From contig NZ_JAHWDF010000006.1 in assembly GCF_019311235.1 (NCBI RefSeq), forward strand, positions 1 through 64,000: a stretch of DNA of 64,000 nt, written 5' to 3'. Shown piece by piece: positions 1 to 64,000 of the stretch. The notes under the pieces are model-generated. The model saw only the letters and a list, made by a program, of their open reading frames with translations. It was not told where the DNA came from and did not search any database. Source of the DNA: Mesonia aestuariivivens. Lineage in GTDB: Bacteria > Bacteroidota > Bacteroidia > Flavobacteriales > Flavobacteriaceae. Position 1 is the stretch's first letter; every line of letters starts with the position of its first letter. Position numbers and translations under genes: made by a program.

Positions 1-1
1 T

Positions 2-127
2 CCAGTGCCCTCAGGAGACTACTGGTTTAGAGTAGAATATATGGAACCAGCAATACCAGATCAAGAAGGTAACCCTGGAGAACCTAGACCTAATACCATT
101 AAAAATCACTTTACCCTAAAAAGATAA
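2..127 (+). CDS. T9SS type B sorting domain protein, C-terminal fragment
   Basis: This is the 3' end of a gene that starts left of the window; 41 codons are readable in frame 2, ending at TAA 125-127. The peptide has PSGDYWFRVEY near its start and ends NHFTLKR. This is the usual last strand of the gliding-motility-associated (type B) C-terminal domain, which directs secretion through the type IX system. The rest of the protein is not visible, so its function is unknown. The next gene starts 19 bp later, also encodes a T9SS cargo, and is probably co-transcribed. Confidence 0.8.
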   Translation, partial: PVPSGDYWFRVEYMEPAIPDQEGNPGEPRPNTIKNHFTLKR

Positions 128-146
128 TAAACCAAACTAAATAAAA

Positions 147-2582
147 ATGAAAAAAAATTATTTTAAATTAATATTTCTAGTGTGTTTTTTAATGAGCATT
201 AATAGCTTTGCCCAAAATACGCTAATTGCAGAAATTACAGGAGATCCTGCAGATATTACGGGGTGGGAACTTGTGAATGATGCTTCAGTAGATGGCGAAG
301 AAGTCGTTTTAACAACTAATAATATGTCTCAATATGGTGCTATTTACTATAATGAAGCATATAGTCTAAACCAATGTGCAAAATGGAGTGTTGAGTTTGA
401 TTTTAGAATGTATGATAGTTCAGGTGAGTATGCAGACGGTTTGGCTTTTTGGTATATAGATACACCACCTACTAATTTTAATGAAGGTGAAACCATAGGC
501 GTCCCTAACGGCTCTAATGGATTAAAAATTGCATTTGATACTTATGACAATGACAACAATATAGGTGGTACTGATAATCCAGAAATTCAAGTAGGTTTTG
601 GTCCAGATTTCTCCGAAGCAGATCCTAATAATTACCTACTAAGATCTGCTGTAATACCAAGTTTAAGAAATACAAATTATCAACATGCTGAAATAATTTG
701 GGAAAATGGAAACATTCAGGTGATTATTGATGGAAATATCGTTATTGATGGAATTCCGCCCACTCAACCAGGAGCTTCAAATTTTCAAACAGGATATTTT
801 GGATTTTCTGCGGCTACAGGAGCATACACTGATAAGCATAGCGTAAAAAATGTACAAGTATTTATCGATGCCGTAATTTTAAATTCAAATAATGAATCTA
901 TTACAAGATGTGATAATAATGGTGATGGTTTTGAAGTTTTCGATTTAACTAGTGTTCAAGACAATATTTTTGTAGACGCTAACGCCGGTGCCATATATTA
1001 TCCCACAGAAGAAGATGCTCAAGAAGGTAATACAAATTATATTAGTGATCCTACCAATTATACAAACACAATAGCTTATATAAACGATGCCGCTTATATT
1101 AGAGTTATCAATGCTTCTGGTTGTTACAGTATTGCTAAAATTAATTTAAATTTAGGGACGTTAAATTTATTAAATAATAGTATAGATGTAGTCGGAGACT
1201 GTGATAATAATCAAAATGGACTAGTAAATTTCAATTTAACAGACTTTTCAGATTCATTTGTTTCAACAGTATCAAACTATGATATTTCTTTTTACACCAC
1301 TTTGACTGGAGCAGAAAATAATGATTCGTCGTCGTTAATTAATAATAATACCGATTATCCTGTTACCGCTGGAACTACAGTAAGCGTTTATATTAAAGTT
1401 GAAAATGTAACAACGGGATGTTCTGCTATTGGAGAAATGAATCTACAAACTTCGCAAAGTCCACAAATTATAAGCCTACTAGATTTAACTGACTGCTTTA
1501 ATACGGGACAAAGCTTAGCATTTAATTTAACAGTCAATGATGTTAACATTCTAGGTACGCAAGATCCTTCTAATTTTAATATTAATTACTATACCAGTCA
1601 AACAGCAGCTGAAAACGATTCCAATGCTATCATTTTTGATGATCAATTTACCTTGAACACTCCCGGATGTCAAACTTTATATGCTAGAATTGAAAGTAGT
1701 ACAAATTCATCTTGCTACAGTGTTGATAGTTTTCAAGTTTGTGCAAACACAGTGAATTTAGGAATACCTATTAATTTAAATGAATGTTCCCCAAATACTT
1801 CACCTATGAATTTTGATTTAACTCAAAATGAATCTGTGATACTTAATGGAGAAAATTATAATTTGAGCTATTATGAAAGTTTAACAGAGGCAGAAAATGC
1901 ACAAAATGCAATAACTTCAATAAATAATTACCAAGCATTAAATGATATACAAACCATTTACGTAAGAGCAGAAAGCACGACAAATGGCAATTGTTACGCT
2001 ACAGTTAGTTTTAATATTGAAACTTCTTATGGTGGTTTAACTACAGAAGAAGCAAATTTACTTATATGCTCTGAGGCTTTAACAGCTACTGTAAATCTTA
2101 CTAGTGCTATTAATCAACTCAACTTAACGGCAGATGAAAACATCGAAGGCTATTACTTAACCAAGATAGACGCTGATAATTTGCAAAATCCGATTAGCGA
2201 TGCATCTGTTTTTAAAAATACAAATGCAAAAGAAGAGTTTTTTGTTAGAGTAGAAAACAGCGACACTTCTATTTGTTACGCAATTTATCGTTTAACCATA
2301 ACTTTAGAAAATTGTGATATTTTTATTCCCGATGGCTTTTCTCCAAATGCAGACGGTGTAAATGATCAATTTGAAATAACAGGTTTAGACAATAGCAACA
2401 GTTACGATTTAAAAATATACCAAAGAAACGGAAGAAAAATTTACGAAGGTAATAGCAACTCTGAACCTTGGAACGGAAAGTTTGAAGGATATAACTTACC
2501 TGTAGGAACCTATTTCTATGTATTAGAAATTAAAACTCCAATTAGTAAAAAATATGAAGGCTGGGTATATTTAAATAAATAA
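147..2582 (+). CDS. T9SS-exported L-type lectin-like adhesin
   Basis: A Sec signal peptide covers residues 1-22 (hydrophobic core, cleavage near SFAQ). Residues ~24-240 resemble the bacterial legume-lectin-like domain, with features such as DGLAFWYID, a region rich in Asp and Asn (AFDTYDNDNN), and VIIDG. Residues ~250-715 hold about five repeats of ~90-100 residues, each of the pattern C-N-x-FDLT ... YY-x-S-x-x-A-E ... IYVRxE ... C-Y. The C-terminal ~85 residues begin IFIPDGFSPNADGVND and end GWVYLNK, a type B T9SS sorting domain. The protein should be exported across the outer membrane and may bind glycans or act as an adhesin; the ligand cannot be read from the sequence. Start ATG 147 gives an intact signal peptide. 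Confidence 0.88.
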   Translation: MKKNYFKLIFLVCFLMSINSFAQNTLIAEITGDPADITGWELVNDASVDGEEVVLTTNNMSQYGAIYYNEAYSLNQCAKWSVEFDFRMYDSSGEYADGLAFWYIDTPPTNFNEGETIGVPNGSNGLKIAFDTYDNDNNIGGTDNPEIQVGFGPDFSEADPNNYLLRSAVIPSLRNTNYQHAEIIWENGNIQVIIDGNIVIDGIPPTQPGASNFQTGYFGFSAATGAYTDKHSVKNVQVFIDAVILNSNNESITRCDNNGDGFEVFDLTSVQDNIFVDANAGAIYYPTEEDAQEGNTNYISDPTNYTNTIAYINDAAYIRVINASGCYSIAKINLNLGTLNLLNNSIDVVGDCDNNQNGLVNFNLTDFSDSFVSTVSNYDISFYTTLTGAENNDSSSLINNNTDYPVTAGTTVSVYIKVENVTTGCSAIGEMNLQTSQSPQIISLLDLTDCFNTGQSLAFNLTVNDVNILGTQDPSNFNINYYTSQTAAENDSNAIIFDDQFTLNTPGCQTLYARIESSTNSSCYSVDSFQVCANTVNLGIPINLNECSPNTSPMNFDLTQNESVILNGENYNLSYYESLTEAENAQNAITSINNYQALNDIQTIYVRAESTTNGNCYATVSFNIETSYGGLTTEEANLLICSEALTATVNLTSAINQLNLTADENIEGYYLTKIDADNLQNPISDASVFKNTNAKEEFFVRVENSDTSICYAIYRLTITLENCDIFIPDGFSPNADGVNDQFEITGLDNSNSYDLKIYQRNGRKIYEGNSNSEPWNGKFEGYNLPVGTYFYVLEIKTPISKKYEGWVYLNK

Positions 2583-2622
2583 TGAAACCACCTAAGAGAC
2601 TATAAGTAGTATATTAATCTAT

Positions 2623-2658
2623 AAAACGAGTAGAGTTTAAAATTCTACTCGTTTTTTT
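2623..2658. terminator. bidirectional hairpin terminator between convergent genes
   Basis: The arms CGAGTAGA (2627-2634) and TCTACTCG (2644-2651) form a perfect 8-bp stem flanked by A and T runs, so it can act on both strands. It lies between the lectin gene and the convergent GT9 gene and overlaps the GT9 stop codon at 2645-2647. Confidence 0.8.
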
Positions 2659-3688
2659 CTAATAAGTGGTTAATTATATTTAAAATTTCTACAAAAGAAA
2701 TACTTTCCATCAAATCCTCATAACCTTCAATTTCTTTGTTTCCGTATATAGAAGTGGGCACGAGAGGATATTTTTCTAAATCAGGCAATAATTGGTATTT
2801 TGGAGCTTGCTGAAATGGAGCAAAACCTGCATAAGGATGCGTAGCACCCCAAATGGTGATTACAGGAATATTAAATATTGATGCCAAATGGCCATTACCA
2901 CTATCCATCGACAACATTACATCTAAATTAGAAACGGTTTGCAACTCTTCTTTAAAACTCAATTTTCCTACCATGCTATACACATTTTGATAACGAGAAG
3001 CCATTTGATCTAATTGTTGTTTTTCTTTTTTTCCACCGCCAAATAAAAGTATATCGTATTGACCACTTGCATCTAATTGTGCAATCACCTCTTCCGTTTT
3101 AGAAAGCGGATACATTTTTGGCTTATGCGCTGCAAAAGGAGCAATTCCAATCCATTTTCGATAATCTTTTAATTGCGTTTTAAGTAACTGCGGAAGGGAA
3201 TGTTTATCAGCCGTTATTGGTGAGTTTAAATCTATTGGTAACGCTAATTTTGCAAAAACATCTGCATAACGCTGATGCGTGGTTTTTAAAGGTTTAATAA
3301 TCTTAGGGGCTAACTTAGTAAGATCTTTCTTCTCTGCCCTACCCTTATTAATCACAGCAGATTTTATTCCGAAGAAAAAAAGAAAAAATCGAAGAATTTT
3401 AGTCCGCAAAACATTATGTAAATCGGCTACGGCATCAAGCTGAAGTAATTTTAATTCTCTTGCGAGTTTCCAAAGCCCAAAAATTCCTTTATATTTCTGT
3501 TTTACATCTGCAGTTACAATGTTTACACCGGGCACTTCTTCAAAAATAGGTTTAAAAAATGGCTTGGTTAACACAGTAATTTTTAAATGCGGATAGGTTT
3601 TTACCAAACGCTGCAATACAGGAACCGTCATCGCCACATCTCCCATGGCAGAAAATCTAATCACAAGAATGTGGCTATGCGGTTTCAT
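2645..3688 (-). CDS. glycosyltransferase family 9 (heptosyltransferase-like)
   Basis: At 347 aa this is the usual length for GT9. It starts with HILVIRFSAMGDVAMTVPVL (GT9 N-terminal nucleotide-fold motif, residues ~6-25) and has the donor-binding motif DSGNGHLAS at residues ~262-270, followed by IPVITIWGATHP. Family members transfer heptose or related sugars from an activated donor to lipid A-core in the cytoplasm; the exact sugar cannot be assigned here. It lies 19 bp downstream of the DUF4254 gene in the same direction, so the two are probably co-transcribed. Its stop codon sits inside the bidirectional terminator. Confidence 0.88.
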   Translation of the reverse strand: MKPHSHILVIRFSAMGDVAMTVPVLQRLVKTYPHLKITVLTKPFFKPIFEEVPGVNIVTADVKQKYKGIFGLWKLARELKLLQLDAVADLHNVLRTKILRFFLFFFGIKSAVINKGRAEKKDLTKLAPKIIKPLKTTHQRYADVFAKLALPIDLNSPITADKHSLPQLLKTQLKDYRKWIGIAPFAAHKPKMYPLSKTEEVIAQLDASGQYDILLFGGGKKEKQQLDQMASRYQNVYSMVGKLSFKEELQTVSNLDVMLSMDSGNGHLASIFNIPVITIWGATHPYAGFAPFQQAPKYQLLPDLEKYPLVPTSIYGNKEIEGYEDLMESISFVEILNIINHLLEKNE

Positions 3689-3707
3689 GATTGTAATTTT
3701 TAAACTA

Positions 3708-4316
3708 CTATTTTTTACTACGAAGAACAGGGTTTAGCTCTTCATCGTTATACATTTTCATCTGTTTGTAGACTTTCATATATTTATCTCCGTTTTCTAT
3801 ATCTTGTAGTAACTGATTGATTGCAGAAGATAAATCTACACGTTGTTCTAACAAAACATCTAGTTTTGCTTTACAAGCCATTTGGTGCTTTTGTGAAGCA
3901 TCTTCTCGAGTTGCCTCTTCATTCATATGGTAAATTTTCAAGGCTAAAATAGAAAGTCTATCAATTCCCCAAGCAGGACTCTCGGTATTAATTGTTGCCG
4001 AAGGTTTAAGGGTTACATCTTTATATTTATCTAAAAAGTAACTATCAATATATTCTACCATATCGGTACGATCTTGGTTAGAAGCATCGATTTGTCGTTT
4101 CAATTTTAAAGCTGAAACAGGATCTATTTGCGGATCTCGAATAATATCTTCATAATGCCATTGAACCGTGTCTATCCAACATTTTCTGTATAATAAATGT
4201 TCAATTAAATCTGTATTTTTATCGTAAGCATTTTCAAACGGCTGGTCTACCGTATTCATTACGTGATATTTTGCTATTACTTCTTGAAAGATTTGATTTG
4301 CTTTATCTGAAAACAT
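3708..4316 (-). CDS. DUF4254 family protein
   Basis: This 202-aa soluble protein has no signal peptide or membrane segment. The pattern LIEHLLYRKCWIDTVQWHYED at residues ~37-57, the LKLKRQIDASNQDRTDMVE segment and the SILALKIYHM helix match the uncharacterised Bacteroidota family DUF4254 as I recall it. It looks all-helical and has no recognisable catalytic motif. It lies between the adenine methyltransferase (36 bp upstream) and the GT9 gene (19 bp downstream). DUF4254 is commonly found next to GT9 genes in flavobacteria, so a role linked to LPS core synthesis is possible but unproven. Confidence 0.8.
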   Translation of the reverse strand: MFSDKANQIFQEVIAKYHVMNTVDQPFENAYDKNTDLIEHLLYRKCWIDTVQWHYEDIIRDPQIDPVSALKLKRQIDASNQDRTDMVEYIDSYFLDKYKDVTLKPSATINTESPAWGIDRLSILALKIYHMNEEATREDASQKHQMACKAKLDVLLEQRVDLSSAINQLLQDIENGDKYMKVYKQMKMYNDEELNPVLRSKK

Positions 4317-4352
4317 AGTGTTATTTTTTCCTTTTTATGTATTAATCAATTT

Positions 4353-5351
4353 CTATTTCTTTAAAATATGTAAATATTCTAGGGTTTGATTGGCTTTATG
4401 ATTGCGATTTTCAGTTTTATCGGCTTTAAAACGCTTATAACTTTTCTGAGCCAAACTATAAGAACCATATTTACTCATTATGCTTTTAATTTTCTCTGGA
4501 GCCATTAAACCTTCATTATTGTAACTTAAAAAAATATATGAAAATTTTGCCTGCTTAATTAATTCTTCAAACGGAATAATTACTTTTTTCTTTTTACAAT
4601 ATACAGAACGATAATAATCTCGCTGTCCTGTTTTTCCTTTAGGTACAAAGGTATCATATTTTGCGATAGTGGTAAGCAAATGGTAGTTACCACCATATTG
4701 GCGTGCATTGTAAGGCGGGTCTAGATATAAAATATCGCCTTGCAATTGTGGTATGAGCTCATTGGCATCTGCTTGAAATGCCTGATGTTTAGTTTCAGTT
4801 TCTATAAAAGTAGCGGGGTGAATTTCTATTTCTTTAGCTGCAGAAGCTTTTAATTTCTTTAAAAAAGCTCCGTACATCGATGCTGTATTTGCTACTTTAT
4901 CGGCGCTTTCTAGCAAAGAAGCCAATAAAAAATAATATAGTTGTTCTGAAATTTCTGAAGAATTTTTCCAAGCTTCTATTTGTTGACGGCAAGCATCTAT
5001 TTTTTCTGCATTTGCTTGTGAAAAAAATAAACGTTCTCCTCTCCCTTTCTCTCCATATTCGTGGGCGATAAATCCTGATTTTCCTTCTAGATTATTTAAA
5101 TATTCTATATACTTTTCTGAAGAAGAAATGGCTTGATAATTTTCAATATAATTTTTAAGCAATACAAAACTATAAAACTCTACATCGTTTGCTATAACTT
5201 TATGAACTAGAGGTTTAAAACTTCTACCTACAATGCCCGTTCCTGCAAATAAATCACAAAATGTTAACTCTGAAAGTGGCTGCTGAACCGTTTTATTTAC
5301 AACTTCAATAATCCAAGAAGAAAGTTTATGTTTAGACCCAATATAATTCAT
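4353..5351 (-). CDS. DNA adenine methylase (D12-class N6-adenine methyltransferase)
   Basis: This 332-aa protein starts MNYIGSKHKL, the typical opening of D12-class adenine methyltransferases. The AdoMet motif FAGTG is at residues 35-39 and the catalytic DPPY is at 211-214, followed by NARQY; this is the alpha-class order. It should methylate N6 of adenine in a specific DNA sequence; the target cannot be read. Its start overlaps the stop of the upstream 212-aa gene by 4 bp (TCAT, 5348-5351), implying translational coupling. The pairing suggests a restriction-modification unit, although a solitary methylase is not excluded. Confidence 0.88.
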   Translation of the reverse strand: MNYIGSKHKLSSWIIEVVNKTVQQPLSELTFCDLFAGTGIVGRSFKPLVHKVIANDVEFYSFVLLKNYIENYQAISSSEKYIEYLNNLEGKSGFIAHEYGEKGRGERLFFSQANAEKIDACRQQIEAWKNSSEISEQLYYFLLASLLESADKVANTASMYGAFLKKLKASAAKEIEIHPATFIETETKHQAFQADANELIPQLQGDILYLDPPYNARQYGGNYHLLTTIAKYDTFVPKGKTGQRDYYRSVYCKKKKVIIPFEELIKQAKFSYIFLSYNNEGLMAPEKIKSIMSKYGSYSLAQKSYKRFKADKTENRNHKANQTLEYLHILKK

Positions 5352-5986
5352 TTAACCGCCCAAATTATAGCTGAATAGAAGCTTTCTCCATTTAGTTGAA
5401 GTTGCTCTAATTTTGAAGCATCAAAGGTAGAAACATATTTTTGAATGACTGTTTTTAGCCAACTGATTTCTGCTTTTAATTTCCAAGGTTCAACTTCATT
5501 AGAATAAGCGATCACAAACAATCTGTTTTTAGGGGATAAGATTTCTTGCTGGGGGTGTTTACTACACATCCAATACAAAAGTTCTTCTTGGTGATGCTGT
5601 GCATAATAAAGAGTTTGTTTGAAATCTTCTGGAAATACAGTGATGTTCAAAGAAAAATCTATTCCTCTTAAATTAAAATCTACTAAACGATTCTTATAAC
5701 TTAATGAAGGAATGATTCCTTCAACTTCTGTAAAAATTTGTTCTATCGCTATAGTACTCCAATAATTAAACCAGCGGTTAGCCGCGTAATTAAAAAACTC
5801 TCGTTTATTTAACCCATAAGCTTCTATCGTTGCTTTCATTGCTTCTACAAGGGCATCCCATGATGAAAAATCGTAAATAAAATTAGCGTAAGTACTCCAA
5901 TTTTCATACTGTATTTCTACAAACTCATATGGGTAGATTAGCCGCTGCTGAAGTTGATTTTCTATATAAGTTAAAAATAAATTCAC
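5348..5986 (-). CDS. uncharacterised 212-aa protein, candidate restriction nuclease partner
   Basis: I do not firmly recognise this family. The 212-aa protein is soluble, has no signal peptide, and is rich in aromatic residues. Its centre reads VDFNLRGIDFSLNITVFP (residues 102-119), then an amphipathic helix, then KNRLFVIAYS (153-162). The shape 'D, ~10 residues, hydrophobic-x-[K/N]-x-T-x-x-P, helix, NRLFVI' resembles PD-(D/E)XK nuclease cores found next to methylases, but the position where a catalytic Lys is expected is Asn114. It overlaps the methylase by 4 bp and the upstream DUF6427 gene by 4 bp (5983-5986). A restriction-endonuclease role is inferred from this context and weak motif likeness only. 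Confidence 0.6.
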   Translation of the reverse strand: MNLFLTYIENQLQQRLIYPYEFVEIQYENWSTYANFIYDFSSWDALVEAMKATIEAYGLNKREFFNYAANRWFNYWSTIAIEQIFTEVEGIIPSLSYKNRLVDFNLRGIDFSLNITVFPEDFKQTLYYAQHHQEELLYWMCSKHPQQEILSPKNRLFVIAYSNEVEPWKLKAEISWLKTVIQKYVSTFDASKLEQLQLNGESFYSAIIWAVK

Positions 5987-6912
5987 GAAGGTATTAAAGC
6001 GATTATGATTGTTAGTAACAGCAAAAATACTAACAAAAATTCTTTAAAATACTTTTCGCCTTTTTGCTCAAAATAGTTTGCCCCAATAACACATACGGGA
6101 AGAATAAAAAATAACAATTCTGCTCCGTTTTTATGGGGAGTTAACAGCACTAAAAAAATAGAGATTAACCAAGTGATCATAATTAGATATAAACTGTATT
6201 TAGTTTTTCTATTCACTTTTTGAATAGTTTTAAAATAACTAAATAAAGACCAAATAGTAAAAGTTAATAAAAAGCTTAACGGAATTAAAATAGGAAGCTT
6301 ACGATAGACACTAAAATCTAACGTAGGATAATTAAAGTAACTTAAGGGATAAAAATACTGATTAAATACCAAAAGATTTAAGCACGTTTTTAAAATAAAA
6401 ACACTAAACAATGCAAAAAAAGGAATCAACCAATTTTTAAAATCTTGATTGGCATAAAATAATATTCCTAAAAAAGGGAGTAATATAAACAATAAACTTT
6501 CTGGATAAAACAAAAAGGCTATCCCTATCCAAAAAGAAGCATCGAATAGTTTTCTTTTAAACTGTAACCCAGATCGTAAACTAACCACTCTTCTTAATGC
6601 TAGCAAGATAAATAAGCTGGCTATAATTATTTCTTCTGTCTTTAAAATGGGTGAAAAAATAACCGTAAATACCGCAAATAGAAATATTGTAAATGTGTTT
6701 TTTTTAGTAACATCATTTCGTTTAACAATAAAGTTAATGAGTACCATTAAAAACAAATACACGAGTAGTAAACCAATCTTAGCTATTATAAAACTCAAAG
6801 AAAAGCTTCCCTCAGCATAAAAAAGATTTGCTGTAAGAAAAAAGAAAGACATAAAAAGTCCCACTAAAACAAAATTGATAGGTTTAGATTTCTTTAAAAA
6901 GCTTGTTAGCAT
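5983..6912 (-). CDS. DUF6427 family integral membrane protein
   Basis: This 309-aa protein is almost entirely hydrophobic, with about 8-9 predicted membrane helices beginning at residues ~13-30. The opening LTSFLKKSKPINF, the motif ALRRVVSLRSG and the segment FYPESLLFILLPFLGILFYANQ match the flavobacterial family DUF6427. Its function is unknown. It is divergent from the DUF6341 gene and overlaps the start of the candidate nuclease gene by 4 bp, so the methylase pair is translated from the same message. Confidence 0.82.
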   Translation of the reverse strand: MLTSFLKKSKPINFVLVGLFMSFFFLTANLFYAEGSFSLSFIIAKIGLLLVYLFLMVLINFIVKRNDVTKKNTFTIFLFAVFTVIFSPILKTEEIIIASLFILLALRRVVSLRSGLQFKRKLFDASFWIGIAFLFYPESLLFILLPFLGILFYANQDFKNWLIPFFALFSVFILKTCLNLLVFNQYFYPLSYFNYPTLDFSVYRKLPILIPLSFLLTFTIWSLFSYFKTIQKVNRKTKYSLYLIMITWLISIFLVLLTPHKNGAELLFFILPVCVIGANYFEQKGEKYFKEFLLVFLLLLTIIIALIPS

Positions 6913-6932
6913 TATCTAATTTGTTACTTTTG
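6904..6932 (+). promoter_or_regulatory. Bacteroidota-type promoter for the DUF6341 gene
   Basis: The -33 element TTG at 6904-6906 and the -7 element TACTTTTG at 6925-6932 (matching TAnnTTTG) are 18 bp apart and upstream of ATG 6961. The first bases overlap the start of the divergent DUF6427 gene. Confidence 0.6.
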
Positions 6933-6960
6933 TATTCTAAATTATACTAAAGTTTCTTTT

Positions 6961-7192
6961 GATGAAAGATTTTTTTGAGTTTATACAGTACATTTTCGTA
7001 GATATTCTATTTGTTCCTTTACACGCACTTAGAAAGCTTGAACTAGAAAGTTGGTTCGCCGCTAATACTCTAAACTGGGTGTTTATTATCATTGGAGTTA
7101 TAGCTTTTTGCTATTGGGTAAAACAGTTAATGAGTTTTTCTGACGAGGAAAAAGAAAGACAAGAAAAATACTTTGGCAAGTACTGGAACTAA
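6961..7192 (+). CDS. DUF6341 family small membrane protein
   Basis: The protein is ~76-77 aa with one clear membrane helix (WVFIIIGVIAFCYWVKQL, residues ~39-56) and a charged tail DEEKERQEKYFGKYWN. The tail and the segment VDILFVPLHALRKLELESWF match the flavobacterial family DUF6341. Two adjacent in-frame ATGs (6961 preceded by one codon earlier) make the start uncertain by a single residue. Family members are sometimes labelled uracil phosphoribosyltransferase because of genome neighbourhood, but no such domain is present. The gene is divergent from DUF6427 and ends 3 bp from the convergent purD stop. Confidence 0.78.
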
Positions 7193-7195
7193 AAA

Positions 7196-8470
7196 CTAGT
7201 TCAAGTCCTTACCTAAGTCTTTACGATAATACATCTTATCAAAATGAAGTTTTTCTACATTTTGATAAGATTTTTTTAGTGCCGCATTGTAATCTTTTCC
7301 AAACGAGGTTATTGCTATCACACGACCTCCATCGGTAAGTACCTTTCCGTTTACCTCTTTAGTCCCTGCATGAAAGACAATTGAATCTTTAATATTTTCT
7401 ATTCCAGTAATTTCTTTTCCTTTTTCATAAGCCTCAGGATAACCTCCAGAAACTGTCATTATGGTTGTAGCGGCTCTTTCATCTATTTCAAGTTCAGCTT
7501 CATTTAATTTCCCTTCGGCTACTTTATCAAGTAATGCTACTAAATCTGTTTGAAGCCTTGGTAAAACCACTTCTGTTTCAGGATCACCCATTCGTACATT
7601 ATATTCAATCACGTAAGGGTTATCATTAACTTTTATTAAACCAATAAACACAAAACCTTTATAAACGATACTTTCTTCTTGTAAACCCTTTATCGTTGGT
7701 TTTACAATTCGTTCTTCTATCTTCTGCATAAATTCTTCACTAGCAAAAGGAACTGGAGAAATAGCGCCCATTCCGCCAGTATTTAAGCCTGTATCACCTT
7801 CGCCTATTCGCTTATAATCTTTGGCTGTTGGCAGTATTTTATAATTTTTCCCATCGGTAAGTACAAAAACACTGAGCTCAATACCATCTAAGAATTCTTC
7901 AATTACTACCGTTTTACTCGCTTCACCAAACTTTTCATTAGTGAGCATATCTTCTAATTCTTGTTTTGCTTCAGCTAAATCGTTAAGAATTAAAACCCCT
8001 TTTCCGCCAGCCAAACCATCGGCTTTAAGAACGTAAGGCGCTTTTAATGTTTCTAAGAATTTTTTTCCTGCTTCTACACTTTTTGCCGTAAAACTTTCAT
8101 AAGCAGCGGTAGGGATATTATGCATCGCCATAAACTCTTTAGCGCGTTCTTTGCTTCCTTCGAGTAAAGCTCCTTTTTTGGAAGGACCAATAATTTTAAC
8201 CGCTTTTAAAGCTGAATCTTGCTGAAAAAAGTCATAGATACCTTCTACCAATGGATCTTCAGGCCCTACGATAACCATATGAATATCTTTTTCTAAGACT
8301 GTATTCTTGATAGCCTGAAAATCGGTAACACTTAGCGAAATATTTTCTGCTAAATTCTTAGTTCCTGCGTTTCCGGGAGCTACATAAAGTTTTTCACATA
8401 ATTCACTCTGAGCAATTTTATAGGCAAATGTATGTTCTCTACCACCAGAACCTAAGATAAGAATATTCAT
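7196..8470 (-). CDS. purD: phosphoribosylamine-glycine ligase
   Basis: This ATP-grasp enzyme joins glycine to 5-phosphoribosylamine in the second step of de novo purine synthesis. At 424 aa it has standard length. It shows the N-terminal signature ILGSGGREHTFAYKIAQS (residues 4-21), GPEDPLVEGI (69-78), GPSKKGALLEGSKERAKEFM (94-113), the ATP-grasp loop DGLAGGKGVL (151-160) and the metal/nucleotide segment NVRMGDPETE near residue 292. It is a single gene with a ~120-bp upstream gap; a possible -7 element (CAAAAATA, 8497-8504, on the minus strand) lies there without a clear partner. Confidence 0.97.
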   Translation of the reverse strand: MNILILGSGGREHTFAYKIAQSELCEKLYVAPGNAGTKNLAENISLSVTDFQAIKNTVLEKDIHMVIVGPEDPLVEGIYDFFQQDSALKAVKIIGPSKKGALLEGSKERAKEFMAMHNIPTAAYESFTAKSVEAGKKFLETLKAPYVLKADGLAGGKGVLILNDLAEAKQELEDMLTNEKFGEASKTVVIEEFLDGIELSVFVLTDGKNYKILPTAKDYKRIGEGDTGLNTGGMGAISPVPFASEEFMQKIEERIVKPTIKGLQEESIVYKGFVFIGLIKVNDNPYVIEYNVRMGDPETEVVLPRLQTDLVALLDKVAEGKLNEAELEIDERAATTIMTVSGGYPEAYEKGKEITGIENIKDSIVFHAGTKEVNGKVLTDGGRVIAITSFGKDYNAALKKSYQNVEKLHFDKMYYRKDLGKDLN

Positions 8471-8591
8471 AATTATTAAAATTTTATAAGGAAACCCAAA
8501 AATATAGGTTTGAAAATTGACGCCCTAATCTTTTTAGAAAAATAAGTAATATCTATATATTTTAAAATAAGTATTAATCTAATACTAAAAA

Positions 8592-9941
8592 TTAATAGGC
8601 TTTTTCATCACCTTTCACGGCATTATAGATGGTTTGAAATATAATTTTTAAATCTAATAATAACGACCAATTTTCAAGATAAAAAATATCATATCTTACA
8701 CGGCTAATGATATCAAAATCTGTTTCTACCTCTCCTCTAAATCCGCTTGTTTGTGCTAAACCGGTAATGCCAGGTTTTACAAAATGTCTTACCATAAATT
8801 TATCGATACGCTCTGCATACATATGCGTATGACTCACCATATGTGGTCGTGGTCCAACCACAGACATCTCTCCAAAAAGTACATTGATAAACTGAGGCAT
8901 TTCATCTATACTAGTTTTACGCATAAACTTTCCTATTTTAGTGATACGCTTATCATTTTTAGTGGCTTGATGTAAATGCGCTTCAGGATTAAGCCGCATA
9001 GATCTAAATTTATAACAATAAAATTCTTTATAATCTAAACCATTTCTTTTTTGTCTGAAGAAAATTGGCCCCTTGGATTCACTCATTATAAAAATAGCTA
9101 AAATCGGGGTTAACCAAGACATCACTCCTACTAAAACAATTACAGCCATACAGACATCGAATATTCGCTTAATAAACTGATTTAAAGGGTCTTCTATAGG
9201 TATATCTCGTAAGGAGAGTATTGGAAGGTATCCATAATATTCCATTTTTAACCTTCGGGTATAAATCTCTTTATTGTCGGGCAGAAATTTTAAAACTTTT
9301 AGGTTATTATCTGCAAAATGGATTAATCGATTAACCTCTTCATTTTTTAGTGAGGAAATAGAGCAATAGATTTCATCTATTTTTTCATCTAAAATAAACT
9401 GAAAGCAATCTTCTAATTTTTCTTCTTTATTAAATCTAAAAACTGCCTGACATTGATAACCATATTCTGGATTATGATCAAAAAAATCTTGTAAATTTCT
9501 AGTTTTCTTATTGTTGCCGAATATTACCGTTTTTCTATAATTACCACCTAGTCGTTTTCGGTATCTTTTCAAAAGATAGAAAATAGTTAATTTAATCGTT
9601 AATATTAAACTTAATGATTGAACTAAATAGCTAATAATTCTATAAACTGGGCTATTAAGTTCTTGAAAAAAACCAAAAAATGCAAAAACTAAAAGAGAAA
9701 AAAGGGCCGCTTGTAGAAAACTAAGTGATATTATTTTAGTGACTTTAGTAAACCTATAAATCTCATAAAACTGAGATTTAATAGATAGAATTAACCAGCC
9801 TATTGAAATAAATATGGCGTAATTTAAATAATTAATTACTCCAAAATTAAATTGTAACGCCAATAATAGAATACTAGCTAAATCTATAAGATAAGCCAGA
9901 GGTCTTAAATATGCAGAATACCTACCTTGCTTAATTAACAT
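8592..9941 (-). CDS. undecaprenyl-phosphate sugar phosphotransferase (WcaJ-type)
   Basis: This 449-aa polyprenyl glycosylphosphotransferase should transfer a sugar-1-phosphate, often glucose, to undecaprenyl phosphate to start repeat-unit assembly. The N-terminal ~130 residues have four membrane helices. A CoA-binding-like fold follows at ~130-250 (VIFGNNKKTRNL). The C-terminal bacterial sugar-transferase domain has a re-entrant helix at ~258-285, then GPIFFRQKRNGLDYKEF, FRSMRLNPEAH, RKTSIDEMPQFINVL and MSVVGPRPHM. It is the last gene of the polysaccharide cluster in transcription order, 2 bp after the decarboxylase gene. The sugar specificity is not determinable. Confidence 0.92.
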   Translation of the reverse strand: MLIKQGRYSAYLRPLAYLIDLASILLLALQFNFGVINYLNYAIFISIGWLILSIKSQFYEIYRFTKVTKIISLSFLQAALFSLLVFAFFGFFQELNSPVYRIISYLVQSLSLILTIKLTIFYLLKRYRKRLGGNYRKTVIFGNNKKTRNLQDFFDHNPEYGYQCQAVFRFNKEEKLEDCFQFILDEKIDEIYCSISSLKNEEVNRLIHFADNNLKVLKFLPDNKEIYTRRLKMEYYGYLPILSLRDIPIEDPLNQFIKRIFDVCMAVIVLVGVMSWLTPILAIFIMSESKGPIFFRQKRNGLDYKEFYCYKFRSMRLNPEAHLHQATKNDKRITKIGKFMRKTSIDEMPQFINVLFGEMSVVGPRPHMVSHTHMYAERIDKFMVRHFVKPGITGLAQTSGFRGEVETDFDIISRVRYDIFYLENWSLLLDLKIIFQTIYNAVKGDEKAY

Positions 9942-9943
9942 AC

Positions 9944-10933
9944 TTATTTTCTAATATGGTTAGAAAAATCTTTATGATCTTTCTTTGTCAACTCTTCTGG
10001 AGTTAAGCTTTTAAAGTACTTATAAGTTTTTTTCATTCCATCAGCACGATTTACTTTAGGCTCCCAGTTTAATATTTGTTTTGCTTTTCTTATATCGGGT
10101 TGTCTTTGCATAGGATCGTCTTGAGGTAGCGGTTTATAAATAATTTTTTGATGAGTTCCCGTTAATTTGATAATTTCTTCAGCAAAATCTTTGATGCTTA
10201 TTTCATAAGGGTTGCCGATGTTTATCGGTTCTACATAATCACTTAACAACAGCTTATAAATTCCTTCTATTTGATCGTCTACAAAGCAAAAAGATCTAGT
10301 TTGAGAACCGTTTCCAAATACGGTTAAATCTTCTCCTCTCAAGGCTTGCCCTATAAATGCAGGGATTACTCGGCCATCATTTAAACGCATTCTAGGACCG
10401 TAAGTATTAAAAATTCTTACAATTCTGGTCTCTAAACCATGAAAACGATGATAGGCCATGGTGATTGATTCTTGAAAGCGTTTGGCTTCATCATACACAC
10501 CTCTTGGTCCTATTGTATTTACATTACCATAGTAATCTTCTGTTTGGGGGTGCACTAATGGGTCTCCGTAGATTTCAGAAGTGCTGGCTATTAATATTCT
10601 TGCATTTTTTTCTTTCGCCAAGCCTAAAAGGTTGTGTGTACCTAACGAACCTACTTTTAAAGTTTGAATAGGGATTTTTAAATAATCTATGGGACTCGCT
10701 GGTGAGGCAAAATGTAATATATAATCTAGCTTACCAGGAATATGGACGAAGTTGGTGACATCATGCGTATGAAACACAAAATTCTCATCTCCAAAAAGAT
10801 GTTCAATATTCTTTAAATCTCCCGTAATAAGGTTGTCCATACCGATGACTTCATAACCTTCAGCAATAAATTTATCACAAAGGTGAGAACCTAAAAACCC
10901 TGCTGCTCCTGTTATTAAAATTCGTTTAGACAT
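9944..10933 (-). CDS. UDP-glucuronate decarboxylase (UDP-xylose synthase)
   Basis: This extended short-chain dehydrogenase (329 aa) has the NAD-binding motif [10 protein letters not shown] at residues 8-17, catalytic S117/T118 region ASTSEIYG (116-123) and Y147-x-x-x-K151. The combination [10 protein letters not shown] (75-84), [10 protein letters not shown] and [10 protein letters not shown] is typical of UXS enzymes, which convert UDP-glucuronate to UDP-xylose. The UDP-glucose dehydrogenase that makes its substrate lies directly upstream (26 bp), so the pair forms a UDP-glucose to UDP-glucuronate to UDP-xylose route feeding the polymer. Confidence 0.9.
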
Positions 10934-10958
10934 ACTATACTAATAGTTTCAAAATAGA

Positions 10959-12371
10959 TTAAAGATCTTTACCTTTTCCTATTTTATAACATACAAAACC
11001 AATATTTTCTAGCTCTTCGATATTTAAAATTCCTCGTCCGTCAAATAAAAATGCTGGTTTTTGCATGCGGTCATATAATTTTTGCCAATCATAAGTTTTA
11101 AACTCATCCCATTCAGTTAATACTGCAATTGCGTGAGCATTTTCACAAGCTCTATAAGGGTCTTGGTGTACGGTTAGCCCTTCTCTATTGTCTTTAGATG
11201 AACGTGTATTTAAATAGTCTAAATCGGTATACATTTGCTGTTCTTCAACTTTTGGATCGTATACATCAATTTGAGATTGTTCATTTAATAATTCATCAGC
11301 AACATAAATTGCAGCAGACTCTCTGGTGTCGTTAGTGTCTTTTTTAAACGCCCAACCTAAAAAAGCAATCTTCTTTCCAGATACTGTATTAAATAATGTA
11401 CTGATTATATGATGTGCAAAACGTCTTTTTTGATGGTCGTTCATTAAAATTACTTGTTCCCAATAATCCGCTACTTCAGTTAAGCCATAAGATTTAGCAA
11501 TATAAACTAAATTAAGAATATCTTTTTGAAAGCAAGATCCTCCAAAACCAACAGACGATTTTAAAAATTTAGAGCCGATGCGCGAATCCATACCAATTGC
11601 TTTGGCTACTTCATTTACATCTGCTCCTGTTTTCTCACATAATTCTGAAAGTGAGTTTATAGAAGAGACGCGCTGTGCCAAAAAGGCATTTGCCGTAAGC
11701 TTTGAGAGTTCTGACGACCAAACATTGGTAGTTAAGATTTGTTCTTTATTTACCCAATTAGCATATATATTTACTAAAGATTCTATAGCATCGTTGCCTT
11801 CTGAAGTAGAGGTGTCTCCGCCAATTAAAACACGATCAGGATCTAGTAAATCTTCTATAGCAGTACCTTCTGCTAGAAACTCTGGATTTGATAATATTTG
11901 AAATTTAACTTTGCTCCCATTACCCGTATTATCTAAAATACTTTTGATAGCTGAGGCGGTTCTTACGGGAAGGGTAGATTTTTCTACTACAATTTTATCT
12001 GAAGTTGCTACACGAGCAATTTGCCTTGCACATAATTCTATATATTTTAAATCTGCTGCCATTCCTTTACCTTTTCCGTAAGTTTTGGTAGGCGTGTTTA
12101 CAGAAATAAAAATCATATCAGCTTGGTCTATCGCTTGATCTACATGAGTTGAAAAAAACAAATTTCTTCCTCTAGCTTCTCCTACAATTTTATCTAAACC
12201 TGGCTCATAAACTGGAAGTTTTTCTAAGTTAGAATCATTCCAAGCTTCAATTCGTTTTTCATTAATGTCTACAACGGTAACTTGAATATGCGGACATTTT
12301 TGTGCAATGACTGCCATGGTAGGACCTCCTACGTAACCAGCGCCAATACAACAAATATTTTTTATTTTCAT
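10959..12371 (-). CDS. UDP-glucose 6-dehydrogenase
   Basis: At 470 aa this is the longer, eukaryote-like form of UDP-glucose dehydrogenase. The NAD motif [16 protein letters not shown] covers residues 8-23, the substrate loop [11 protein letters not shown] is at 129-139, [20 protein letters not shown] is at 162-181, and the catalytic Cys280 sits in [12 protein letters not shown]. It oxidises UDP-glucose to UDP-glucuronate with two NAD+. It sits 5 bp after the WecG-type gene and before the decarboxylase, consistent with a nucleotide-sugar supply role in the cluster. Confidence 0.95.
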
Positions 12372-12376
12372 CTTGT

Positions 12377-13114
12377 TTACTTTAACTTTTCTTTAAAAAC
12401 CAAAGATATAAACTTCGCGTTTCCTATTAGATATCTTTTCCACATTCTGCGAGGTTCTTGTAAAAATCTATAGAACCATTCTAATCCTGAAGACTGCATC
12501 CATAGTGGTGCGCGTTTTGTTTTTCCTGAAATAACGTCAAAACTTCCACCGACTCCCATGATAAAATTAACAGCTTTTAGCGATTCTTTGTGAGTGTGTA
12601 AAAATATCTCTTTTTTAGGGGAACTCATGGCGACAAACAACATATTTGCTCCGCTATTTGCTATATTTTTCACGATTTCAGGTTCTTCTTCAGTTGAAAA
12701 ATAACCGTGATGTGCTCCTGCTATAATTTCAGGTTCGTATTGCTGCTGAATAATTTCTGTAAGTCCTTCTAAAACTTCTGGTGTTGCTCCTAACAAATAG
12801 ACCTTGTACTTTTTTTCTGTTGCTAATGCTAATAAATTTGTAAATAAATCAATCCCTGCAACCCGCTCTTTTAAAGGTTTGTTTAATAGTTTAGAAGCCC
12901 AAATTACGGCTTGTCCATCTGCATTTATCACATCTGCTTCATTAACACCTTGCCTTAAAGCTTTATCTTTTTGAAGGGCAACAATTTTACCCGCATTTAC
13001 TACCGTATGATGAATTTGTTTTTGCTGCTCGATACATTGCGAAACTAATTGCAATGTTTCTTTCATGGTTAGGTTATCTATTTTAGTATTTAAAATATGT
13101 ATGCTAGAAATCAT
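12377..13114 (-). CDS. WecG/TagA/CpsF family glycosyltransferase
   Basis: The protein is 245 aa, the normal length. It has [10 protein letters not shown] (38-47), the catalytic-Asp region [14 protein letters not shown] (64-77, Asp66), RVAGIDLF (84-91) and the family signature [18 protein letters not shown] (186-203) followed by [19 protein letters not shown]. Members such as TagA and WecG add the second sugar (ManNAc or ManNAcA) to undecaprenyl-linked GlcNAc. It overlaps the start-proximal end of the preceding gene by 11 bp (13104-13114), so the two are translationally coupled. The acceptor and donor here are unknown. Confidence 0.92.
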
Positions 13115-14303
13115 GAAATTCTGATTGTGAAATGTCTAAAAAATAAAAGGAAAATGCATAAAACATCCAAGATTGTGCCCAACGCATGTAAGGAATTTTA
13201 GAGGATATGTTTTTTCGCTTTTGATAATAAAAATAACCTTCTGAAGACTGCATATGATTTATAGTCCATTTCAAAACTCGATCGACTAAATCTTTATGTT
13301 GATGTAAAAGGTTTAATTTACTTAGCGTGATAATTAATTGTGCAGGAGCATGTATGTCTATGGGGTAAAGCTGGTTATTATAATATTTAGACATTCCTTC
13401 TTCTGTGAAAAATGTTTCTAAATAATAATTTGTCCCCAAAATTAAATGATTCTGAAATGATAAATCTTCAGATACTTTTTGATACGCAAAAATACATTCT
13501 AAATTATAACCCGTATGAAAGTTATCTATCCATTGATGAAAAGGAAGAGTTCCATAAGCCCAAGCTCCATTTTCTTGCTGTTTATTACATACATATTGTA
13601 CTATTTTTTTTGAAAGAATAAGCAGCTCTTCATCTTTAATAAATTCATATAGTAAACAAAGTGTTTTAGCTCCCAATAACCCAGCATTAAAAACTTGAGT
13701 ATTGTCTAAAGGGGAATAAGAAAGCGTAAAATTTTTATTTTCATCATAGGTTTTATTCAAATCTATTGTGATGAATTTTTCAATACTTTTTAATGTATCT
13801 AATACCTGCACGCTATTAGTGATTCTATAGGACGCAATAAGCGCTTCTGCCACAAAAGAAGTAGCCACAACTGTAGGTGTATGTTTAGGTTGAAAAAAAG
13901 CGCGGGCTTGCCAATCAAAATTATATCCCCAACAGGCACCTGAGTAACCCTTAGTTTGTTTTTCCAAAATTAACTGAGTTAATTTTTCAATATAATTTAA
14001 ATATTCTTTTTTTGGAGATTGCTCATACATATTGCAATAACCAATTAAAAAAAGAGCTAAGCCTTTAGGGTTATGTGCTTTATCTACTCCTACTAATTTT
14101 CTGAAATTAACAGGTAAACGCTTAAAAGTCTGAATCCAAGCTAACCTAATAAACCTGTTTTTATTAAAATACGGTAATTTTTGAAACAGACTACTATTTA
14201 GTCCATCATAAGGGTCCCAGCCTTTAAAATCTTCTTTCTCACAAAAATCTTTGAGCTGTTTAAAGCTATTTTTAAAATTTGTATACAAATCAATATTTTT
14301 CAT
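13104..14303 (-). CDS. alpha/alpha-toroid-like protein of polysaccharide cluster
   Basis: This 399-aa protein is helical, rich in Trp and Tyr, and has repeated helix pairs of ~55 residues such as NPKGLALFLIGYCNMY, TPTVVATSFVAEALIASYRI, NTQVFNAGLLGAKTLCLLYEF and DNFHTGYNLECIFAYQKV. This is the look of an (alpha/alpha)6 toroid, as in prenyltransferases, glycoside hydrolases and uronyl epimerases. GACWGYNFDWQARAFFQPK (residues ~125-143) is strongly patterned and may line an active site. Related proteins are sometimes mislabelled delta-aminolevulinic acid dehydratase, which has a different (TIM-barrel) fold. It overlaps the ligase gene by 14 bp and the WecG gene by 11 bp. Polymer modification is plausible but unproven. 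Confidence 0.72.
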   Translation of the reverse strand: MKNIDLYTNFKNSFKQLKDFCEKEDFKGWDPYDGLNSSLFQKLPYFNKNRFIRLAWIQTFKRLPVNFRKLVGVDKAHNPKGLALFLIGYCNMYEQSPKKEYLNYIEKLTQLILEKQTKGYSGACWGYNFDWQARAFFQPKHTPTVVATSFVAEALIASYRITNSVQVLDTLKSIEKFITIDLNKTYDENKNFTLSYSPLDNTQVFNAGLLGAKTLCLLYEFIKDEELLILSKKIVQYVCNKQQENGAWAYGTLPFHQWIDNFHTGYNLECIFAYQKVSEDLSFQNHLILGTNYYLETFFTEEGMSKYYNNQLYPIDIHAPAQLIITLSKLNLLHQHKDLVDRVLKWTINHMQSSEGYFYYQKRKNISSKIPYMRWAQSWMFYAFSFYFLDISQSEFHDF

Positions 14304-15525
14304 TTGACTTATTTAGCAATTTTTTATTACTAAAAAAAAGTAAATTACATAACAATGCCACTATAAAGATGCCTGACTGACGTTCTAAAATTGATTCTGT
14401 TAACGAATAAATTGTGAAAAGTAAGACTACTAGAATTCCAAAAATATCATTTATTCTAATAGAATAAACCAGTGTCATTAATAACAAGCAAATATATGCT
14501 AATATCGCTATTAAACCATTAGCCATTAAAAATTCTATATATTGATTGTGGGCATTATACTTTCTTTGGTAGCCTGCTTTAAAATCGTTTTTTAAATATT
14601 GTTTATATAAATTTTCTTTTCCATCCCCTGTACCTTTTCCTATCATATAGTCTATGCCTGATAAAGTTTCTAAGGCAGATTTCCAGTGAATTAATCTAGT
14701 ATTAAATTCGTTATTCTCTGCTAATTTTTCTGGATTATTATGTATAGACTCAAAACGACTTACATAATTACTGCTAAAAAGTAATGTACTTAACAATGAT
14801 GCAACTATTAATATACTTAAAAAAAACTTCTCTTTTTTTTGTGTAATTGTTGTTTTGACGTAATAAACTGTTATAAGCATAAGAGCTATAATTGCTATTC
14901 GCACGCTTAATAAGTAAATAAATAACAATAAGAAAATTATACAAACAATCGAAAAAGTCTTCGATGTTTTTTTTAGGTATAATAAATCATATAAAAAATA
15001 GCTAATAGCAATAACACAATATAAAGAGTAATAAGTAGTGTGTTTATTTAAAACAATCGAAAGTTTTTCGTAAATAAAATAATCTCCCATACCCGAAAAA
15101 AAGATGTACAGTGATTTCAAAAGACTAAATATTGCCATTAATACTACTGAGACACTAAACAATTTTATAAAATTATATTTCTTATTAAATAAAAAAGAAG
15201 GAGAAGTAGCTAAAAGAATGGGAAATAATAAAAAAGGTAATTTATCTTTTAATTGTCCTAATCCTTCTAAAAAATCTTTAGTGTAGAGCATCCCTACAAG
15301 CATTACAAAAAAAATTGTGCTTAATAATAATATATTTTTAATGTTTTTTTTAAACAATACTATTTTTTCCGAAAATGAATTAATGCCAAGCCATGCAATA
15401 ATAAATAAAATTAAAGCCTGGCTACTCAGGCTATATTTTGGCATGGGAAGTGTAATGAAAACTAGCCCCATACTCCAAAGAAAAAAATCTTCTTTAAACT
15501 TAGTAATCTTCATTAATTTTATCAT
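14290..15525 (-). CDS. O-antigen ligase family membrane protein
   Basis: The protein has 411 aa with about 11-12 predicted membrane helices. The long periplasmic loop near residues 255-330 holds the Wzy_C-type signature: NTRLIHWKSALETL, GKGTGDGKENLY and YNAHNQYIEFLMANGLIAI, with the conserved Arg and the H-N-Q-Y motif. Such proteins join undecaprenyl-linked polymers to an acceptor (WaaL) or polymerise units (Wzy). Because a second polymerase-like protein is encoded at 18972-20201, this one is more likely the ligase, although the two roles cannot be separated by sequence alone. It overlaps the upstream SGNH gene by 26 bp. Confidence 0.85.
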   Translation of the reverse strand: MIKLMKITKFKEDFFLWSMGLVFITLPMPKYSLSSQALILFIIAWLGINSFSEKIVLFKKNIKNILLLSTIFFVMLVGMLYTKDFLEGLGQLKDKLPFLLFPILLATSPSFLFNKKYNFIKLFSVSVVLMAIFSLLKSLYIFFSGMGDYFIYEKLSIVLNKHTTYYSLYCVIAISYFLYDLLYLKKTSKTFSIVCIIFLLLFIYLLSVRIAIIALMLITVYYVKTTITQKKEKFFLSILIVASLLSTLLFSSNYVSRFESIHNNPEKLAENNEFNTRLIHWKSALETLSGIDYMIGKGTGDGKENLYKQYLKNDFKAGYQRKYNAHNQYIEFLMANGLIAILAYICLLLMTLVYSIRINDIFGILVVLLFTIYSLTESILERQSGIFIVALLCNLLFFSNKKLLNKSNEKY

Positions 15526-16441
15526 TAATATAATTTATCAAAATTTTATAAGCTTTAGTTTTATAGTGTATTTTGTCTGAACCAATTAAGCTTTTAAAAT
15601 TATTCTTCAACATAATACCATAAAAATCTATGATATAAGCTTGACCATTTACTAAACTAGATAGTTCTTTATTAAATCTTTTATTTGCAATATTTCTTTC
15701 CTGATCTGTTGAAGGGGGTAAATTAATTATAAAAATTTTAGCCTGTGGATTTTTATATTTAAGATCGTTGACAAGTGATTGAAACCCAAAAGTTTTATCC
15801 TTAATATTTAATAATTTTTCGTGAGTACCTAAAGAAACTAAATAGACATCTGCTTTGGGTATTTGATCAGTTTTTTTTAATATCTTTTTTGAATTGGCTA
15901 GAATACCACCATTATAAGGGTAACCGTATAAGTCGGTTTGTTCACCTACAAAATAGAGGTCATTGTTCTTTTCTTTTAACCATTTTCTGAAGCTTCTCCC
16001 TCCTTGCCATAAAAGCTGGGAGTCTGTAATTATATTAATCTTTATATTCCCTGATTGAATTAATGGTAAATCTATGATGTTTGCAGTGAATTTATGAGAA
16101 GGTTTTGGTTGATTTAAAATCCAAAAGCCTCCAGTAAATTTAATTAGCCCATTCTCAATATAAGCATTTTCATAATTAAAATAGTATGCTTTTTTATTCT
16201 GCACTAATTGCAAAGAATTATCATCAATAGAAGTGATATCTTTTGATGTATAAAGAGCAAGATAATCTGTACTTAATGAGTCTATTTTGACTTCTCCCAA
16301 TTTTTGTTCAATTTTAATAGCATCAAAATCATAATTGAATTGCCAAAAATTCTCTTTACGTTTTTCTAAAAAATCTACTGTTAAGTAAATAATTAACGCA
16401 AAAAATGTAAGCCAGATAAATTTTTTAGGTAAAGGTCTCAT
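15500..16441 (-). CDS. membrane-anchored SGNH-like protein, degenerate motif set
   Basis: This 313-aa protein has one N-terminal membrane anchor (residues ~8-24) and a periplasmic body. A beta-rich domain fills ~35-125, followed by an SGNH-like domain: TDSQ at 139-142 (block I, usually GDSx), GTHE at 205-208 (block III, usually GxND), and DKIH at 289-292 (block V, DxxH). The Ser, Asp and His of the triad remain, but the oxyanion Asn of block III is replaced. It shares this architecture and the phrase 'FVG-x-x-TDxxxYP' with the next gene upstream. A role in O-acylation or deacylation of the polymer is inferred from context. Confidence 0.7.
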   Translation of the reverse strand: MRPLPKKFIWLTFFALIIYLTVDFLEKRKENFWQFNYDFDAIKIEQKLGEVKIDSLSTDYLALYTSKDITSIDDNSLQLVQNKKAYYFNYENAYIENGLIKFTGGFWILNQPKPSHKFTANIIDLPLIQSGNIKINIITDSQLLWQGGRSFRKWLKEKNNDLYFVGEQTDLYGYPYNGGILANSKKILKKTDQIPKADVYLVSLGTHEKLLNIKDKTFGFQSLVNDLKYKNPQAKIFIINLPPSTDQERNIANKRFNKELSSLVNGQAYIIDFYGIMLKNNFKSLIGSDKIHYKTKAYKILINYINDKINEDY

Positions 16442-16449
16442 GACTATAA

Positions 16450-17466
16450 TTAATCCTTTTGATAGTTAATTGCAGAGGTTATTTGTTTTGCCATTAAATA
16501 TACCCCTTCTTTGTTTGGGTGTAACCCATCTGCTGTTAAATATTTACTTTTCCAATTTTTTTCATCTCTCATTTTCTCTCCAATATTTACTACAGATATA
16601 TGGTTATTGTTTTCGATAAACGTTAATACGTTTTCTTTAAGTTTTTTGTTAAACTTATCTCGTTCTCTATTTGCCGTTGGTAATGGAGTTAAATAAAAAA
16701 TTTTGGCGTTAGGGGATTTTTGAAGTAAATGAGCAATTATTCTTTTTATATTATTAAATGATTCTGAGATATCTTCTTGCCAATCGTTAGTTCCAATAAG
16801 TAAAGTATAATAATCTGCTTCAGGCACTTTATTTATCCTTGCTAATAGCTCTCCTGTAGAATCTCCACCTTCTGCTTCATGAGGATAAGAAAAAATATCT
16901 GTATTGCTACCTACAAAGAAAAAATCTGGATTTAATATATGAAGTTGCTTTCTTAATATTGAAGCTTCAGACCACCAAGTTTGACTATCACCAATAGTAC
17001 AAATTCTTAATTTCCCTTGTTGCTCTTTGTCAATTTTTATCGATTCTATAATATACTCTTTAAACTCTTGATCTAATTTGAAATCGTTATAAAACCAATT
17101 TAAATTAGAAATTATATTTTTATTTTCTGCATAATTAATCCAACCAAACCTAAAGAAACCAGTATTCCCCTCTTTATCACTTATTCTATATAATCCATTA
17201 AAATTAAAATCTCTCAAATTATCGTTATATAATAGCGGATTGGTAATTTTAGGGTGTTTACTTGAAAACTCTAATTTATTTCCTTTAACTTTTATAAAAT
17301 ATGTACCTACCGTATCTATAACTTTTATAGAATTAGGTAGTTTTTCGAATTCGTTTTTCGAATTCGAAAAACTACAAGAAATAAGTACAATCAAGATAAA
17401 ACTTGATGAAAATCTTACTAGATTTTTTTTTAAAGATTGAGAATGTGTGTTAAAAAAAATAATCAT
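16450..17466 (-). CDS. SGNH-hydrolase-domain lipoprotein
   Basis: The open frame extends to 17532, but I prefer ATG 17464-17466: it gives a lipoprotein signal (hydrophobic FILIVLISC, Cys31) and avoids a 56-bp overlap with the previous gene. Numbered from that start (338 aa), a beta-rich domain covers ~45-140. The SGNH domain has GDSQTWW (159-165), GTND (225-228) and DGLHPN (313-318), all canonical esterase blocks. It would sit in the periplasm or on the outer membrane and could remove or transfer acyl groups on the polymer. A perfect palindrome TCGAATTCG is repeated just after the lipobox codons (17345-17370). Confidence 0.82.
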   Translation of the reverse strand: MIIFFNTHSQSLKKNLVRFSSSFILIVLISCSFSNSKNEFEKLPNSIKVIDTVGTYFIKVKGNKLEFSSKHPKITNPLLYNDNLRDFNFNGLYRISDKEGNTGFFRFGWINYAENKNIISNLNWFYNDFKLDQEFKEYIIESIKIDKEQQGKLRICTIGDSQTWWSEASILRKQLHILNPDFFFVGSNTDIFSYPHEAEGGDSTGELLARINKVPEADYYTLLIGTNDWQEDISESFNNIKRIIAHLLQKSPNAKIFYLTPLPTANRERDKFNKKLKENVLTFIENNNHISVVNIGEKMRDEKNWKSKYLTADGLHPNKEGVYLMAKQITSAINYQKD

Positions 17467-17476
17467 TTTCAATATC

Positions 17477-17893
17477 TTATTTAATAATTTTTGCAGGAAC
17501 ACCTGCGACAGTACAATTGTCTGGCACATCATTTATGACTACAGCATTTGCCCCAATAATTACATTGTCACCAATAGAAATTGGACCTAAAATTTTAGCT
17601 CCAGTTGCAATATAAACATTATTACCAATTACGGGTACTTTATCATAAGGAGCCTTCCCCCCAATAGTTACGTTGGTGCCTATTAAACAATTTTTTCCTA
17701 ATACACATCTTTTATGAATAACTACTCCAATACCACCATAACCAAAAGAAGATCCTTTTCCTATCTTGCATTGATAAGGAACGCTAGAATTATAAATTAA
17801 AAAAATAAAAAGTTTTATTATTGATGGAATGAAAGGAACTCTTTTTTGGTAAAAAAAATTTGCCCAATTATAAAATTTATAAAGATTTATCAT
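17477..17893 (-). CDS. serine acetyltransferase-like hexapeptide acyltransferase
   Basis: The 138-aa protein lacks the N-terminal domain of true CysE. Residues ~45-138 form a left-handed beta-helix of hexapeptide repeats: GYGGIGVVIHKRCVLG, NCLIGTNVTIGG, NVYIATGAKILGPISIGDNVIIGANAVV and the capping VAGVPAKIIK. The likely catalytic His is in VVIHKRC. Short forms like this in capsule loci use acetyl-CoA to acetylate sugars or serine, so sugar O-acetylation is the likelier role. It overlaps the downstream end of the GT4 gene by 4 bp (17890-17893). Confidence 0.82.
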   Translation of the reverse strand: MINLYKFYNWANFFYQKRVPFIPSIIKLFIFLIYNSSVPYQCKIGKGSSFGYGGIGVVIHKRCVLGKNCLIGTNVTIGGKAPYDKVPVIGNNVYIATGAKILGPISIGDNVIIGANAVVINDVPDNCTVAGVPAKIIK

Positions 17894-18945
17894 AAAAGTT
17901 GTTTATAAATTTGATTTAACTCGTCATACACATTATCTATAAAATAATCTTTGGAATACAAGTAAGACTGTGTGCTTAATTTTTTTAATTCAGTTCTATT
18001 TTTAATACAATAAGTAATACAACTTGCTAATTGGTTTATGTTTCCGGGAGTGTATAAAAACCCATTTTTATGATTCACCAATTGTGGTATTGCTCCTACA
18101 GGTGTTGCAATAATTGGTAACCCAAAACTCATCCCTTCTAAAATTGACATTGGCATTGCTTCTGAATAGCTTGGCAATATTAAAATATCACTTGATTTTA
18201 GATATTTAGCTTTCTCTTTAGGGTTTAACCAACCAATATACCGTATTATATTAGTCAAATTTTGATCTTTAATTTTTATTTTAAAAGAATTTATTTCTCC
18301 AATGCCTGCCACTAAAAACTCTATATTTCTCCTTACTTCTTGCTCTAGTTTATTAGCTACATCTATTAAATCATAAACCCCCTTTTGTTTGGTTATTTTG
18401 CCTAAAAACAATATTTTAAGCGGCTGTTGAAGATTGAAATTTTTGTGAGGGGCGTTTCTTCTTTGAATTGGATTTTTTATTAATTTAAGATCACATTTCA
18501 AATTTAAGTTTGAAAAGTAATTATATTGATCTTTAGTAATAAATAATAGAGTATTTGATTTTCTAAAAATAAAATTTATATATTTTTTTCGATTTAAATT
18601 TTCTTCATAAAACTCAATAAATTTACCTGAATGAATTTGAAGAATTATCTTTTTTTTTGAGAATAAAAAAGATAATAAAAAAATTAAAATACTTTTTCTG
18701 TATAAACTTCCTGTTACAGAAGTATGAAAATGAAATAAATTAAATTGTTTTGCTCTCCATAAGAAAACAGGGATGGATAGCAAAAAAAATAGCGTATTTA
18801 AAAATGTGTTTTGACTAAAGATGGTATTATAAATATGAATATTATCATCATAATCTTTAAAAGCCTTTATAACTTCATAAATACCTCCTTTTAAATCTTC
18901 TTTAAAAGGTCCTACTACAAGCACTTTTTCCTGATTATTAATCAT
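17890..18945 (-). CDS. glycosyltransferase family 4
   Basis: This 351-aa GT-B enzyme has an N-terminal VVGPFKEDLKGGIYEV segment (acceptor side, Gly-rich loop), the inter-domain LKILFLGKITKQKGVYDL motif (~170-190), GWLNPKEKAKYLKSSDILILPSYSEAMPMS and the donor-binding E-x7-E region (SILEGMSFGLPIIATPVGAIPQLV). It is a retaining glycosyltransferase that should add one sugar to the lipid-linked repeat at the inner face of the inner membrane. Donor and linkage are unknown. It is coupled to the acetyltransferase gene by a 4-bp overlap. Confidence 0.9.
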   Translation of the reverse strand: MINNQEKVLVVGPFKEDLKGGIYEVIKAFKDYDDNIHIYNTIFSQNTFLNTLFFLLSIPVFLWRAKQFNLFHFHTSVTGSLYRKSILIFLLSFLFSKKKIILQIHSGKFIEFYEENLNRKKYINFIFRKSNTLLFITKDQYNYFSNLNLKCDLKLIKNPIQRRNAPHKNFNLQQPLKILFLGKITKQKGVYDLIDVANKLEQEVRRNIEFLVAGIGEINSFKIKIKDQNLTNIIRYIGWLNPKEKAKYLKSSDILILPSYSEAMPMSILEGMSFGLPIIATPVGAIPQLVNHKNGFLYTPGNINQLASCITYCIKNRTELKKLSTQSYLYSKDYFIDNVYDELNQIYKQLL

Positions 18946-18971
18946 TTTTATAAGCTTAAAAATTAACTAAA

Positions 18972-20201
18972 TTATTCATTGCCTACCATTTTTTTCTCTG
19001 AATTGTAATAAACAAGAGGGAAAGCAAGTAGTAAAGAAAAAATTAGAAAACCTGTATTATTTATTGAATAAGAAAAAATAGAATCAAAAAATAAAGCGAA
19101 ATAAATTATAAAAAGCATTTTTAACGCATCTCTATTAATTTTTTTTCTCATAAATGGAGTAAAAAAAATAGCTAAATAAATTAATCCGCCAATTAGTCCA
19201 ATTTCTATAAATAAATGAGGAAAATAAGTATCTGTAGTAGCAAGCTTTAATCCATACCAATCAAAATTAACTTTTTGGTAAAATGGTGAATTATAGGTTA
19301 CAGAGGCGGGGCCACCGAACGCACCAAGACCTTCACCTAATATGCCCGTATCGCTAAACATAACTCTATAAGATTCTGATCTAGCAGAATTTCCTTCAAA
19401 AATGTAAAGCTGTGCTCTTGCTACAGCACCTTCCATGAATTTAGCTGATTTTTCTGGAAAGCTAACAACAAAAATCCCAGATAAAGCTATTAAACATAAA
19501 ATGATCTGAAATTTCTTTTTTGAAAATAAAAAAATGAGAACAAATAAAACAACTATAGTTTTATATGCTATGCTTGCAAATATTCCCAAAAAACTTAAAA
19601 TTAATAGCAGTCTTTTAAATTTACCTTCATAAAAGGTTTCTATCAAAAAATAAGTAATTAAAGACATAAAACCAAATAAGCCAAAAAAGCCAGTCACTCC
19701 TGTAGCTCTCATCACCCCATAAACACGATGAATATTTTCATACCCAGCTTCGCTAATGCTTGTATACCAAAGTTTAATTCCTGTTAACCATAGTGTATAG
19801 TTTAGTATTTGTGCTAAAATATTTAAGACGAAATAAAAAATAAAAAATTTAAGTAATAGAGGAAATTTTTCTTTAATAGCATAGCTGTAGAAAATAACGA
19901 TAATAGGAAACAAGTACCTTATAAATTCTTCTAATGCAGCATTATAATTAAATGATATAAGATAATGATAAATTAAAAGAGGAATAAATAATATAGTGAG
20001 ATATGCTAACCATTTATTCGTACGAAAAATAAATAAACAGTAAAGAATCATAATTGCTAATCCTAAAAATTTTAGAACTATTCCAGTTGAAGGAGCTATA
20101 AGATGTAATATTTCAGATAACAATAACATTATTATAGGTAATAAAATAATAATATTATTTAAAATAGGTATACTAAAAATAGGTGTTTTAAGTAATTTCA
20201 T
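18972..20201 (-). CDS. O-antigen/exopolysaccharide polymerase-like membrane protein
   Basis: The protein has 409 aa with about 11 predicted membrane helices. A larger extracytoplasmic loop lies near residues 255-320 and carries ARAQLYIFEGNSARSESYRVMF, GEGLGAFGG and TTDTYFPHLFIEIGLIGG, the arrangement seen in Wzy-type polymerases. It lacks the HNQ motif found in the ligase encoded at 14290-15525. Its place between two glycosyltransferase genes and close to the flippase supports a Wzy role, polymerising undecaprenyl-linked repeat units in the periplasm. Confidence 0.78.
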   Translation of the reverse strand: MKLLKTPIFSIPILNNIIILLPIIMLLLSEILHLIAPSTGIVLKFLGLAIMILYCLFIFRTNKWLAYLTILFIPLLIYHYLISFNYNAALEEFIRYLFPIIVIFYSYAIKEKFPLLLKFFIFYFVLNILAQILNYTLWLTGIKLWYTSISEAGYENIHRVYGVMRATGVTGFFGLFGFMSLITYFLIETFYEGKFKRLLLILSFLGIFASIAYKTIVVLFVLIFLFSKKKFQIILCLIALSGIFVVSFPEKSAKFMEGAVARAQLYIFEGNSARSESYRVMFSDTGILGEGLGAFGGPASVTYNSPFYQKVNFDWYGLKLATTDTYFPHLFIEIGLIGGLIYLAIFFTPFMRKKINRDALKMLFIIYFALFFDSIFSYSINNTGFLIFSLLLAFPLVYYNSEKKMVGNE

Positions 20202-20239
20202 AAAATATAAACCTTCATAAATTAAAATTTATTTACACC

Positions 20240-21241
20240 CTATTTAAAATTATGAAACAATTCATGTTCTCTAATCTTTCTTATATAAGATGAAGAATTA
20301 TAATATTCATCAAAAATTTTATGGTATTCTCTAAAAAGATTTTCCATATCAATGTCTTCATCTATCTTTTCTATTTCCCTTAAAACATTATCTTTTTGTG
20401 GTTGTGGTTTTACTTTTACTTTATAGGTTATTTCATTTAAAACTTTAAAATCTTCTATCACATCGCTATAAATAGGTATAACTCCACTTGCTAAATAGGT
20501 ACTCATTTTTGTTGGTGTAGCTACTCGATTAACAATATGGTCTTCTCTAAGTAAAAACCCGTAATTAAACTCTAATAATTTACTTGCAATTTTATCTAAA
20601 GAAACATAATCTACAGTTGCATTTACATTGTATTTTTTACAAAGATTTTTGGCTTTCTCCTGTTCTCCTGTTAAAATTGTAAGCTCTGCGTTTGGTTTAT
20701 TTTTTTTTATTTCTTTAAATAATAAAAGTAAATCGTCTACACATTGCCACTTGGCAAGAGAGCCAATATAGACAAATTTGTCTTTAAGCTTTTTTTTATT
20801 TATAAAGTCTTTTTTAGATTTTAAAATTCCATTAAAACAAGGCATTATTATAAAGTTATTTTTATTATAACTATACTTTTTTATAAAATGCATTCGCATA
20901 GCATCAGAAACAAAAAAATTGACGTAAGATGCTTTAAGTACAAATCGTTCTAATAAACCAAAGGCATAATATTTTTTTTTATTTTTCTCTTTTAATAAAA
21001 TTTCTTCTGGGAGAATACCTTGAAACCAATGAATTACTTTAACTAAAGGTTTTCTTGTCTTTAACCGAAAAAAATCGGTTACCGTGAATGTCACTACATA
21101 ATCTACAGAATTTACCTCTTTTAAGTTATTTACCATTTTTAAGTCTGAAGAACCAGTTAACGCTTCACTTATAACTTCAAGGTAAAACTTTGTAGCGTCT
21201 TTAACTTGATTAAATTGAGTTATGTAAAATAATACTTTCAA
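20240..21241 (-). CDS. glycosyltransferase (GT-B, family 4-like)
   Basis: The protein is 333 aa. The N-terminal half is divergent (KVLFYITQFNQVKDATKFYLEV). The C-terminal half has the GT-B donor-domain layout: KFVYIGSLAKWQCVDDLLLLFKEIKK (~180-205), AELTILTGEQEKA, and KMSTYLASGVIPIYSDVI, which replaces the classical E-x7-E. It lacks membrane segments. It lies 4 bp from the flippase gene. A repeat-unit glycosyltransferase is the best reading, with donor and linkage unknown. Confidence 0.8.
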   Translation of the reverse strand: MKVLFYITQFNQVKDATKFYLEVISEALTGSSDLKMVNNLKEVNSVDYVVTFTVTDFFRLKTRKPLVKVIHWFQGILPEEILLKEKNKKKYYAFGLLERFVLKASYVNFFVSDAMRMHFIKKYSYNKNNFIIMPCFNGILKSKKDFINKKKLKDKFVYIGSLAKWQCVDDLLLLFKEIKKNKPNAELTILTGEQEKAKNLCKKYNVNATVDYVSLDKIASKLLEFNYGFLLREDHIVNRVATPTKMSTYLASGVIPIYSDVIEDFKVLNEITYKVKVKPQPQKDNVLREIEKIDEDIDMENLFREYHKIFDEYYNSSSYIRKIREHELFHNFK

Positions 21242-21245
21242 CGGT

Positions 21246-22703
21246 TTAATTTTCTTGGTGCTTAAATAGTCTGTAAAATAAATAAATGAAAATCAAACTG
21301 CTAATTATAAAAATAACAAACCGAAGTATAATAGAGACTTCATAATAAATATTCATTGAAACTATTAGAATTAGAATTGCCCAAATTAATAAAGTTAAAG
21401 GTGATTTTACTAAAAATTGCGGTATTAATTTCCACTTAAGGTATAGAGGTAATATAATTACTATGTTTGTGATGTATGCTATTAAATAAGATAAAGATAA
21501 ACCATAAGCTCCTTTAAAAGCTAAAAAGTAAAAGCTTATAATAAGAGTTATTCCCCATATAAAATTGTCTAAAAAACTAAACCACATCAAATCTTTTACT
21601 ACCATTATTCTTGCTATCCCCTGTTTGTAAAGAACAATTACAGTAGATAAAAGTATTATTAAATAAGTATTTAAAAAATGTGAATCTGAAGTATATTCTT
21701 TGCTAAAAATTATTCCGAAAAGCTCAGGAAAAAGTATAAAAGGTAGTGCTCCAAATATACCAATAAGCCAAGGTAATAATAAACTAATTTTGTCTAATTT
21801 AAAATTTTTTCCCTTTTTAGACATTAATGTTATTAACGGAGAATTTAAAGTTTGGGCAACAGTATAAAGAAGTGATTGAAAAAGTATAATTGCTGAAAAA
21901 AGCCCCATTTCATCATACCCATCCTTTTGATTTACTAATAATGCTTCTGCCATCCATTTAAAAGGAATTACCATTGCCGCACTTAAAATTGCGGGTATAG
22001 TAAACTTTAAAAGAATAGGATAAACTTCTTTTAAATTAATCGTCAATCGAAGTTTTCTTTTATTTAAAATTTTAAAAAGAGTGATTAATTGAAGAACAAA
22101 ATAAATTAGACTAGCAATTAAAAAACCAAAAAAAGTACTATAAACAGTATTATTTTTAGCTCCAAAATACAATCCACCCAGTAAAAAAATACTGAAAATT
22201 GTATTTATTATTGCTGAAATTTTAAATAATTGAAACCCTTCTATACATCCTTTTAAAGAACTATTAAAGGCTCCAAAAAAAAGAAGAAATGCACCTAATT
22301 GAATAGTATTCACTATAGATGGTGCATTCAAAATTTCACTCAATTGAGAAGCAAATACAAATAATAGTGAACTCACTATTACAGCAAAAATAGATGTGGT
22401 TATTAAAGTTAGGCTAACAATTTTTGCAGATTTAAGCTTATTAACTGAAGAGTACTTAGAAATATATCTTGTTGCTGTTAGTCCTAACCCAGACCCTACA
22501 AAAATTAGAAACAAATTAATTGTAGATCTTACAATACCTATTTCTCCATTTAGTTCTTTTCCTAAAATTCTTGCGACAAGTACCCAACCTAAAAAGGTTA
22601 ATCCTCTTGAGAAAAAAGTTCCAGTAAAAGACCAAAAGGTATTTAAAGTAATTTGTTTTGATTCTTGGCTTGAGAAAAAAATTTTTTTTATTCTATCTAC
22701 CAT
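21246..22703 (-). CDS. polysaccharide flippase (Wzx-like, MOP superfamily)
   Basis: This 485-aa protein has 12-14 predicted membrane helices. The N-terminal segment TLNTFWSFTGTFFSRGLTFLGWVLVARILG followed by GEIGIVRSTINLFLIFVGSGLGLTATRYISKY is typical of MATE/MOP-type polysaccharide exporters. It would move the lipid-linked repeat unit from the cytoplasmic to the periplasmic face. It starts the polymer-assembly part of the cluster, directly after cysQ with a 1-bp gap, so the sulfate-activation genes and the assembly genes are probably on one transcript. Confidence 0.88.
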   Translation of the reverse strand: MVDRIKKIFFSSQESKQITLNTFWSFTGTFFSRGLTFLGWVLVARILGKELNGEIGIVRSTINLFLIFVGSGLGLTATRYISKYSSVNKLKSAKIVSLTLITTSIFAVIVSSLLFVFASQLSEILNAPSIVNTIQLGAFLLFFGAFNSSLKGCIEGFQLFKISAIINTIFSIFLLGGLYFGAKNNTVYSTFFGFLIASLIYFVLQLITLFKILNKRKLRLTINLKEVYPILLKFTIPAILSAAMVIPFKWMAEALLVNQKDGYDEMGLFSAIILFQSLLYTVAQTLNSPLITLMSKKGKNFKLDKISLLLPWLIGIFGALPFILFPELFGIIFSKEYTSDSHFLNTYLIILLSTVIVLYKQGIARIMVVKDLMWFSFLDNFIWGITLIISFYFLAFKGAYGLSLSYLIAYITNIVIILPLYLKWKLIPQFLVKSPLTLLIWAILILIVSMNIYYEVSIILRFVIFIISSLIFIYLFYRLFKHQEN

Positions 22704-22704
22704 T

Positions 22705-23466
22705 TCATCGCTTCACCAAAAAATTAGGGTTTAAAAGATCTTCTTTATTATAACGTATTGGTTTTCCATCTTCCATATTGATTATTTCTAAATCTAATCC
22801 TTTTAAAATAGCGTGTGCTGCTGCAGTATCCCATTCCATGGTTGGAGAAAAACGTGGATAAATATCTGCTTCACTATCGGCGATTAGCATAAATTTTAAT
22901 GAACTTCCCATAGAAACAGTTTGGGCATTATCAAATTTAGCTATGTAATCTGATGTAGCTTCATTTAAATGAGATCTTGAGGCAACTATCCTCACCATAC
23001 CTGTTTCGTTCTCTATAAGCTCTAATTGATGCTGTGGATCCATGTTTTGTCCCATAAAAGCTCCAAGCTCTTTACCTCCAAAATAAAGTTTATCTAAAAC
23101 AGGTGCGTAAACCACACCTAAAATAGGTTCATTTTTATGGATTAGTGCAATATTTACTGTAAACTCTCCATTTTGTTTGATAAACTCTTTGGTGCCATCT
23201 AAAGGATCTATCATCCAAAAATAGTCCCAATTTTTGCGCTCTTCATAAGGCACATCTTTTCCTTCTTCAGACAAAACAGAAAAATCTGTTTGCTCTGTAA
23301 GCTTTTTTTCAATGACTTCATGTGCTAAACGGTCTGCTTTGGTTAAAGGGCTATCATCTCCTTTTTTTTCTACATTAAAATCATCAGAATTGTAAACTTC
23401 TAAAATTTCTATTCCTGCATCTCTAGCAGCATCTATTACAATTGGGAGATATTCTTTAAGTTCCAT
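22705..23466 (-). CDS. cysQ: 3'(2'),5'-bisphosphate nucleotidase
   Basis: This 253-aa inositol-monophosphatase-fold enzyme carries the metal-binding motif DPLDGTKEF (residues 87-95), SEEGKD (66-71) and the second motif EWDTAAAHAIL (~209-219). CysQ hydrolyses PAP to AMP, removing the inhibitory product of PAPS-dependent sulfotransfer or PAPS reduction. It follows cysN by 11 bp in the same direction, in the order cysC-cysD-cysN-cysQ. Confidence 0.93.
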   Translation of the reverse strand: MELKEYLPIVIDAARDAGIEILEVYNSDDFNVEKKGDDSPLTKADRLAHEVIEKKLTEQTDFSVLSEEGKDVPYEERKNWDYFWMIDPLDGTKEFIKQNGEFTVNIALIHKNEPILGVVYAPVLDKLYFGGKELGAFMGQNMDPQHQLELIENETGMVRIVASRSHLNEATSDYIAKFDNAQTVSMGSSLKFMLIADSEADIYPRFSPTMEWDTAAAHAILKGLDLEIINMEDGKPIRYNKEDLLNPNFLVKR

Positions 23467-23477
23467 AGCATTTATTT

Positions 23478-24758
23478 TTATAAAATCATACCTGCAGCCA
23501 CCGTTTCATTAGTGTTTTCATCTATTAAGATGATGCTTCCTGTATTTCTGTTTTCTCGATAATCATCGGTCATTAATGGTTTAGTAGTTCTTAGCTTTAC
23601 TCTACTAATATCATTCATTTTCAACGACTTGTCTTCTGTATTTCTATTATAAGTATTAATATCAATTTTATATACCACTTCTTTAATCATGGCTCGTTGT
23701 TCATTTGAGGTATGAACGATTGCATATTTTGCTCTCGGTTTTGCTTCATCTGTATTTAACCAACAAAGCATAGCGTCTACATCTTGTTTTACATCTGGTT
23801 GATTGTTGGTTTTTACAATCATATCACCACGACTAATATCTATATCATCTTCTAAAGTTATGGCAACAGACATGGGAGCAAAGGCTTCTTCTAACTCTCC
23901 GCTTTCCGTATGAATAGCTTTAATAGCCGATGTAAAACCTGAAGGTAAAATAGTTACCTCATCTTTTGGTCTAAAAATACCGCTTGCCACTCTACCAGCG
24001 TACCCTCTAAAATCTATAAAACCTTCACGTTGTGGTCGTAATACGGTTTGTACAGGAAAGCGTGCATCTACTTTGTTGATATCGCTACTTATATGAACTG
24101 TTTCTAGTTCGTGTAATAATGGTGAACCTTGATACCATTTCATGTTATTAGAACGATTTACTACATTATCTCCTAACAAAGCACTAATAGGGATGTAACG
24201 CACATCTTGTATTAACAACTTTGACGAAAACTCTTCAAACTGACTTACAATATCATTGTATATTTCTTCTGAATATTCTACTAAATCCATTTTATTGATA
24301 CATACAATAATGTGTGGAATTTGTAATAAGGAAGCAATAAATGTATGCCGTTTAGTTTGTTCTATTACGCCGTGACGAGCATCAATTAGAATAATGGCAG
24401 CATTTGCAGTTGAAGCTCCTGTAACCATATTTCTTGTATATTGAATATGTCCCGGAGTATCTGCAATTATAAATTTACGCTTAGGCGTTGTAAAATACCG
24501 ATAGGCAACATCAATGGTAATTCCTTGTTCACGTTCGTCTTTTAAACCATCGGTAAACATGGCTAAATCTACGCCATCATGACCTTTTTTCTTACTTGAA
24601 TTTTCTACCGCTTCTATCTGATCTTCAAAAATTGATTTAGAATCATATAAAAGTCTACCTATCAAGGTACTTTTTCCGTCATCTACACTCCCGGCGGTAG
24701 TAAATCTTAGTAATTGGTTTTTATCTATTTGCATTGGTTTTTTATTTTTACTTACCAA
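23478..24758 (-). CDS. cysN: sulfate adenylyltransferase subunit 1 (GTPase)
   Basis: This 426-aa EF-Tu-like GTPase subunit of ATP sulfurylase has G1 GSVDDGKST (23-31), DTPGH (G3), NKMD (G4), and a GTPase domain followed by two beta-barrel domains (FRGYAGRVASG, DDIDISRGDMIV). It couples GTP hydrolysis to APS formation by CysD. It has no fused CysC domain; cysC is a separate gene. The second Met (residue 9, MQIDKNQLLRF) is a plausible alternative start. A 118-bp gap separates it from cysD, unlike the overlapping genes around it. Confidence 0.95.
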   Translation of the reverse strand: MVSKNKKPMQIDKNQLLRFTTAGSVDDGKSTLIGRLLYDSKSIFEDQIEAVENSSKKKGHDGVDLAMFTDGLKDEREQGITIDVAYRYFTTPKRKFIIADTPGHIQYTRNMVTGASTANAAIILIDARHGVIEQTKRHTFIASLLQIPHIIVCINKMDLVEYSEEIYNDIVSQFEEFSSKLLIQDVRYIPISALLGDNVVNRSNNMKWYQGSPLLHELETVHISSDINKVDARFPVQTVLRPQREGFIDFRGYAGRVASGIFRPKDEVTILPSGFTSAIKAIHTESGELEEAFAPMSVAITLEDDIDISRGDMIVKTNNQPDVKQDVDAMLCWLNTDEAKPRAKYAIVHTSNEQRAMIKEVVYKIDINTYNRNTEDKSLKMNDISRVKLRTTKPLMTDDYRENRNTGSIILIDENTNETVAAGMIL

Positions 24759-24876
24759 TTTTTGCCATTATTTTAAAAGTAAAACTTCTATAAAGCTTAT
24801 TGGTAAAAAAGATGTTTTTTGGAAAAATTTTATCAATTATTCATAATATATTCACAAAACGAAAAAGTATTTATTT

Positions 24877-25782
24877 CTAAAAATAACCATCTCGTTTTCT
24901 GTCTTCCATAGCAGTTTCAGAACGTTTATCGTCTGAGCGGTTACCACGTTCGGTTTGGCGCATTGTAGAAACTTCTAAAGCTACTTTTTCTAAGGTATCT
25001 GCATCACTTTCTATTCCGCCAGTTATGGTAATATCTCCTAGTGTTCTAAATCTAATTTTCTTCGTAAGAATTTCTTCGTTTTCTTCTAACTTTAAAAATT
25101 CTGAATTAGGAATCCAAGAACCGCTTCTTTTTACGACTTCTCTCTCGTGAGCTAAATAAAGTGATGGAATTTGAATATTCTCACGTTTAATGTAATTCCA
25201 AACATCCATTTCTGTCCAGTTGCTAATCGGGAATGCTCTAAAGTGTTCGCCTTCAAAATGCTTACCATTTAATAGATTCCAAAGTTCTGGGCGTTGATTT
25301 TTGGGATCCCACTGTCCAAAATCATCTCGATGAGAAAAGAAGCGTTCTTTTGCTCTTGCTTTTTCTTCATCACGACGCCCACCACCAATGGCACAGTCTA
25401 TTTTGTGTTCTTCTATGGTGTCTAAAAGCGTGGTAATTTGCAACGCGTTTCTGGTGGCATTTTTTCCTTTTTCTTCCTGCACACGACCTTCATTAATAGA
25501 TTCTTGTACAGAACCTACAATTAATCTAGCGTCAAGTTTTTCAACTAAATCATCTCTAAATTGAATGGTTTCTGGAAAGTTGTGCCCCGTATCTACATGC
25601 ATTAATGCAAAGGGAATTTTACAAGGATAGAAAGCTTTTTTTGCCAAGTGGGTTACTAAAATGGAATCTTTACCTCCGGAGAAAAGAATGACCGGATTTT
25701 GAAATTGAGCGTAAACCTCTCGCAATATGTAAATTGCTTCTGATTCTAATTCGTCTAAATAATTTAAATAATATTTACCCAT
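24877..25782 (-). CDS. cysD: sulfate adenylyltransferase subunit 2
   Basis: The 301-aa protein has the ATP-pyrophosphatase PP-loop FSGGKDSIL at residues 34-42, [11 protein letters not shown] (62-72), [15 protein letters not shown] (~137-151) and the C-terminal [27 protein letters not shown] tail typical of CysD. It makes adenosine 5'-phosphosulfate from sulfate and ATP with CysN. It overlaps cysC by 8 bp (25775-25782), so it is translationally coupled. Confidence 0.96.
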
Positions 25783-26380
25783 GACTTGGCAATTCTAATT
25801 TTGTTTTAATTTTATCCATAATAAGTTGTATGGATTCTTTAATTGTTTGTTCTTCAGAATTTACAATAATATCAGGATTTTCTGGCTCTTCGTAGGGAGC
25901 GCTAATTCCTGTAAAATTTTTAATTTCACCGTTTCTGGCTTTTTGATAAAGACCTTTTACATCTCTTTTTTCACAAGCTTCGACACTCGCTTTAACGTAA
26001 ATTTCTATAAAGTTTTCTTTACCTACAATTTGCTTTATTTTATCTCTGTCTTTTTGTAGCGGAGAAATAAAGGCCGCTAAGGTAACAACTCCAGCATCGA
26101 TAAACAACTTTGCTGTTTCTGCAATTCTTCTTAGATTTTCTTTGCGATCTTCTGGAGTAAAGCCTAAATCTTTATTTAAGCCTCTTCTTATATTATCTCC
26201 GTCTAAAACATATGTTTTTAAATCTTGCTGATGTAACGTGACTTCTACTTGATTGGCCAAGGTAGATTTACCTGAACCAGACAAACCCGTGAACCAAATT
26301 AATAAACTGTTATGTTGATTTTGCTGTTGTCTATTTTTAACATTAATGCTATAATCTTGCTGAATAACGTTTTTATTCAT
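25775..26380 (-). CDS. cysC: adenylylsulfate kinase
   Basis: The 201-aa kinase has the P-loop GLSGSGKST at residues 32-40, [27 protein letters not shown] (substrate site, ~59-85) and the [14 protein letters not shown] segment near the C-terminus. It phosphorylates APS to PAPS, the sulfate donor for sulfotransferases. Together with cysQ, this points to PAPS use; no PAPS reductase (cysH) or sulfotransferase is visible in the window. It overlaps both neighbours by 8 bp. Confidence 0.95.
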
Positions 26381-26849
26381 TTGTAATTTTTTTTACTGAA
26401 GGTTTTATTTCTTCTTCATAACTAATGCCAAAGTTTGTCTTGTACCATAAACGCTCGTGTAGGTAATACAAAAATATTTTAGTAATGACCTCTGTTAGTC
26501 CAATTTGCAATCCAATATAAGGGTTTCCTGAAATTAGCCAGCCTAAGAGCGTGGTGTCTATGGTGCCAATAATTCGCCAAGTAACAGCTTTGGTAATGTG
26601 ACGTTTTCTACTATTTAAGAGCTCTTTTTTTTTATTTAGATTTGCTTTTGCCCAAATTCTTTCATGAAAATAATATAAAATAGGTTTAGAAATAAGTTCT
26701 GATGTTCCTAGAATTGCACCTGTTTCAGAATTATCGATCACAGATCCTAATAAAACAGTATCTAAAGTACCTAAAGTTCGCCATGTAACTGCCTTGGCAA
26801 TATGACGCTTTTGCGCTATTTTAACTTTTCTATTCTTTTTCTCCATCAA
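26373..26849 (-). CDS. tandem DUF2061 membrane protein
   Basis: The 158-aa protein has two copies of the ~60-residue DUF2061 unit, at ~13-70 and ~82-142. Each begins RHI-x-KAVTWR-x-GT-D-T, contains LLG and ends in YYFHERIW or YYLHERLW. Each copy has two short hydrophobic stretches, so it is probably an inner-membrane protein. DUF2061 has no established function, but its gene is often found beside cys genes in Bacteroidota. It overlaps cysC by 8 bp. Confidence 0.88.
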
Positions 26850-26878
26850 TCCTTTATCAAAGAACTACTCTCAATTTT

Positions 26879-27730
26879 TTATATAGATTTTTGCAAATCT
26901 AATAAACTATGCTGCCAAGTAGGTATGGTTACTTGTAAATTCTTTTTGATTTTCTCTTTTGATAAAACACTATTTACTGGTCTTTGGGCTATCGTTTTAT
27001 ATTCATTAGAAGCTATTAATGTTACTTTACTTAATAGATCTGAATTTGTAAAAATAGCCTTCGCAAAATCATACCAAGTAGCTTCCCCTTCATTGCTGAA
27101 ATGATAAATTCCAAAATCTTTTCTATTTTCTGAAATTATTTTAAGCGCTACACTTGCCAGATCGTTAGCATTAGTGGGAGTACCGCTTTGTGCAGTGGTT
27201 ATTTTTAACTCTACCTCTTTTTCTTTTGCCTTTTTTAGCATGTTATTGAAAAAATTATGGCCAAATTCTGAATATAACCAAGAAGTTCTTAAGATAAAAT
27301 ATTCATCTAATTCTTGTTGCACAAATTCTTCACCTTTTAACTTTGAAGCCCCATAAATGTTTATTGGGTTTACTGTATCTGTTTCTTTATAAGCCGAAGT
27401 TTGTTTGCCGTTAAAAACATAATCTGTACTTATATGAATAAGTTTTACCGCATTTTCTTGGCAAATTTTGGATAGTTGTTTTACCGCTTCAGCATTCACC
27501 AAAAAAGCTTTTTCAGAGTCAGATTCTGCTTTTTCTACATTGGTGTAAGCCGCACAGTTAATACACCAATCGTAATTTCCGTTTTTAAATACGTTGCTTA
27601 CCGCTTTAGAATTAGTGATGTCTAAGTTTGAAGAAGAAAAAAAATTTAATTCTAAATTTAAAAAATTAGAAGATTGTTTTTTTAAGCATTGTCCTAGTTG
27701 CCCATTGGCTCCTGTTACGAGAATTTTCAT
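26879..27730 (-). CDS. rfbD: dTDP-4-dehydrorhamnose reductase
   Basis: The 283-aa short-chain dehydrogenase has the NADPH motif VTGANGQLGQCL (residues 4-15), INCAAYTNVEKAE, STDYVFNG and the catalytic Tyr/Lys in NIYGASKLKGE. It performs the last step of dTDP-L-rhamnose synthesis. It overlaps rfbC by 4 bp (27727-27730). The order in transcription is rfbB, rfbA, rfbC, rfbD, the complete pathway from glucose-1-phosphate and dTTP. Confidence 0.95.
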   Translation of the reverse strand: MKILVTGANGQLGQCLKKQSSNFLNLELNFFSSSNLDITNSKAVSNVFKNGNYDWCINCAAYTNVEKAESDSEKAFLVNAEAVKQLSKICQENAVKLIHISTDYVFNGKQTSAYKETDTVNPINIYGASKLKGEEFVQQELDEYFILRTSWLYSEFGHNFFNNMLKKAKEKEVELKITTAQSGTPTNANDLASVALKIISENRKDFGIYHFSNEGEATWYDFAKAIFTNSDLLSKVTLIASNEYKTIAQRPVNSVLSKEKIKKNLQVTIPTWQHSLLDLQKSI

Positions 27731-28275
27731 GAATTACTAAAATCTTTAAAAGTTGGTAACTCTTTATCTTTTGCTGAAATAATTAACTGCTCTTTAGGTA
27801 AATGCCAGTCTATATTTAGAGTTTTGTCATTGTAAATAATACCACTTTCTGATGCTTTATTGTAATAATTATCGCATTTATAAGCAAAAATAGCTTCTGC
27901 TGAAAGGGTAATAAATCCATGAGCAAGCCCTTTAGGCACAAATAATTGTTGGTTATTTTGTTCGTTTAGAATGATGCTAAACGTTTTTCCATAAGTTTCA
28001 GAATTATCACGTAAATCTATTACTACATCCATCACCTCGCCCTTCACCACACGAACTAATTTAGCTTGCGCGTGTTCACCTTTTTGCAAATGAAAACCAC
28101 GTAAAGTTCCTTTTTTTGAAGTAGACTGGTTATCTTGTACAAACGTTACTTCTAAACCAGTTTCTTTCTTAAAGGTTTCATGATTATAACTTTCAAAAAA
28201 AGAGCCTCGGTCATCTTCAAAAACTCTTGGTTTAATAATAAAACAGTCTTTAAGTAATGTTTTTTCTATTTGCAT
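27727..28275 (-). CDS. rfbC: dTDP-4-dehydrorhamnose 3,5-epimerase
   Basis: This 182-aa cupin-type epimerase shows FEDDRGSFFESYN (residues 19-31), FVQDNQSTSKKGTLRGFHLQ with the catalytic His in RGFHLQ, and VPKGLAHGFITLS. It converts dTDP-4-dehydro-6-deoxyglucose to the L-lyxo epimer. Spacing to rfbA is 8 bp and it overlaps rfbD by 4 bp. Confidence 0.96.
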   Translation of the reverse strand: MQIEKTLLKDCFIIKPRVFEDDRGSFFESYNHETFKKETGLEVTFVQDNQSTSKKGTLRGFHLQKGEHAQAKLVRVVKGEVMDVVIDLRDNSETYGKTFSIILNEQNNQQLFVPKGLAHGFITLSAEAIFAYKCDNYYNKASESGIIYNDKTLNIDWHLPKEQLIISAKDKELPTFKDFSNS

Positions 28276-28283
28276 ATTAACTA

Positions 28284-29129
28284 TTATAAATTTTTTGCGT
28301 AACCGCTCTTATGAAGCGATGCTACTTGTTCTATCATTTCTTCTTTAGTGATATATCCCATTTTATAGGCTACTTTTTCTATAGAGCCTACTTTTAAGCC
28401 TTGACGTTCTTCTATAGCTTCTACAAAATTAGAGGCTTGCATTAACGATTTAAACGTACCTGTATCTAACCAAGCGGTGCCTTTGTCTAAAATACTTACG
28501 CTTAATTTTCCTTTTTTTAAATAAGCATTATTAATATCTGTAATTTCTAATTCACCACGATGACTGGGTTTTATGTTTTTGGCAATATTAACTACCTCAT
28601 TATCATAAAAATAAATTCCGGGAACTGCATACCGTGATTTAGGTTTTTTTGGTTTCTCTTCAATAGAAATGGCTTTACCATTTTCATCAAACTCTACTAC
28701 TCCATAACGCTCGGGATCGTGAACGTGATAGGCATAAATTACGCCACCATCAGGGTCTATATTACTTTGTAGTAAAGTGTCTATACCTGAACCATAGAAG
28801 ATATTATCACCTAAAATTAAAGCTATCTTATCTTCACCAATAAACTCTTCTCCTATAATAAAAGCCTCTGCTAATCCATTAGGTTGTTCTTGTACGGCAT
28901 ATTGAAAATTACAGCCTAATTTTTTGCCATTGCCTAATAGTTGTTTAAATAAAGGCAAATCTTTTGGTGTTGAAATAATAAGAATATCTTTTATTCCTGC
29001 AGACATTAAAGTCGATAACGGATAATAAATCATAGGTTTATCATACACCGGCAATAATTGCTTACTCACTGCAATAGTTAATGGGTGTAATCTAGTTCCT
29101 GATCCGCCTGCAAGGATTATTCCTTTCAT
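28284..29129 (-). CDS. rfbA: glucose-1-phosphate thymidylyltransferase
   Basis: The 281-aa nucleotidyltransferase has the signature [13 protein letters not shown] (residues 6-18), [18 protein letters not shown], the metal-binding LGDNIFYG, and the C-terminal [17 protein letters not shown]. It makes dTDP-glucose from glucose-1-phosphate and dTTP and commits sugar to rhamnose. The gene is 31 bp after rfbB. Confidence 0.96.
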
Positions 29130-29160
29130 ATCAATTTTTTTGGGTTAATTGGTTTCATGC

Positions 29161-30171
29161 TTAATTGCTATATTTCTGTAAATACCAATTAATTGTTTTT
29201 TTAATACCAGTTTCAAAAGTTTCTTCTGCTTTCCAACCTAAGTTATCTTCAATTTTAGAAGCATCTATAGCGTATCTAAAATCGTGACCCGGACGATCTT
29301 TTACGAACGTAATTAGTTCACGATAAGACTTATTAGACTCACGTGGTTTTACTTCATCTAAAATATTACATATCTTTTCTGCGATATATAGATTATTTCG
29401 TTCATTTCGTCCCCCTATATTATAAGTTTCTCCTAATTTTCCTTTAGCAACAGCTAATTCTATTCCGTAACAGTGGTCTTGTACATATAACCAATCACGA
29501 ATATTAGTGCCTTGACCATAAATAGGAATATTTTCTTCTTGTAGTGCTTTTCTAATAATCGTAGGAATTAATTTTTCATCATGCTGATGTGGTCCATAGT
29601 TATTAGAGCAATTAGTGGTGATTACTGGCATGCCATAAGTATGGAAATAACTTCTTACTAACAGATCTGAGGAAGCTTTTGAAGCACTATAAGGACTATT
29701 GGGAGCATATGGTGTTTCTTCAGTAAAAAGCCCTTCGTTGCCTAAAGTACCATAAACTTCATCTGTAGATACATGTAGAAAACGAGCCTTTTGAAACTTC
29801 TCTTTGGTTTGAAAAGGTGCTGTCATCCAAAGTTGATAAGCTGCTTGTAATAGATTGAAAGTTCCTGTGATATTCGTTTCTATAAATGCCGATGGATCTG
29901 AAATAGAATTATCTACGTGAGATTCGGCTGCAAAATGTACAACCTCATCAAATTGATAGGTTTTAAATAAGTCTTTAATAAATTCTATATCGCAAATATC
30001 ACCTTTAATAAAAGTATAATTTTCTGCATGAGAATTCTCAATATTACCTAAATCTCCGGCATAGGTTAATTTATCTAAATTGATAATATGATTTTCTCCC
30101 TTGTTAACTTGATAGTTTACATAATTGCTACCAATAAAACCTGCACCACCAGTCACTAGAATTTTTTTCAT
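29161..30171 (-). CDS. rfbB: dTDP-glucose 4,6-dehydratase
   Basis: The 336-aa extended SDR has the NAD motif VTGGAGFIGSNYV (residues 5-17), the active-site segment STDEVYGTLG, and Y-x-x-x-K in SPYSASKASSDLLVRSY. NYGPHQHDEKLIPTII is typical of RfbB. It forms dTDP-4-dehydro-6-deoxy-D-glucose. It shares one base with the upstream chain-length gene, so it is likely coupled. Confidence 0.96.
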   Translation of the reverse strand: MKKILVTGGAGFIGSNYVNYQVNKGENHIINLDKLTYAGDLGNIENSHAENYTFIKGDICDIEFIKDLFKTYQFDEVVHFAAESHVDNSISDPSAFIETNITGTFNLLQAAYQLWMTAPFQTKEKFQKARFLHVSTDEVYGTLGNEGLFTEETPYAPNSPYSASKASSDLLVRSYFHTYGMPVITTNCSNNYGPHQHDEKLIPTIIRKALQEENIPIYGQGTNIRDWLYVQDHCYGIELAVAKGKLGETYNIGGRNERNNLYIAEKICNILDEVKPRESNKSYRELITFVKDRPGHDFRYAIDASKIEDNLGWKAEETFETGIKKTINWYLQKYSN

Positions 30172-31136
30172 TATTTATTTAATTTTTGAGCCTTTCGGAC
30201 AATTTTTATAAATATGATTAATCCAAAATAAGCTAATACAAGTAAAATTGGTATAAATAGCACTTTATAAGAAGAGATTTTTACATCTGTAATTTCGCTA
30301 GGGTTGCCTAAATCTACTATTTTAAGAAATTCTTCATTGGTGATTTTTTTAGCGTACATAACTTCTAATTCTTCTAATAAGTTACTTCTGTCGCCTATTA
30401 ATTCACCTAAATTTAAATCATTACTTATAATATTATTGGAAGAAGGAATGTTGATTGTATTACTTTTTGAGTAATTTTTAATTAAAGAATCTATTTGTGA
30501 GATTAAAAATTCATTAGAATTAATTAAAAATTGATTCTTCTTAGCTTGAATTTTATATACGCTTTGGTAATAGTCATTATCTCTAATTACACTAAGAATT
30601 TCATTTAAAATATGACTAGAATCTATATCTCTTGGATGAATTAAAGTAAGCTTGTAAAACTTAGAAATAGTATTGGTTACATCTCTTTTATTGTCTTCTG
30701 TTAAAAAATTAGATTCATTTAGTAACTCGTAGTACTTGAGTTGATCATTTGAAAGTTCATCTACCTCGAATAATGGATCTATATCTAATAATAAATAAGG
30801 CTTGCTTTCATTAAAATCTAATTTAGAATATAATTTTTCATCATTATTGTTCAATTTAAAATTAACCTCTTCTACAGATTTATATAAATATTCTGGACTA
30901 CCATAATCTGCAGCAACAATCATTTCTGTTTTTATTAAAACTCCAGAATTTTTCTGTAAAAAATAACCAGCAAAAGCTCCAATGATTATTAATACAATTA
31001 AAATTATAGCATGCCTTAATAAAAAAGCTATAAACCTTAGAAAAAGATTTCCTATATAATTTATTCCTCTTTTAAATAATTGAAATAAATCACCTAAATC
31101 TATTTCTTCGTTGTTATTTTTTGAATGCTGACTCAT
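30171..31136 (-). CDS. Wzz-like polysaccharide chain-length regulator
   Basis: This 321-aa protein has two membrane helices, at ~38-62 (IAFLLRHAIILIVLIIIGAFAGYFL) and ~292-312 (VLFIPILLVLAYFGLIIFI). A periplasmic domain of ~230 residues with coiled-coil propensity lies between them. That is the polysaccharide co-polymerase architecture, without a cytoplasmic tyrosine-kinase domain. The sequence is otherwise divergent, so the assignment rests on topology and position at the head of the rfb/polymer cluster. It shares one base with each neighbour. Confidence 0.78.
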   Translation of the reverse strand: MSQHSKNNNEEIDLGDLFQLFKRGINYIGNLFLRFIAFLLRHAIILIVLIIIGAFAGYFLQKNSGVLIKTEMIVAADYGSPEYLYKSVEEVNFKLNNNDEKLYSKLDFNESKPYLLLDIDPLFEVDELSNDQLKYYELLNESNFLTEDNKRDVTNTISKFYKLTLIHPRDIDSSHILNEILSVIRDNDYYQSVYKIQAKKNQFLINSNEFLISQIDSLIKNYSKSNTINIPSSNNIISNDLNLGELIGDRSNLLEELEVMYAKKITNEEFLKIVDLGNPSEITDVKISSYKVLFIPILLVLAYFGLIIFIKIVRKAQKLNK

Positions 31137-32815
31137 TAATTTTTAAATATTTGTTCTAAGATTTTTTCTGTAATTAGATAAGTTGGTTTTACTCCTGTAG
31201 TGCCTAAGCCTCCAGAAGCTAATGTGCTTCCTGTTTCTAAAGGATTATCGCTTGCGTAATAAGCATATCTTACTTTTACTTCTGGTTTGATACTGCCTCG
31301 AAGCTTAGAGGCTGCCTGAATTGCTTTTTGGTAATGTGCACCTTCCATCTCTAGGCCTATTACATTCCAGGTAGAATCATGAAAGAATGCAAGAATGTCT
31401 TTATTTTGAAGCGAAGTTCCTAAGACAGTAATCATAGCTCCCTCATAAACATCGATTCCTTGACCTTCTAAATCTTCTTTTTTCAATTCATTTTCAAACG
31501 GGTAATTATCTGCAGTTCCTTCAAATAAATGAGCTGAAGGAATCATAATATCACCTTTTCTACCTTCAAGAATTCCTGCTTTCCCCATAATTGAGATAGA
31601 ATCTACTTCTAAATGAATTTTCTTTTCTCCCAATTCAAATGGCTTTAGAAGCTCGTCTATAGTCTCGTAAGCTTGTTCTCCAAATGCGTAATCCATCACA
31701 ATAATTACTGGTGCATTTTCATCTTTTGAAGTAGCGAATTTTTCTTCAGGGTGATTTATTTTAGAAGTATCAAAAAGCTGAACATTAATATTAGCGCCGC
31801 TCTTATCTTCAATATAAATCATTCCGTTATCTAAAGCGGTTTTGGTAACTTTTTGACGAAGTTTTCCACTTGCACTATTACTTAATTCTTCATAAATAGC
31901 ATTAATAGGTTTCTTTTTCAATTCTGTTTTTAAGGCAATAGAAGCATAAAGTGTATTCATCACACTATGCATATTTGCACTAATAATGTGAAGCGGTCTT
32001 TGTAAAAGTCCATTTTCAGATAAAGTCTGTTTAATTTTATCTGCCCAAACTTCTCCATGAATATGATGCCCTAAGCGTTCTCTTAATACTGGAGTAAAAG
32101 TGACAATTCTTTTATGGTTACCTAAAGCTTCATCTATAGCTAAACTCCCTAAATTGTAAATAATATTCAGAAACCGCTCAGGATTAGTTGGTGTACTGTA
32201 TAAAGGATGTACTTGCGAGACTTCTTTAAAAGTTCTCCCTAAAATATTTGCTGTATGTGTTAAAGCTATTTCTCGCTCTGCTTTAGTGAGTTCATTTTGT
32301 TTTACCGCAGCTTCTAACTTTTGCCAATCTCTATTTACGCTACCTTCCTCATCGATGATTACTCGTTTCATAATCTTGTGAGATTCGATAAACAAGAAAG
32401 TTAAGTGGGTTAAAATATCGTAAATCTCTGAGCGCCCGCGGGTAATTTCAATATTCATTTGCTCTTCGTCTATACGGTAGCAATTTCTTCTTCTTTTAGG
32501 AGGAACAATAGGGGTAAAATGTGAATCTCCATAACCCTCATCACTGGTAAGATTAATGTATCTACATTCTTCTATCCCTAAAGGTAATCTATCGATCACA
32601 TATAAAAGTCCGTGAAGTTCTAGTTTTTCATCTGCCACAGAGCCGTAAATTTCGGGTCTTAAAATAAGTAAAGCTTCCCGTAATGTTTCACCTGAAACTC
32701 CCATGGGTTTATAAAAACCTCTATTAAAAAGATGGCGCATCGTGATGTACATTCTTTCAATAGCGTTGGAGCTTTCTTGAGCTCTGTTTCTTCCTGTATT
32801 TATTAAATTACTCAT
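31136..32815 (-). CDS. DUF6909 family protein
   Basis: The 559-aa soluble protein starts near residue 19 with the family-typical AIERMYITMRHLFNRGFYKPMG. It also has RRNCYRIDEEQMNIEITRGRSEIYDILTHLTFLFIESHKI and a glycine-rich C-terminus with GSTLASGGLGTTGVKPTYLIT. The second half holds motifs that could bind a nucleotide or phosphate (VIIVMDYAFGEQAYETI, EGRKGDIMIPSAHLFEGTADNYPF, GLEMEGAHYQKAI). The last resembles the purine nucleoside phosphorylase-type EMEGA motif, which is suggestive only. No function is established. It may head the polymer transcript or belong to the housekeeping genes upstream. Confidence 0.78.
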   Translation of the reverse strand: MSNLINTGRNRAQESSNAIERMYITMRHLFNRGFYKPMGVSGETLREALLILRPEIYGSVADEKLELHGLLYVIDRLPLGIEECRYINLTSDEGYGDSHFTPIVPPKRRRNCYRIDEEQMNIEITRGRSEIYDILTHLTFLFIESHKIMKRVIIDEEGSVNRDWQKLEAAVKQNELTKAEREIALTHTANILGRTFKEVSQVHPLYSTPTNPERFLNIIYNLGSLAIDEALGNHKRIVTFTPVLRERLGHHIHGEVWADKIKQTLSENGLLQRPLHIISANMHSVMNTLYASIALKTELKKKPINAIYEELSNSASGKLRQKVTKTALDNGMIYIEDKSGANINVQLFDTSKINHPEEKFATSKDENAPVIIVMDYAFGEQAYETIDELLKPFELGEKKIHLEVDSISIMGKAGILEGRKGDIMIPSAHLFEGTADNYPFENELKKEDLEGQGIDVYEGAMITVLGTSLQNKDILAFFHDSTWNVIGLEMEGAHYQKAIQAASKLRGSIKPEVKVRYAYYASDNPLETGSTLASGGLGTTGVKPTYLITEKILEQIFKN

Positions 32816-32839
32816 AGAGCGATAAATATATAATAATTT

Positions 32840-34333
32840 TTATTTCTGAAGTTTTTCTAATGCTGTAACAATTTTACGATCGTTAGCTAAGCGTGGTATT
32901 TTATTTTGTCCGCCAAGTTTTCCTATAGATTTCATATATTCTTGAAAACTATTTTTTTGGACAGACGTTATCTTTAAAGGTTTTAAAATTTTACCTATAA
33001 TTAAATCTTTATAATAGCTATTTTGAGCTTGTAGACTTTTGTCTAAAAACAAAGAAAGTTCTTCTAGCGAATTAGGTTCTTTTTCAAACTCTATAAACCA
33101 TTCGTGGTATGGTAATCCTTCTTCAGGATCAATCTGTGGAGCGACCGTAAATTCTGCTACCTGAAATTTAAACTTTTTAGTTGCTTCACCCATAGCAGCT
33201 TCAACCTCTTTAGCAATTACATGTTCACCAAAAGCAGAGGTGAAGTGTTTTATTCTTCCAGATACAATCAATCGGTAAGGCTTTAAACTGGTAAACATGA
33301 CTGTATCTCCTAAATTATAAGCCCATAATCCAGCATTTGTAGATATGATCATTACATAATTTACATCTTTTTCTACTTCACCAATGGTTAAACGCTTAGG
33401 GTTTTCATTAAAAAATTCATCTGCTTTAATAAATTCATAAAAGATGCCAGCATCTAATCGAAGTAACATTCCCTTTTGGTCTTGTTGATCTTGATAAGCA
33501 AAAAACCCTTCTGAAGCAGGAAAAAGTTCTATACTATCTACTTTTCTTCCTATTAAATTTTCAAATTTAGCACGATAAGGTTCAAAATTTACGCCGCCGT
33601 AAATAAACAAGTTAAAGTTAGGAAAAATCTCTCCTACTTTTTTACCGGCTTTTTGATAAATTCTTTCAAAATACATTTGCACCCAAGAAGGGATTCCGCT
33701 AATTACGGTCATATTCTCTGGTAAAGTTTCTTCTATAATTGCTTCAACCTTATCTTCCCAATCTTCAATACAATTGGTCTCCAGACTTGGCAGTCTGTTT
33801 TTCTGTAAATAAGAAGGTACAAAATGAGCTACGATGCCAGAAAGTCTTCCTAACTGAATTCCGTTTTTACTGGTTAACTTTGGACTTCCTTGTAAAAAAA
33901 TCATTTTTCCGTCTACAAAGTCTGTTTTTCCTGTTGCTGAAATATAGTTAAGGATAGCATTTCTTGCGCCGTTAATATGTGTAGGCATCGACTCTTTTGT
34001 GAGTGGAATATATTTTGCACCACTTGTGGTGCCAGAGGTTTTTGCAAAATAAAGAGGTTTACCAGGCCATAAAATACTTTCCTCACCTTCTACTACTCTA
34101 TTTATATAAGGCTTTAAATCTTCATAATCTCTTACAGGAACTTGTTGGGCAAAATCTTTAAAAGAATTTATTTTACTAAAATAATGATCACGCCCAAACT
34201 TGGTATCTTTTGCTTGTTTTAATAATTGTTGAAATACTTTTTGCTGAGTTACCACAGGTTGAGCTGCCCACCTATTGGTTTGGTGTTTTATATAATTAGC
34301 AAATATTTTAGCGGCAATAGATTTAAGACTCAT
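32840..34333 (-). CDS. GH3 family protein (acyl-adenylating, auxin-responsive-promoter type)
   Basis: The 497-aa protein has the adenylate-forming phosphate loop FAKTSGTTSGAKYIPLT (residues ~106-122), the GIPSWVQMYFERI and LFIYGGVNFEPYRAKFE segments, and ELFPASEGFFAYQDQ (motif for adenine binding). YELGDTV-type (here YNLGDTVMFT) and SGRIKHFTSAFGEHV follow, as in the ANL-like GH3 fold. Plant GH3 enzymes conjugate amino acids to acyl acids; the bacterial substrate is unknown. It lies 24 bp upstream of the DUF6909 gene and 2 bp after the M23 peptidase gene. Confidence 0.9.
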   Translation of the reverse strand: MSLKSIAAKIFANYIKHQTNRWAAQPVVTQQKVFQQLLKQAKDTKFGRDHYFSKINSFKDFAQQVPVRDYEDLKPYINRVVEGEESILWPGKPLYFAKTSGTTSGAKYIPLTKESMPTHINGARNAILNYISATGKTDFVDGKMIFLQGSPKLTSKNGIQLGRLSGIVAHFVPSYLQKNRLPSLETNCIEDWEDKVEAIIEETLPENMTVISGIPSWVQMYFERIYQKAGKKVGEIFPNFNLFIYGGVNFEPYRAKFENLIGRKVDSIELFPASEGFFAYQDQQDQKGMLLRLDAGIFYEFIKADEFFNENPKRLTIGEVEKDVNYVMIISTNAGLWAYNLGDTVMFTSLKPYRLIVSGRIKHFTSAFGEHVIAKEVEAAMGEATKKFKFQVAEFTVAPQIDPEEGLPYHEWFIEFEKEPNSLEELSLFLDKSLQAQNSYYKDLIIGKILKPLKITSVQKNSFQEYMKSIGKLGGQNKIPRLANDRKIVTALEKLQK

Positions 34334-34335
34334 AA

Positions 34336-35202
34336 TTATTCAAATTCTAAAAAATCGGTAGGATTTACGGGTCTTCCGTTACTCCAAAGTTCAAAATGTA
34401 AATGTGGGCCTGTAGTTAATTCTCCAGTTGAACCTACCATAGCAACAACCTCTCCTTTTCTAACTAATTCTCCCTGAGATTTCGCTAATGATGAATTGTG
34501 TTTATAAACAGAGATTAACCCGTAGCGATGTTCTATGATCAAAACATAACCAGTTTCTGCAGTCCATTCGGCAAAAATAACGGTACCTTCTGCTGCTGCT
34601 TTTACAGGAGTGTTTTTTGGAGTTACAATGTCTACCGCAAAGTGATTTTCTTCTGGATTGTAGCTTTCTGTAATCTGACCTTTTACTGGCGGAAATAATT
34701 TAAAATCTGTCTTATCTACCGCGGCATCAATCACATTATACTTGTCTTCTTGTTCTACTTCTTGCCGCAATAAAGAATCTTCTTTAGATGGACTTAAAAT
34801 CACTTCAGCTACTGGTTGTAAATTAGGTTTTAAACTATCTCCCTGAATTTCTTCAACAGTAACATCTCCATTTAAAACTTTTCTAATGGAATTGAAGTAT
34901 TCGTTTTTCTGATGAAGTACGCGTTGTAAGGAGTCTGTTTTTAATAATAATTGAGTAGCCTGGGTTTTTAATTTTGTAGAAGAATATCCTGGAATATACT
35001 CTCTTAAAGGAGTAAAAGCAATTAAAAGCGTAGTAAAAATAATTAAGACAAGAACCGAAATACCTACAGAAACAAACACGTTAAGACGGGTAAGTTTAAA
35101 AGCAAATTTTTCTTCAAAAGTATCTTCATTTAAAACCACTAGACGATACTTGTGAAGTAACTTTTTTGCTAACTTTTTTTCTCTTTTTTTCTTTTTAACC
35201 AT
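34336..35202 (-). CDS. M23 family metallopeptidase, membrane-anchored
   Basis: The 288-aa protein has a Lys/Arg-rich cytoplasmic N-terminus, one membrane helix (~33-57, LNVFVSVGISVLVLIIFTTLLIAF), a short coiled-coil segment (~75-105), and a C-terminal lysostaphin-type M23 domain. Zinc ligands are in NHFAVD (~185-190) and HLHFELW (~266-272), with GPHLH intact, so it is probably an active peptidoglycan endopeptidase rather than an EnvC-like regulator. It is divergent from tatA. Confidence 0.92.
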   Translation of the reverse strand: MVKKKKREKKLAKKLLHKYRLVVLNEDTFEEKFAFKLTRLNVFVSVGISVLVLIIFTTLLIAFTPLREYIPGYSSTKLKTQATQLLLKTDSLQRVLHQKNEYFNSIRKVLNGDVTVEEIQGDSLKPNLQPVAEVILSPSKEDSLLRQEVEQEDKYNVIDAAVDKTDFKLFPPVKGQITESYNPEENHFAVDIVTPKNTPVKAAAEGTVIFAEWTAETGYVLIIEHRYGLISVYKHNSSLAKSQGELVRKGEVVAMVGSTGELTTGPHLHFELWSNGRPVNPTDFLEFE

Positions 35203-35290
35203 AGTCCCTAATTACTTTACAAATATAGAATAATCTATTATTGTAAGCTTATTTATTAAGATGTTAACGCAAACATTAAATTTTAATTAT

Positions 35291-35298
35291 TATGTTTG
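35291..35298 (+). promoter_or_regulatory. -7 element upstream of tatA
   Basis: TATGTTTG matches the Bacteroidota -7 consensus TAnnTTTG and lies 22 bp upstream of ATG 35321. No clear -33 TTG is seen at the expected distance. Its position downstream of the ATG at 35261 argues for the later tatA start. Confidence 0.4.
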
Positions 35299-35320
35299 TA
35301 CTACACTAAAACAAAAGATT

Positions 35321-35521
35321 ATGTCATTAGGTATTTTATTAATGATTGGAGCGTGGCAATACATCATTATTGGTGTCGTTATTTTACTTTTATTTGGAGG
35401 GAAAAAAATTCCAGAACTCATGAAAGGTTTAGGTAGCGGAATTAAGGAATTTAAAGACGCCTCCAAAGAAGATGAAGAGCCAACTACTGACAAAAAAGTT
35501 GAAGATAATAAGCATTCATAA
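35321..35521 (+). CDS. tatA: twin-arginine translocase subunit TatA/TatE
   Basis: The open frame begins at 35261, but ATG 35321 gives a normal 66-aa TatA and places a -7 promoter element upstream. Residues ~8-25 are the short membrane helix ([24 protein letters not shown]). The FGGKKIPEL hinge follows, then the amphipathic helix [16 protein letters not shown] and an acidic tail. The Phe-Gly at the helix end is the TatA signature. TatA oligomers form the channel that exports folded proteins. No tatC is nearby. Confidence 0.92.
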
Positions 35522-35552
35522 ATGTTTACTTATTAAAACCATTTGAAATAAA

Positions 35553-35584
35553 AAAGCCCGATGAAAATTTCATCGGGCTTTTTC
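35553..35584. terminator. bidirectional hairpin terminator (tatA / DUF4837 gene)
   Basis: The arms AGCCCGATG (35555-35563) and CATCGGGCT (35571-35579) form a GC-rich 9-bp stem with A and T runs on either side. It lies between tatA and the convergent DUF4837 gene and serves both. Confidence 0.88.
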
Positions 35585-35585
35585 T

Positions 35586-36563
35586 TTATTCAATTTTAGC
35601 AGATTTTAAAATTGATTCTAATTCAAAAATATGATCTCGCTTAGCGTTAGAAGGTTTAAATACAAAGCCTTCTAAGATAACGTAACGGTTGTTTTTTTCA
35701 TCTCTTACCGCATAGTTAATAAAAGGTCCCGCCATAAAAGCTCCTTTTACCTCCCAAGTACCTTTAGTTTCGTAGGCAAATTTACCGTCTATTTTAGATT
35801 CAAATAAATAAGGTGCATAAGCTTCTTCAGTAATTAAATAACTGCCTTCATTTGGGCCTGGTACATGTTGGTTTCCAATAGAATCCCGCATTTTTATAAT
35901 ATTACCAATTACGTTGGTATCTTTATCTATTACTTGCATTGGCACTTCGTAAACCAAAATTTCCATACTACCGTGCTTAATGTCTTTTCTTATCCAAAAA
36001 AAATCATCTTCATTTTTAGCATATCGGTAAGCAGTAGGAAATTTTAATCTTACCCCTAAGCTTTCTTTTAATTTTTCATCACTTTTTAACGAATGTGAAA
36101 TTCTTCGTTGTTGCTCTTTTAATTCGGTATTCTTAAAAGTCTGAATGATACTATCTGTATGTTCGTTAATTACTTTATTGAGTTCTGAAGGAGTTGAACC
36201 ATACACATAAATACCCGTTTGAGGCTTTGCTAAAGTATCTTTTACGACTTCAAACTTAGCTTGTTGACTTTTCTTAATGTATAAAAAAGTTCTATTTCTA
36301 GCTACAAAACCTGAAAACGCTTTGGGTGGAATTTGATTTAAAGAAAACAAAGGCTCTTGTTGTGGTAAACCATCTATAGGCGCAGCAAGTTTAGCTCTTA
36401 AATTTTCTCCAACTTCTCCTTTCCAAAGTTGATTATTGATTACAATAGAAATGCTATTGAGCCTTCCTGAAGATTCTGAAAGTATTTTTTGATTTTTCTT
36501 ATTTGAATCTTTACATGCTACAAGTGAAACCAATGTAAAAAATAAAAAGACAACTTTTTTCAT
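35586..36563 (-). CDS. DUF4837 family lipoprotein
   Basis: The 325-aa protein has a lipoprotein signal, with Cys17 in FTLVSLVACKDS. The body shows SISIVINNQLWKGEVGENLRAKLAAPIDGLPQQEP and FSLNQIPPKAFSGFVARNRTFLY, typical of the Bacteroidota family DUF4837, which has no known function. The gene lies 20 bp after the lytic transglycosylase gene and is probably co-transcribed with it, so a cell-envelope role is a fair guess. Confidence 0.85.
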   Translation of the reverse strand: MKKVVFLFFTLVSLVACKDSNKKNQKILSESSGRLNSISIVINNQLWKGEVGENLRAKLAAPIDGLPQQEPLFSLNQIPPKAFSGFVARNRTFLYIKKSQQAKFEVVKDTLAKPQTGIYVYGSTPSELNKVINEHTDSIIQTFKNTELKEQQRRISHSLKSDEKLKESLGVRLKFPTAYRYAKNEDDFFWIRKDIKHGSMEILVYEVPMQVIDKDTNVIGNIIKMRDSIGNQHVPGPNEGSYLITEEAYAPYLFESKIDGKFAYETKGTWEVKGAFMAGPFINYAVRDEKNNRYVILEGFVFKPSNAKRDHIFELESILKSAKIE

Positions 36564-36583
36564 GCGTATAACTTTTGGTGAAT

Positions 36584-38194
36584 TTAACCGTTAGAAACTT
36601 TAATTTTCATTCCTGGTTTTAACTTGTGACTGCTAATATCATTCCACTTTTTAATATTTTGTACAGAAATACCAGGAAATTTCTTAGAAATACTCCACAA
36701 TGAATCTCCACTTCTTACAATATAATACTTTTCAGAATTTTTATTTGTTGATTTTGACTTTTTAATATCAACAGGATTCGTGGCAACAGGTTTTTTAGGA
36801 TAAATGGTTAAGTATTGCCCTACTCTAATGTTGTTATTTCGCATGTTATTCCATCCTCTTATTTTGCTTACTCCTACCCCATATCGCTCTGCAATTTTCC
36901 CTAAATAATCTCCCGAACGTACACGATATCTAATTTTATCATCGGCTTCATAATACTTCGGTAAAGATTTCTCTTCAGCTTCAGCTAAGATAGCTTCTTC
37001 GGCATAATTGTAAATAAGGTTTTCATTAGCTACAAAAATTCCGGTTTCTACTAAAGGTAATCTTATGTAATATTCTTCATCTTCAATATAAGGAATGATA
37101 TTTAACTTATAACTAGGATTTAGAAACTCTAATAGTTCAGTATCAATATTGGTTACTCTTGTAATTTGATCAAACTTAATTAATTGTTTTACTTTTATGG
37201 TATCGGTTTCAAAATAGGTGATTTTTGGCTGGTAGGGTTGGTAACCGTGCTCGTCTGCATATTCAAATAAATACATGGTGGCTAAAAATGCGGGTACATA
37301 GCCTGCTGTTTCTCTTGGTAAATAGTTGCGAAGTTCCCAATAATCTTTTTTACCGCCGCTACGTCTTATGGCTTTTGAAACATTACCAGGACCAGAGTTA
37401 TAGGATGCTAACGCCAAATCCCAATCACCAAATGTATTGTATAAATTAGATAAATATTTACAAGCTGCCTCTGTGGCTAATACGGGATCCATACGCTCGT
37501 CTACATAACTACTTACATCTAAGCCATGCATTTTACCGGTGGCAAACATAAATTGCCAAAGTCCCGTTGCTCCTACTCTAGATTTTGCTGTTGGGTTTAG
37601 TGCCGATTCAACAATGGCTAAATATTTTATTTCTAAAGGAATATCATATTTATCTAGTTTTTCTTCAAATAATGGAAAATAATATTGTCCCAAAGACATT
37701 AATCGTTCCATCGATTTTTTATTGCGTTTTAGATAATACTGAATAACGCTTTCTAAAGATTCGTTATAGGTAACATGAAACGGTGTTTTTGCGTTAAGCT
37801 TTGCTAAACGTTCTTTTAAAAGCTCTGTAGAAATAACTTTATTAACCGTATCGTTATAAGGTATGTTTTCAATACTTTTTTGCATCTCATCGTATAAATT
37901 AGAATCTAAAAGCGTTTGTTGCCAAATAGAATCGATAAGCGCAGGTTGGTGGTAATCTCTTAACCCAAATAAAACATTTTCATTTAAAAAACTTGAAGAA
38001 GGAGAAAATGCTGTAAATTTTGCTTCAATCACACGATCAAAACCTGGATGTCGCTCTACTTTTTTGGTAAAATCTATTTCTTCTTGATTTTCTTTAACCA
38101 CTAAAGCAACAGAGTCTTTCTTTTTTTCTGGAGTTTGTGCAAACGCCACTCCGGTAATTAAAGAAATTCCTAAAACAACATTTTTAATCTTCAT
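36584..38194 (-). CDS. LysM-containing lytic murein transglycosylase (MltD-like)
   Basis: The frame opens to 38233, but ATG 38192-38194 gives a proper signal peptide (MKIKNVVLGISLITGVAFAQ). The resulting protein is 536 aa. The goose-lysozyme-like SLT domain at ~165-300 has the catalytic Glu in AIVESALNP, then VGATGLWQFMFATGKMHGL and ASYNSGPGNVSKAIRRSGG. Two LysM domains follow near the C-terminus, each opening YxVRSGDxLxxI. It cleaves peptidoglycan glycan strands in the periplasm. A 14-bp inverted repeat lies just upstream. Confidence 0.92.
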   Translation of the reverse strand: MKIKNVVLGISLITGVAFAQTPEKKKDSVALVVKENQEEIDFTKKVERHPGFDRVIEAKFTAFSPSSSFLNENVLFGLRDYHQPALIDSIWQQTLLDSNLYDEMQKSIENIPYNDTVNKVISTELLKERLAKLNAKTPFHVTYNESLESVIQYYLKRNKKSMERLMSLGQYYFPLFEEKLDKYDIPLEIKYLAIVESALNPTAKSRVGATGLWQFMFATGKMHGLDVSSYVDERMDPVLATEAACKYLSNLYNTFGDWDLALASYNSGPGNVSKAIRRSGGKKDYWELRNYLPRETAGYVPAFLATMYLFEYADEHGYQPYQPKITYFETDTIKVKQLIKFDQITRVTNIDTELLEFLNPSYKLNIIPYIEDEEYYIRLPLVETGIFVANENLIYNYAEEAILAEAEEKSLPKYYEADDKIRYRVRSGDYLGKIAERYGVGVSKIRGWNNMRNNNIRVGQYLTIYPKKPVATNPVDIKKSKSTNKNSEKYYIVRSGDSLWSISKKFPGISVQNIKKWNDISSHKLKPGMKIKVSNG

Positions 38195-38228
38195 ATTTTT
38201 TCTTTTGTACTTAATATTAGGGTATAAC

Positions 38229-38274
38229 AACACCTATACTAAAACTTTATTTATTAAGAATTAGTATAGGTGTT
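38229..38274. repeat. 14-bp perfect inverted repeat between pgk and mltD-like gene
   Basis: The arms AACACCTATACTAA (38229-38242) and TTAGTATAGGTGTT (38261-38274) match perfectly around an 18-nt AT-rich loop. It follows the pgk stop and could be its terminator, but on the pgk strand the U tract is missing. It may instead be an RNA-stability or processing hairpin. Confidence 0.6.
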
Positions 38275-38300
38275 ATAGTAAATTGAATCAAAAATAATGC

Positions 38301-39488
38301 CTAAGCTTTTTCTATAGCTGCAATACCTGGCAAAGATTTTCCTTCTAGTAATTCTAACATCGCACCACCTCCGGTAGAAACATAACTTACCTTATCTTCA
38401 AAACCAAATTGCTTTACTGCCGCAACGCTATCACCACCTCCTACTAAAGAGAAAGCTCCGTTTTTAGTAGCTTCGGCAACAAAATTACCTACGGCAATGG
38501 TACCTTTTGCAAAAGCTTCCATTTCAAAAACACCTAATGGACCGTTCCATAAAATAATTTTAGAATCTAAAATTACTTGTTTAAGGTTTTCTAATGACTT
38601 TGGTCCTGCATCTAAGCCCATCCAACCGTCAGGAATACTATCGATAGCAGCAGTGTCTTTATTTGCTTCAGCATCAAATTTATCGGCAATTACACAATCT
38701 ACAGGAAGTACAATATTGGTGTTTTGCTCTTTTGCTTTTTTCAAAATAGAAAGTGCAAGTTCTAGTTTATCGTCTTCTACTAAAGAATCTCCTATTTTAC
38801 CGCCTTGCGCTTTTATAAACGTATAAGCCATACCACCACCAATGATTAGATTATCTACTTTTGATAAAATATTCTCTATCACTGTAATTTTTGAAGAAAC
38901 TTTTGCTCCTCCTAAAATTGCTGTTACTGGTTTTTCTTTAGAATGTAATACTTTATCTAAACTTTTAATCTCTTTAGCTAACAAATATCCGAAACATTTA
39001 TCTTCAAAAAATTGAGCTACTACAGTCGTAGAAGCATGTGCTCTGTGTGCAGTACCAAAAGCATCGTTAATATAAATATCGCCGTGCTTAGCTAATTTTT
39101 TAGCGAAGTTTTCATCTCCTTTTTTTTCTTCTGCATAGAAACGAAGATTTTCTAATAATAAAACTTCTCCGCTTTCTAATTCTTCAGACATTTTAAAAGC
39201 TTCTTCGCTTACGCAATCACTAGCAAATTTTACTTGTACACCAATTACTTCTGAAACTTTGTTGACAATGTGTTTTAAAGAGAATTCTTCATTTACGCCA
39301 CTTGGCCGCCCTAAATGAGACATTAAAACTACAGCACCACCATCTTCTAAAACTTTAGTAATTGTTGGTTTGGCTGCTTCGATTCTGTTAGCATCTGTTA
39401 CTTCATGCTTGTCGTTTAAAGGCACGTTAAAATCTACACGGATTAAAGCTTTCTTATCTTTAAAATTATAGTCTTCAATGGTTTTCAT
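38301..39488 (-). CDS. pgk: phosphoglycerate kinase
   Basis: The 395-aa glycolytic enzyme begins with [14 protein letters not shown] (residues 11-24), has SHLGRPSG (58-65), [15 protein letters not shown] (~109-123), the hinge and ADP-site GGAKVSSKI, the [18 protein letters not shown] loop and the C-terminal GGGDSVAAV and [14 protein letters not shown]. It transfers phosphate between 1,3-bisphosphoglycerate and ADP. It is divergent from the polymerase delta-prime gene. Confidence 0.98.
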
Positions 39489-39575
39489 AAATATGTTTTT
39501 TTCAAATTTAATTATTTATTGCTTTGTGTAGTAAATTCAACCAAAATAAATCTAAAATAACTATTTTCGCCGCGT

Positions 39576-40724
39576 ATGTTATTTAAAAATATTCTAGGCT
39601 CAACGCATTTAAAAAAGCATCTTACCGCAACTGCTGATAATGGTAGAATACCACACGCACAGTTATTTGTAGGTGCTACAGGTTATGGTACTTTACCTAT
39701 GGCTATTGCTTACGCTCAATATGTATTATGTAAAAATACTGAGGGAGAAAATACTAATGGCAATCAGTCTTGTAATGTAAAATTTAATTCTATAAAACAT
39801 CCAGATTTACATTTTTCTTACCCTGTAATTAGCGGAAAAACGAGTTCTAAGCCAAAATCGACCGATTTTATTACAGAATGGCGAAATTTTGTAAATGAAA
39901 ATCCTTATGGAAGTTTATATGATTGGTATCAATCGCTAGGTGTTAAAAATCAGCAAGGAGAAATTAGAGTTAATGAAGCGGCAGAAATTTTAAAAACACT
40001 TTCGTTAAAATCTTATGAAGGCGGATTTAAAGTTTCTATCATCTGGGGTGCCGATAAGATGAATACCGATTGTGCCAATAAGCTATTAAAGTTAATTGAG
40101 GAACCTCCAAATAAGACCTTATTAATCTTAATTGCAGAGAACGAAGAAGACATTATACAAACCATAAGATCGCGTTGCCAAGTACTGCATTTTCCTCCAT
40201 TAGGTGAACAAGTGATTGCCGACGCGCTTAAAGAACATCATAATACGAGTTCTACTGATGCTTTAAAAATCGCTAATAGAGCTCAAGGAAATTACAATAC
40301 AGCTCTTCATTTTTTGCATAATGACGATGATGACTTACTGTTTGAAGAATGGTTTATTGCTTGGGTAAGAACAGCTTTTAAAGCGAAAGGAAATAAGGCT
40401 TCTATAAGAGACCTTATTAGCTGGAGTGAAGAGATTGCTGCTGTGGGTAGAGAATCTCAAAAACGTTTTTTATTGTATTGTCAAAATTTCTTTAGACAAG
40501 CCTTAATGCAAAATTATACCCAAGGAAAACTGGTGTATTTAGAACCCGCCACTAAAGGATTTCAAATTGAAAAATTTGCTCCTTTTGTGCACGGCAATAA
40601 TATAATAGAAATTACTGAAGAATTAGAGAAAGCCATTTACCATATTGAGCGTAATGTAAACGCTAAACTGGTACTTACAGATTTATCAATTAAACTAACG
40701 AGATTACTTCATAAAAAAGCATAA
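39576..40724 (+). CDS. DNA polymerase III subunit delta prime
   Basis: This 382-aa clamp-loader AAA+ subunit starts LFKNILGSTHLKKHLTATADNGRIPHAQLFVGATGYGT. Its P-loop is degenerate (GATGYGT without GKT), as expected for the non-hydrolysing delta prime. GGFKVSIIWGADKMNTDCANKLLKLIEEPPNKTLLILI and SRCQVLHFPPL are the sensor-1 region and SRC motif. It takes part in loading the beta clamp. A possible promoter (TTG near 39524, TATTTTCG 39562-39569) is weak. Confidence 0.92.
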   Translation: MLFKNILGSTHLKKHLTATADNGRIPHAQLFVGATGYGTLPMAIAYAQYVLCKNTEGENTNGNQSCNVKFNSIKHPDLHFSYPVISGKTSSKPKSTDFITEWRNFVNENPYGSLYDWYQSLGVKNQQGEIRVNEAAEILKTLSLKSYEGGFKVSIIWGADKMNTDCANKLLKLIEEPPNKTLLILIAENEEDIIQTIRSRCQVLHFPPLGEQVIADALKEHHNTSSTDALKIANRAQGNYNTALHFLHNDDDDLLFEEWFIAWVRTAFKAKGNKASIRDLISWSEEIAAVGRESQKRFLLYCQNFFRQALMQNYTQGKLVYLEPATKGFQIEKFAPFVHGNNIIEITEELEKAIYHIERNVNAKLVLTDLSIKLTRLLHKKA

Positions 40725-40725
40725 A

Positions 40726-40752
40726 AAAAGCCCTCGAATGAGGGCTTTTGAT
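40726..40752. terminator. bidirectional hairpin terminator
   Basis: AAAAGCCCTC (40726-40735) and GAGGGCTTTT (40740-40749) are perfectly complementary around a GAAT tetraloop. The terminator lies between the delta-prime gene and the convergent OmpH gene. Confidence 0.9.
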
Positions 40753-40770
40753 AGCTATAAATAGTCTATA

Positions 40771-41331
40771 TTATTCTTCTGTAGAAGTTTCTTCTTCAGT
40801 CTTTTTTGTTTCAGTTACTCCGTATTCTTTATTTAAAGCTTCTAATACTTCGTCTGTGATGTCTTTACCCTCTTTTGCATACATAATGTTTGCAGACTCG
40901 TTAGAACCAAAAATATAAGTATAACCCTTATCTTTACCGTAGTCACCTACAAAATCTTTTACTTTTGTGATTAAAGAGTCAATAATTTTATCACTTTCTT
41001 GACGTAACTGTCCACTTTGCATTTGTTGTTGTCTAGATAACATTTGTTGCTTTTGCATTAACTCTTGTTCTTTTTCTTGACGCTGAGCTGCAGACATAGA
41101 TTGTGACTTACTTTGATATTCTTGAACTTCTGCTTGAAACGCTTTGGCTACAGAATCTAAATTACGTTGAAGTTTTTCTGAGCGTTCATTAAAAATCGCT
41201 TCAGTTTCTTTCATCTCTTTAAAATCTTGAATCAAAATTGTATTATCTACGTAAGCAGTTTTATCTTGATCACAAGAAGTAAGTATAGCTGCGCCAAAGA
41301 TTACCAATGCAATTTTTTTCATCTTTTTCAA
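40771..41331 (-). CDS. OmpH/Skp-like outer membrane chaperone, lipoprotein form
   Basis: The 186-aa protein has a lipoprotein signal, with Cys20 in GAAILTSCDQD. Residues ~38-135 are a long Gln/Glu/Lys-rich coiled coil (ERSEKLQRNLDSVAK, QRQEKEQELMQKQQML), followed by VKDFVGDYGKDKGYTYIFGSNESANIMYAKEGKDITDEVLEALNKEY, the usual OmpH C-terminal pattern in Bacteroidota. Skp-type proteins hold outer-membrane proteins in the periplasm; here the lipid anchor would tether it. The tail is Glu/Thr-rich. Confidence 0.88.
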   Translation of the reverse strand: MKKMKKIALVIFGAAILTSCDQDKTAYVDNTILIQDFKEMKETEAIFNERSEKLQRNLDSVAKAFQAEVQEYQSKSQSMSAAQRQEKEQELMQKQQMLSRQQQMQSGQLRQESDKIIDSLITKVKDFVGDYGKDKGYTYIFGSNESANIMYAKEGKDITDEVLEALNKEYGVTETKKTEEETSTEE

Positions 41332-41539
41332 TTTTATAATTAGTGTTGCGAAAGTAAGAACTATTTTGAAAAAATAATAATTATTTCAACTATTATAAAA
41401 ATCTATGTTATTTTAATTGTAATAAAATAAAACTATCAAAAATAACTTAATTTAAAGTCTTCTAATTAGTTTTATTTAAATCTTTAGCTCATAGATTGTT
41501 TCGTCAATAAAAGTTCGTTAAAAAGCCTATAAATAAGTT

Positions 41540-42400
41540 TTAATATTTCTTGAAGACGTAAATATGGCTAGAATATTCTTTTGTAGATTTTGCTTTAAGG
41601 TTGCTCGTTAAACCTACTCGAAAAGCTTTTAAATAATTAGAACTTCCTGTTTTATATTTTTCTGAAAGTAGACTTACATAATAGGAGTCAAAAATTAAAG
41701 GTAAAGTATTTTGCAATTTGAAATTATGGTTTTTCATTAAGCGCTGTATTCCTTCTTTAGAAAAATGCCAAAGATGTCGCGGCACATCATAAGCTGCCCA
41801 AAACTCTTGATAGTGTTGTGCATCATAACTTTTAAAATTTGGTACAGCAATTATTAGGTAACCATTACTATTTAATAAATAATGAAACTTCTCCAGCTGA
41901 TTTTCTAAATCTGGAATGTGTTCTAACACATGCCAAAGCGTAATCACATCATATGTATCTATTGAAGAAAGTAAAGAAATATCTTCTACTAAATTAATTG
42001 TTTTTTCTTTTGCTAATTTTCTTGCCTGTGCATTTGGCTCTACTCCCCTAACCTTCCAATTTTTTAGCTTAGCCGTTTTTAAGAAATCTCCCGTTCCGGC
42101 TCCAACATCTAATAAACTTTTATCTGAATGTTTAACTAATGAATTTATTAGTTTCACTTTTTTTTGAAGCATTACATTTTTAACGCCTTGATAAAGTTTA
42201 TCAGAAAAGTTTTTAGAAGCATCTGTATGCGAAATGTAATCTTCACTTTGGTAGTATTTAGGAAGACTCTCTAAGCTTGGTTGTGGCTGTGTAATTAAAA
42301 TATCCTGATGATCATTCCAAACCAATTCAAAATTTTCATTAGAAACTGTATGATCTTTACAGGAAATATATACCTGAGAAGTAGAATTAATATATGTCAT
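41540..42400 (-). CDS. class I SAM-dependent methyltransferase
   Basis: The 286-aa protein has the AdoMet motif I LLDVGAGTGDFLKTA (~93-107), the acidic VRGVEPN, and DVITLWHVLEHIPDLENQLEKFHYLL typical of Methyltransf_23-like enzymes. An N-terminal ~50-residue extension with C-x-D-H and NxExxxLxWN segments precedes it. The substrate is unknown. This family is common in surface-glycan or lipid modification in flavobacteria. It shares one base with the lipoprotein gene upstream and has a 208-bp gene-free stretch downstream. Confidence 0.85.
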   Translation of the reverse strand: MTYINSTSQVYISCKDHTVSNENFELVWNDHQDILITQPQPSLESLPKYYQSEDYISHTDASKNFSDKLYQGVKNVMLQKKVKLINSLVKHSDKSLLDVGAGTGDFLKTAKLKNWKVRGVEPNAQARKLAKEKTINLVEDISLLSSIDTYDVITLWHVLEHIPDLENQLEKFHYLLNSNGYLIIAVPNFKSYDAQHYQEFWAAYDVPRHLWHFSKEGIQRLMKNHNFKLQNTLPLIFDSYYVSLLSEKYKTGSSNYLKAFRVGLTSNLKAKSTKEYSSHIYVFKKY

Positions 42401-42894
42401 TAATTAATAATCCTATTATAGTTAGTTAATTTTTCAATTACAGATTTCTGTCGTAGTGAATTTTCTATCAATACATCTTTTCCATCTTTATCGGTCACTT
42501 GAATATTGATGTACTTATAAACTTCTTTTTTAACAACATCATCACGTTTTTTATCTTCTTTAAGTCCCAATGCTTGAAAAAATATACCGCTAAACAAGTC
42601 TATATATTTGTCTTTATCAGAGCTAAAATATATATAAACGGTCAATTCTTCTTTACTATATAATTCTTTGGTTATAAAAGAAAAAGGCAAATAGTCTTCT
42701 TTTATATTAAAAAAACTTTTTGTTTTATCTTCAAATCTATCTTTACTTCCTGTAAACTCAAAAGCGTAATTTGATAAGCTAGTTTCGTATTTTGGTTGAA
42801 TAATTTCGTAGGCTTCAATCCTTCTTGCTTTATGTATTCTAAAACAAGATTGAAATGTAAAAACTAATATAAAAAGTAAAATTATTTTCTTCAA
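42400..42894 (-). CDS. small lipoprotein, paralog A of a tandem pair
   Basis: I do not recognise this 164-aa protein. It has a lipoprotein signal, with Cys17 in LVFTFQSCFRIHK. The mature part has EDYLPFSFITKELYSKEELTVYIYFSSDKDKYIDLFSGIFFQALG and a C-terminal charged segment VTDKDGKDVLIEN. It aligns along its full length with the 166-aa product of the gene 21 bp upstream; the first ~25 residues are almost identical while the rest is ~35-45% similar by eye. It is likely periplasm-facing, and its function is unknown. Confidence 0.75.
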   Translation of the reverse strand: MKKIILLFILVFTFQSCFRIHKARRIEAYEIIQPKYETSLSNYAFEFTGSKDRFEDKTKSFFNIKEDYLPFSFITKELYSKEELTVYIYFSSDKDKYIDLFSGIFFQALGLKEDKKRDDVVKKEVYKYINIQVTDKDGKDVLIENSLRQKSVIEKLTNYNRIIN

Positions 42895-42914
42895 AATTAG
42901 TTGATTTTAAATTT

Positions 42915-43415
42915 CTAATTAAGATAATATCTAAAATCATTAAGCTTTTTAAGCACAGCTTTTCTACGATCATCATCTTCAGAAAATACATCTTTACCCT
43001 GCAAATCTTTCACTTTTACGTAAACATAATTATAAACATCATCTCCATCTTTTGATATATGATCGCTTTCAATTGCATCTTCAAAACCTATCACATAATT
43101 AAATATAGCAGTGAATAAATCTATCTTTTTATCTTGATCTGAGCTCAAGTAAAAACTCACCTCTAATTCTTCTTTCGGGTAAAGAATTTTAGTTTTAAAA
43201 GGTTCTGGCAAATAATCTTTTTCAATTTGAAAAAATCTCCTAGCCTTAGGATAAAAAGAAATTCGACTTGCATTTAAATGAAACCCATAAGAAATTGCTC
43301 CGTTCTTTAATCTTGAATCGTACAATTTGTAGCTATCAATCCTTCTTGCTTTATGGATTCTAAAACAAGATTGAAAGGTAAAAACCAATACAAAAAGTAA
43401 AATTATTTTCTTCAA
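42915..43415 (-). CDS. small lipoprotein, paralog B of a tandem pair
   Basis: This 166-aa protein of unknown function has the same lipoprotein signal (Cys17 in FTFQSC) and layout as paralog A: an EKDYLPEPFKTKILYPKEELEVSFYLSSDQDKKIDLF core and a VKDLQGKDVF tail. The two genes arose by tandem duplication. A parS-like palindrome lies 10 bp upstream of its start, between this gene and mnmG. Confidence 0.75.
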   Translation of the reverse strand: MKKIILLFVLVFTFQSCFRIHKARRIDSYKLYDSRLKNGAISYGFHLNASRISFYPKARRFFQIEKDYLPEPFKTKILYPKEELEVSFYLSSDQDKKIDLFTAIFNYVIGFEDAIESDHISKDGDDVYNYVYVKVKDLQGKDVFSEDDDRRKAVLKKLNDFRYYLN

Positions 43416-43424
43416 AATTAATAT

Positions 43425-43440
43425 TGTTCCACGTGGAACA
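43425..43440. promoter_or_regulatory. parS-like ParB-binding site, copy 1
   Basis: TGTTCCACGTGGAACA is a perfect 16-bp palindrome with a CACGTG core, matching the bacterial parS consensus (TGTTNCACGTGNAACA). It is intergenic, between mnmG and paralog B. A 25-bp block around it is identical to copy 2. Confidence 0.8.
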
Positions 43441-43447
43441 TTTTAAA

Positions 43448-45319
43448 TTACCTACCCATAAAAACTAAAAGTACCGATATATCTGCAGGACTTACTCCAC
43501 TTACTCTTGAAGCTTGAGATACGGTTTTTGGTTGAATTTTATTCAATTTTTCTCTCGCTTCCATAGACATTGATTGTAATTTCATATAATCGAAATCTGA
43601 AGGAATTTTCAAGTTTTCTAAACGATGGAGTTTATCTGCATTATTTTTTTCCTTTTCAATATAACCAGAATACTTCACCTGAATTTCTGTTTGCTCCAAT
43701 ACTTCGTGATCAAACTGATGCTCTTGAATGTACTTCTCTACAGAATCAATTTTTCGCATATCATCCATCGATATATTAGGACGCGCAAAAACCTTAAACA
43801 TCTTACCGCTTTGCTTTACAGTTGCTGAATTATTCGCTTCTAATATCGGATTTATTTCTTCAGGATTAACACTTGTTTCTCTAAAAAAAGAGACAAATGC
43901 ATCTGAAGAGTCTTTCTTCGACTCCATTCGCACCATACGTTTTTGAGAAGCTAAACCAAGTTTATACGATTTTTCTGTTAATCTAAAGTCCGCATTATCT
44001 TGTCGTAAAAGCGTTCTGTACTCAGCTCGTGATGTAAACATACGATAAGGCTCTTCTGTTCCTTTAGTAATTAAATCGTCTATTAAAACACCTATATAAG
44101 CTTCATCTCTACTTAATACAAATTCTTCTCGTTCTTGAACTTTCAATGCTGCATTAATACCAGCCATTAATCCTTGGCAAGCTGCTTCTTCATAACCAGT
44201 GGTTCCGTTAATTTGACCGGCAAAATATAAACCTTCTACCAGTTTAGTTTCTAACGTATGTTGTAACTGTGTAGGTGGAAAATAGTCATACTCGATAGCG
44301 TAACCAGGTCTAAAAAACTTTACGTTTTCAAAACCAGCTACAGATTTCAAGGCTTTATACTGAACATCTTCTGGCAACGAAGTTGAAAACCCATTCACAT
44401 AATATTCTACGGTTTTCCATCCTTCTGGTTCAACAAATAATTGATGACGATCTTTATCTGCAAAACGATTTATTTTATCTTCTATACTGGGGCAATATCT
44501 AGGTCCAACACTTTCAATTCTTCCATTAAACATAGGAGAACGATCAAAGCCTTCTTTTAATAAATTATGTACTTCTGGAGAAGTATAGGTCATATGACAA
44601 GAACGTTGTTCTTTTAAAGGTTTCGTCACATCCAGATAAGAAAACTTTGCTGGAACATCATCTCCTGGTTGTTCTACCATTTTAGAAAAATCTAACGAAC
44701 GTCCATCCACTCTTGGCGGCGTTCCTGTTTTCATTCTTCCCGACTCAAAACCAAGATTAAGTAAATCTGCAGTAATTCCTGTGGCAGCTCTTTCACCAGA
44801 TCTTCCACCACCAAAATTCTTTTCTCCAATATGTATTAGTCCGTTAAGAAAAGTACCATTGGTCAGCACTACACTTTTAGCTTTTATCTCTAAACCTAGA
44901 AATGTTTTTACGCCGGTTACTTTTCCGTTTTCAGAAAGAATACCTGAAACCATTTCTTGGTAAAAATCTAAGTTTGGAGTTTGTTCTAACATTAAACGCC
45001 AATCTTCAGCAAAACGCATGCGGTCACTTTGCACACGCGGACTCCACATAGCGGGTCCTTTAGATTTATTCAGCATTTTAAATTGAATAGCACTAGTGTC
45101 ACTTACAATTCCGCTATAGCCACCCAAAGCATCAATTTCACGAACAATTTGCCCTTTAGCAATACCTCCCATTGCAGGGTTACAAGACATTTGTGCTATA
45201 TTTTGCAAATTCATCGTGACTAATAAGGTTTTACTTCCCATATTAGCAGCGGCAGCGGCAGCTTCACTTCCTGCGTGGCCACCTCCTACTACTATTACAT
45301 CATATTCTTTATCAAACAT
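43448..45319 (-). CDS. mnmG: tRNA U34 carboxymethylaminomethyl-modifying enzyme, FAD subunit
   Basis: At 623 aa it is standard length for MnmG (GidA). It has the dinucleotide-binding motif VVGGGHAGSEAA at residues ~10-21, QMSCNPAMGGIAKGQIVREIDALGG, the second FAD segment GLYFAGQINGTTGYEEAACQGLMAGINAA and the helical C-terminal domain. With MnmE it builds cmnm5 on wobble uridine of several tRNAs, using FAD and a folate methylene group. It lies between two parS-like sites. Confidence 0.97.
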   Translation of the reverse strand: MFDKEYDVIVVGGGHAGSEAAAAAANMGSKTLLVTMNLQNIAQMSCNPAMGGIAKGQIVREIDALGGYSGIVSDTSAIQFKMLNKSKGPAMWSPRVQSDRMRFAEDWRLMLEQTPNLDFYQEMVSGILSENGKVTGVKTFLGLEIKAKSVVLTNGTFLNGLIHIGEKNFGGGRSGERAATGITADLLNLGFESGRMKTGTPPRVDGRSLDFSKMVEQPGDDVPAKFSYLDVTKPLKEQRSCHMTYTSPEVHNLLKEGFDRSPMFNGRIESVGPRYCPSIEDKINRFADKDRHQLFVEPEGWKTVEYYVNGFSTSLPEDVQYKALKSVAGFENVKFFRPGYAIEYDYFPPTQLQHTLETKLVEGLYFAGQINGTTGYEEAACQGLMAGINAALKVQEREEFVLSRDEAYIGVLIDDLITKGTEEPYRMFTSRAEYRTLLRQDNADFRLTEKSYKLGLASQKRMVRMESKKDSSDAFVSFFRETSVNPEEINPILEANNSATVKQSGKMFKVFARPNISMDDMRKIDSVEKYIQEHQFDHEVLEQTEIQVKYSGYIEKEKNNADKLHRLENLKIPSDFDYMKLQSMSMEAREKLNKIQPKTVSQASRVSGVSPADISVLLVFMGR

Positions 45320-45333
45320 TACCTTATAAATTT

Positions 45334-45753
45334 CTATTGTTCCACGTGGAACATTTTAATTTTTTCATTTTCTTTAGCACGCATTAACTGTGCATCTTCT
45401 TCAGATTTATCTTTATAACCACAAAAGTGTAAAAGACCGTGAGCAATTACTCGTTTTAATTCTTCATCAAAAGAAACCTTAAATTTTAATGCATTTTCCG
45501 CTACACGCTCAGTGCTTATAAAAATATCACCATGTAAAATATTACCTACAGTATTATCAAAACTGATGATGTCTGTATAGTCGTCATGATTTAAATACTT
45601 TACATTTATATCATGTAAATATTCATCATCACAAAAAATATAATTGATATCTCCTTCTTTCTTTTCTTCTGATATTAAAACCTTACGCAACCAATTTTCA
45701 TAAGTTGGTTTATTCTCTAATTCGAAATTATTTTCATTAAAAAAATTAATCAT
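45334..45753 (-). CDS. ybeY: rRNA maturation endoribonuclease YbeY
   Basis: The 139-aa metalloprotein has the zinc-site motif HGLLHFCGYKDK (~107-118) and DIISFDNTVGNILHGDIFIS, typical of YbeY. The third metal ligand position, His in most bacteria (GYDH), is Asp-Lys here (GYKDK), as is common in Bacteroidota. It takes part in 16S rRNA 3' processing and ribosome quality control. It overlaps the DUF4175 gene by 8 bp (45746-45753), and its last codons carry a parS-like palindrome. Confidence 0.94.
   Translation of the reverse strand: MINFFNENNFELENKPTYENWLRKVLISEEKKEGDINYIFCDDEYLHDINVKYLNHDDYTDIISFDNTVGNILHGDIFISTERVAENALKFKVSFDEELKRVIAHGLLHFCGYKDKSEEDAQLMRAKENEKIKMFHVEQ
45338..45353. promoter_or_regulatory. 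parS-like ParB-binding site, copy 2 (inside ybeY)
   Basis: The same 16-bp palindrome TGTTCCACGTGGAACA, 1.9 kb from copy 1. It overlaps the last codons of ybeY, where it encodes Phe-His-Val-Glu within the terminal peptide MFHVEQ. Confidence 0.8.
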
Positions 45754-48700
45754 TCGCTTTGAAATATTCTTTAACTTTTATCTTAAAATTTTGCTGCAAA
45801 GGTAAGCTTTGTCTATTTAAAATTTCAGTAGTGTTGAAATATTCTTTCGCCTTATCTAATTGAAGTTGAGTTGTATTTTGATAATCTTTTCTGTTAGTTT
45901 CAGATTCACGCTTATTGTCTTGGCCTTTTTGCAAAGAAGCTTCTTCTAATTTTAATAATTGGTGTTGAATATTCTTCATCTGTGATTCTGTACGTTCAGT
46001 TACACCACCTCTTAATAATTCATCTTCTACTTGTTTCATTTGTCGAGCTAAGTTTTGCGCTTTAACATCTAAACCCTCTTTGCGAATCATATCTTCTAAT
46101 TGATTTCTCAATTCTTGTTGTTCCTTATAAATCTCGTAAATTTCTCCGCTTAATTGTTCTGAAGATTTGCTGCCCTGTTGTTCTAGTTGACCTCCATTGC
46201 CATCTTTACTATTTCCTCCAGATTGTCCGTTTTCACCGCTTTTTCCATTTTCACTTCCTTGTACAGATTCTCCTTCTTTACCAGAACCTGGACTCCCTGA
46301 TTGTGCTTCTTTTTTTCCCTTACCCTCACCTACTTGTTCACCTAATTCACCTTGTTTTTGAATAATATCTTGCAGTTGAAAACCTCTTCCTTCAATTTGG
46401 CCTTCTCCTTGACCAGGACTTGGTTGTCCTTCTCCTTGACCAGAACCCATAGCCATAGATTGCATTTGCTGCAAAGATTCGTTTAACATATTGGCTAAAT
46501 CATTAGTTCCTTTAAACACATATTGTTGACTGGAAACTCCAGTGTGAATTTGATTTTCTGATAACCTTTCTAAAGATTTATCAATATTAAATTCAATATC
46601 GGTAAGCTGAGATGTTATCTGATCTCCTATCATTGGGTTACGCAAAGCTAAGGCATATAAACTATCATCAACGTGATTAAAGTTTTCTTTTAGTACGTAT
46701 TGGTAGCGTAGTTTCTTAGCATATTGCGGACTATTTTCTTTAATGTTTTTGAAATCTTCCATTAAATCTTCTTGCTGAAAAGAAAAAGTAATAAGATTAT
46801 CTAGAATTTGTCTGAGCATTGCAGCGTCTTCTTTATTTTGTTCGGCTCCACCTTGTTGCATTTTACTCATCATTTGCTGACCCATTTCTTGCATTTTCTC
46901 TCCAGCAGATTTTTGCTTTTGCTTAGCTTTTTGAGAAGGCGAAGGCTTTTGTGACTTGCCATCTTGCTTATCTCCTTCTTGATTTTTTTCAGGATTATTC
47001 TCGTCACTAGGATCAGAATCCTCAGATTCTTCAGAAGATTTTTTTGACTCTTGCGTTTCAGATTTTTGCAATTCTTCGCTAGCCGTTTTTTGATCCTTTT
47101 TTACTCCTTCTTCTTTTTGAGCGTCACGAGGAAGATCCATTGGTTTTTCAAGATTTTGATTTTCTTTATTTAAATCATCTAACTGCTTTTGTAATTCTTC
47201 AAAAGCTTTATTCATTTTATGTTGTTCTGCTGCTGAATTTTCTTCTTCATTTTGGGCAAGCTTTTCTTGTTTCTTACCCAGCTCTGTCATTTCTTTAGAA
47301 ACCTGCTCTGCCTTTTTCTGAACATAATAACGCTTGGTAAGTTCTAAGAGTTGCTCTAAACTTTTTTGTTCATTTTGATTTTGCTTACTTAACTTTTCTA
47401 TTTTTTGATTGAGTTCTTCTTTCCCAATTTTATCTTGATATTTCTCCAGTTCTTTCAGCAATTCTTCATTTTGCTCAATACGTTCTTCATTTTTTTGTAA
47501 ACGTTCTTGCAACTGTTCTTTAAATTTATCGCTTTTTTCACGTTGAAATTTCTCTAAGTTTTCCTTCATTTGCTTAGAGTATTCTTTCATCATTTTCTCT
47601 TGCTGCTGTTGGCGCTGTATGTAATTTTCTAACTTCTTGCGATCATTATAATTCAGTTCTTTTTTTTCTTTTTGTAATTGATCTAATTCTTGAAGTTCCT
47701 TATTTCCTTCCTTCATCTTCTCCAAAGAATTATCCATATCTTTAATGGTTTCTTCTTGACTGTTTAATTGTTGTTGAGTCTCTTCATCTTCGGTAAATTT
47801 TCGATACGAGAAAGTTTCACTTTTAGTTCGCTTATTGCCATTTAACTGATCATTATCGTAAACCTGAAAATAAAATTCGTAAGGTTTTCCGCGTTCTAAG
47901 TCCAAATCATTTGGGAACGAATACACAAAATCATCAAACGTAGAAGTGCTAATTTTTATGTTTTCTTTTTTAATCTGTTTAGGGTTTTCAACTGGAAAGT
48001 AAATCAATTCTAAATTTTTTAATCCGTAGTCATCTGCAACTTTTCCGTAGAAATACATGATTTGATTATCTAAAGAATCTCTTTTCATCTCTAGCTCTAA
48101 CTCTGGAAATTCATCACGAACTACTTTTAATTGATAAGACAGTTGCTCGTAATTTTTAAGCTGTTTATTAGATGTCGATATTTGATAATTAGTGCTTCTA
48201 AATATTTGTTGTTGAAGAGAAAATTCATCATCGCTTTTTTGAAAAACTCTTGAAGTATCTGGTAAATTTAGCTGAATTTGATTGGTAGATTTTGCTTTTA
48301 ATTTCCAAGAAACTTTAGTTCCTTCTGGGATAGTTGCATTTCCAGTACCTTGAATTTCTTCATCTTTTTTAGCGACATACGCAGGATAATCTAATTGGAT
48401 TACAAAATTAACCAGAATTGGTACATTAATCACTTCTAATTGATATGGTTTTGATGTCACCTCGTTAGAACTGAAGTAGAATTCGGTATTCTTTGAAACG
48501 CGGTCAAACGTATATTCGAAAACTCCGGGATTAATTTTTTTCAAAAAATACGTTTCTCCATTATAATGAATACTTGCATTTTCTGGAATTACACTTCCGT
48601 CCGTATGAATTTGTAGTGTTAGACTTTCATTTTCTTTAACCTGTAAGTTATTTTGATTCAGCTGAAATGAAAAAGGCGCCGGTGGCTCGTAAGCTTGATC

Positions 48701-49261
48701 GTAATTTACGACACGCGTATAACTTTCTGAAAATAAATAACTGTTACCAGAAATGTAAATCGCTAAAAAGATAAACACCGGAATAATGGCATATTTTAGA
48801 TATTTTAAATTCGATTTAAAATTAACCGCAATTTGAAAAGGTACTGGTTGTAATTCTATAGATTTTTGATCGATACTCGCTAATAATAATTCAGAATCAT
48901 TTGTAGTTGCATTTTTATGAAGCTGAAGTATATTTAGTAGTTTATCGTTAACTTCAGAAAAATGTTCTCCGATAATTTTAGAAGCCTGTTCATAATCTAT
49001 ACCTTTAGATAGTTTGAATAATTTTGCTAACGGGTATAAAATAAATCTTCCAAACAAACTCGCCTCTACCCCAACAAAAAGCCAAAATAAAATTTTTCTC
49101 CCAAGGGTATTTAGCCAGAAAAAATATTCAAAAGAAACGGTCACTAAAAAATATAAAAAACCTATAGCGAAAAATAAAATTGCACCTTTCACTAATTCGT
49201 TTACATAATATTTTCTAATAAAAGCTTCTAACTTATGCTTGATAAGTTGGTAATTATTCAT
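45746..49261 (-). CDS. DUF4175 family large membrane protein
   Basis: The 1171-aa protein has two membrane helices near the N-terminus (~23-45 and ~54-75) and a third at ~155-172. A periplasmic region with Ig-like/beta segments (~190-480) follows, then a very long Gln/Glu/Lys-rich coiled coil (~495-760) and a Gly/Ser/Gln low-complexity stretch (~930-1020) before a helical tail. This layout fits the Bacteroidota family DUF4175, whose function is unknown. It is coupled to ybeY by an 8-bp overlap and is divergent from gltX. Confidence 0.85.
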   Translation of the reverse strand: MNNYQLIKHKLEAFIRKYYVNELVKGAILFFAIGFLYFLVTVSFEYFFWLNTLGRKILFWLFVGVEASLFGRFILYPLAKLFKLSKGIDYEQASKIIGEHFSEVNDKLLNILQLHKNATTNDSELLLASIDQKSIELQPVPFQIAVNFKSNLKYLKYAIIPVFIFLAIYISGNSYLFSESYTRVVNYDQAYEPPAPFSFQLNQNNLQVKENESLTLQIHTDGSVIPENASIHYNGETYFLKKINPGVFEYTFDRVSKNTEFYFSSNEVTSKPYQLEVINVPILVNFVIQLDYPAYVAKKDEEIQGTGNATIPEGTKVSWKLKAKSTNQIQLNLPDTSRVFQKSDDEFSLQQQIFRSTNYQISTSNKQLKNYEQLSYQLKVVRDEFPELELEMKRDSLDNQIMYFYGKVADDYGLKNLELIYFPVENPKQIKKENIKISTSTFDDFVYSFPNDLDLERGKPYEFYFQVYDNDQLNGNKRTKSETFSYRKFTEDEETQQQLNSQEETIKDMDNSLEKMKEGNKELQELDQLQKEKKELNYNDRKKLENYIQRQQQQEKMMKEYSKQMKENLEKFQREKSDKFKEQLQERLQKNEERIEQNEELLKELEKYQDKIGKEELNQKIEKLSKQNQNEQKSLEQLLELTKRYYVQKKAEQVSKEMTELGKKQEKLAQNEEENSAAEQHKMNKAFEELQKQLDDLNKENQNLEKPMDLPRDAQKEEGVKKDQKTASEELQKSETQESKKSSEESEDSDPSDENNPEKNQEGDKQDGKSQKPSPSQKAKQKQKSAGEKMQEMGQQMMSKMQQGGAEQNKEDAAMLRQILDNLITFSFQQEDLMEDFKNIKENSPQYAKKLRYQYVLKENFNHVDDSLYALALRNPMIGDQITSQLTDIEFNIDKSLERLSENQIHTGVSSQQYVFKGTNDLANMLNESLQQMQSMAMGSGQGEGQPSPGQGEGQIEGRGFQLQDIIQKQGELGEQVGEGKGKKEAQSGSPGSGKEGESVQGSENGKSGENGQSGGNSKDGNGGQLEQQGSKSSEQLSGEIYEIYKEQQELRNQLEDMIRKEGLDVKAQNLARQMKQVEDELLRGGVTERTESQMKNIQHQLLKLEEASLQKGQDNKRESETNRKDYQNTTQLQLDKAKEYFNTTEILNRQSLPLQQNFKIKVKEYFKAND

Positions 49262-49388
49262 CTAAAATCTGTTTGTATTTTGTGTAACTTCTAAAACTAC
49301 AATAAAAATTTAAGCTATCTAAATGGCTTAAGTAGTTTAACACCAGTTATTCAACAAATATCTTACCCATTATATCTTCTGGTTTGGG

Positions 49389-49420
49389 TTGAATATTCGA
49401 TAGATAAGATTGTATCTTTG
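49389..49420 (+). promoter_or_regulatory. Bacteroidota-type promoter of gltX
   Basis: TTG (49389-49391) and TATCTTTG (49413-49420, matching TAnnTTTG) are separated by 21 bp, ending 17 bp before the ATG. The spacing and both elements match the sigma-A-like consensus of this phylum. Confidence 0.68.
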
Positions 49421-49437
49421 CTAAAAAACAGAAAAGA

Positions 49438-50961
49438 ATGTCTCAGAAAGTACGCGTGCGTTTCGCTCCAAGCCCAACCGGACCTTTACATATTGGCGGT
49501 GTTAGAACTGCTTTATTTAACTACCTTTTTGCTAAAAAGCATGAAGGTGATTTTGTATTGCGAATAGAAGATACCGACCAAAATCGTTATGTTCCCGGTG
49601 CCGAAGATTATATTATAGAAGCTTTAAACTGGTTGAATATTCCTTATGATGAAGGCCCTGGTAAAGAAGCAGATTTAGGACCTTATCGCCAGAGTGAGCG
49701 TAAAGGTTTGTACAGAGAATATGCCGAGAAATTATTAGCTAGTGGAAATGCTTATTATGCATTTGATACTCCTGAAGAACTTGCTGAAAAAAGAGCCGAA
49801 CTTGAAGCTAAAAAAGAAACCTTTATTTACAATTGGCATAACCGTAATGAGTTAAACAATTCTTTATCACTTTCTAAAGAAGAAGTAAAACAGAAAATCG
49901 AAAGTGGCGAAGCTTATGTCATTCGGTTTAAAGCCCCAGAAAATGAAGAACTTGATTTGCAAGACGAAATTAGAGGTGATATACAAGTAAATACGAAAGT
50001 GCTTGACGATAAGGTTTTATTTAAAAGTGACGGGATGCCAACCTATCATTTGGCAAATATCGTAGATGACCATTTAATGAAAATTACACACGTTATTCGT
50101 GGTGAAGAATGGTTACCTTCTATGGCTTTACACGTTTTGTTATATCGTGCTTTTGGATGGGAGATTCCAAAATTTGCGCATTTACCGCTTATTTTAAAAC
50201 CCACAGGAAAAGGTAAATTAAGTAAACGTGATGGTGATAAAATGGGATTCCCTGTATTTCCATTACAATGGAAAGATCCTAAAACAGGTGATCTAGCTTC
50301 AGGTTATCGTGAAGATGGTTATTTGCCACAAACGGTAATTAATATGTTGGTATTCTTGGGTTGGAACGAAGGTGAAGGATCTGAAAAAGAAATTTATACC
50401 CTAGAAGAATTAGTAAAAGCTTTTAGCTTACAACACGTTTCTAAAGGAGGTTCTAAATTTGATCCTGAAAAAACAAAATGGTTTCAGCACCACTACTTGC
50501 AAGAACAAGACAACATTAATTTAGCAGAAGAATTTTTACCTATTCTAAAAGAAAAATATTTAGAACCTGCTTTAACTTATGTAGAAGAAGTAATTAAAAC
50601 CATTAAAGAACGAGCAACATTTATAAGCGATTTTTGGGAACTGTCTTCTTTTTATTTTGTAGCGCCTACAGAATTTGATGCGAAAGCTGCTAAAAAAGCT
50701 TGGAAAGAAGGAACTGCTGAAATCATGCAAAATGTAAAAAATGTAATTGCTGAAGTAGAAGATTTTACTCAAGAAAACCTGCAAGAACATCTTAAAGGTT
50801 GGATTAACGAACAAGGTATTGGATTTGGAAAAGTAATGCAACCCTTACGTCTTGCTTTAGTAGGAGAAATGAAAGGACCCGATTTGTTTCATATCATGAC
50901 TTCAATCGGAAAAGAAGAAACGCTACAGCGAATAGACTTTGCCAATGAAAAGCTGAGTTAG
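49438..50961 (+). CDS. gltX: glutamyl-tRNA synthetase
   Basis: The 507-aa class I synthetase has the HIGH-type motif PSPTGPLHIGG (residues 11-21), the RIEDTDQNR segment, and the KMSKS-equivalent KLSKRDG near residue 260. It charges tRNA-Glu. A separate glnS is present at 53386-55062, so this enzyme is probably discriminating. A clear promoter precedes it and a terminator follows. Confidence 0.98.
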   Translation: MSQKVRVRFAPSPTGPLHIGGVRTALFNYLFAKKHEGDFVLRIEDTDQNRYVPGAEDYIIEALNWLNIPYDEGPGKEADLGPYRQSERKGLYREYAEKLLASGNAYYAFDTPEELAEKRAELEAKKETFIYNWHNRNELNNSLSLSKEEVKQKIESGEAYVIRFKAPENEELDLQDEIRGDIQVNTKVLDDKVLFKSDGMPTYHLANIVDDHLMKITHVIRGEEWLPSMALHVLLYRAFGWEIPKFAHLPLILKPTGKGKLSKRDGDKMGFPVFPLQWKDPKTGDLASGYREDGYLPQTVINMLVFLGWNEGEGSEKEIYTLEELVKAFSLQHVSKGGSKFDPEKTKWFQHHYLQEQDNINLAEEFLPILKEKYLEPALTYVEEVIKTIKERATFISDFWELSSFYFVAPTEFDAKAAKKAWKEGTAEIMQNVKNVIAEVEDFTQENLQEHLKGWINEQGIGFGKVMQPLRLALVGEMKGPDLFHIMTSIGKEETLQRIDFANEKLS

Positions 50962-51011
50962 CCTTTTTTTATACTGAATCAAATTCAGCATAAAAGAAAT
51001 AGAACTAAATT

Positions 51012-51048
51012 AAAAAAGCAGTTTGAAAATTCAAGCTGCTTTTTTTTA
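51012..51048 (+). terminator. rho-independent terminator after gltX
   Basis: AGCAG-T-TTGAA (51017-51027) pairs with TTCAA-G-CTGCT (51030-51040), with a GU pair in the middle, and is followed by a run of eight Ts. Confidence 0.85.
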
Positions 51049-51110
51049 TGAACAAACAAAAACTAAGGGTTAATCTTGTATATTTAAACTATTAATCAAT
51101 TAAAAAAATT

Positions 51111-52109
51111 ATGGGATTATTCTTTACAGGATTTATTATTTTTTTGGGACTAATCATCCTTGTCACTGGTATTTTTACCGTGAAACAGCAAACCGCAGCC
51201 ATTGTAGAACGCTTCGGGAGATTCAACAGCATCAGAAACTCTGGACTTCAATTTAAAATTCCAATATTCGATAAAATTGCTGGAAGAATTAATTTGAAGA
51301 TTCAGCAATTAGATGTCTTGGTAGAAACAAAAACAAAAGATGATGTATTTGTTCGACTAAAAATTTCAGTTCAATTTCAAGTAATTAAATTAAAGGTTTA
51401 TGAAGCTTTTTATAAGCTTGAAAATCCGCAAGATCAGATTACTTCTTATGTTTTTGATGTGGTACGTGCAGAAGTGCCTAAAATGAAGTTAGACGACGTT
51501 TTTGAACGTAAAGATGACATTGCAAATGCCGTTAAGTTAGAATTGAATGATGCCATGATCGATTATGGTTACGATATTATTAAAACCTTAGTGACCGATA
51601 TTGATCCTGATGTGCAAGTAAAAGCGGCGATGAACCGTATTAATGCCTCTGAACGTGAAAAAGTAGCTGCCGAATATGAAGCTGAAGCAGAGCGTATTAA
51701 AATTGTAGCCAAAGCAAGAGCTGAAGCAGAAAGTAAGCGTTTACAAGGTCAAGGTATCGCCGATCAGCGTCGAGAGATTGCACGTGGTTTAGAAGAATCT
51801 GTCGATGTGTTAAATAATGTAGGCATTAACTCACAAGAAGCTTCTGCCTTAATTGTAGTTACACAACATTACGATACGTTACAGTCGATTGGTGAAGAGA
51901 CTAACAGTAACCTTATTTTATTGCCTAACTCTCCACAAGCAGGAAGTGATATGCTAAATAATATGATTGCTTCATTCACTGCTTCAAACCAGATTGGTGA
52001 AGAAATTAAAAAACAAAACCAGCTTAAAGGTATTACCAATAAGAAAAAACAGAAGCCAAAGCCTAAACCGCTCCCTCCTAGTGATGATGAATATCGTAGT
52101 GAAGATTAA
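51111..52109 (+). CDS. SPFH/Band 7 domain membrane protein (stomatin-like)
   Basis: The 332-aa protein has one N-terminal membrane helix (residues ~3-22) and an SPFH domain (~25-190) with TVKQQTAAIVERFGRFNS, FDVVRAEVPKMKLDDVFERKDDIANAV and YGYDIIKTLVTDIDPD. A coiled helix region (SEREKVAAEYEAEAERIKIVAKARAEAE) follows, then a Lys/Pro-rich tail (KKQKPKPKPLPPSDDE). These proteins form oligomeric membrane microdomain scaffolds. A small helper such as NfeD is not next to it. Confidence 0.9.
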   Translation: MGLFFTGFIIFLGLIILVTGIFTVKQQTAAIVERFGRFNSIRNSGLQFKIPIFDKIAGRINLKIQQLDVLVETKTKDDVFVRLKISVQFQVIKLKVYEAFYKLENPQDQITSYVFDVVRAEVPKMKLDDVFERKDDIANAVKLELNDAMIDYGYDIIKTLVTDIDPDVQVKAAMNRINASEREKVAAEYEAEAERIKIVAKARAEAESKRLQGQGIADQRREIARGLEESVDVLNNVGINSQEASALIVVTQHYDTLQSIGEETNSNLILLPNSPQAGSDMLNNMIASFTASNQIGEEIKKQNQLKGITNKKKQKPKPKPLPPSDDEYRSED

Positions 52110-52123
52110 AAATATATTTCAAT

Positions 52124-52157
52124 AAAAAAAGCTCACTTCTAACGTGAGCTTTTTTTA
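52124..52157. terminator. bidirectional hairpin terminator
   Basis: AGCTCAC (52130-52136) and GTGAGCT (52144-52150) form a 7-bp stem with A7 and T7 runs on either side, between the SPFH gene and the convergent DUF6327 gene. Confidence 0.88.
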
Positions 52158-52179
52158 TTCTTTTACTTAGCAACTTTTA

Positions 52180-52410
52180 TTACTTATTTACGATTTTAGC
52201 TTTTTGTATTCCTATAAGTTTAGATACTACCTTTAATATTAGTGCTTTCTTAGCTATTTTACCAGCAATCCCTGTCGCTACACTTACGGGAGAAAAATCT
52301 TCTTTTATATCGTTAACAGTAAGTTTTATACGCTCCCTATCAATATGATTTTGAAGTTTTAAAATCTTTAGATCGTGATTAATTTCTTGGTATGATTCGT
52401 ATATCTTCAT
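52180..52410 (-). CDS. DUF6327 family small protein
   Basis: The 76-aa protein starts KIYESYQEINHDLKILKLQNHIDRERIKL and has a C-terminal hydrophobic helix (SVATGIAGKIAKKALILKVVSKLIG). This matches what I recall of the Bacteroidota family DUF6327, of unknown function. It is the last gene of a three-gene set with the holin-like and YtxH genes and overlaps the former by 4 bp (52407-52410). Confidence 0.72.
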   Translation of the reverse strand: MKIYESYQEINHDLKILKLQNHIDRERIKLTVNDIKEDFSPVSVATGIAGKIAKKALILKVVSKLIGIQKAKIVNK

Positions 52411-52811
52411 TGGTTGTCTACTTCAGTTTTTAAAGGTTCGTCTAGTACATTATCTATAGTGCTTTCATTAAAAAACATTTTCGAAAATTTGCTTAAAATA
52501 ATACTATTAAACATATTCTTACCAAAGAGAAGGAAAATAATAAAAAGCAATAGATAAAACCCAGCCACAATAAAAAATCCTGCTGCATAACTATCTAAAG
52601 CTGTGCCTATTAAAAAGGCTCCTCCGAAAGATAAAAAACCTATAAAAATTAAAAAAATACTACCTGCTACAAGCATATTCACCAACATTGATGAACTTTC
52701 TGTAAGCTTTTTGAAGGCAAACAATTTATAATACTCTAAGGTACTTTCTACGTACGCTTCGGTATTTGTATACAATTCATCAATATGTTGAGTAATTTTG
52801 CTTAAAGGCAT
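52407..52811 (-). CDS. phage holin/YqjE-like membrane protein
   Basis: The 134-aa protein has two long membrane helices at ~43-65 and ~72-95, preceded by YTNTEAYVESTLEYYKLFAFKKLTESSSMLV. This N-terminal helix and two-helix hairpin fit the holin-superfamily/YqjE-like fold. Despite the family name there is no phage context; in flavobacteria these genes accompany ytxH and are thought to be stress-related membrane proteins. It lies 3 bp after the YtxH gene. Confidence 0.78.
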   Translation of the reverse strand: MPLSKITQHIDELYTNTEAYVESTLEYYKLFAFKKLTESSSMLVNMLVAGSIFLIFIGFLSFGGAFLIGTALDSYAAGFFIVAGFYLLLFIIFLLFGKNMFNSIILSKFSKMFFNESTIDNVLDEPLKTEVDNQ

Positions 52812-52814
52812 AAA

Positions 52815-53192
52815 TTATACAGTTGCGTTTTTGATATTAGTTTTAATTTCTTCTTTTTTTGCTTCTTTATGAAATTTTGCGTTTTTTTCTCTTAAAGCTT
52901 CTAATTTTTCTTCCATTGCAGATAAAATATCATCTGCTTTATAACTTGCTGAAGATAAAGTTTCTTCTAGTTTAGATTCGAAATTTAATTTAGCGCTTTT
53001 AGCAGACTCAGAAAGATGAGTAGAAGTTTCGCTTACTTGCTTATCTAATCTTTTTTTGGCTTGCTTTGCTTCTTTATTTATTTTTTTTCGAGTATTTTCT
53101 CCTTTATCTGGAGCATAAAGTAAACCTAGACCTGCACCAATTGCTGCACCTGTTACTAATGCTAAAAATGTTGTTCCTGAGTTATTTGCCAT
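52815..53192 (-). CDS. YtxH domain-containing protein
   Basis: The 125-aa protein has a Gly/Ala-rich membrane segment LALVTGAAIGAGLGLLYAPDKGENTRKKI at residues ~10-38, the YtxH hallmark. A Lys/Glu/Ser-rich coiled region follows to the end. General-stress association is known for the family; the exact function is not. It heads the three-gene set on the minus strand. Confidence 0.88.
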   Translation of the reverse strand: MANNSGTTFLALVTGAAIGAGLGLLYAPDKGENTRKKINKEAKQAKKRLDKQVSETSTHLSESAKSAKLNFESKLEETLSSASYKADDILSAMEEKLEALREKNAKFHKEAKKEEIKTNIKNATV

Positions 53193-53323
53193 GATTTTTG
53201 TTTTTAAAATTAATGATTAATTTGTTCAAATTTAACATTTAAACCAATGGGCGCCTGTTAATAACGGGTTAATATACTGAAAGTCATTGCTAAATTTATC
53301 TTAATAGATTATTAGTGTTTATT

Positions 53324-53369
53324 ATAAAGAAATAGCCAACTCATTTTTAAGTTGGCTATTTCTTTATAG
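53324..53369. terminator. long perfect hairpin after glnS
   Basis: Nineteen perfectly matched bases (53324-53342 and 53351-53369) surround an 8-nt loop (CATTTTTA). The core is ATAGCCAACT. It lies 17 bp after the glnS stop on the minus strand and ends in an AT-rich stretch with a short U run. Confidence 0.85.
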
Positions 53370-53385
53370 TTATAGAATGATTATT

Positions 53386-55062
53386 TTATTGCTTTTTAGC
53401 CCAAGAATCTCGAAGACTTACAGTTCTATTAAATACTAATTTTTCTGAACTACTCGTTTGATCTAAACAGAAATAACCAATACGTTGAAATTGAAATTGA
53501 TCTAACTCTTTAGCCTCTTTTAAACTTGGTTCTACATAACCAGTAATTATTTCTAAAGAATCTGGATTTACAAACTCTAAGTAATCTTTTTCTTTATCGG
53601 CATCTGGCGCTTCTACCGTAAATAAACGATCGTACAATCTTACTTCTGCAGCAACCGCATGTTTTATAGAAACCCAATGTAAAGTTCCTTTTACTTTACG
53701 CTTAGATTCTTCGGTACCGCTCCCACTTTTACTTAACGGATCGTAAGTACAATGAATCTCAGTTATATTACCGTGTTCATCTTTTACGACCTCTTCACCT
53801 TTAATGATATAAGCATTTTTTAGTCGAACTTCTTTTCCTAAAGTTAATCTAAAGAATTTACGATTGGCGCTTTCTTTAAAGTCTTCACGTTCTATATAAA
53901 GTTCTTTAGAAAAAGGTACTTGTCTACTTCCAGCAGAATCATCTTCTGGATTGTTTTCTGCTTCTAACCATTCTTCATCTTTATCGTAATTAGTAATGAC
54001 TAATTTTACAGGATCAAGAACTCCCATGACACGTGGCGCAGTTTTGTTTAAATCTTCACGTGCACAAAATTCTAAGTGAGAAAGATCGATCATATTTTCA
54101 CGCTTCCCTACTCCAATAGATTCTGCAAAATTTCTAATTGAAGTTGGTGTGTAACCTCTTCTTCGTAATCCAGAAATGGTTGGCATACGAGGATCGTCCC
54201 AAGATTCTACAAACCCTTTTTCTACCAATTGTGCCAATTTACGCTTACTCACTACAGTATGACTTAAGTTACGGCGTGCAAACTCTCGTTGTTTAGGCTG
54301 AAACTCTTCCGGTTTACTTACTTTATTGACAAACCAATTGTATAATTCTCTATGCGGAAGAAATTCTAACGTACAAAATGAATGCGAAATTGATTCGATA
54401 AAATCACTCTCTCCATGTGCCCAATCGTACATTGGGTAAATTTTCCATTCTTCATTAGTTCTATGGTGTGCTTTGTGTACACAACGGTACATAATAGGAT
54501 CACGCATTAACATATTAGAAGAAGTCATATCTATTTTGGCACGAAGTACGTGAGCTCCTTCTGGAGTGTCGCCATTCTTCATCGCTTCAAAAATTTCTAA
54601 ATTTTCTTCTATAGAACGTTCACGATATGGACTTTCTGTTCCAGGTTTTGTTGGAGTTCCTTTTTGATTGGCAATTGCCTCAGAAGTTTGACTGTCTACA
54701 TAAGCATCTCCATTCTTAATCATTTCTACTGTCCAGTCGTACAACTGCTGAAAATAATCTGAAGCATAGCATTCTTTTGCCCACTTAAAGCCCAACCATT
54801 CTACATCTCGTTTAATAGAATCTACAAATTCTCGTTCTTCTTTAATAGGATTAGTATCATCAAAACGAAGATTTACTGGCGCATCATAACGTAAGCCTAA
54901 TCCAAAATTTAAATTGATAGATGAGGCATGGCCAATGTGCAAATACCCATTAGGTTCTGGAGGAAATCTAAACTTAAGGTTTTCTCTTTTGTAGCTTCCT
55001 GTAGCTAAATCATCTTCTATGATTTGCTCTATAAAATTGAGTGACTTCTTTTCTTCTGTCAT
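53386..55062 (-). CDS. glnS: glutaminyl-tRNA synthetase
   Basis: The 558-aa class I synthetase has FPPEPNGYLHIGHA (HIGH at 42-45), the FDDTNP segment, and the KMSKS-equivalent VVSKRK near residue 270, plus the anticodon-binding beta-barrels at the C-terminus. It charges tRNA-Gln directly. A -7-like element (CAAAGTTA on the plus strand, 55082-55089) lies 20 bp upstream of the start. Confidence 0.98.
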   Translation of the reverse strand: MTEEKKSLNFIEQIIEDDLATGSYKRENLKFRFPPEPNGYLHIGHASSINLNFGLGLRYDAPVNLRFDDTNPIKEEREFVDSIKRDVEWLGFKWAKECYASDYFQQLYDWTVEMIKNGDAYVDSQTSEAIANQKGTPTKPGTESPYRERSIEENLEIFEAMKNGDTPEGAHVLRAKIDMTSSNMLMRDPIMYRCVHKAHHRTNEEWKIYPMYDWAHGESDFIESISHSFCTLEFLPHRELYNWFVNKVSKPEEFQPKQREFARRNLSHTVVSKRKLAQLVEKGFVESWDDPRMPTISGLRRRGYTPTSIRNFAESIGVGKRENMIDLSHLEFCAREDLNKTAPRVMGVLDPVKLVITNYDKDEEWLEAENNPEDDSAGSRQVPFSKELYIEREDFKESANRKFFRLTLGKEVRLKNAYIIKGEEVVKDEHGNITEIHCTYDPLSKSGSGTEESKRKVKGTLHWVSIKHAVAAEVRLYDRLFTVEAPDADKEKDYLEFVNPDSLEIITGYVEPSLKEAKELDQFQFQRIGYFCLDQTSSSEKLVFNRTVSLRDSWAKKQ

Positions 55063-55280
55063 AATTTTTCTTCTAAAGGCACAAAGTTATCAAAAATTAA
55101 ATCTAGTGCATACGAAAGTAATTAGAAAGCTAAAGATTTTTATAGGGTTAAAATAAAGCTAAACTAAAGTACAGCGCCAAGCTAAAACTTCTATATGTAT
55201 TAGTTTTAATCTAAAATTGAATTTTACCATGAAAAATACTCAAAAATCAATGATAATAAATCATTTAGAATTTTTTAATT

Positions 55281-56573
55281 ATGGGTGATAATTCCTCTAA
55301 ACTAAGTCCCATTTCAGTTTGGGCTCTTGCCGCCGGTGGTATGGTTGGTGGTGGTATTTACACTGTTCTTGGGGTAGTAATTGCTGTCTCTGCACAATGG
55401 ACGTGGTTAGCCTTTATTTTAACAGGACTAATTGCTATTCCCTCTGCTTATAGTTATGTATATTTAACCAATAAATTTCACGAAGAAGGCGGTGCTTTTG
55501 TCTTTCTAGAAAAAGTAGATGATAAAAAAATGGCTGGAAATCTAAGTTGGCTATTAATTATTGGTTATGTGTTAACCATATCTGTGTATGCTTATGCCTT
55601 TGGGCATTACCTCTCGTTTGCTTTTCATGGAGATCCTTTATTAATGCGATTGCTTGCCGCAGGAATTGTTATTGCCTTAATTCTTCTAAATTTAGCTGGA
55701 GTAGGAAAACTTACCAATGTAGAAATTATCATTGTAACTGTAAATTTATTGGTTTTACTAGCTTTAGGTATATACGGTTTAGCCAATTGGGATACTACCC
55801 AATTAACCGCAGGAATAAGTCCGCGGCCTATGTGGTCTAGTTTAATTGGAGGCGCTTCTATATTTATGGCCTATGAAGGGTTTCAGCTCTTAACCTATGA
55901 ATATGATAAAATTAAAAATCCAGATAAAAGTTTTATGCCTACGCTAATGAGTGCCGTAATCTTTGTGGTTATTTTATATGCAGTAGTTGCTTTAGGTGCC
56001 ACTATGGTTGGTGGTGCGGCTTCTATGATTAGTTTTAAAGAAATTGCACTTTCAATTGCTGCTGAATCTGCTTTTGGAAAAACCGGACTTATTGTGATGA
56101 CGGTGGCTGCAGGTTTTGCCACTGCAGCCGCTATTAACTCTACCTTATTCTCTACTGCTAACTTGGCAAAACGTATTGCTTCTCAAAAAGAATTACCTTC
56201 TTGGTTTAATCATACCAATAAAAATGATGTACCAGATCGTTCTATTATTGTATTAGGGGTTTTAGCAGGAATTTTAGCCATTGTGGGATCTTTAAGTTCT
56301 TTAGTAGAAGCGGCAAGTTTAGCTTTCTTATTCACCTTCGGAATTGTAAATTGGATTGCTTTTAGAGAATCTGAAAAAAGAAAATGGATCCCTTTAGTAG
56401 GAATTGTTATTGGCATCTTAGTAGGGGTTTCTTTAATTTTTAGATTAGTAATTTCTAAACCAATTGCACTTGGCGGAATATTAGCAATCGTATTACTTAT
56501 TATGCTTGGCAGACCTTATGTATTAAAACAAAAAGAAAAGACACAACAAAAAGCTAAACAAGATGAAAATTAA
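55281..56573 (+). CDS. APC superfamily amino acid permease
   Basis: The 430-aa protein has about 12 predicted membrane helices. The first holds AAGGMVGGGIYTVLGVV, the unwound substrate-binding motif of APC transporters. FMAYEGFQLLTYEYDKIKNPDKSFMP (residues ~196-222) is the conserved helix 6 to loop region. It transports amino acids or related compounds by proton or sodium symport; the substrate cannot be read. The C-terminus is Lys/Gln-rich. It overlaps the lipoprotein gene downstream by 11 bp. Confidence 0.9.
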   Translation: MGDNSSKLSPISVWALAAGGMVGGGIYTVLGVVIAVSAQWTWLAFILTGLIAIPSAYSYVYLTNKFHEEGGAFVFLEKVDDKKMAGNLSWLLIIGYVLTISVYAYAFGHYLSFAFHGDPLLMRLLAAGIVIALILLNLAGVGKLTNVEIIIVTVNLLVLLALGIYGLANWDTTQLTAGISPRPMWSSLIGGASIFMAYEGFQLLTYEYDKIKNPDKSFMPTLMSAVIFVVILYAVVALGATMVGGAASMISFKEIALSIAAESAFGKTGLIVMTVAAGFATAAAINSTLFSTANLAKRIASQKELPSWFNHTNKNDVPDRSIIVLGVLAGILAIVGSLSSLVEAASLAFLFTFGIVNWIAFRESEKRKWIPLVGIVIGILVGVSLIFRLVISKPIALGGILAIVLLIMLGRPYVLKQKEKTQQKAKQDEN

Positions 56574-57318
56574 ATTAATCTCATTAGTTACCGCCCTTTT
56601 ATTAATTACCAGTTGTGTTTCAACAAATAAAAAACCTGCACAACTACGTATAGGTCAGTTTTTATTTACTGAAAAACCAATTGAAATTGACTTTAAAAAA
56701 GATAACCAATCGGTAGTTCAGCAACAGATGAAGTATACCGAATTATCTACTTATAAAAAATTACCTTCAGGAACTTATACCATAGAAGTAAAACTAGAAA
56801 ATAAATTACTACTTCAGAAAAAAGTAGGTATTGGTACAAATGGTATTTATACCTTAATTTTGTATGGTATACCCCAAGAACACCCACAAACTAATGAGCA
56901 AACCACAACAACTAAATTGCATGAAATTGTAGAAGGTGAAGAAAACAATACTTCTAATGGAAATTTACCCCAACTTAAAATATTAAATGATGAGTTTGAA
57001 TGTGCTCCTGATGAAGCAAAAATAAGATGGATTCATTTAGCAGCAGGAGTCGAAGAAATTTCAGCAGAAGCAACTTCAACAGAAAAAACTGTATCGTTAT
57101 CTTCACTTACTTATCCTAAAATCACAAATACTAAAGCTTTAGCACCACTTCAACAAAAAATAAATTGGAAACTAAAAGGAAGTAAAGTTAAGGTTGCAGA
57201 AAAACAACTCTCTATAAAACCCCAATTATTATATACCGCTTTTATACTTGGTATTGAAGGAAAATATATAGACAGTTTAAAAGTTGTTACTGGTGAAACC
57301 CCAAAGAAAAAATTTTAA
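56563..57318 (+). CDS. DUF4397-like lipoprotein
   Basis: The 251-aa protein has a lipoprotein signal, with Cys18 in LLLITSCVSTN. Residues ~28-105 and ~145-235 look like two beta-sandwich repeats: LRIGQFLFTEKPIEIDF ... YKKLPSGTYTIEVKL ... GIYTLILYG, then IRWIHLAAGVEEISAEA, as in DUF4397-type domains. It is probably attached to the outer membrane. Its function and its relation to the permease it overlaps are unknown. Confidence 0.68.
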   Translation: MKIKLISLVTALLLITSCVSTNKKPAQLRIGQFLFTEKPIEIDFKKDNQSVVQQQMKYTELSTYKKLPSGTYTIEVKLENKLLLQKKVGIGTNGIYTLILYGIPQEHPQTNEQTTTTKLHEIVEGEENNTSNGNLPQLKILNDEFECAPDEAKIRWIHLAAGVEEISAEATSTEKTVSLSSLTYPKITNTKALAPLQQKINWKLKGSKVKVAEKQLSIKPQLLYTAFILGIEGKYIDSLKVVTGETPKKKF

Positions 57319-57342
57319 AAACTATTTTTACAAAAAATATTT

Positions 57343-57699
57343 ATGGGAATTATAAAGCTGAATAATATACGCGTTTACGCCAATCACGGATGTTTAACGG
57401 AAGAAGGAAAAATTGGTAGTGATTACCGAGTAGATTTAGAAATTCATGCCTCTTTAGAAGCTTCCTCTGTTTCAGATGAATTAAAAGATACGGTTGATTA
57501 TGTGCATCTTAACCGAATTGTAAAAGAAGAAATGGCAAAACGCGCTAAGCTGTTAGAACACGTAGCCAAACGTATTATAGATCGCATTTTTGACGAGCTA
57601 GAAATGGTTGAACAAGCGGAAGTTGCGGTTTCTAAAATTAATCCGCCATTAGGTGGTGATGTAGAAAATGTGACAATTATACTATCTAAAGCAAGATAA
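57343..57699 (+). CDS. folB: dihydroneopterin aldolase
   Basis: The 118-aa protein shows IRVYANHGCLTEEGKIGSDYRVDLEI (residues ~9-34, catalytic Glu22 region), the DTVDYVHLNRIVKEEM segment and KINPPLGGDVENVTIIL near the C-terminus, the FolB pattern. It cleaves dihydroneopterin in tetrahydrofolate synthesis. It starts 24 bp after the lipoprotein gene. Confidence 0.95.
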   Translation: MGIIKLNNIRVYANHGCLTEEGKIGSDYRVDLEIHASLEASSVSDELKDTVDYVHLNRIVKEEMAKRAKLLEHVAKRIIDRIFDELEMVEQAEVAVSKINPPLGGDVENVTIILSKAR

Positions 57700-57732
57700 T
57701 TGTTTTCTTTTAGCTAAAAATTATTACATTTG
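57700..57732 (+). promoter_or_regulatory. promoter of tRNA-Cys
   Basis: TTG (57700-57702) and TACATTTG (57725-57732, TAnnTTTG) with 22 bp between them, ending 17 bp before the tRNA. Confidence 0.65.
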
Positions 57733-57749
57733 CAGTCCTTAACATAAAG

Positions 57750-57820
57750 GGTGCCGTGGCCGAGTGGCTAGGCAGTGGTCTGCAAAACCATCTACAGCGG
57801 TTCGAATCCGCTCGGCACCT
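57750..57820 (+). tRNA. tRNA-Cys (GCA)
   Basis: 71 nt. The acceptor stem GGTGCCG/CGGCACC (57750-57756, 57813-57819) is perfect, with U as discriminator base, an identity element of tRNA-Cys. The anticodon stem GTGGT/ACCAT encloses the loop CTGCAAA, with anticodon GCA at 57782-57784. The T arm has GGTTCGAATCC. CCA is not encoded. It has its own promoter and terminator. Confidence 0.97.
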
Positions 57821-57821
57821 C

Positions 57822-57857
57822 AAAAAAAGCCTTTCTAAATTTAGAAAGGCTTTTTTT
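57822..57857. terminator. bidirectional terminator after tRNA-Cys
   Basis: 18-bp perfect inverted repeat (57822-57839 and 57840-57857) with core GCCTTTCTAAA, A7 and T7 ends. The stem reaches the stop codon of the convergent LysE gene. Confidence 0.9.
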
Positions 57858-58551
57858 ATGATTCATTACTAGTTGGCATTACATTTTCTACGCTATTTTC
57901 AAGCTGTCCCATTTCTGAAGGGAAAATTCCTCTACAGACCAGTACCAATCCAAAAATAACAATGAGTAGGCTTATGCCTCGTTTTAATCTATAAATTCTA
58001 TTTGGTGTTAACTTATGGTTTAAACGTTTTGCAAGTAAAATTTTTAGTAAATCTATTACAAAATAAGTGATAATAACGGTAGAGAAAAAAACAAACAACC
58101 GGTTAGGATCCATTTCTAATTGCGGTCCAAACACAATAATTAATCCCAACCAAAAACCTAAAACGCCAATATTTACAAAATTTATAAGGAAGCCTTTTAT
58201 GGTTAATTGAAATAACGCCCCTTTTTTAAGCTTTCTAATGCCTTCTTCATCATCTGGATGCGGTATCGCTTTTTTTTCTTTTACGAACGTAATGACACCG
58301 TAAGTAGCCATTACACAACCGCCAAATATAAAAAGTGCGGGATCGTCTTTAATGCTATTTAAAAGTTTATTTGTTCCTAAATAAGCTATAGAAAGAAAAA
58401 AAATATCAGCTAAGATAACACCGATATCAAAAAAAACAGCTGCCTTAAAACCTTTAATTGCAGCGGTTTCTAACAAAACAAAAAATACGGGACCCAACAG
58501 AAAGGCTAAAAAAAGGCCTAAAGGAATTCCGGTTAAAATGTCTTGTAACAT
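57856..58551 (-). CDS. LysE family transporter
   Basis: The 231-aa protein has six predicted membrane helices. The opening TGIPLGLFLAFLLGPVFFVLLETAAIKGFKAAVFFDIGVILADI (residues 7-50) is the LysE/RhtB export signature. A charged loop follows helix 3 (VKEKKAIPHPDDEEGIRKLKKG). The substrate is not predictable. A -7-like element (CAAAGGTA, 58579-58586) lies upstream on the minus strand. Confidence 0.88.
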   Translation of the reverse strand: MLQDILTGIPLGLFLAFLLGPVFFVLLETAAIKGFKAAVFFDIGVILADIFFLSIAYLGTNKLLNSIKDDPALFIFGGCVMATYGVITFVKEKKAIPHPDDEEGIRKLKKGALFQLTIKGFLINFVNIGVLGFWLGLIIVFGPQLEMDPNRLFVFFSTVIITYFVIDLLKILLAKRLNHKLTPNRIYRLKRGISLLIVIFGLVLVCRGIFPSEMGQLENSVENVMPTSNES

Positions 58552-58605
58552 ATAAGTTAATTTCTAAAATTAGTAATGCAAAGGTAAGCAATACAAAATT
58601 GAAAT

Positions 58606-59280
58606 TTACTTCAGCTTTATTTTTCCGCCAAAGGTAGTTTTTTTATCTACTTTTTCAGGATCACCGTAAATAGCTATAGTTCCTCCTGCTTGGACTTTAG
58701 CCTTACAATATTTACTGGTATTTACATCTGCTTCTCCCCCCGCTTGTACTTTTACCTCGGTAGTGTTAGTTTTTAAATCTTCACCATCATATTGCCCGCC
58801 CGTTTTTACATCCACGGTTTGGTTGTTAGCTGTACCTGAAGTTTGAATATAACCACCAGTAACGCTTTTAATTGCTAAATTTTCTACCTCTAAATATCCT
58901 GCAATAATTTGTGCTCCTTCTTGTGCATTTAAAGTTAACAAGGTTTGCTTTACATTTTCTGCAATCTCTACATAAGCACCTTCATTAGCATCGACAACCT
59001 CTGCTGTTTTATAATAGACTTTTACTTTCGTATCGGTTTCACTCCAAAGATTACCTAAACCCATTTTAATTTTTAGCGTGTTATCTTTTACTTGGACAGT
59101 AATTTCATCTTGATCAAAACCAGTAGCGACTAGTTTATTTTCTGTAGAAGGAATTAACGTTGCCTGTATTTTATCATAAATTTTAATTTCTGAAAACTCG
59201 TCTGCAATTTCGATTTCTGTCTTTTGTGCAAAAGATGCACAGCTAACGCTTACCAAGAATAAAAACAATAACTTTTTCAT
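58606..59280 (-). CDS. DUF2807 (head GIN domain) secreted protein
   Basis: The frame opens to 59319, but ATG 59278-59280 gives a clean signal peptide (MKKLLFLFLVSVSCASFAQ). This 224-aa form is preferred. The body is a regular beta-rich repeat: VYYKTAEVVDANEGAYVEIAE, LNAQEGAQIIAG, VKTGGQYDGEDLKTNTTEVKVQAGGEADVNTS. It is a DUF2807/GIN right-handed beta-helix. These proteins are secreted to the periplasm or surface; the function is unknown. A possible -7 element CAAAAATA lies at 59309-59316 (minus-strand sense). Confidence 0.88.
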   Translation of the reverse strand: MKKLLFLFLVSVSCASFAQKTEIEIADEFSEIKIYDKIQATLIPSTENKLVATGFDQDEITVQVKDNTLKIKMGLGNLWSETDTKVKVYYKTAEVVDANEGAYVEIAENVKQTLLTLNAQEGAQIIAGYLEVENLAIKSVTGGYIQTSGTANNQTVDVKTGGQYDGEDLKTNTTEVKVQAGGEADVNTSKYCKAKVQAGGTIAIYGDPEKVDKKTTFGGKIKLK

Positions 59281-59370
59281 AAGGATTTGAATTGAATAAT
59301 TTTTACTACAAAAATACAATCTTAATGATGGTTTTGTTCTAAAAAGGTGTTAATGGAAGGTTTTTAAATG

Positions 59371-59405
59371 AAAAAAGGAACCTTTTTAAATTGGTTCCTT
59401 TTTTT
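59371..59405. terminator. hairpin terminator
   Basis: AAAAAAGGAACC (59371-59382) and GGTTCCTTTTTT (59393-59404) with a 10-nt loop. It sits 17 bp after the TAA (59422-59424) that would end the frame-restored version of the gene to its right, which supports that longer gene. Confidence 0.8.
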
Positions 59406-59421
59406 AAATAACATTATATTC

Positions 59422-59597
59422 TTATTCGCCTAACGAATAATTTGAAAACATCTTTACCTCCCGTGCATAAACTTTATCCCCAAAAAAATTCTCTTCTTCT
59501 ATTAAGTATATTACTTTATAGACCAGTACATTATAAATCTCGATCACATTAAATTTTTGGAAAAGCTCTGGGTACCAAGATCTTATCTTGATTTTTT
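59422..59597 (-). other. out-of-frame continuation of the 59549-59911 gene
   Basis: Reading frame 2 (relative to the annotated gene) is open from the A-run to TAA at 59422-59424. It encodes a protein-like segment, with SWYPELFQKFNVIEIYNV followed by VYLI-like strands, NFFGDKVYAREVKMF and a SLGE end. It has no start codon of its own but follows directly after a single-base change in a homopolymer. Either the gene is broken or the homopolymer was miscalled. Confidence 0.55.
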
Positions 59598-59911
59598 GCT
59601 ATCCAGTCTGGATCTATAAGTTTTCTATCGGGTATTTTTAATGAAGCATCTTGGTATCTACTTTTTATAAAGGCTATAAAATCTTTATCAAAAAAAACAT
59701 TTTCTTTAAAATGGAATGTAACCCAATAATCATATTCTCCCAATACTTTTCTGCCTTTAGATTGAGTTATATTCGTTTGGCTCTGTACCCCAGCTGTATA
59801 AATATAAAGCGTGTCTTGACTGTACTTTCCTCTTAACTCCTTCAAGTTGTTTTGTGCATAACCACATTTAAAAAAGAGAAAAAAAATAATAAAAAAAAAT
59901 CTTTTATTCAT
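59549..59911 (-). CDS. small secreted protein, C-terminus probably lost by frameshift
   Basis: As written this is a 120-aa protein with a signal peptide (MNKRFFFIIFFLFFKCGYAQ). The mature part has GKYSQDTLYIYTAGVQSQTN and YDYWVTFHFKENVFF. I do not recognise the family. The last residues (LVPRAFPKI) look unnatural. One added T in the T6 run at 59592-59597 would join it to a continuation ending at 59422 (see the 59422-59597 entry), giving about 162 aa. It starts 9 bp after the Cys-rich lipoprotein gene and was probably co-transcribed with it. Confidence 0.65.
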   Translation of the reverse strand: MNKRFFFIIFFLFFKCGYAQNNLKELRGKYSQDTLYIYTAGVQSQTNITQSKGRKVLGEYDYWVTFHFKENVFFDKDFIAFIKSRYQDASLKIPDRKLIDPDWIAKNQDKILVPRAFPKI

Positions 59912-59920
59912 AGTTCTATT

Positions 59921-60740
59921 TTAATCAAAAGTCCCTGCATAAATTATATATTGGTTCCAAATAAAATATTTCACAGGATCACTTTCTATTTCATCTTGAA
60001 AGGCTTGGGTATCGTGCAAGCCTGCCATGGAAATATTGGTAAAAAAATCGTTCCAATTAAAATAAGTTTCCGAGAAATTTGGATTATTTGGATCGTTTAT
60101 TTCAACACCATCATAATAATTCTGCTGATTTTGAGGTATAAGATCATATTTTAGTAAGGCAAGATTATCTGCCAAGGCTGGTAGCAAATAATCAAATATA
60201 AAATCGTGCTGAGTATAGCCTTTTACACTACAAGTACAAATAGGATCTCCTGGTGCATGACCTGCACAGCTACAAGGTACATTACTAGAAACTGTTACAT
60301 AACCACAAGGAAAAGATAGCACACTATTACCAGATACTGGAATCCAGGTTATGGGTTTATCTGTTTTACTGTCATACCGCATTATAAAACTATTTTCTTC
60401 TCCCTCTTTTGGAATAATAACCACATAGTTTTCATAATAATCTTTCAGCTTATTTGAATAATCTTTGGGATTTACTGAAATTATTCCAGAAGTGATAGAT
60501 TTTCCGTATTCATTTTCTTTGGTTATACTAGGCCCATAATATACATGAGTTAGTGGTTGGTCATTTTGAGTATCAAAATTTTGATTTCTATTAAAATTTA
60601 AATTGTTAGTATTTAAATTTTCACTTTTTTCTGATTGAGAAGTTACTTCTTGAATATCTTCTTTCTCACAACTTATGAAAAAAGTAGATAAGATTAGAAA
60701 TAAAAATAACCTAGCTGAATAGCTGAATAGAATTTTTCAT
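59921..60740 (-). CDS. Cys-rich lipoprotein, start frameshifted
   Basis: A GTG start at 60424 would give 167 aa, but the frame stays open to 60736. The upstream codons encode a convincing lipoprotein signal and lipobox (LSTFFISCEKED). ATG 60738-60740 is out of frame by one base; one fewer A in the A5 run at 60733-60737 (T5 on the plus strand) would give MKILFSYSARLFLF and a ~272-aa lipoprotein. The mature part holds the motif PCSCAGHAPGDPICTC, which resembles the C-x-C-x-GH-x-x-G-x-x-C-x-C motif of some Bacteroidota secreted proteins of unknown function. It may be a recent pseudogene or a sequencing artefact. Confidence 0.62.
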
Positions 60741-60894
60741 AAATAATTGGTTTTATTAAGTTTATACAACTAAAGTAATCAATTAAAATGAATAACTACT
60801 ATATATATAACTTTATTTTAAAAAAATATAAAGCACTTTTATATTAAGAAGAATGCTAATTCTCAAAATAAAAGCGCTATCAATAAATATTATT

Positions 60895-63099
60895 CTAAGC
60901 TTCTATTTCTTTACGAGCACCTATTAAATTAAAATCTAAATGACGTTTTACTAAATCGGCATTTTTTACCGTTACGTAAACCTCGTCACCTAGTTGATAT
61001 ACTTTATCTGAATCTCTACCAACAATGGCAAAGTTATCTTGATCGAACTCAAAATGATCTTCTTTAATATCGCGTAAACGTACCATACCTTCACATTTAT
61101 TTTGCTCGATTTCTACGTAGATTCCCCATTCGGTCACTCCAGAAATAACACCAAGAAATTGTTCATTTTGGTGATCTTGCATAAACTTCACCTGCATATA
61201 TTTAATAGAATCTCGCTCGGCACTGGTAGCAAACATTTCCATATCGCTACAATGGTTACAACGACCTTCATATTCTTCTTCGTTAGCAGATTTTTCTCCG
61301 TCAAGGTAATGTTGCAATAAACGATGCGCCATGACATCTGGATAACGCCTAATAGGAGAAGTAAAATGTGAATAATAATCGAAGGCTAAACCGTAATGAC
61401 CAATATTTTGAGTACTGTAATAGGCTTTACTCATGGTACGAATAGTCAAGGTATCGACCATGTTCTGTTCTTTTTTACCTTGAACATCTTTTAAAAGTCC
61501 GTTTAAAGAGCTGCTCACCGATTTTCTATCTTTCAGGTTAAGCTTGTAACCAAACTTACCTACGAGGCTTTCTAATGCCGCTAATTTATCGTCATTGGGT
61601 TCGTCGTGACAACGGTAAACAAATGTTTTTTGTGGCTCTTGCTTGCCAATAAATTCTGAAACTTTTTTGTTAGCCAACAACATAAATTCTTCAATAAGTT
61701 TATTGGCATCTTTAGAGGTTTTAAAATAAACACCAATTGGTTCATTGTCTTCATCTAAATTGAATTTCACTTCAACTTTATCAAAAGAAATAGCTCCACT
61801 TGCCATTCGTTTGCTTCTCATTTTTTTTGCTAAACGGTCTAAGGTCAACACTGCATCTACAATTTCTGGTTGTGCTTCGTAAGCCTCATCTGTAATTGAA
61901 ATTTCAGCTGGTATTTTTCCTCTTTTTGTTTCAATAATTTGTTGTGCTTCTTCATAAGCAAAACGAGCATCACTGTAAGTAACCGTTCTACCGAACCAAT
62001 TATTGACTACTTGCGCATTTTTATTGATTTCAAAAACTGCTGAAAAGGTATATTTTTCTTCGTGCGGTCGTAAGGAACACGCATTATTTGATAAAACTTC
62101 TGGAAGCATTGGCACTACGCGATCTACCAAATAAATAGAGGTGCCACGTTCGTAAGCTTCTTCATCTAAAATAGTACCTGGTTGCAGGTAATGTGAAACA
62201 TCTGCAATGTGAATACCAACTTCGTAATTACCATTTTCTAAGATTTTAAAACTTAGCGCATCATCAAAATCTTTGGCATCTTTGGGATCTATCGTAAAGG
62301 TAAGTCTATCGCGCATATCGCGACGCTTTTTGATTTCACTTTCTTGTATTGAAGTATCTAAATTATTTGCAAATTCTTCTACTTCTTTCGGGAAATCTGT
62401 CGGTAAACCGTTTTCTGCTAAAATAGATTGCATTTCGGTTTCATGACTTCCTGCTTCTCCTAAAACTTCAATTATTTTACCATTTGGAGAGTCTTTCTTT
62501 TCTGACCAACTTTCCATTTTCACTAAAACTACTAAACCGTCTTTAGCTTCTTCAGTAATGTTTTCTTTCGGAATAAATATATCGGTATACATTTTAGGAT
62601 TTTGCACTTCTACAAATCCAAAATTGTCATTAAGTCGTAATATTCCTACAAAATTTTCTTTCTTTCGGGTGATAACTTCTACGACTTCTCCTTCACTTTT
62701 TCTTCCTTTTCGTTGGCGATAAACGTATACTTTTACCTCGTCGCCATCTAACGCTCTGTTTAAATTTTTACTAGGTATATAAATATCATCTTCTAATTCT
62801 TCTACAATCACATAACCATCTTTACGAGTAGTCATGTCTAACTTACCGGTAAAATAATTAACGCGTTCGTTAATTTGAAATTTACCAGGATCTGCTTGTA
62901 AAATTTGTTTGCCTTTGGTGAGTTTCGCTAATTCTTTAATAATTTGATTTCTGCTATTTGCATCGTTTACATCAAGTTTAGCAGCGATTTGCTTGTAATT
63001 AAAGTTTTGGCTTGGATTTTTTCTTAATATATCTAAGATCTTTTTAGAAAGACCTGCAATGCTTTTAGTATTATTTTTTTTACTTCTTCGTTTTGCCAT
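60895..63099 (-). CDS. rnr: ribonuclease R
   Basis: The 734-aa 3'-5' exoribonuclease begins with an HTH-like domain (SKKILDILRKNPSQNFNYKQIAAKL), followed by two cold-shock domains, and the RNB catalytic domain with TIDPKDAKDFDDALSF (D residues binding Mg2+, ~residues 270-285). It ends in an S1 domain (GVISGVTEWGIYVEIEQNKCEGMVRL). It degrades structured RNA. The flanking upstream gap contains a 14-bp inverted repeat. Confidence 0.96.
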   Translation of the reverse strand: MAKRRSKKNNTKSIAGLSKKILDILRKNPSQNFNYKQIAAKLDVNDANSRNQIIKELAKLTKGKQILQADPGKFQINERVNYFTGKLDMTTRKDGYVIVEELEDDIYIPSKNLNRALDGDEVKVYVYRQRKGRKSEGEVVEVITRKKENFVGILRLNDNFGFVEVQNPKMYTDIFIPKENITEEAKDGLVVLVKMESWSEKKDSPNGKIIEVLGEAGSHETEMQSILAENGLPTDFPKEVEEFANNLDTSIQESEIKKRRDMRDRLTFTIDPKDAKDFDDALSFKILENGNYEVGIHIADVSHYLQPGTILDEEAYERGTSIYLVDRVVPMLPEVLSNNACSLRPHEEKYTFSAVFEINKNAQVVNNWFGRTVTYSDARFAYEEAQQIIETKRGKIPAEISITDEAYEAQPEIVDAVLTLDRLAKKMRSKRMASGAISFDKVEVKFNLDEDNEPIGVYFKTSKDANKLIEEFMLLANKKVSEFIGKQEPQKTFVYRCHDEPNDDKLAALESLVGKFGYKLNLKDRKSVSSSLNGLLKDVQGKKEQNMVDTLTIRTMSKAYYSTQNIGHYGLAFDYYSHFTSPIRRYPDVMAHRLLQHYLDGEKSANEEEYEGRCNHCSDMEMFATSAERDSIKYMQVKFMQDHQNEQFLGVISGVTEWGIYVEIEQNKCEGMVRLRDIKEDHFEFDQDNFAIVGRDSDKVYQLGDEVYVTVKNADLVKRHLDFNLIGARKEIEA

Positions 63100-63206
63100 T
63101 TATTATTTTCTCTATTGATTCTAAAAATACATTTAAATATTTAGAATAGCTTTTTTTAGGATTAAAATTTTGTTAAGTACCACTTACAAAAAAATCATAG
63201 TAGCTT

Positions 63207-63248
63207 AAAATTAAGATAACTTAGATAAGTTAATGTTATCTTAATTTT
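63207..63248. repeat. 14-bp perfect inverted repeat upstream of rnr
   Basis: The arms AAAATTAAGATAAC (63207-63220) and GTTATCTTAATTTT (63235-63248) surround a 14-nt loop and are followed by Ts. It lies between divergent transcription units, where a terminator is not expected, so it may be regulatory or structural. Confidence 0.55.
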
Positions 63249-63276
63249 TTATAAATTGTAGGTATAAATATTGCCA

Positions 63277-63429
63277 ATGTATAAGCAAAAGAACATATAT
63301 CTTTTCTTTTTTATCATTTTACTTATAGGTATCACTACTATTGTATTGATAATCAATAGTTTATTTGAAAAAAGTAATTATCAAAAGATTGTTAAAAGAG
63401 ATTCTTACACACTTGTAAAGAACTATTAG
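63277..63429 (+). CDS. putative small membrane protein (50 aa)
   Basis: This 50-codon frame starts ATG TAT AAG. It encodes one strong hydrophobic stretch (LFFFIILLIGITTIVLII, residues ~9-26) with positive residues before it and a Lys/Arg-rich tail (KRDSYTLVKNY), consistent with a small single-pass membrane protein. No recognised family. It lies between rnr and the DUF2007 gene in the plus direction. Whether it is translated is uncertain; no clear RBS is seen. Confidence 0.4.
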   Translation: MYKQKNIYLFFFIILLIGITTIVLIINSLFEKSNYQKIVKRDSYTLVKNY

Positions 63430-63445
63430 TTAAGTAATTAAATAG

Positions 63446-63453
63446 TATTTTTG
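63446..63453 (+). promoter_or_regulatory. -7 element upstream of the DUF2007 gene
   Basis: TATTTTTG matches TAnnTTTG, 16 bp before ATG 63470. No -33 TTG at the usual distance. Confidence 0.4.
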
Positions 63454-63469
63454 CTATATATTACTTGCT

Positions 63470-63709
63470 ATGAAAAATTATCTCCCTTTAGCTACTTTCA
63501 ATAATCCTTTTGAATACGCTGTATTAAAATCAATTTTAGAACGTGAAGGTATTCGTTTCTTTTTTCAAAACGAAACTATTATTGGCTTGCTTCCTTTTTA
63601 TTCTTCTCCCTCAGGAGGTATCCATTTAAAAATTCATCAAGAAGACTTTCAAGAAGCAAAGATACTGTTTGAAGAATTTAAATACAATTCTCATTTAAAA
63701 ATTACCTGA
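63470..63709 (+). CDS. DUF2007 domain protein (putative signal transducing protein)
   Basis: The 79-aa protein has LATFNNPFEYAVLKSILEREGI (residues 7-28) and HLKIHQEDFQEAKILFEEF near the end, the DUF2007 pattern, a small alpha/beta fold related to ferredoxin-like/PII-type folds. Its function is not established. It is the last gene before the AT-rich, gene-free right edge. Confidence 0.85.
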   Translation: MKNYLPLATFNNPFEYAVLKSILEREGIRFFFQNETIIGLLPFYSSPSGGIHLKIHQEDFQEAKILFEEFKYNSHLKIT

Positions 63710-64000
63710 GTTTAGTTGTTATCAACAACATATATTATTATTAATCTTTTTTGTAAAATTTTAAATATAAATGATGTTATATGATTGTTTGTGAATAGCG
63801 GTATAATTAGTTTAAATTATATTTTGTTTTGTTCTTATCTAACATGATTAAACAGCTATTAACAAGTATTGTTAATAGTAATAAACTGATAATCAAATTG
63901 CTTATTTTGGTTATTAACAATTTTCATGTTGAGTGTATAATTTAGAAAAGTTAATTGATTTTTTTACATTTTGTTGTTAATAACCTGTGATTAGCTCTTA
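63710..64000. other. AT-rich gene-free region with DnaA-box-like 9-mers (candidate oriC edge)
   Basis: No gene is visible in 291 bp. Five sites resembling a DnaA box occur: TTATCAACA (63719-63727), CTATTAACA (63856-63864), its exact inverted copy TGTTAATAG (63870-63878), TTATTAACA (63911-63919) and TGTTAATAA (63975-63983, inverted). The middle pair forms a perfect palindrome with a 5-nt spacer. They differ by one or more bases from the classical TTATCCACA, so the reading is tentative. Confidence 0.45.

Follow-up and report, generated by a model that had tools for sequence, protein, structure and literature searches.

The region under study lies in a window of 64,000 nucleotides that forms the first part of a 192-kb contig (NZ_JAHWDF010000006.1) of Mesonia aestuariivivens, and coordinates refer to this window unless stated otherwise. 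A scan of the window revealed two identical 16-bp perfect palindromes, approximately 1.9 kb apart with mnmG between them, each of which is contained within an identical 25-bp block, TATTGTTCCACGTGGAACATTTTAA. The original observation that a pair of identical parS-like palindromes within a shared 25-bp block flanks mnmG was confirmed in its particulars. The features of the locus, and of the region further to the right that is considered below, are as follows:

40771 to 42400, minus strand: Skp-like and methyltransferase-like genes, with family matches below curated cut-offs; parS lies beside them in genome G023
43425 to 43440, no strand: parS site 1, TGTTCCACGTGGAACA, between the 3' end of mnmG and an open reading frame at 42915-43415; its counterpart is downstream of mnmG in relatives
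43448 to 45319, minus strand: mnmG (gidA), TIGR00136, 844 bits, between both parS sites
45334 to 45753, minus strand: ybeY, TIGR00043, 108 bits
45338 to 45353, no strand: parS site 2, TGTTCCACGTGGAACA, in the last codons of ybeY, 18 bp before the mnmG start codon; its counterpart is upstream of mnmG in relatives
57593, no strand: third-position cumulative GC-skew minimum of the 192-kb contig
60895 to 63099, minus strand: rnr (RNase R), TIGR02063, 730 bits, left neighbour of the candidate oriC
63707 to 64000, continuing to contig position 64,237, no strand: candidate oriC, the AT-rich rnr-rpiB intergenic region, with TTATNNACA boxes and partly conserved across genera

Site 2 is not intergenic, in that translation of 45334-45753 on the minus strand shows it to encode the YbeY C-terminus, ...KMFHVEQ. 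This double use of a parS sequence as the coding end of ybeY is not peculiar to the present organism, tails such as MFHVEQ recurring in several lineages. The closest named relatives of a neighbouring DUF4175-like protein are found in Mesonia and Salegentibacter (75-83% identity).

Within the window, the two sites are the only matches to TGTTCCACGTGGAACA at up to three mismatches; shuffled windows contained a mean of 0.08 matches, and none contained two. The search was extended to the whole genome (3,328,752 bases in 73 contigs, 99.5% complete), in which the parS pattern TGTTNCACGTGNAACA is present at two places, both of them flanking mnmG, against a chance expectation of approximately 0.01 on the basis of independent bases and a count of zero for the reversed control. 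The two palindromes are the only full-consensus parS sites of the chromosome, and the many evenly scattered copies that would have spoken against a centromere were not encountered. Allowing one mismatch in the 14-bp core added a single place genome-wide, at 32685 (GTTTCACCTGAAAC), which was rejected as a third parS site since the control count was likewise 1, indicating a chance match.

Conservation of the sites was examined across the family and the phylum. The full parS pattern is present in 108 of 120 family genomes, the reversed control being absent from all 120, and the 14-bp core was found in 11 of the 12 genomes that do not have the full pattern. Comparison by hand placed this core beside mnmG in ten of the 11 core-only genomes, the eleventh (G035) having no mnmG match above the cut-off; in the remaining genome, G005, neither full pattern nor core was found, and an mnmG match is also absent. 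Site places were listed for 46 of the 108 full-pattern genomes, the present genome not being among them, and of the 75 sites in these 46 genomes, 72 are no more than 3 kb from mnmG, 48 on its upstream and 24 on its downstream side. The three others are far from mnmG and all belong to G023, the one genome of the 46 without sites adjoining mnmG; exact sites are present on both sides of the gene in 23. At the level of the phylum, a full-pattern site is present in 37 of 46 sampled genomes (own included) and absent from nine, which were searched for the full pattern only. The locus was examined in 29 of the 36 other genomes with sites (two of the 29 being from the same family); mnmG lies within the 3-kb locus in 28 of these, and in the remaining one the site adjoins ybeY at the end of a contig.

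One conserved gene, located several kb downstream from mnmG, repeatedly contains a parS look-alike with one or two mismatches (L115:2802, L142:1355, L146:2032 and L150:4936). The look-alike, which is 8-10 kb from mnmG in G059, G068 and G040, and 6 kb away in G032, encodes the conserved motif LPRETAGY and was rejected as parS, since it is probably a coding coincidence.

The 25 identical bases common to both copies could be taken to indicate that a recent duplication or mobile element has copied the block to both sides of mnmG. However, in several relatives, G027, G082, G101 and G111 among them, the sites differ from each other at the variable positions, with both positions kept, and the probability attached to this explanation is practically negligible. 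Similarly, a palindromic CACGTG core could fit many dimeric regulators, and the sites might belong to an unrelated transcription factor. This is a most improbable reading given that there are two full copies genome-wide, at one place, that the sites of phylum relatives are beside mnmG and near the skew origin, and that a chromosomal ParB is present; few copies at a single origin-near place, recurring across the phylum, form the pattern of a centromere as opposed to a regulon.

The tight placement of the palindromes on either side of mnmG could also be explained if they were a cis-regulatory element of the ybeY-mnmG operon, or an RNA hairpin serving it as terminator or attenuator. Indeed, the palindrome folds into a 6-bp hairpin (about -7.1 kcal/mol), and in a terminator scan the plus strand was flagged at both sites and the minus strand at site 1. 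The four-T run 3' of the hairpin, however, is on the plus strand, opposite to the direction of transcription of the flanking genes, the CACGTG loop is itself part of the conserved pattern, and of 53 distinct upstream sites inspected, the present one among them, 19 run into the coding end of ybeY.

Genome G023 is also informative in this respect. Here, mnmG is located at 1277 kb, whereas three parS sites are found at 997-999 kb (L100:1143-2781, equivalent to G023:C1:997143-998781), some 280 kb away, and no site with up to two mismatches was detected in the 20 kb fetched around mnmG. The three sites adjoin counterparts of skp (40% identity), the methyltransferase gene (49%), a LysE-like gene and rnr (60%), with the end of rnr 3 kb from the first site and all sites within 7 kb of it. 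Conversely, mnmG, folB and glnS are located elsewhere than the sites, and neither rpiB nor ybeY was found in the 20 stretches fetched from this genome. The sites therefore appear to remain where they are on the chromosome even if mnmG is relocated. This speaks against their having a function in mnmG expression and indicates that they belong to the place and not to the gene, although the skew in G023 is too weak to position an origin there. On the grounds of strand, conserved loop and G023, the terminator or attenuator reading was rejected, and a regulatory role of this kind is considered very unlikely.

The alternative to these explanations, that the palindromes are ParB-binding parS sites, would be difficult to sustain in a genome devoid of parAB. 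This is not the case. One ParB gene scores above the family cut-off (TIGR00180; 167 versus 58 bits), on a contig other than that carrying parS, and an open reading frame for a ParA-like protein, recognised by eye from its KGGVGKTT motif, is directly upstream; this is the one parA-parB pair in the genome. The ParB protein matches 16 distinct solved sequences, including ParB, Spo0J and Noc, and contains the stretches GERRFRA and ENIQR, aligned with Spo0J, which we take to be CTP-binding motifs. Binding of ParB to the palindromes, followed by CTP-dependent spreading, is predicted at the level of these motifs.

It was also anticipated that parS would load SMC. The condensin search comprised Smc and ScpA. 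The best Smc match in the genome reached 34.5 bits, the cut-off being 567, and ScpA gave no matches, whereas in 14 control genomes Smc was above the cut-off in ten and ScpA was found in nine. SMC loading at parS is therefore without support in this organism. ParA, ParB and parS are present together in a genome with no Smc above cut-off and no detected ScpA.

Next, the position of the replication origin was considered, using GC skew at third codon positions to lessen the effects of gene orientation. The cumulative minimum on the contig is at 57,593, approximately 12 kb from the parS pair at 43.4 and 45.3 kb; the contig extends only 43 kb to the left of the pair, and third-position skew in this part is mixed in sign. 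In contiguous stretches of three relatives, the corresponding minima are 16-25 kb from parS, at 916,443 versus 932,006 in G014, 385,831 versus 360,829 in G059, and 219,344 versus sites at about 200.5 and 202.4 kb in G040. Whole-base skew indicates the same neighbourhood less precisely, with minima at 77,012 of the contig, which is beyond the window and 32 kb from the pair, and at 889,867 (G014), 405,013 (G059) and 228,437 (G040), which are 42, 44 and 26 kb from the respective sites. The expectation that an origin would be close by was accordingly borne out on the same contig, by both measures, with relatives giving a similar picture.

Five chromosomes were additionally sampled coarsely, more densely near parS in most, for a fit of skew over the whole chromosome. 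G014 and G059 fit an origin at parS, the score of parS being equalled at 1.5% and 1.8% of positions, respectively. The best origin fit in G021 is at 1160-1200 kb, with mnmG at 1165 kb, whereas dnaA, at 3286 kb, scores -0.13 versus +0.14 and is near the terminus, at the opposite pole; of 21 skew samples, that at 3750 kb was of the wrong sign and that at 3100 kb was zero. The skew of the other two chromosomes is too weak to be used: the best fit in G078 is close to parS, yet 16% of positions give an equal score, and in G023 the best fit is at 500-600 kb, parS scoring no better than chance. A small number of sites, clustered close to the origin, is seen in the present genome, in the three relatives and in the G021 fit. 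Together with the two full-pattern copies genome-wide, the parAB genes and a skew origin on the same contig, these data uphold the identification of the palindromes as parS, with ParB binding as its prediction.

Of the 120 family genomes, 16 are single-contig assemblies. In all 16, dnaA is 0.83-1.92 Mb from mnmG (two lengths being rounded), and parB is 0.59-1.47 Mb from mnmG, so that the position of parAB or of dnaA is no guide to the parS region in these relatives.

The rnr-rpiB intergenic region, from 63,707 onward and approximately 18 kb from mnmG, is proposed as a candidate oriC, judging from its sequence features and position. The gap (window 63,707-64,000, continuing as L007:1-237 to contig position 64,237) is noncoding, has an AT fraction of 0.78 and can be partly aligned between genera. 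The third-position minima lie 5.5, 4.6, 0.4 and 0.7 kb from it in the present genome, G014, G059 and G040, respectively, the whole-base minima being farther away, and the gene order running from pgk via mnmG to rnr is largely kept in the three relatives. The gap holds four relaxed DnaA boxes, TTATNNACA, the highest density in any 600 bp along the 192-kb contig. The rnr-rpiB arrangement was found in seven of nine segments (own included), with the gap 5-25 kb from mnmG; it was not found in the stretches fetched from G021 and G032, which therefore carry no weight either way. In G056 the gap is 5.5 kb from mnmG but on the opposite side. In six of the seven segments, G059 being the exception, the window richest in TTATNNACA boxes, or one tied for this rank, falls in the gap or overlaps it, although the pattern was chosen after viewing the rnr-rpiB region, so that its enrichment there is not an independent test, and the stretches of G068, G118 and G056, inspected for it afterwards, serve as a partial check. 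Clusters of TTATCCACA (one mismatch allowed, four per 500 bp) were found neither on the contig nor in 16 further stretches of 19-20 kb near dnaA, parB or mnmG.

Collectively, the locus is very probably an ordinary and widely shared ParABS centromere, situated in an origin region away from dnaA, at which ParB is predicted to bind. We infer that ParB, whose gene lies with that of ParA on a different contig, would bind each palindrome, form a closed CTP clamp and from there slide along the adjoining DNA; the 1.9-kb spacing of the sites would then give rise to one ParB-coated domain over mnmG. ParA would move this domain, segregating the origin region just after it has been copied. Replication itself would start not at dnaA but a short way from mnmG, probably at the rnr-rpiB intergenic region some 18 kb off. 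The broader proposal for the Flavobacteriaceae, namely an unannotated rnr-rpiB origin with relaxed DnaA boxes coupled to a parS pair at mnmG through which ParA and ParB segregate the chromosome without SMC-ScpAB, with dnaA and parAB up to nearly half a chromosome away, is one to which we would give even odds.

The present sites share with chromosomal ParABS systems the 16-bp palindrome, the CACGTG core, a low copy number, proximity to the skew origin, and the presence of genes for both ParA and ParB. Compared with the chromosomal consensus, TGTTTCACGTGAAACA (Spo0J-ParB), as quoted in PMC10197239, they carry C and G at the two variable positions (TGTTCC...GGAACA), and the system differs also in the lack of Smc above cut-off and of detected ScpA, and in the distance of dnaA and parB from mnmG in relatives. 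Closeness of parS to the origin is general (PMC7333895). According to the passages available from PMC10197239, a Hi-C study, the origins of the gut Bacteroidetes Bacteroides caecimuris and Muribaculum intestinale were placed by parS and GC skew, the origin was not systematically paired with dnaA in a gut set including these two, and neither has a known condensin homologue; the mnmG flanks and rnr-rpiB are absent from those passages. In the Flavobacteriaceae, excerpts of the accounts of Mariniflexile (PMC11278836) and Algorimicrobium (PMC12843772) predict oriC near mnmG by Ori-Finder and GC skew. In the Mariniflexile excerpts, dnaA failed to fit the skew, and a figure legend labels ori and ter opposite to the text. 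There is no parS in the excerpts of either account, whereas here the third-position minimum and box cluster point to rnr-rpiB. Thus far, dnaA-distant, parS-marked origins (PMC10197239) and mnmG-adjacent predicted origins (PMC11278836, PMC12843772) are already in print. No account of a parS-mnmG-parS arrangement throughout the family, or of the rnr-rpiB candidate, turned up in the titles, abstracts and passages searched, although the key comparative work, Livny 2007, may list the sites.

The parS pair provides a simple origin marker for the Flavobacteriaceae, in which dnaA misleads, and growth-rate estimates based on coverage, or rotation of genomes at dnaA, would err in this family. Moreover, as the data point to a ParB-parS centromere in a genome without detected Smc or ScpA, the question of what organises such chromosomes becomes testable.
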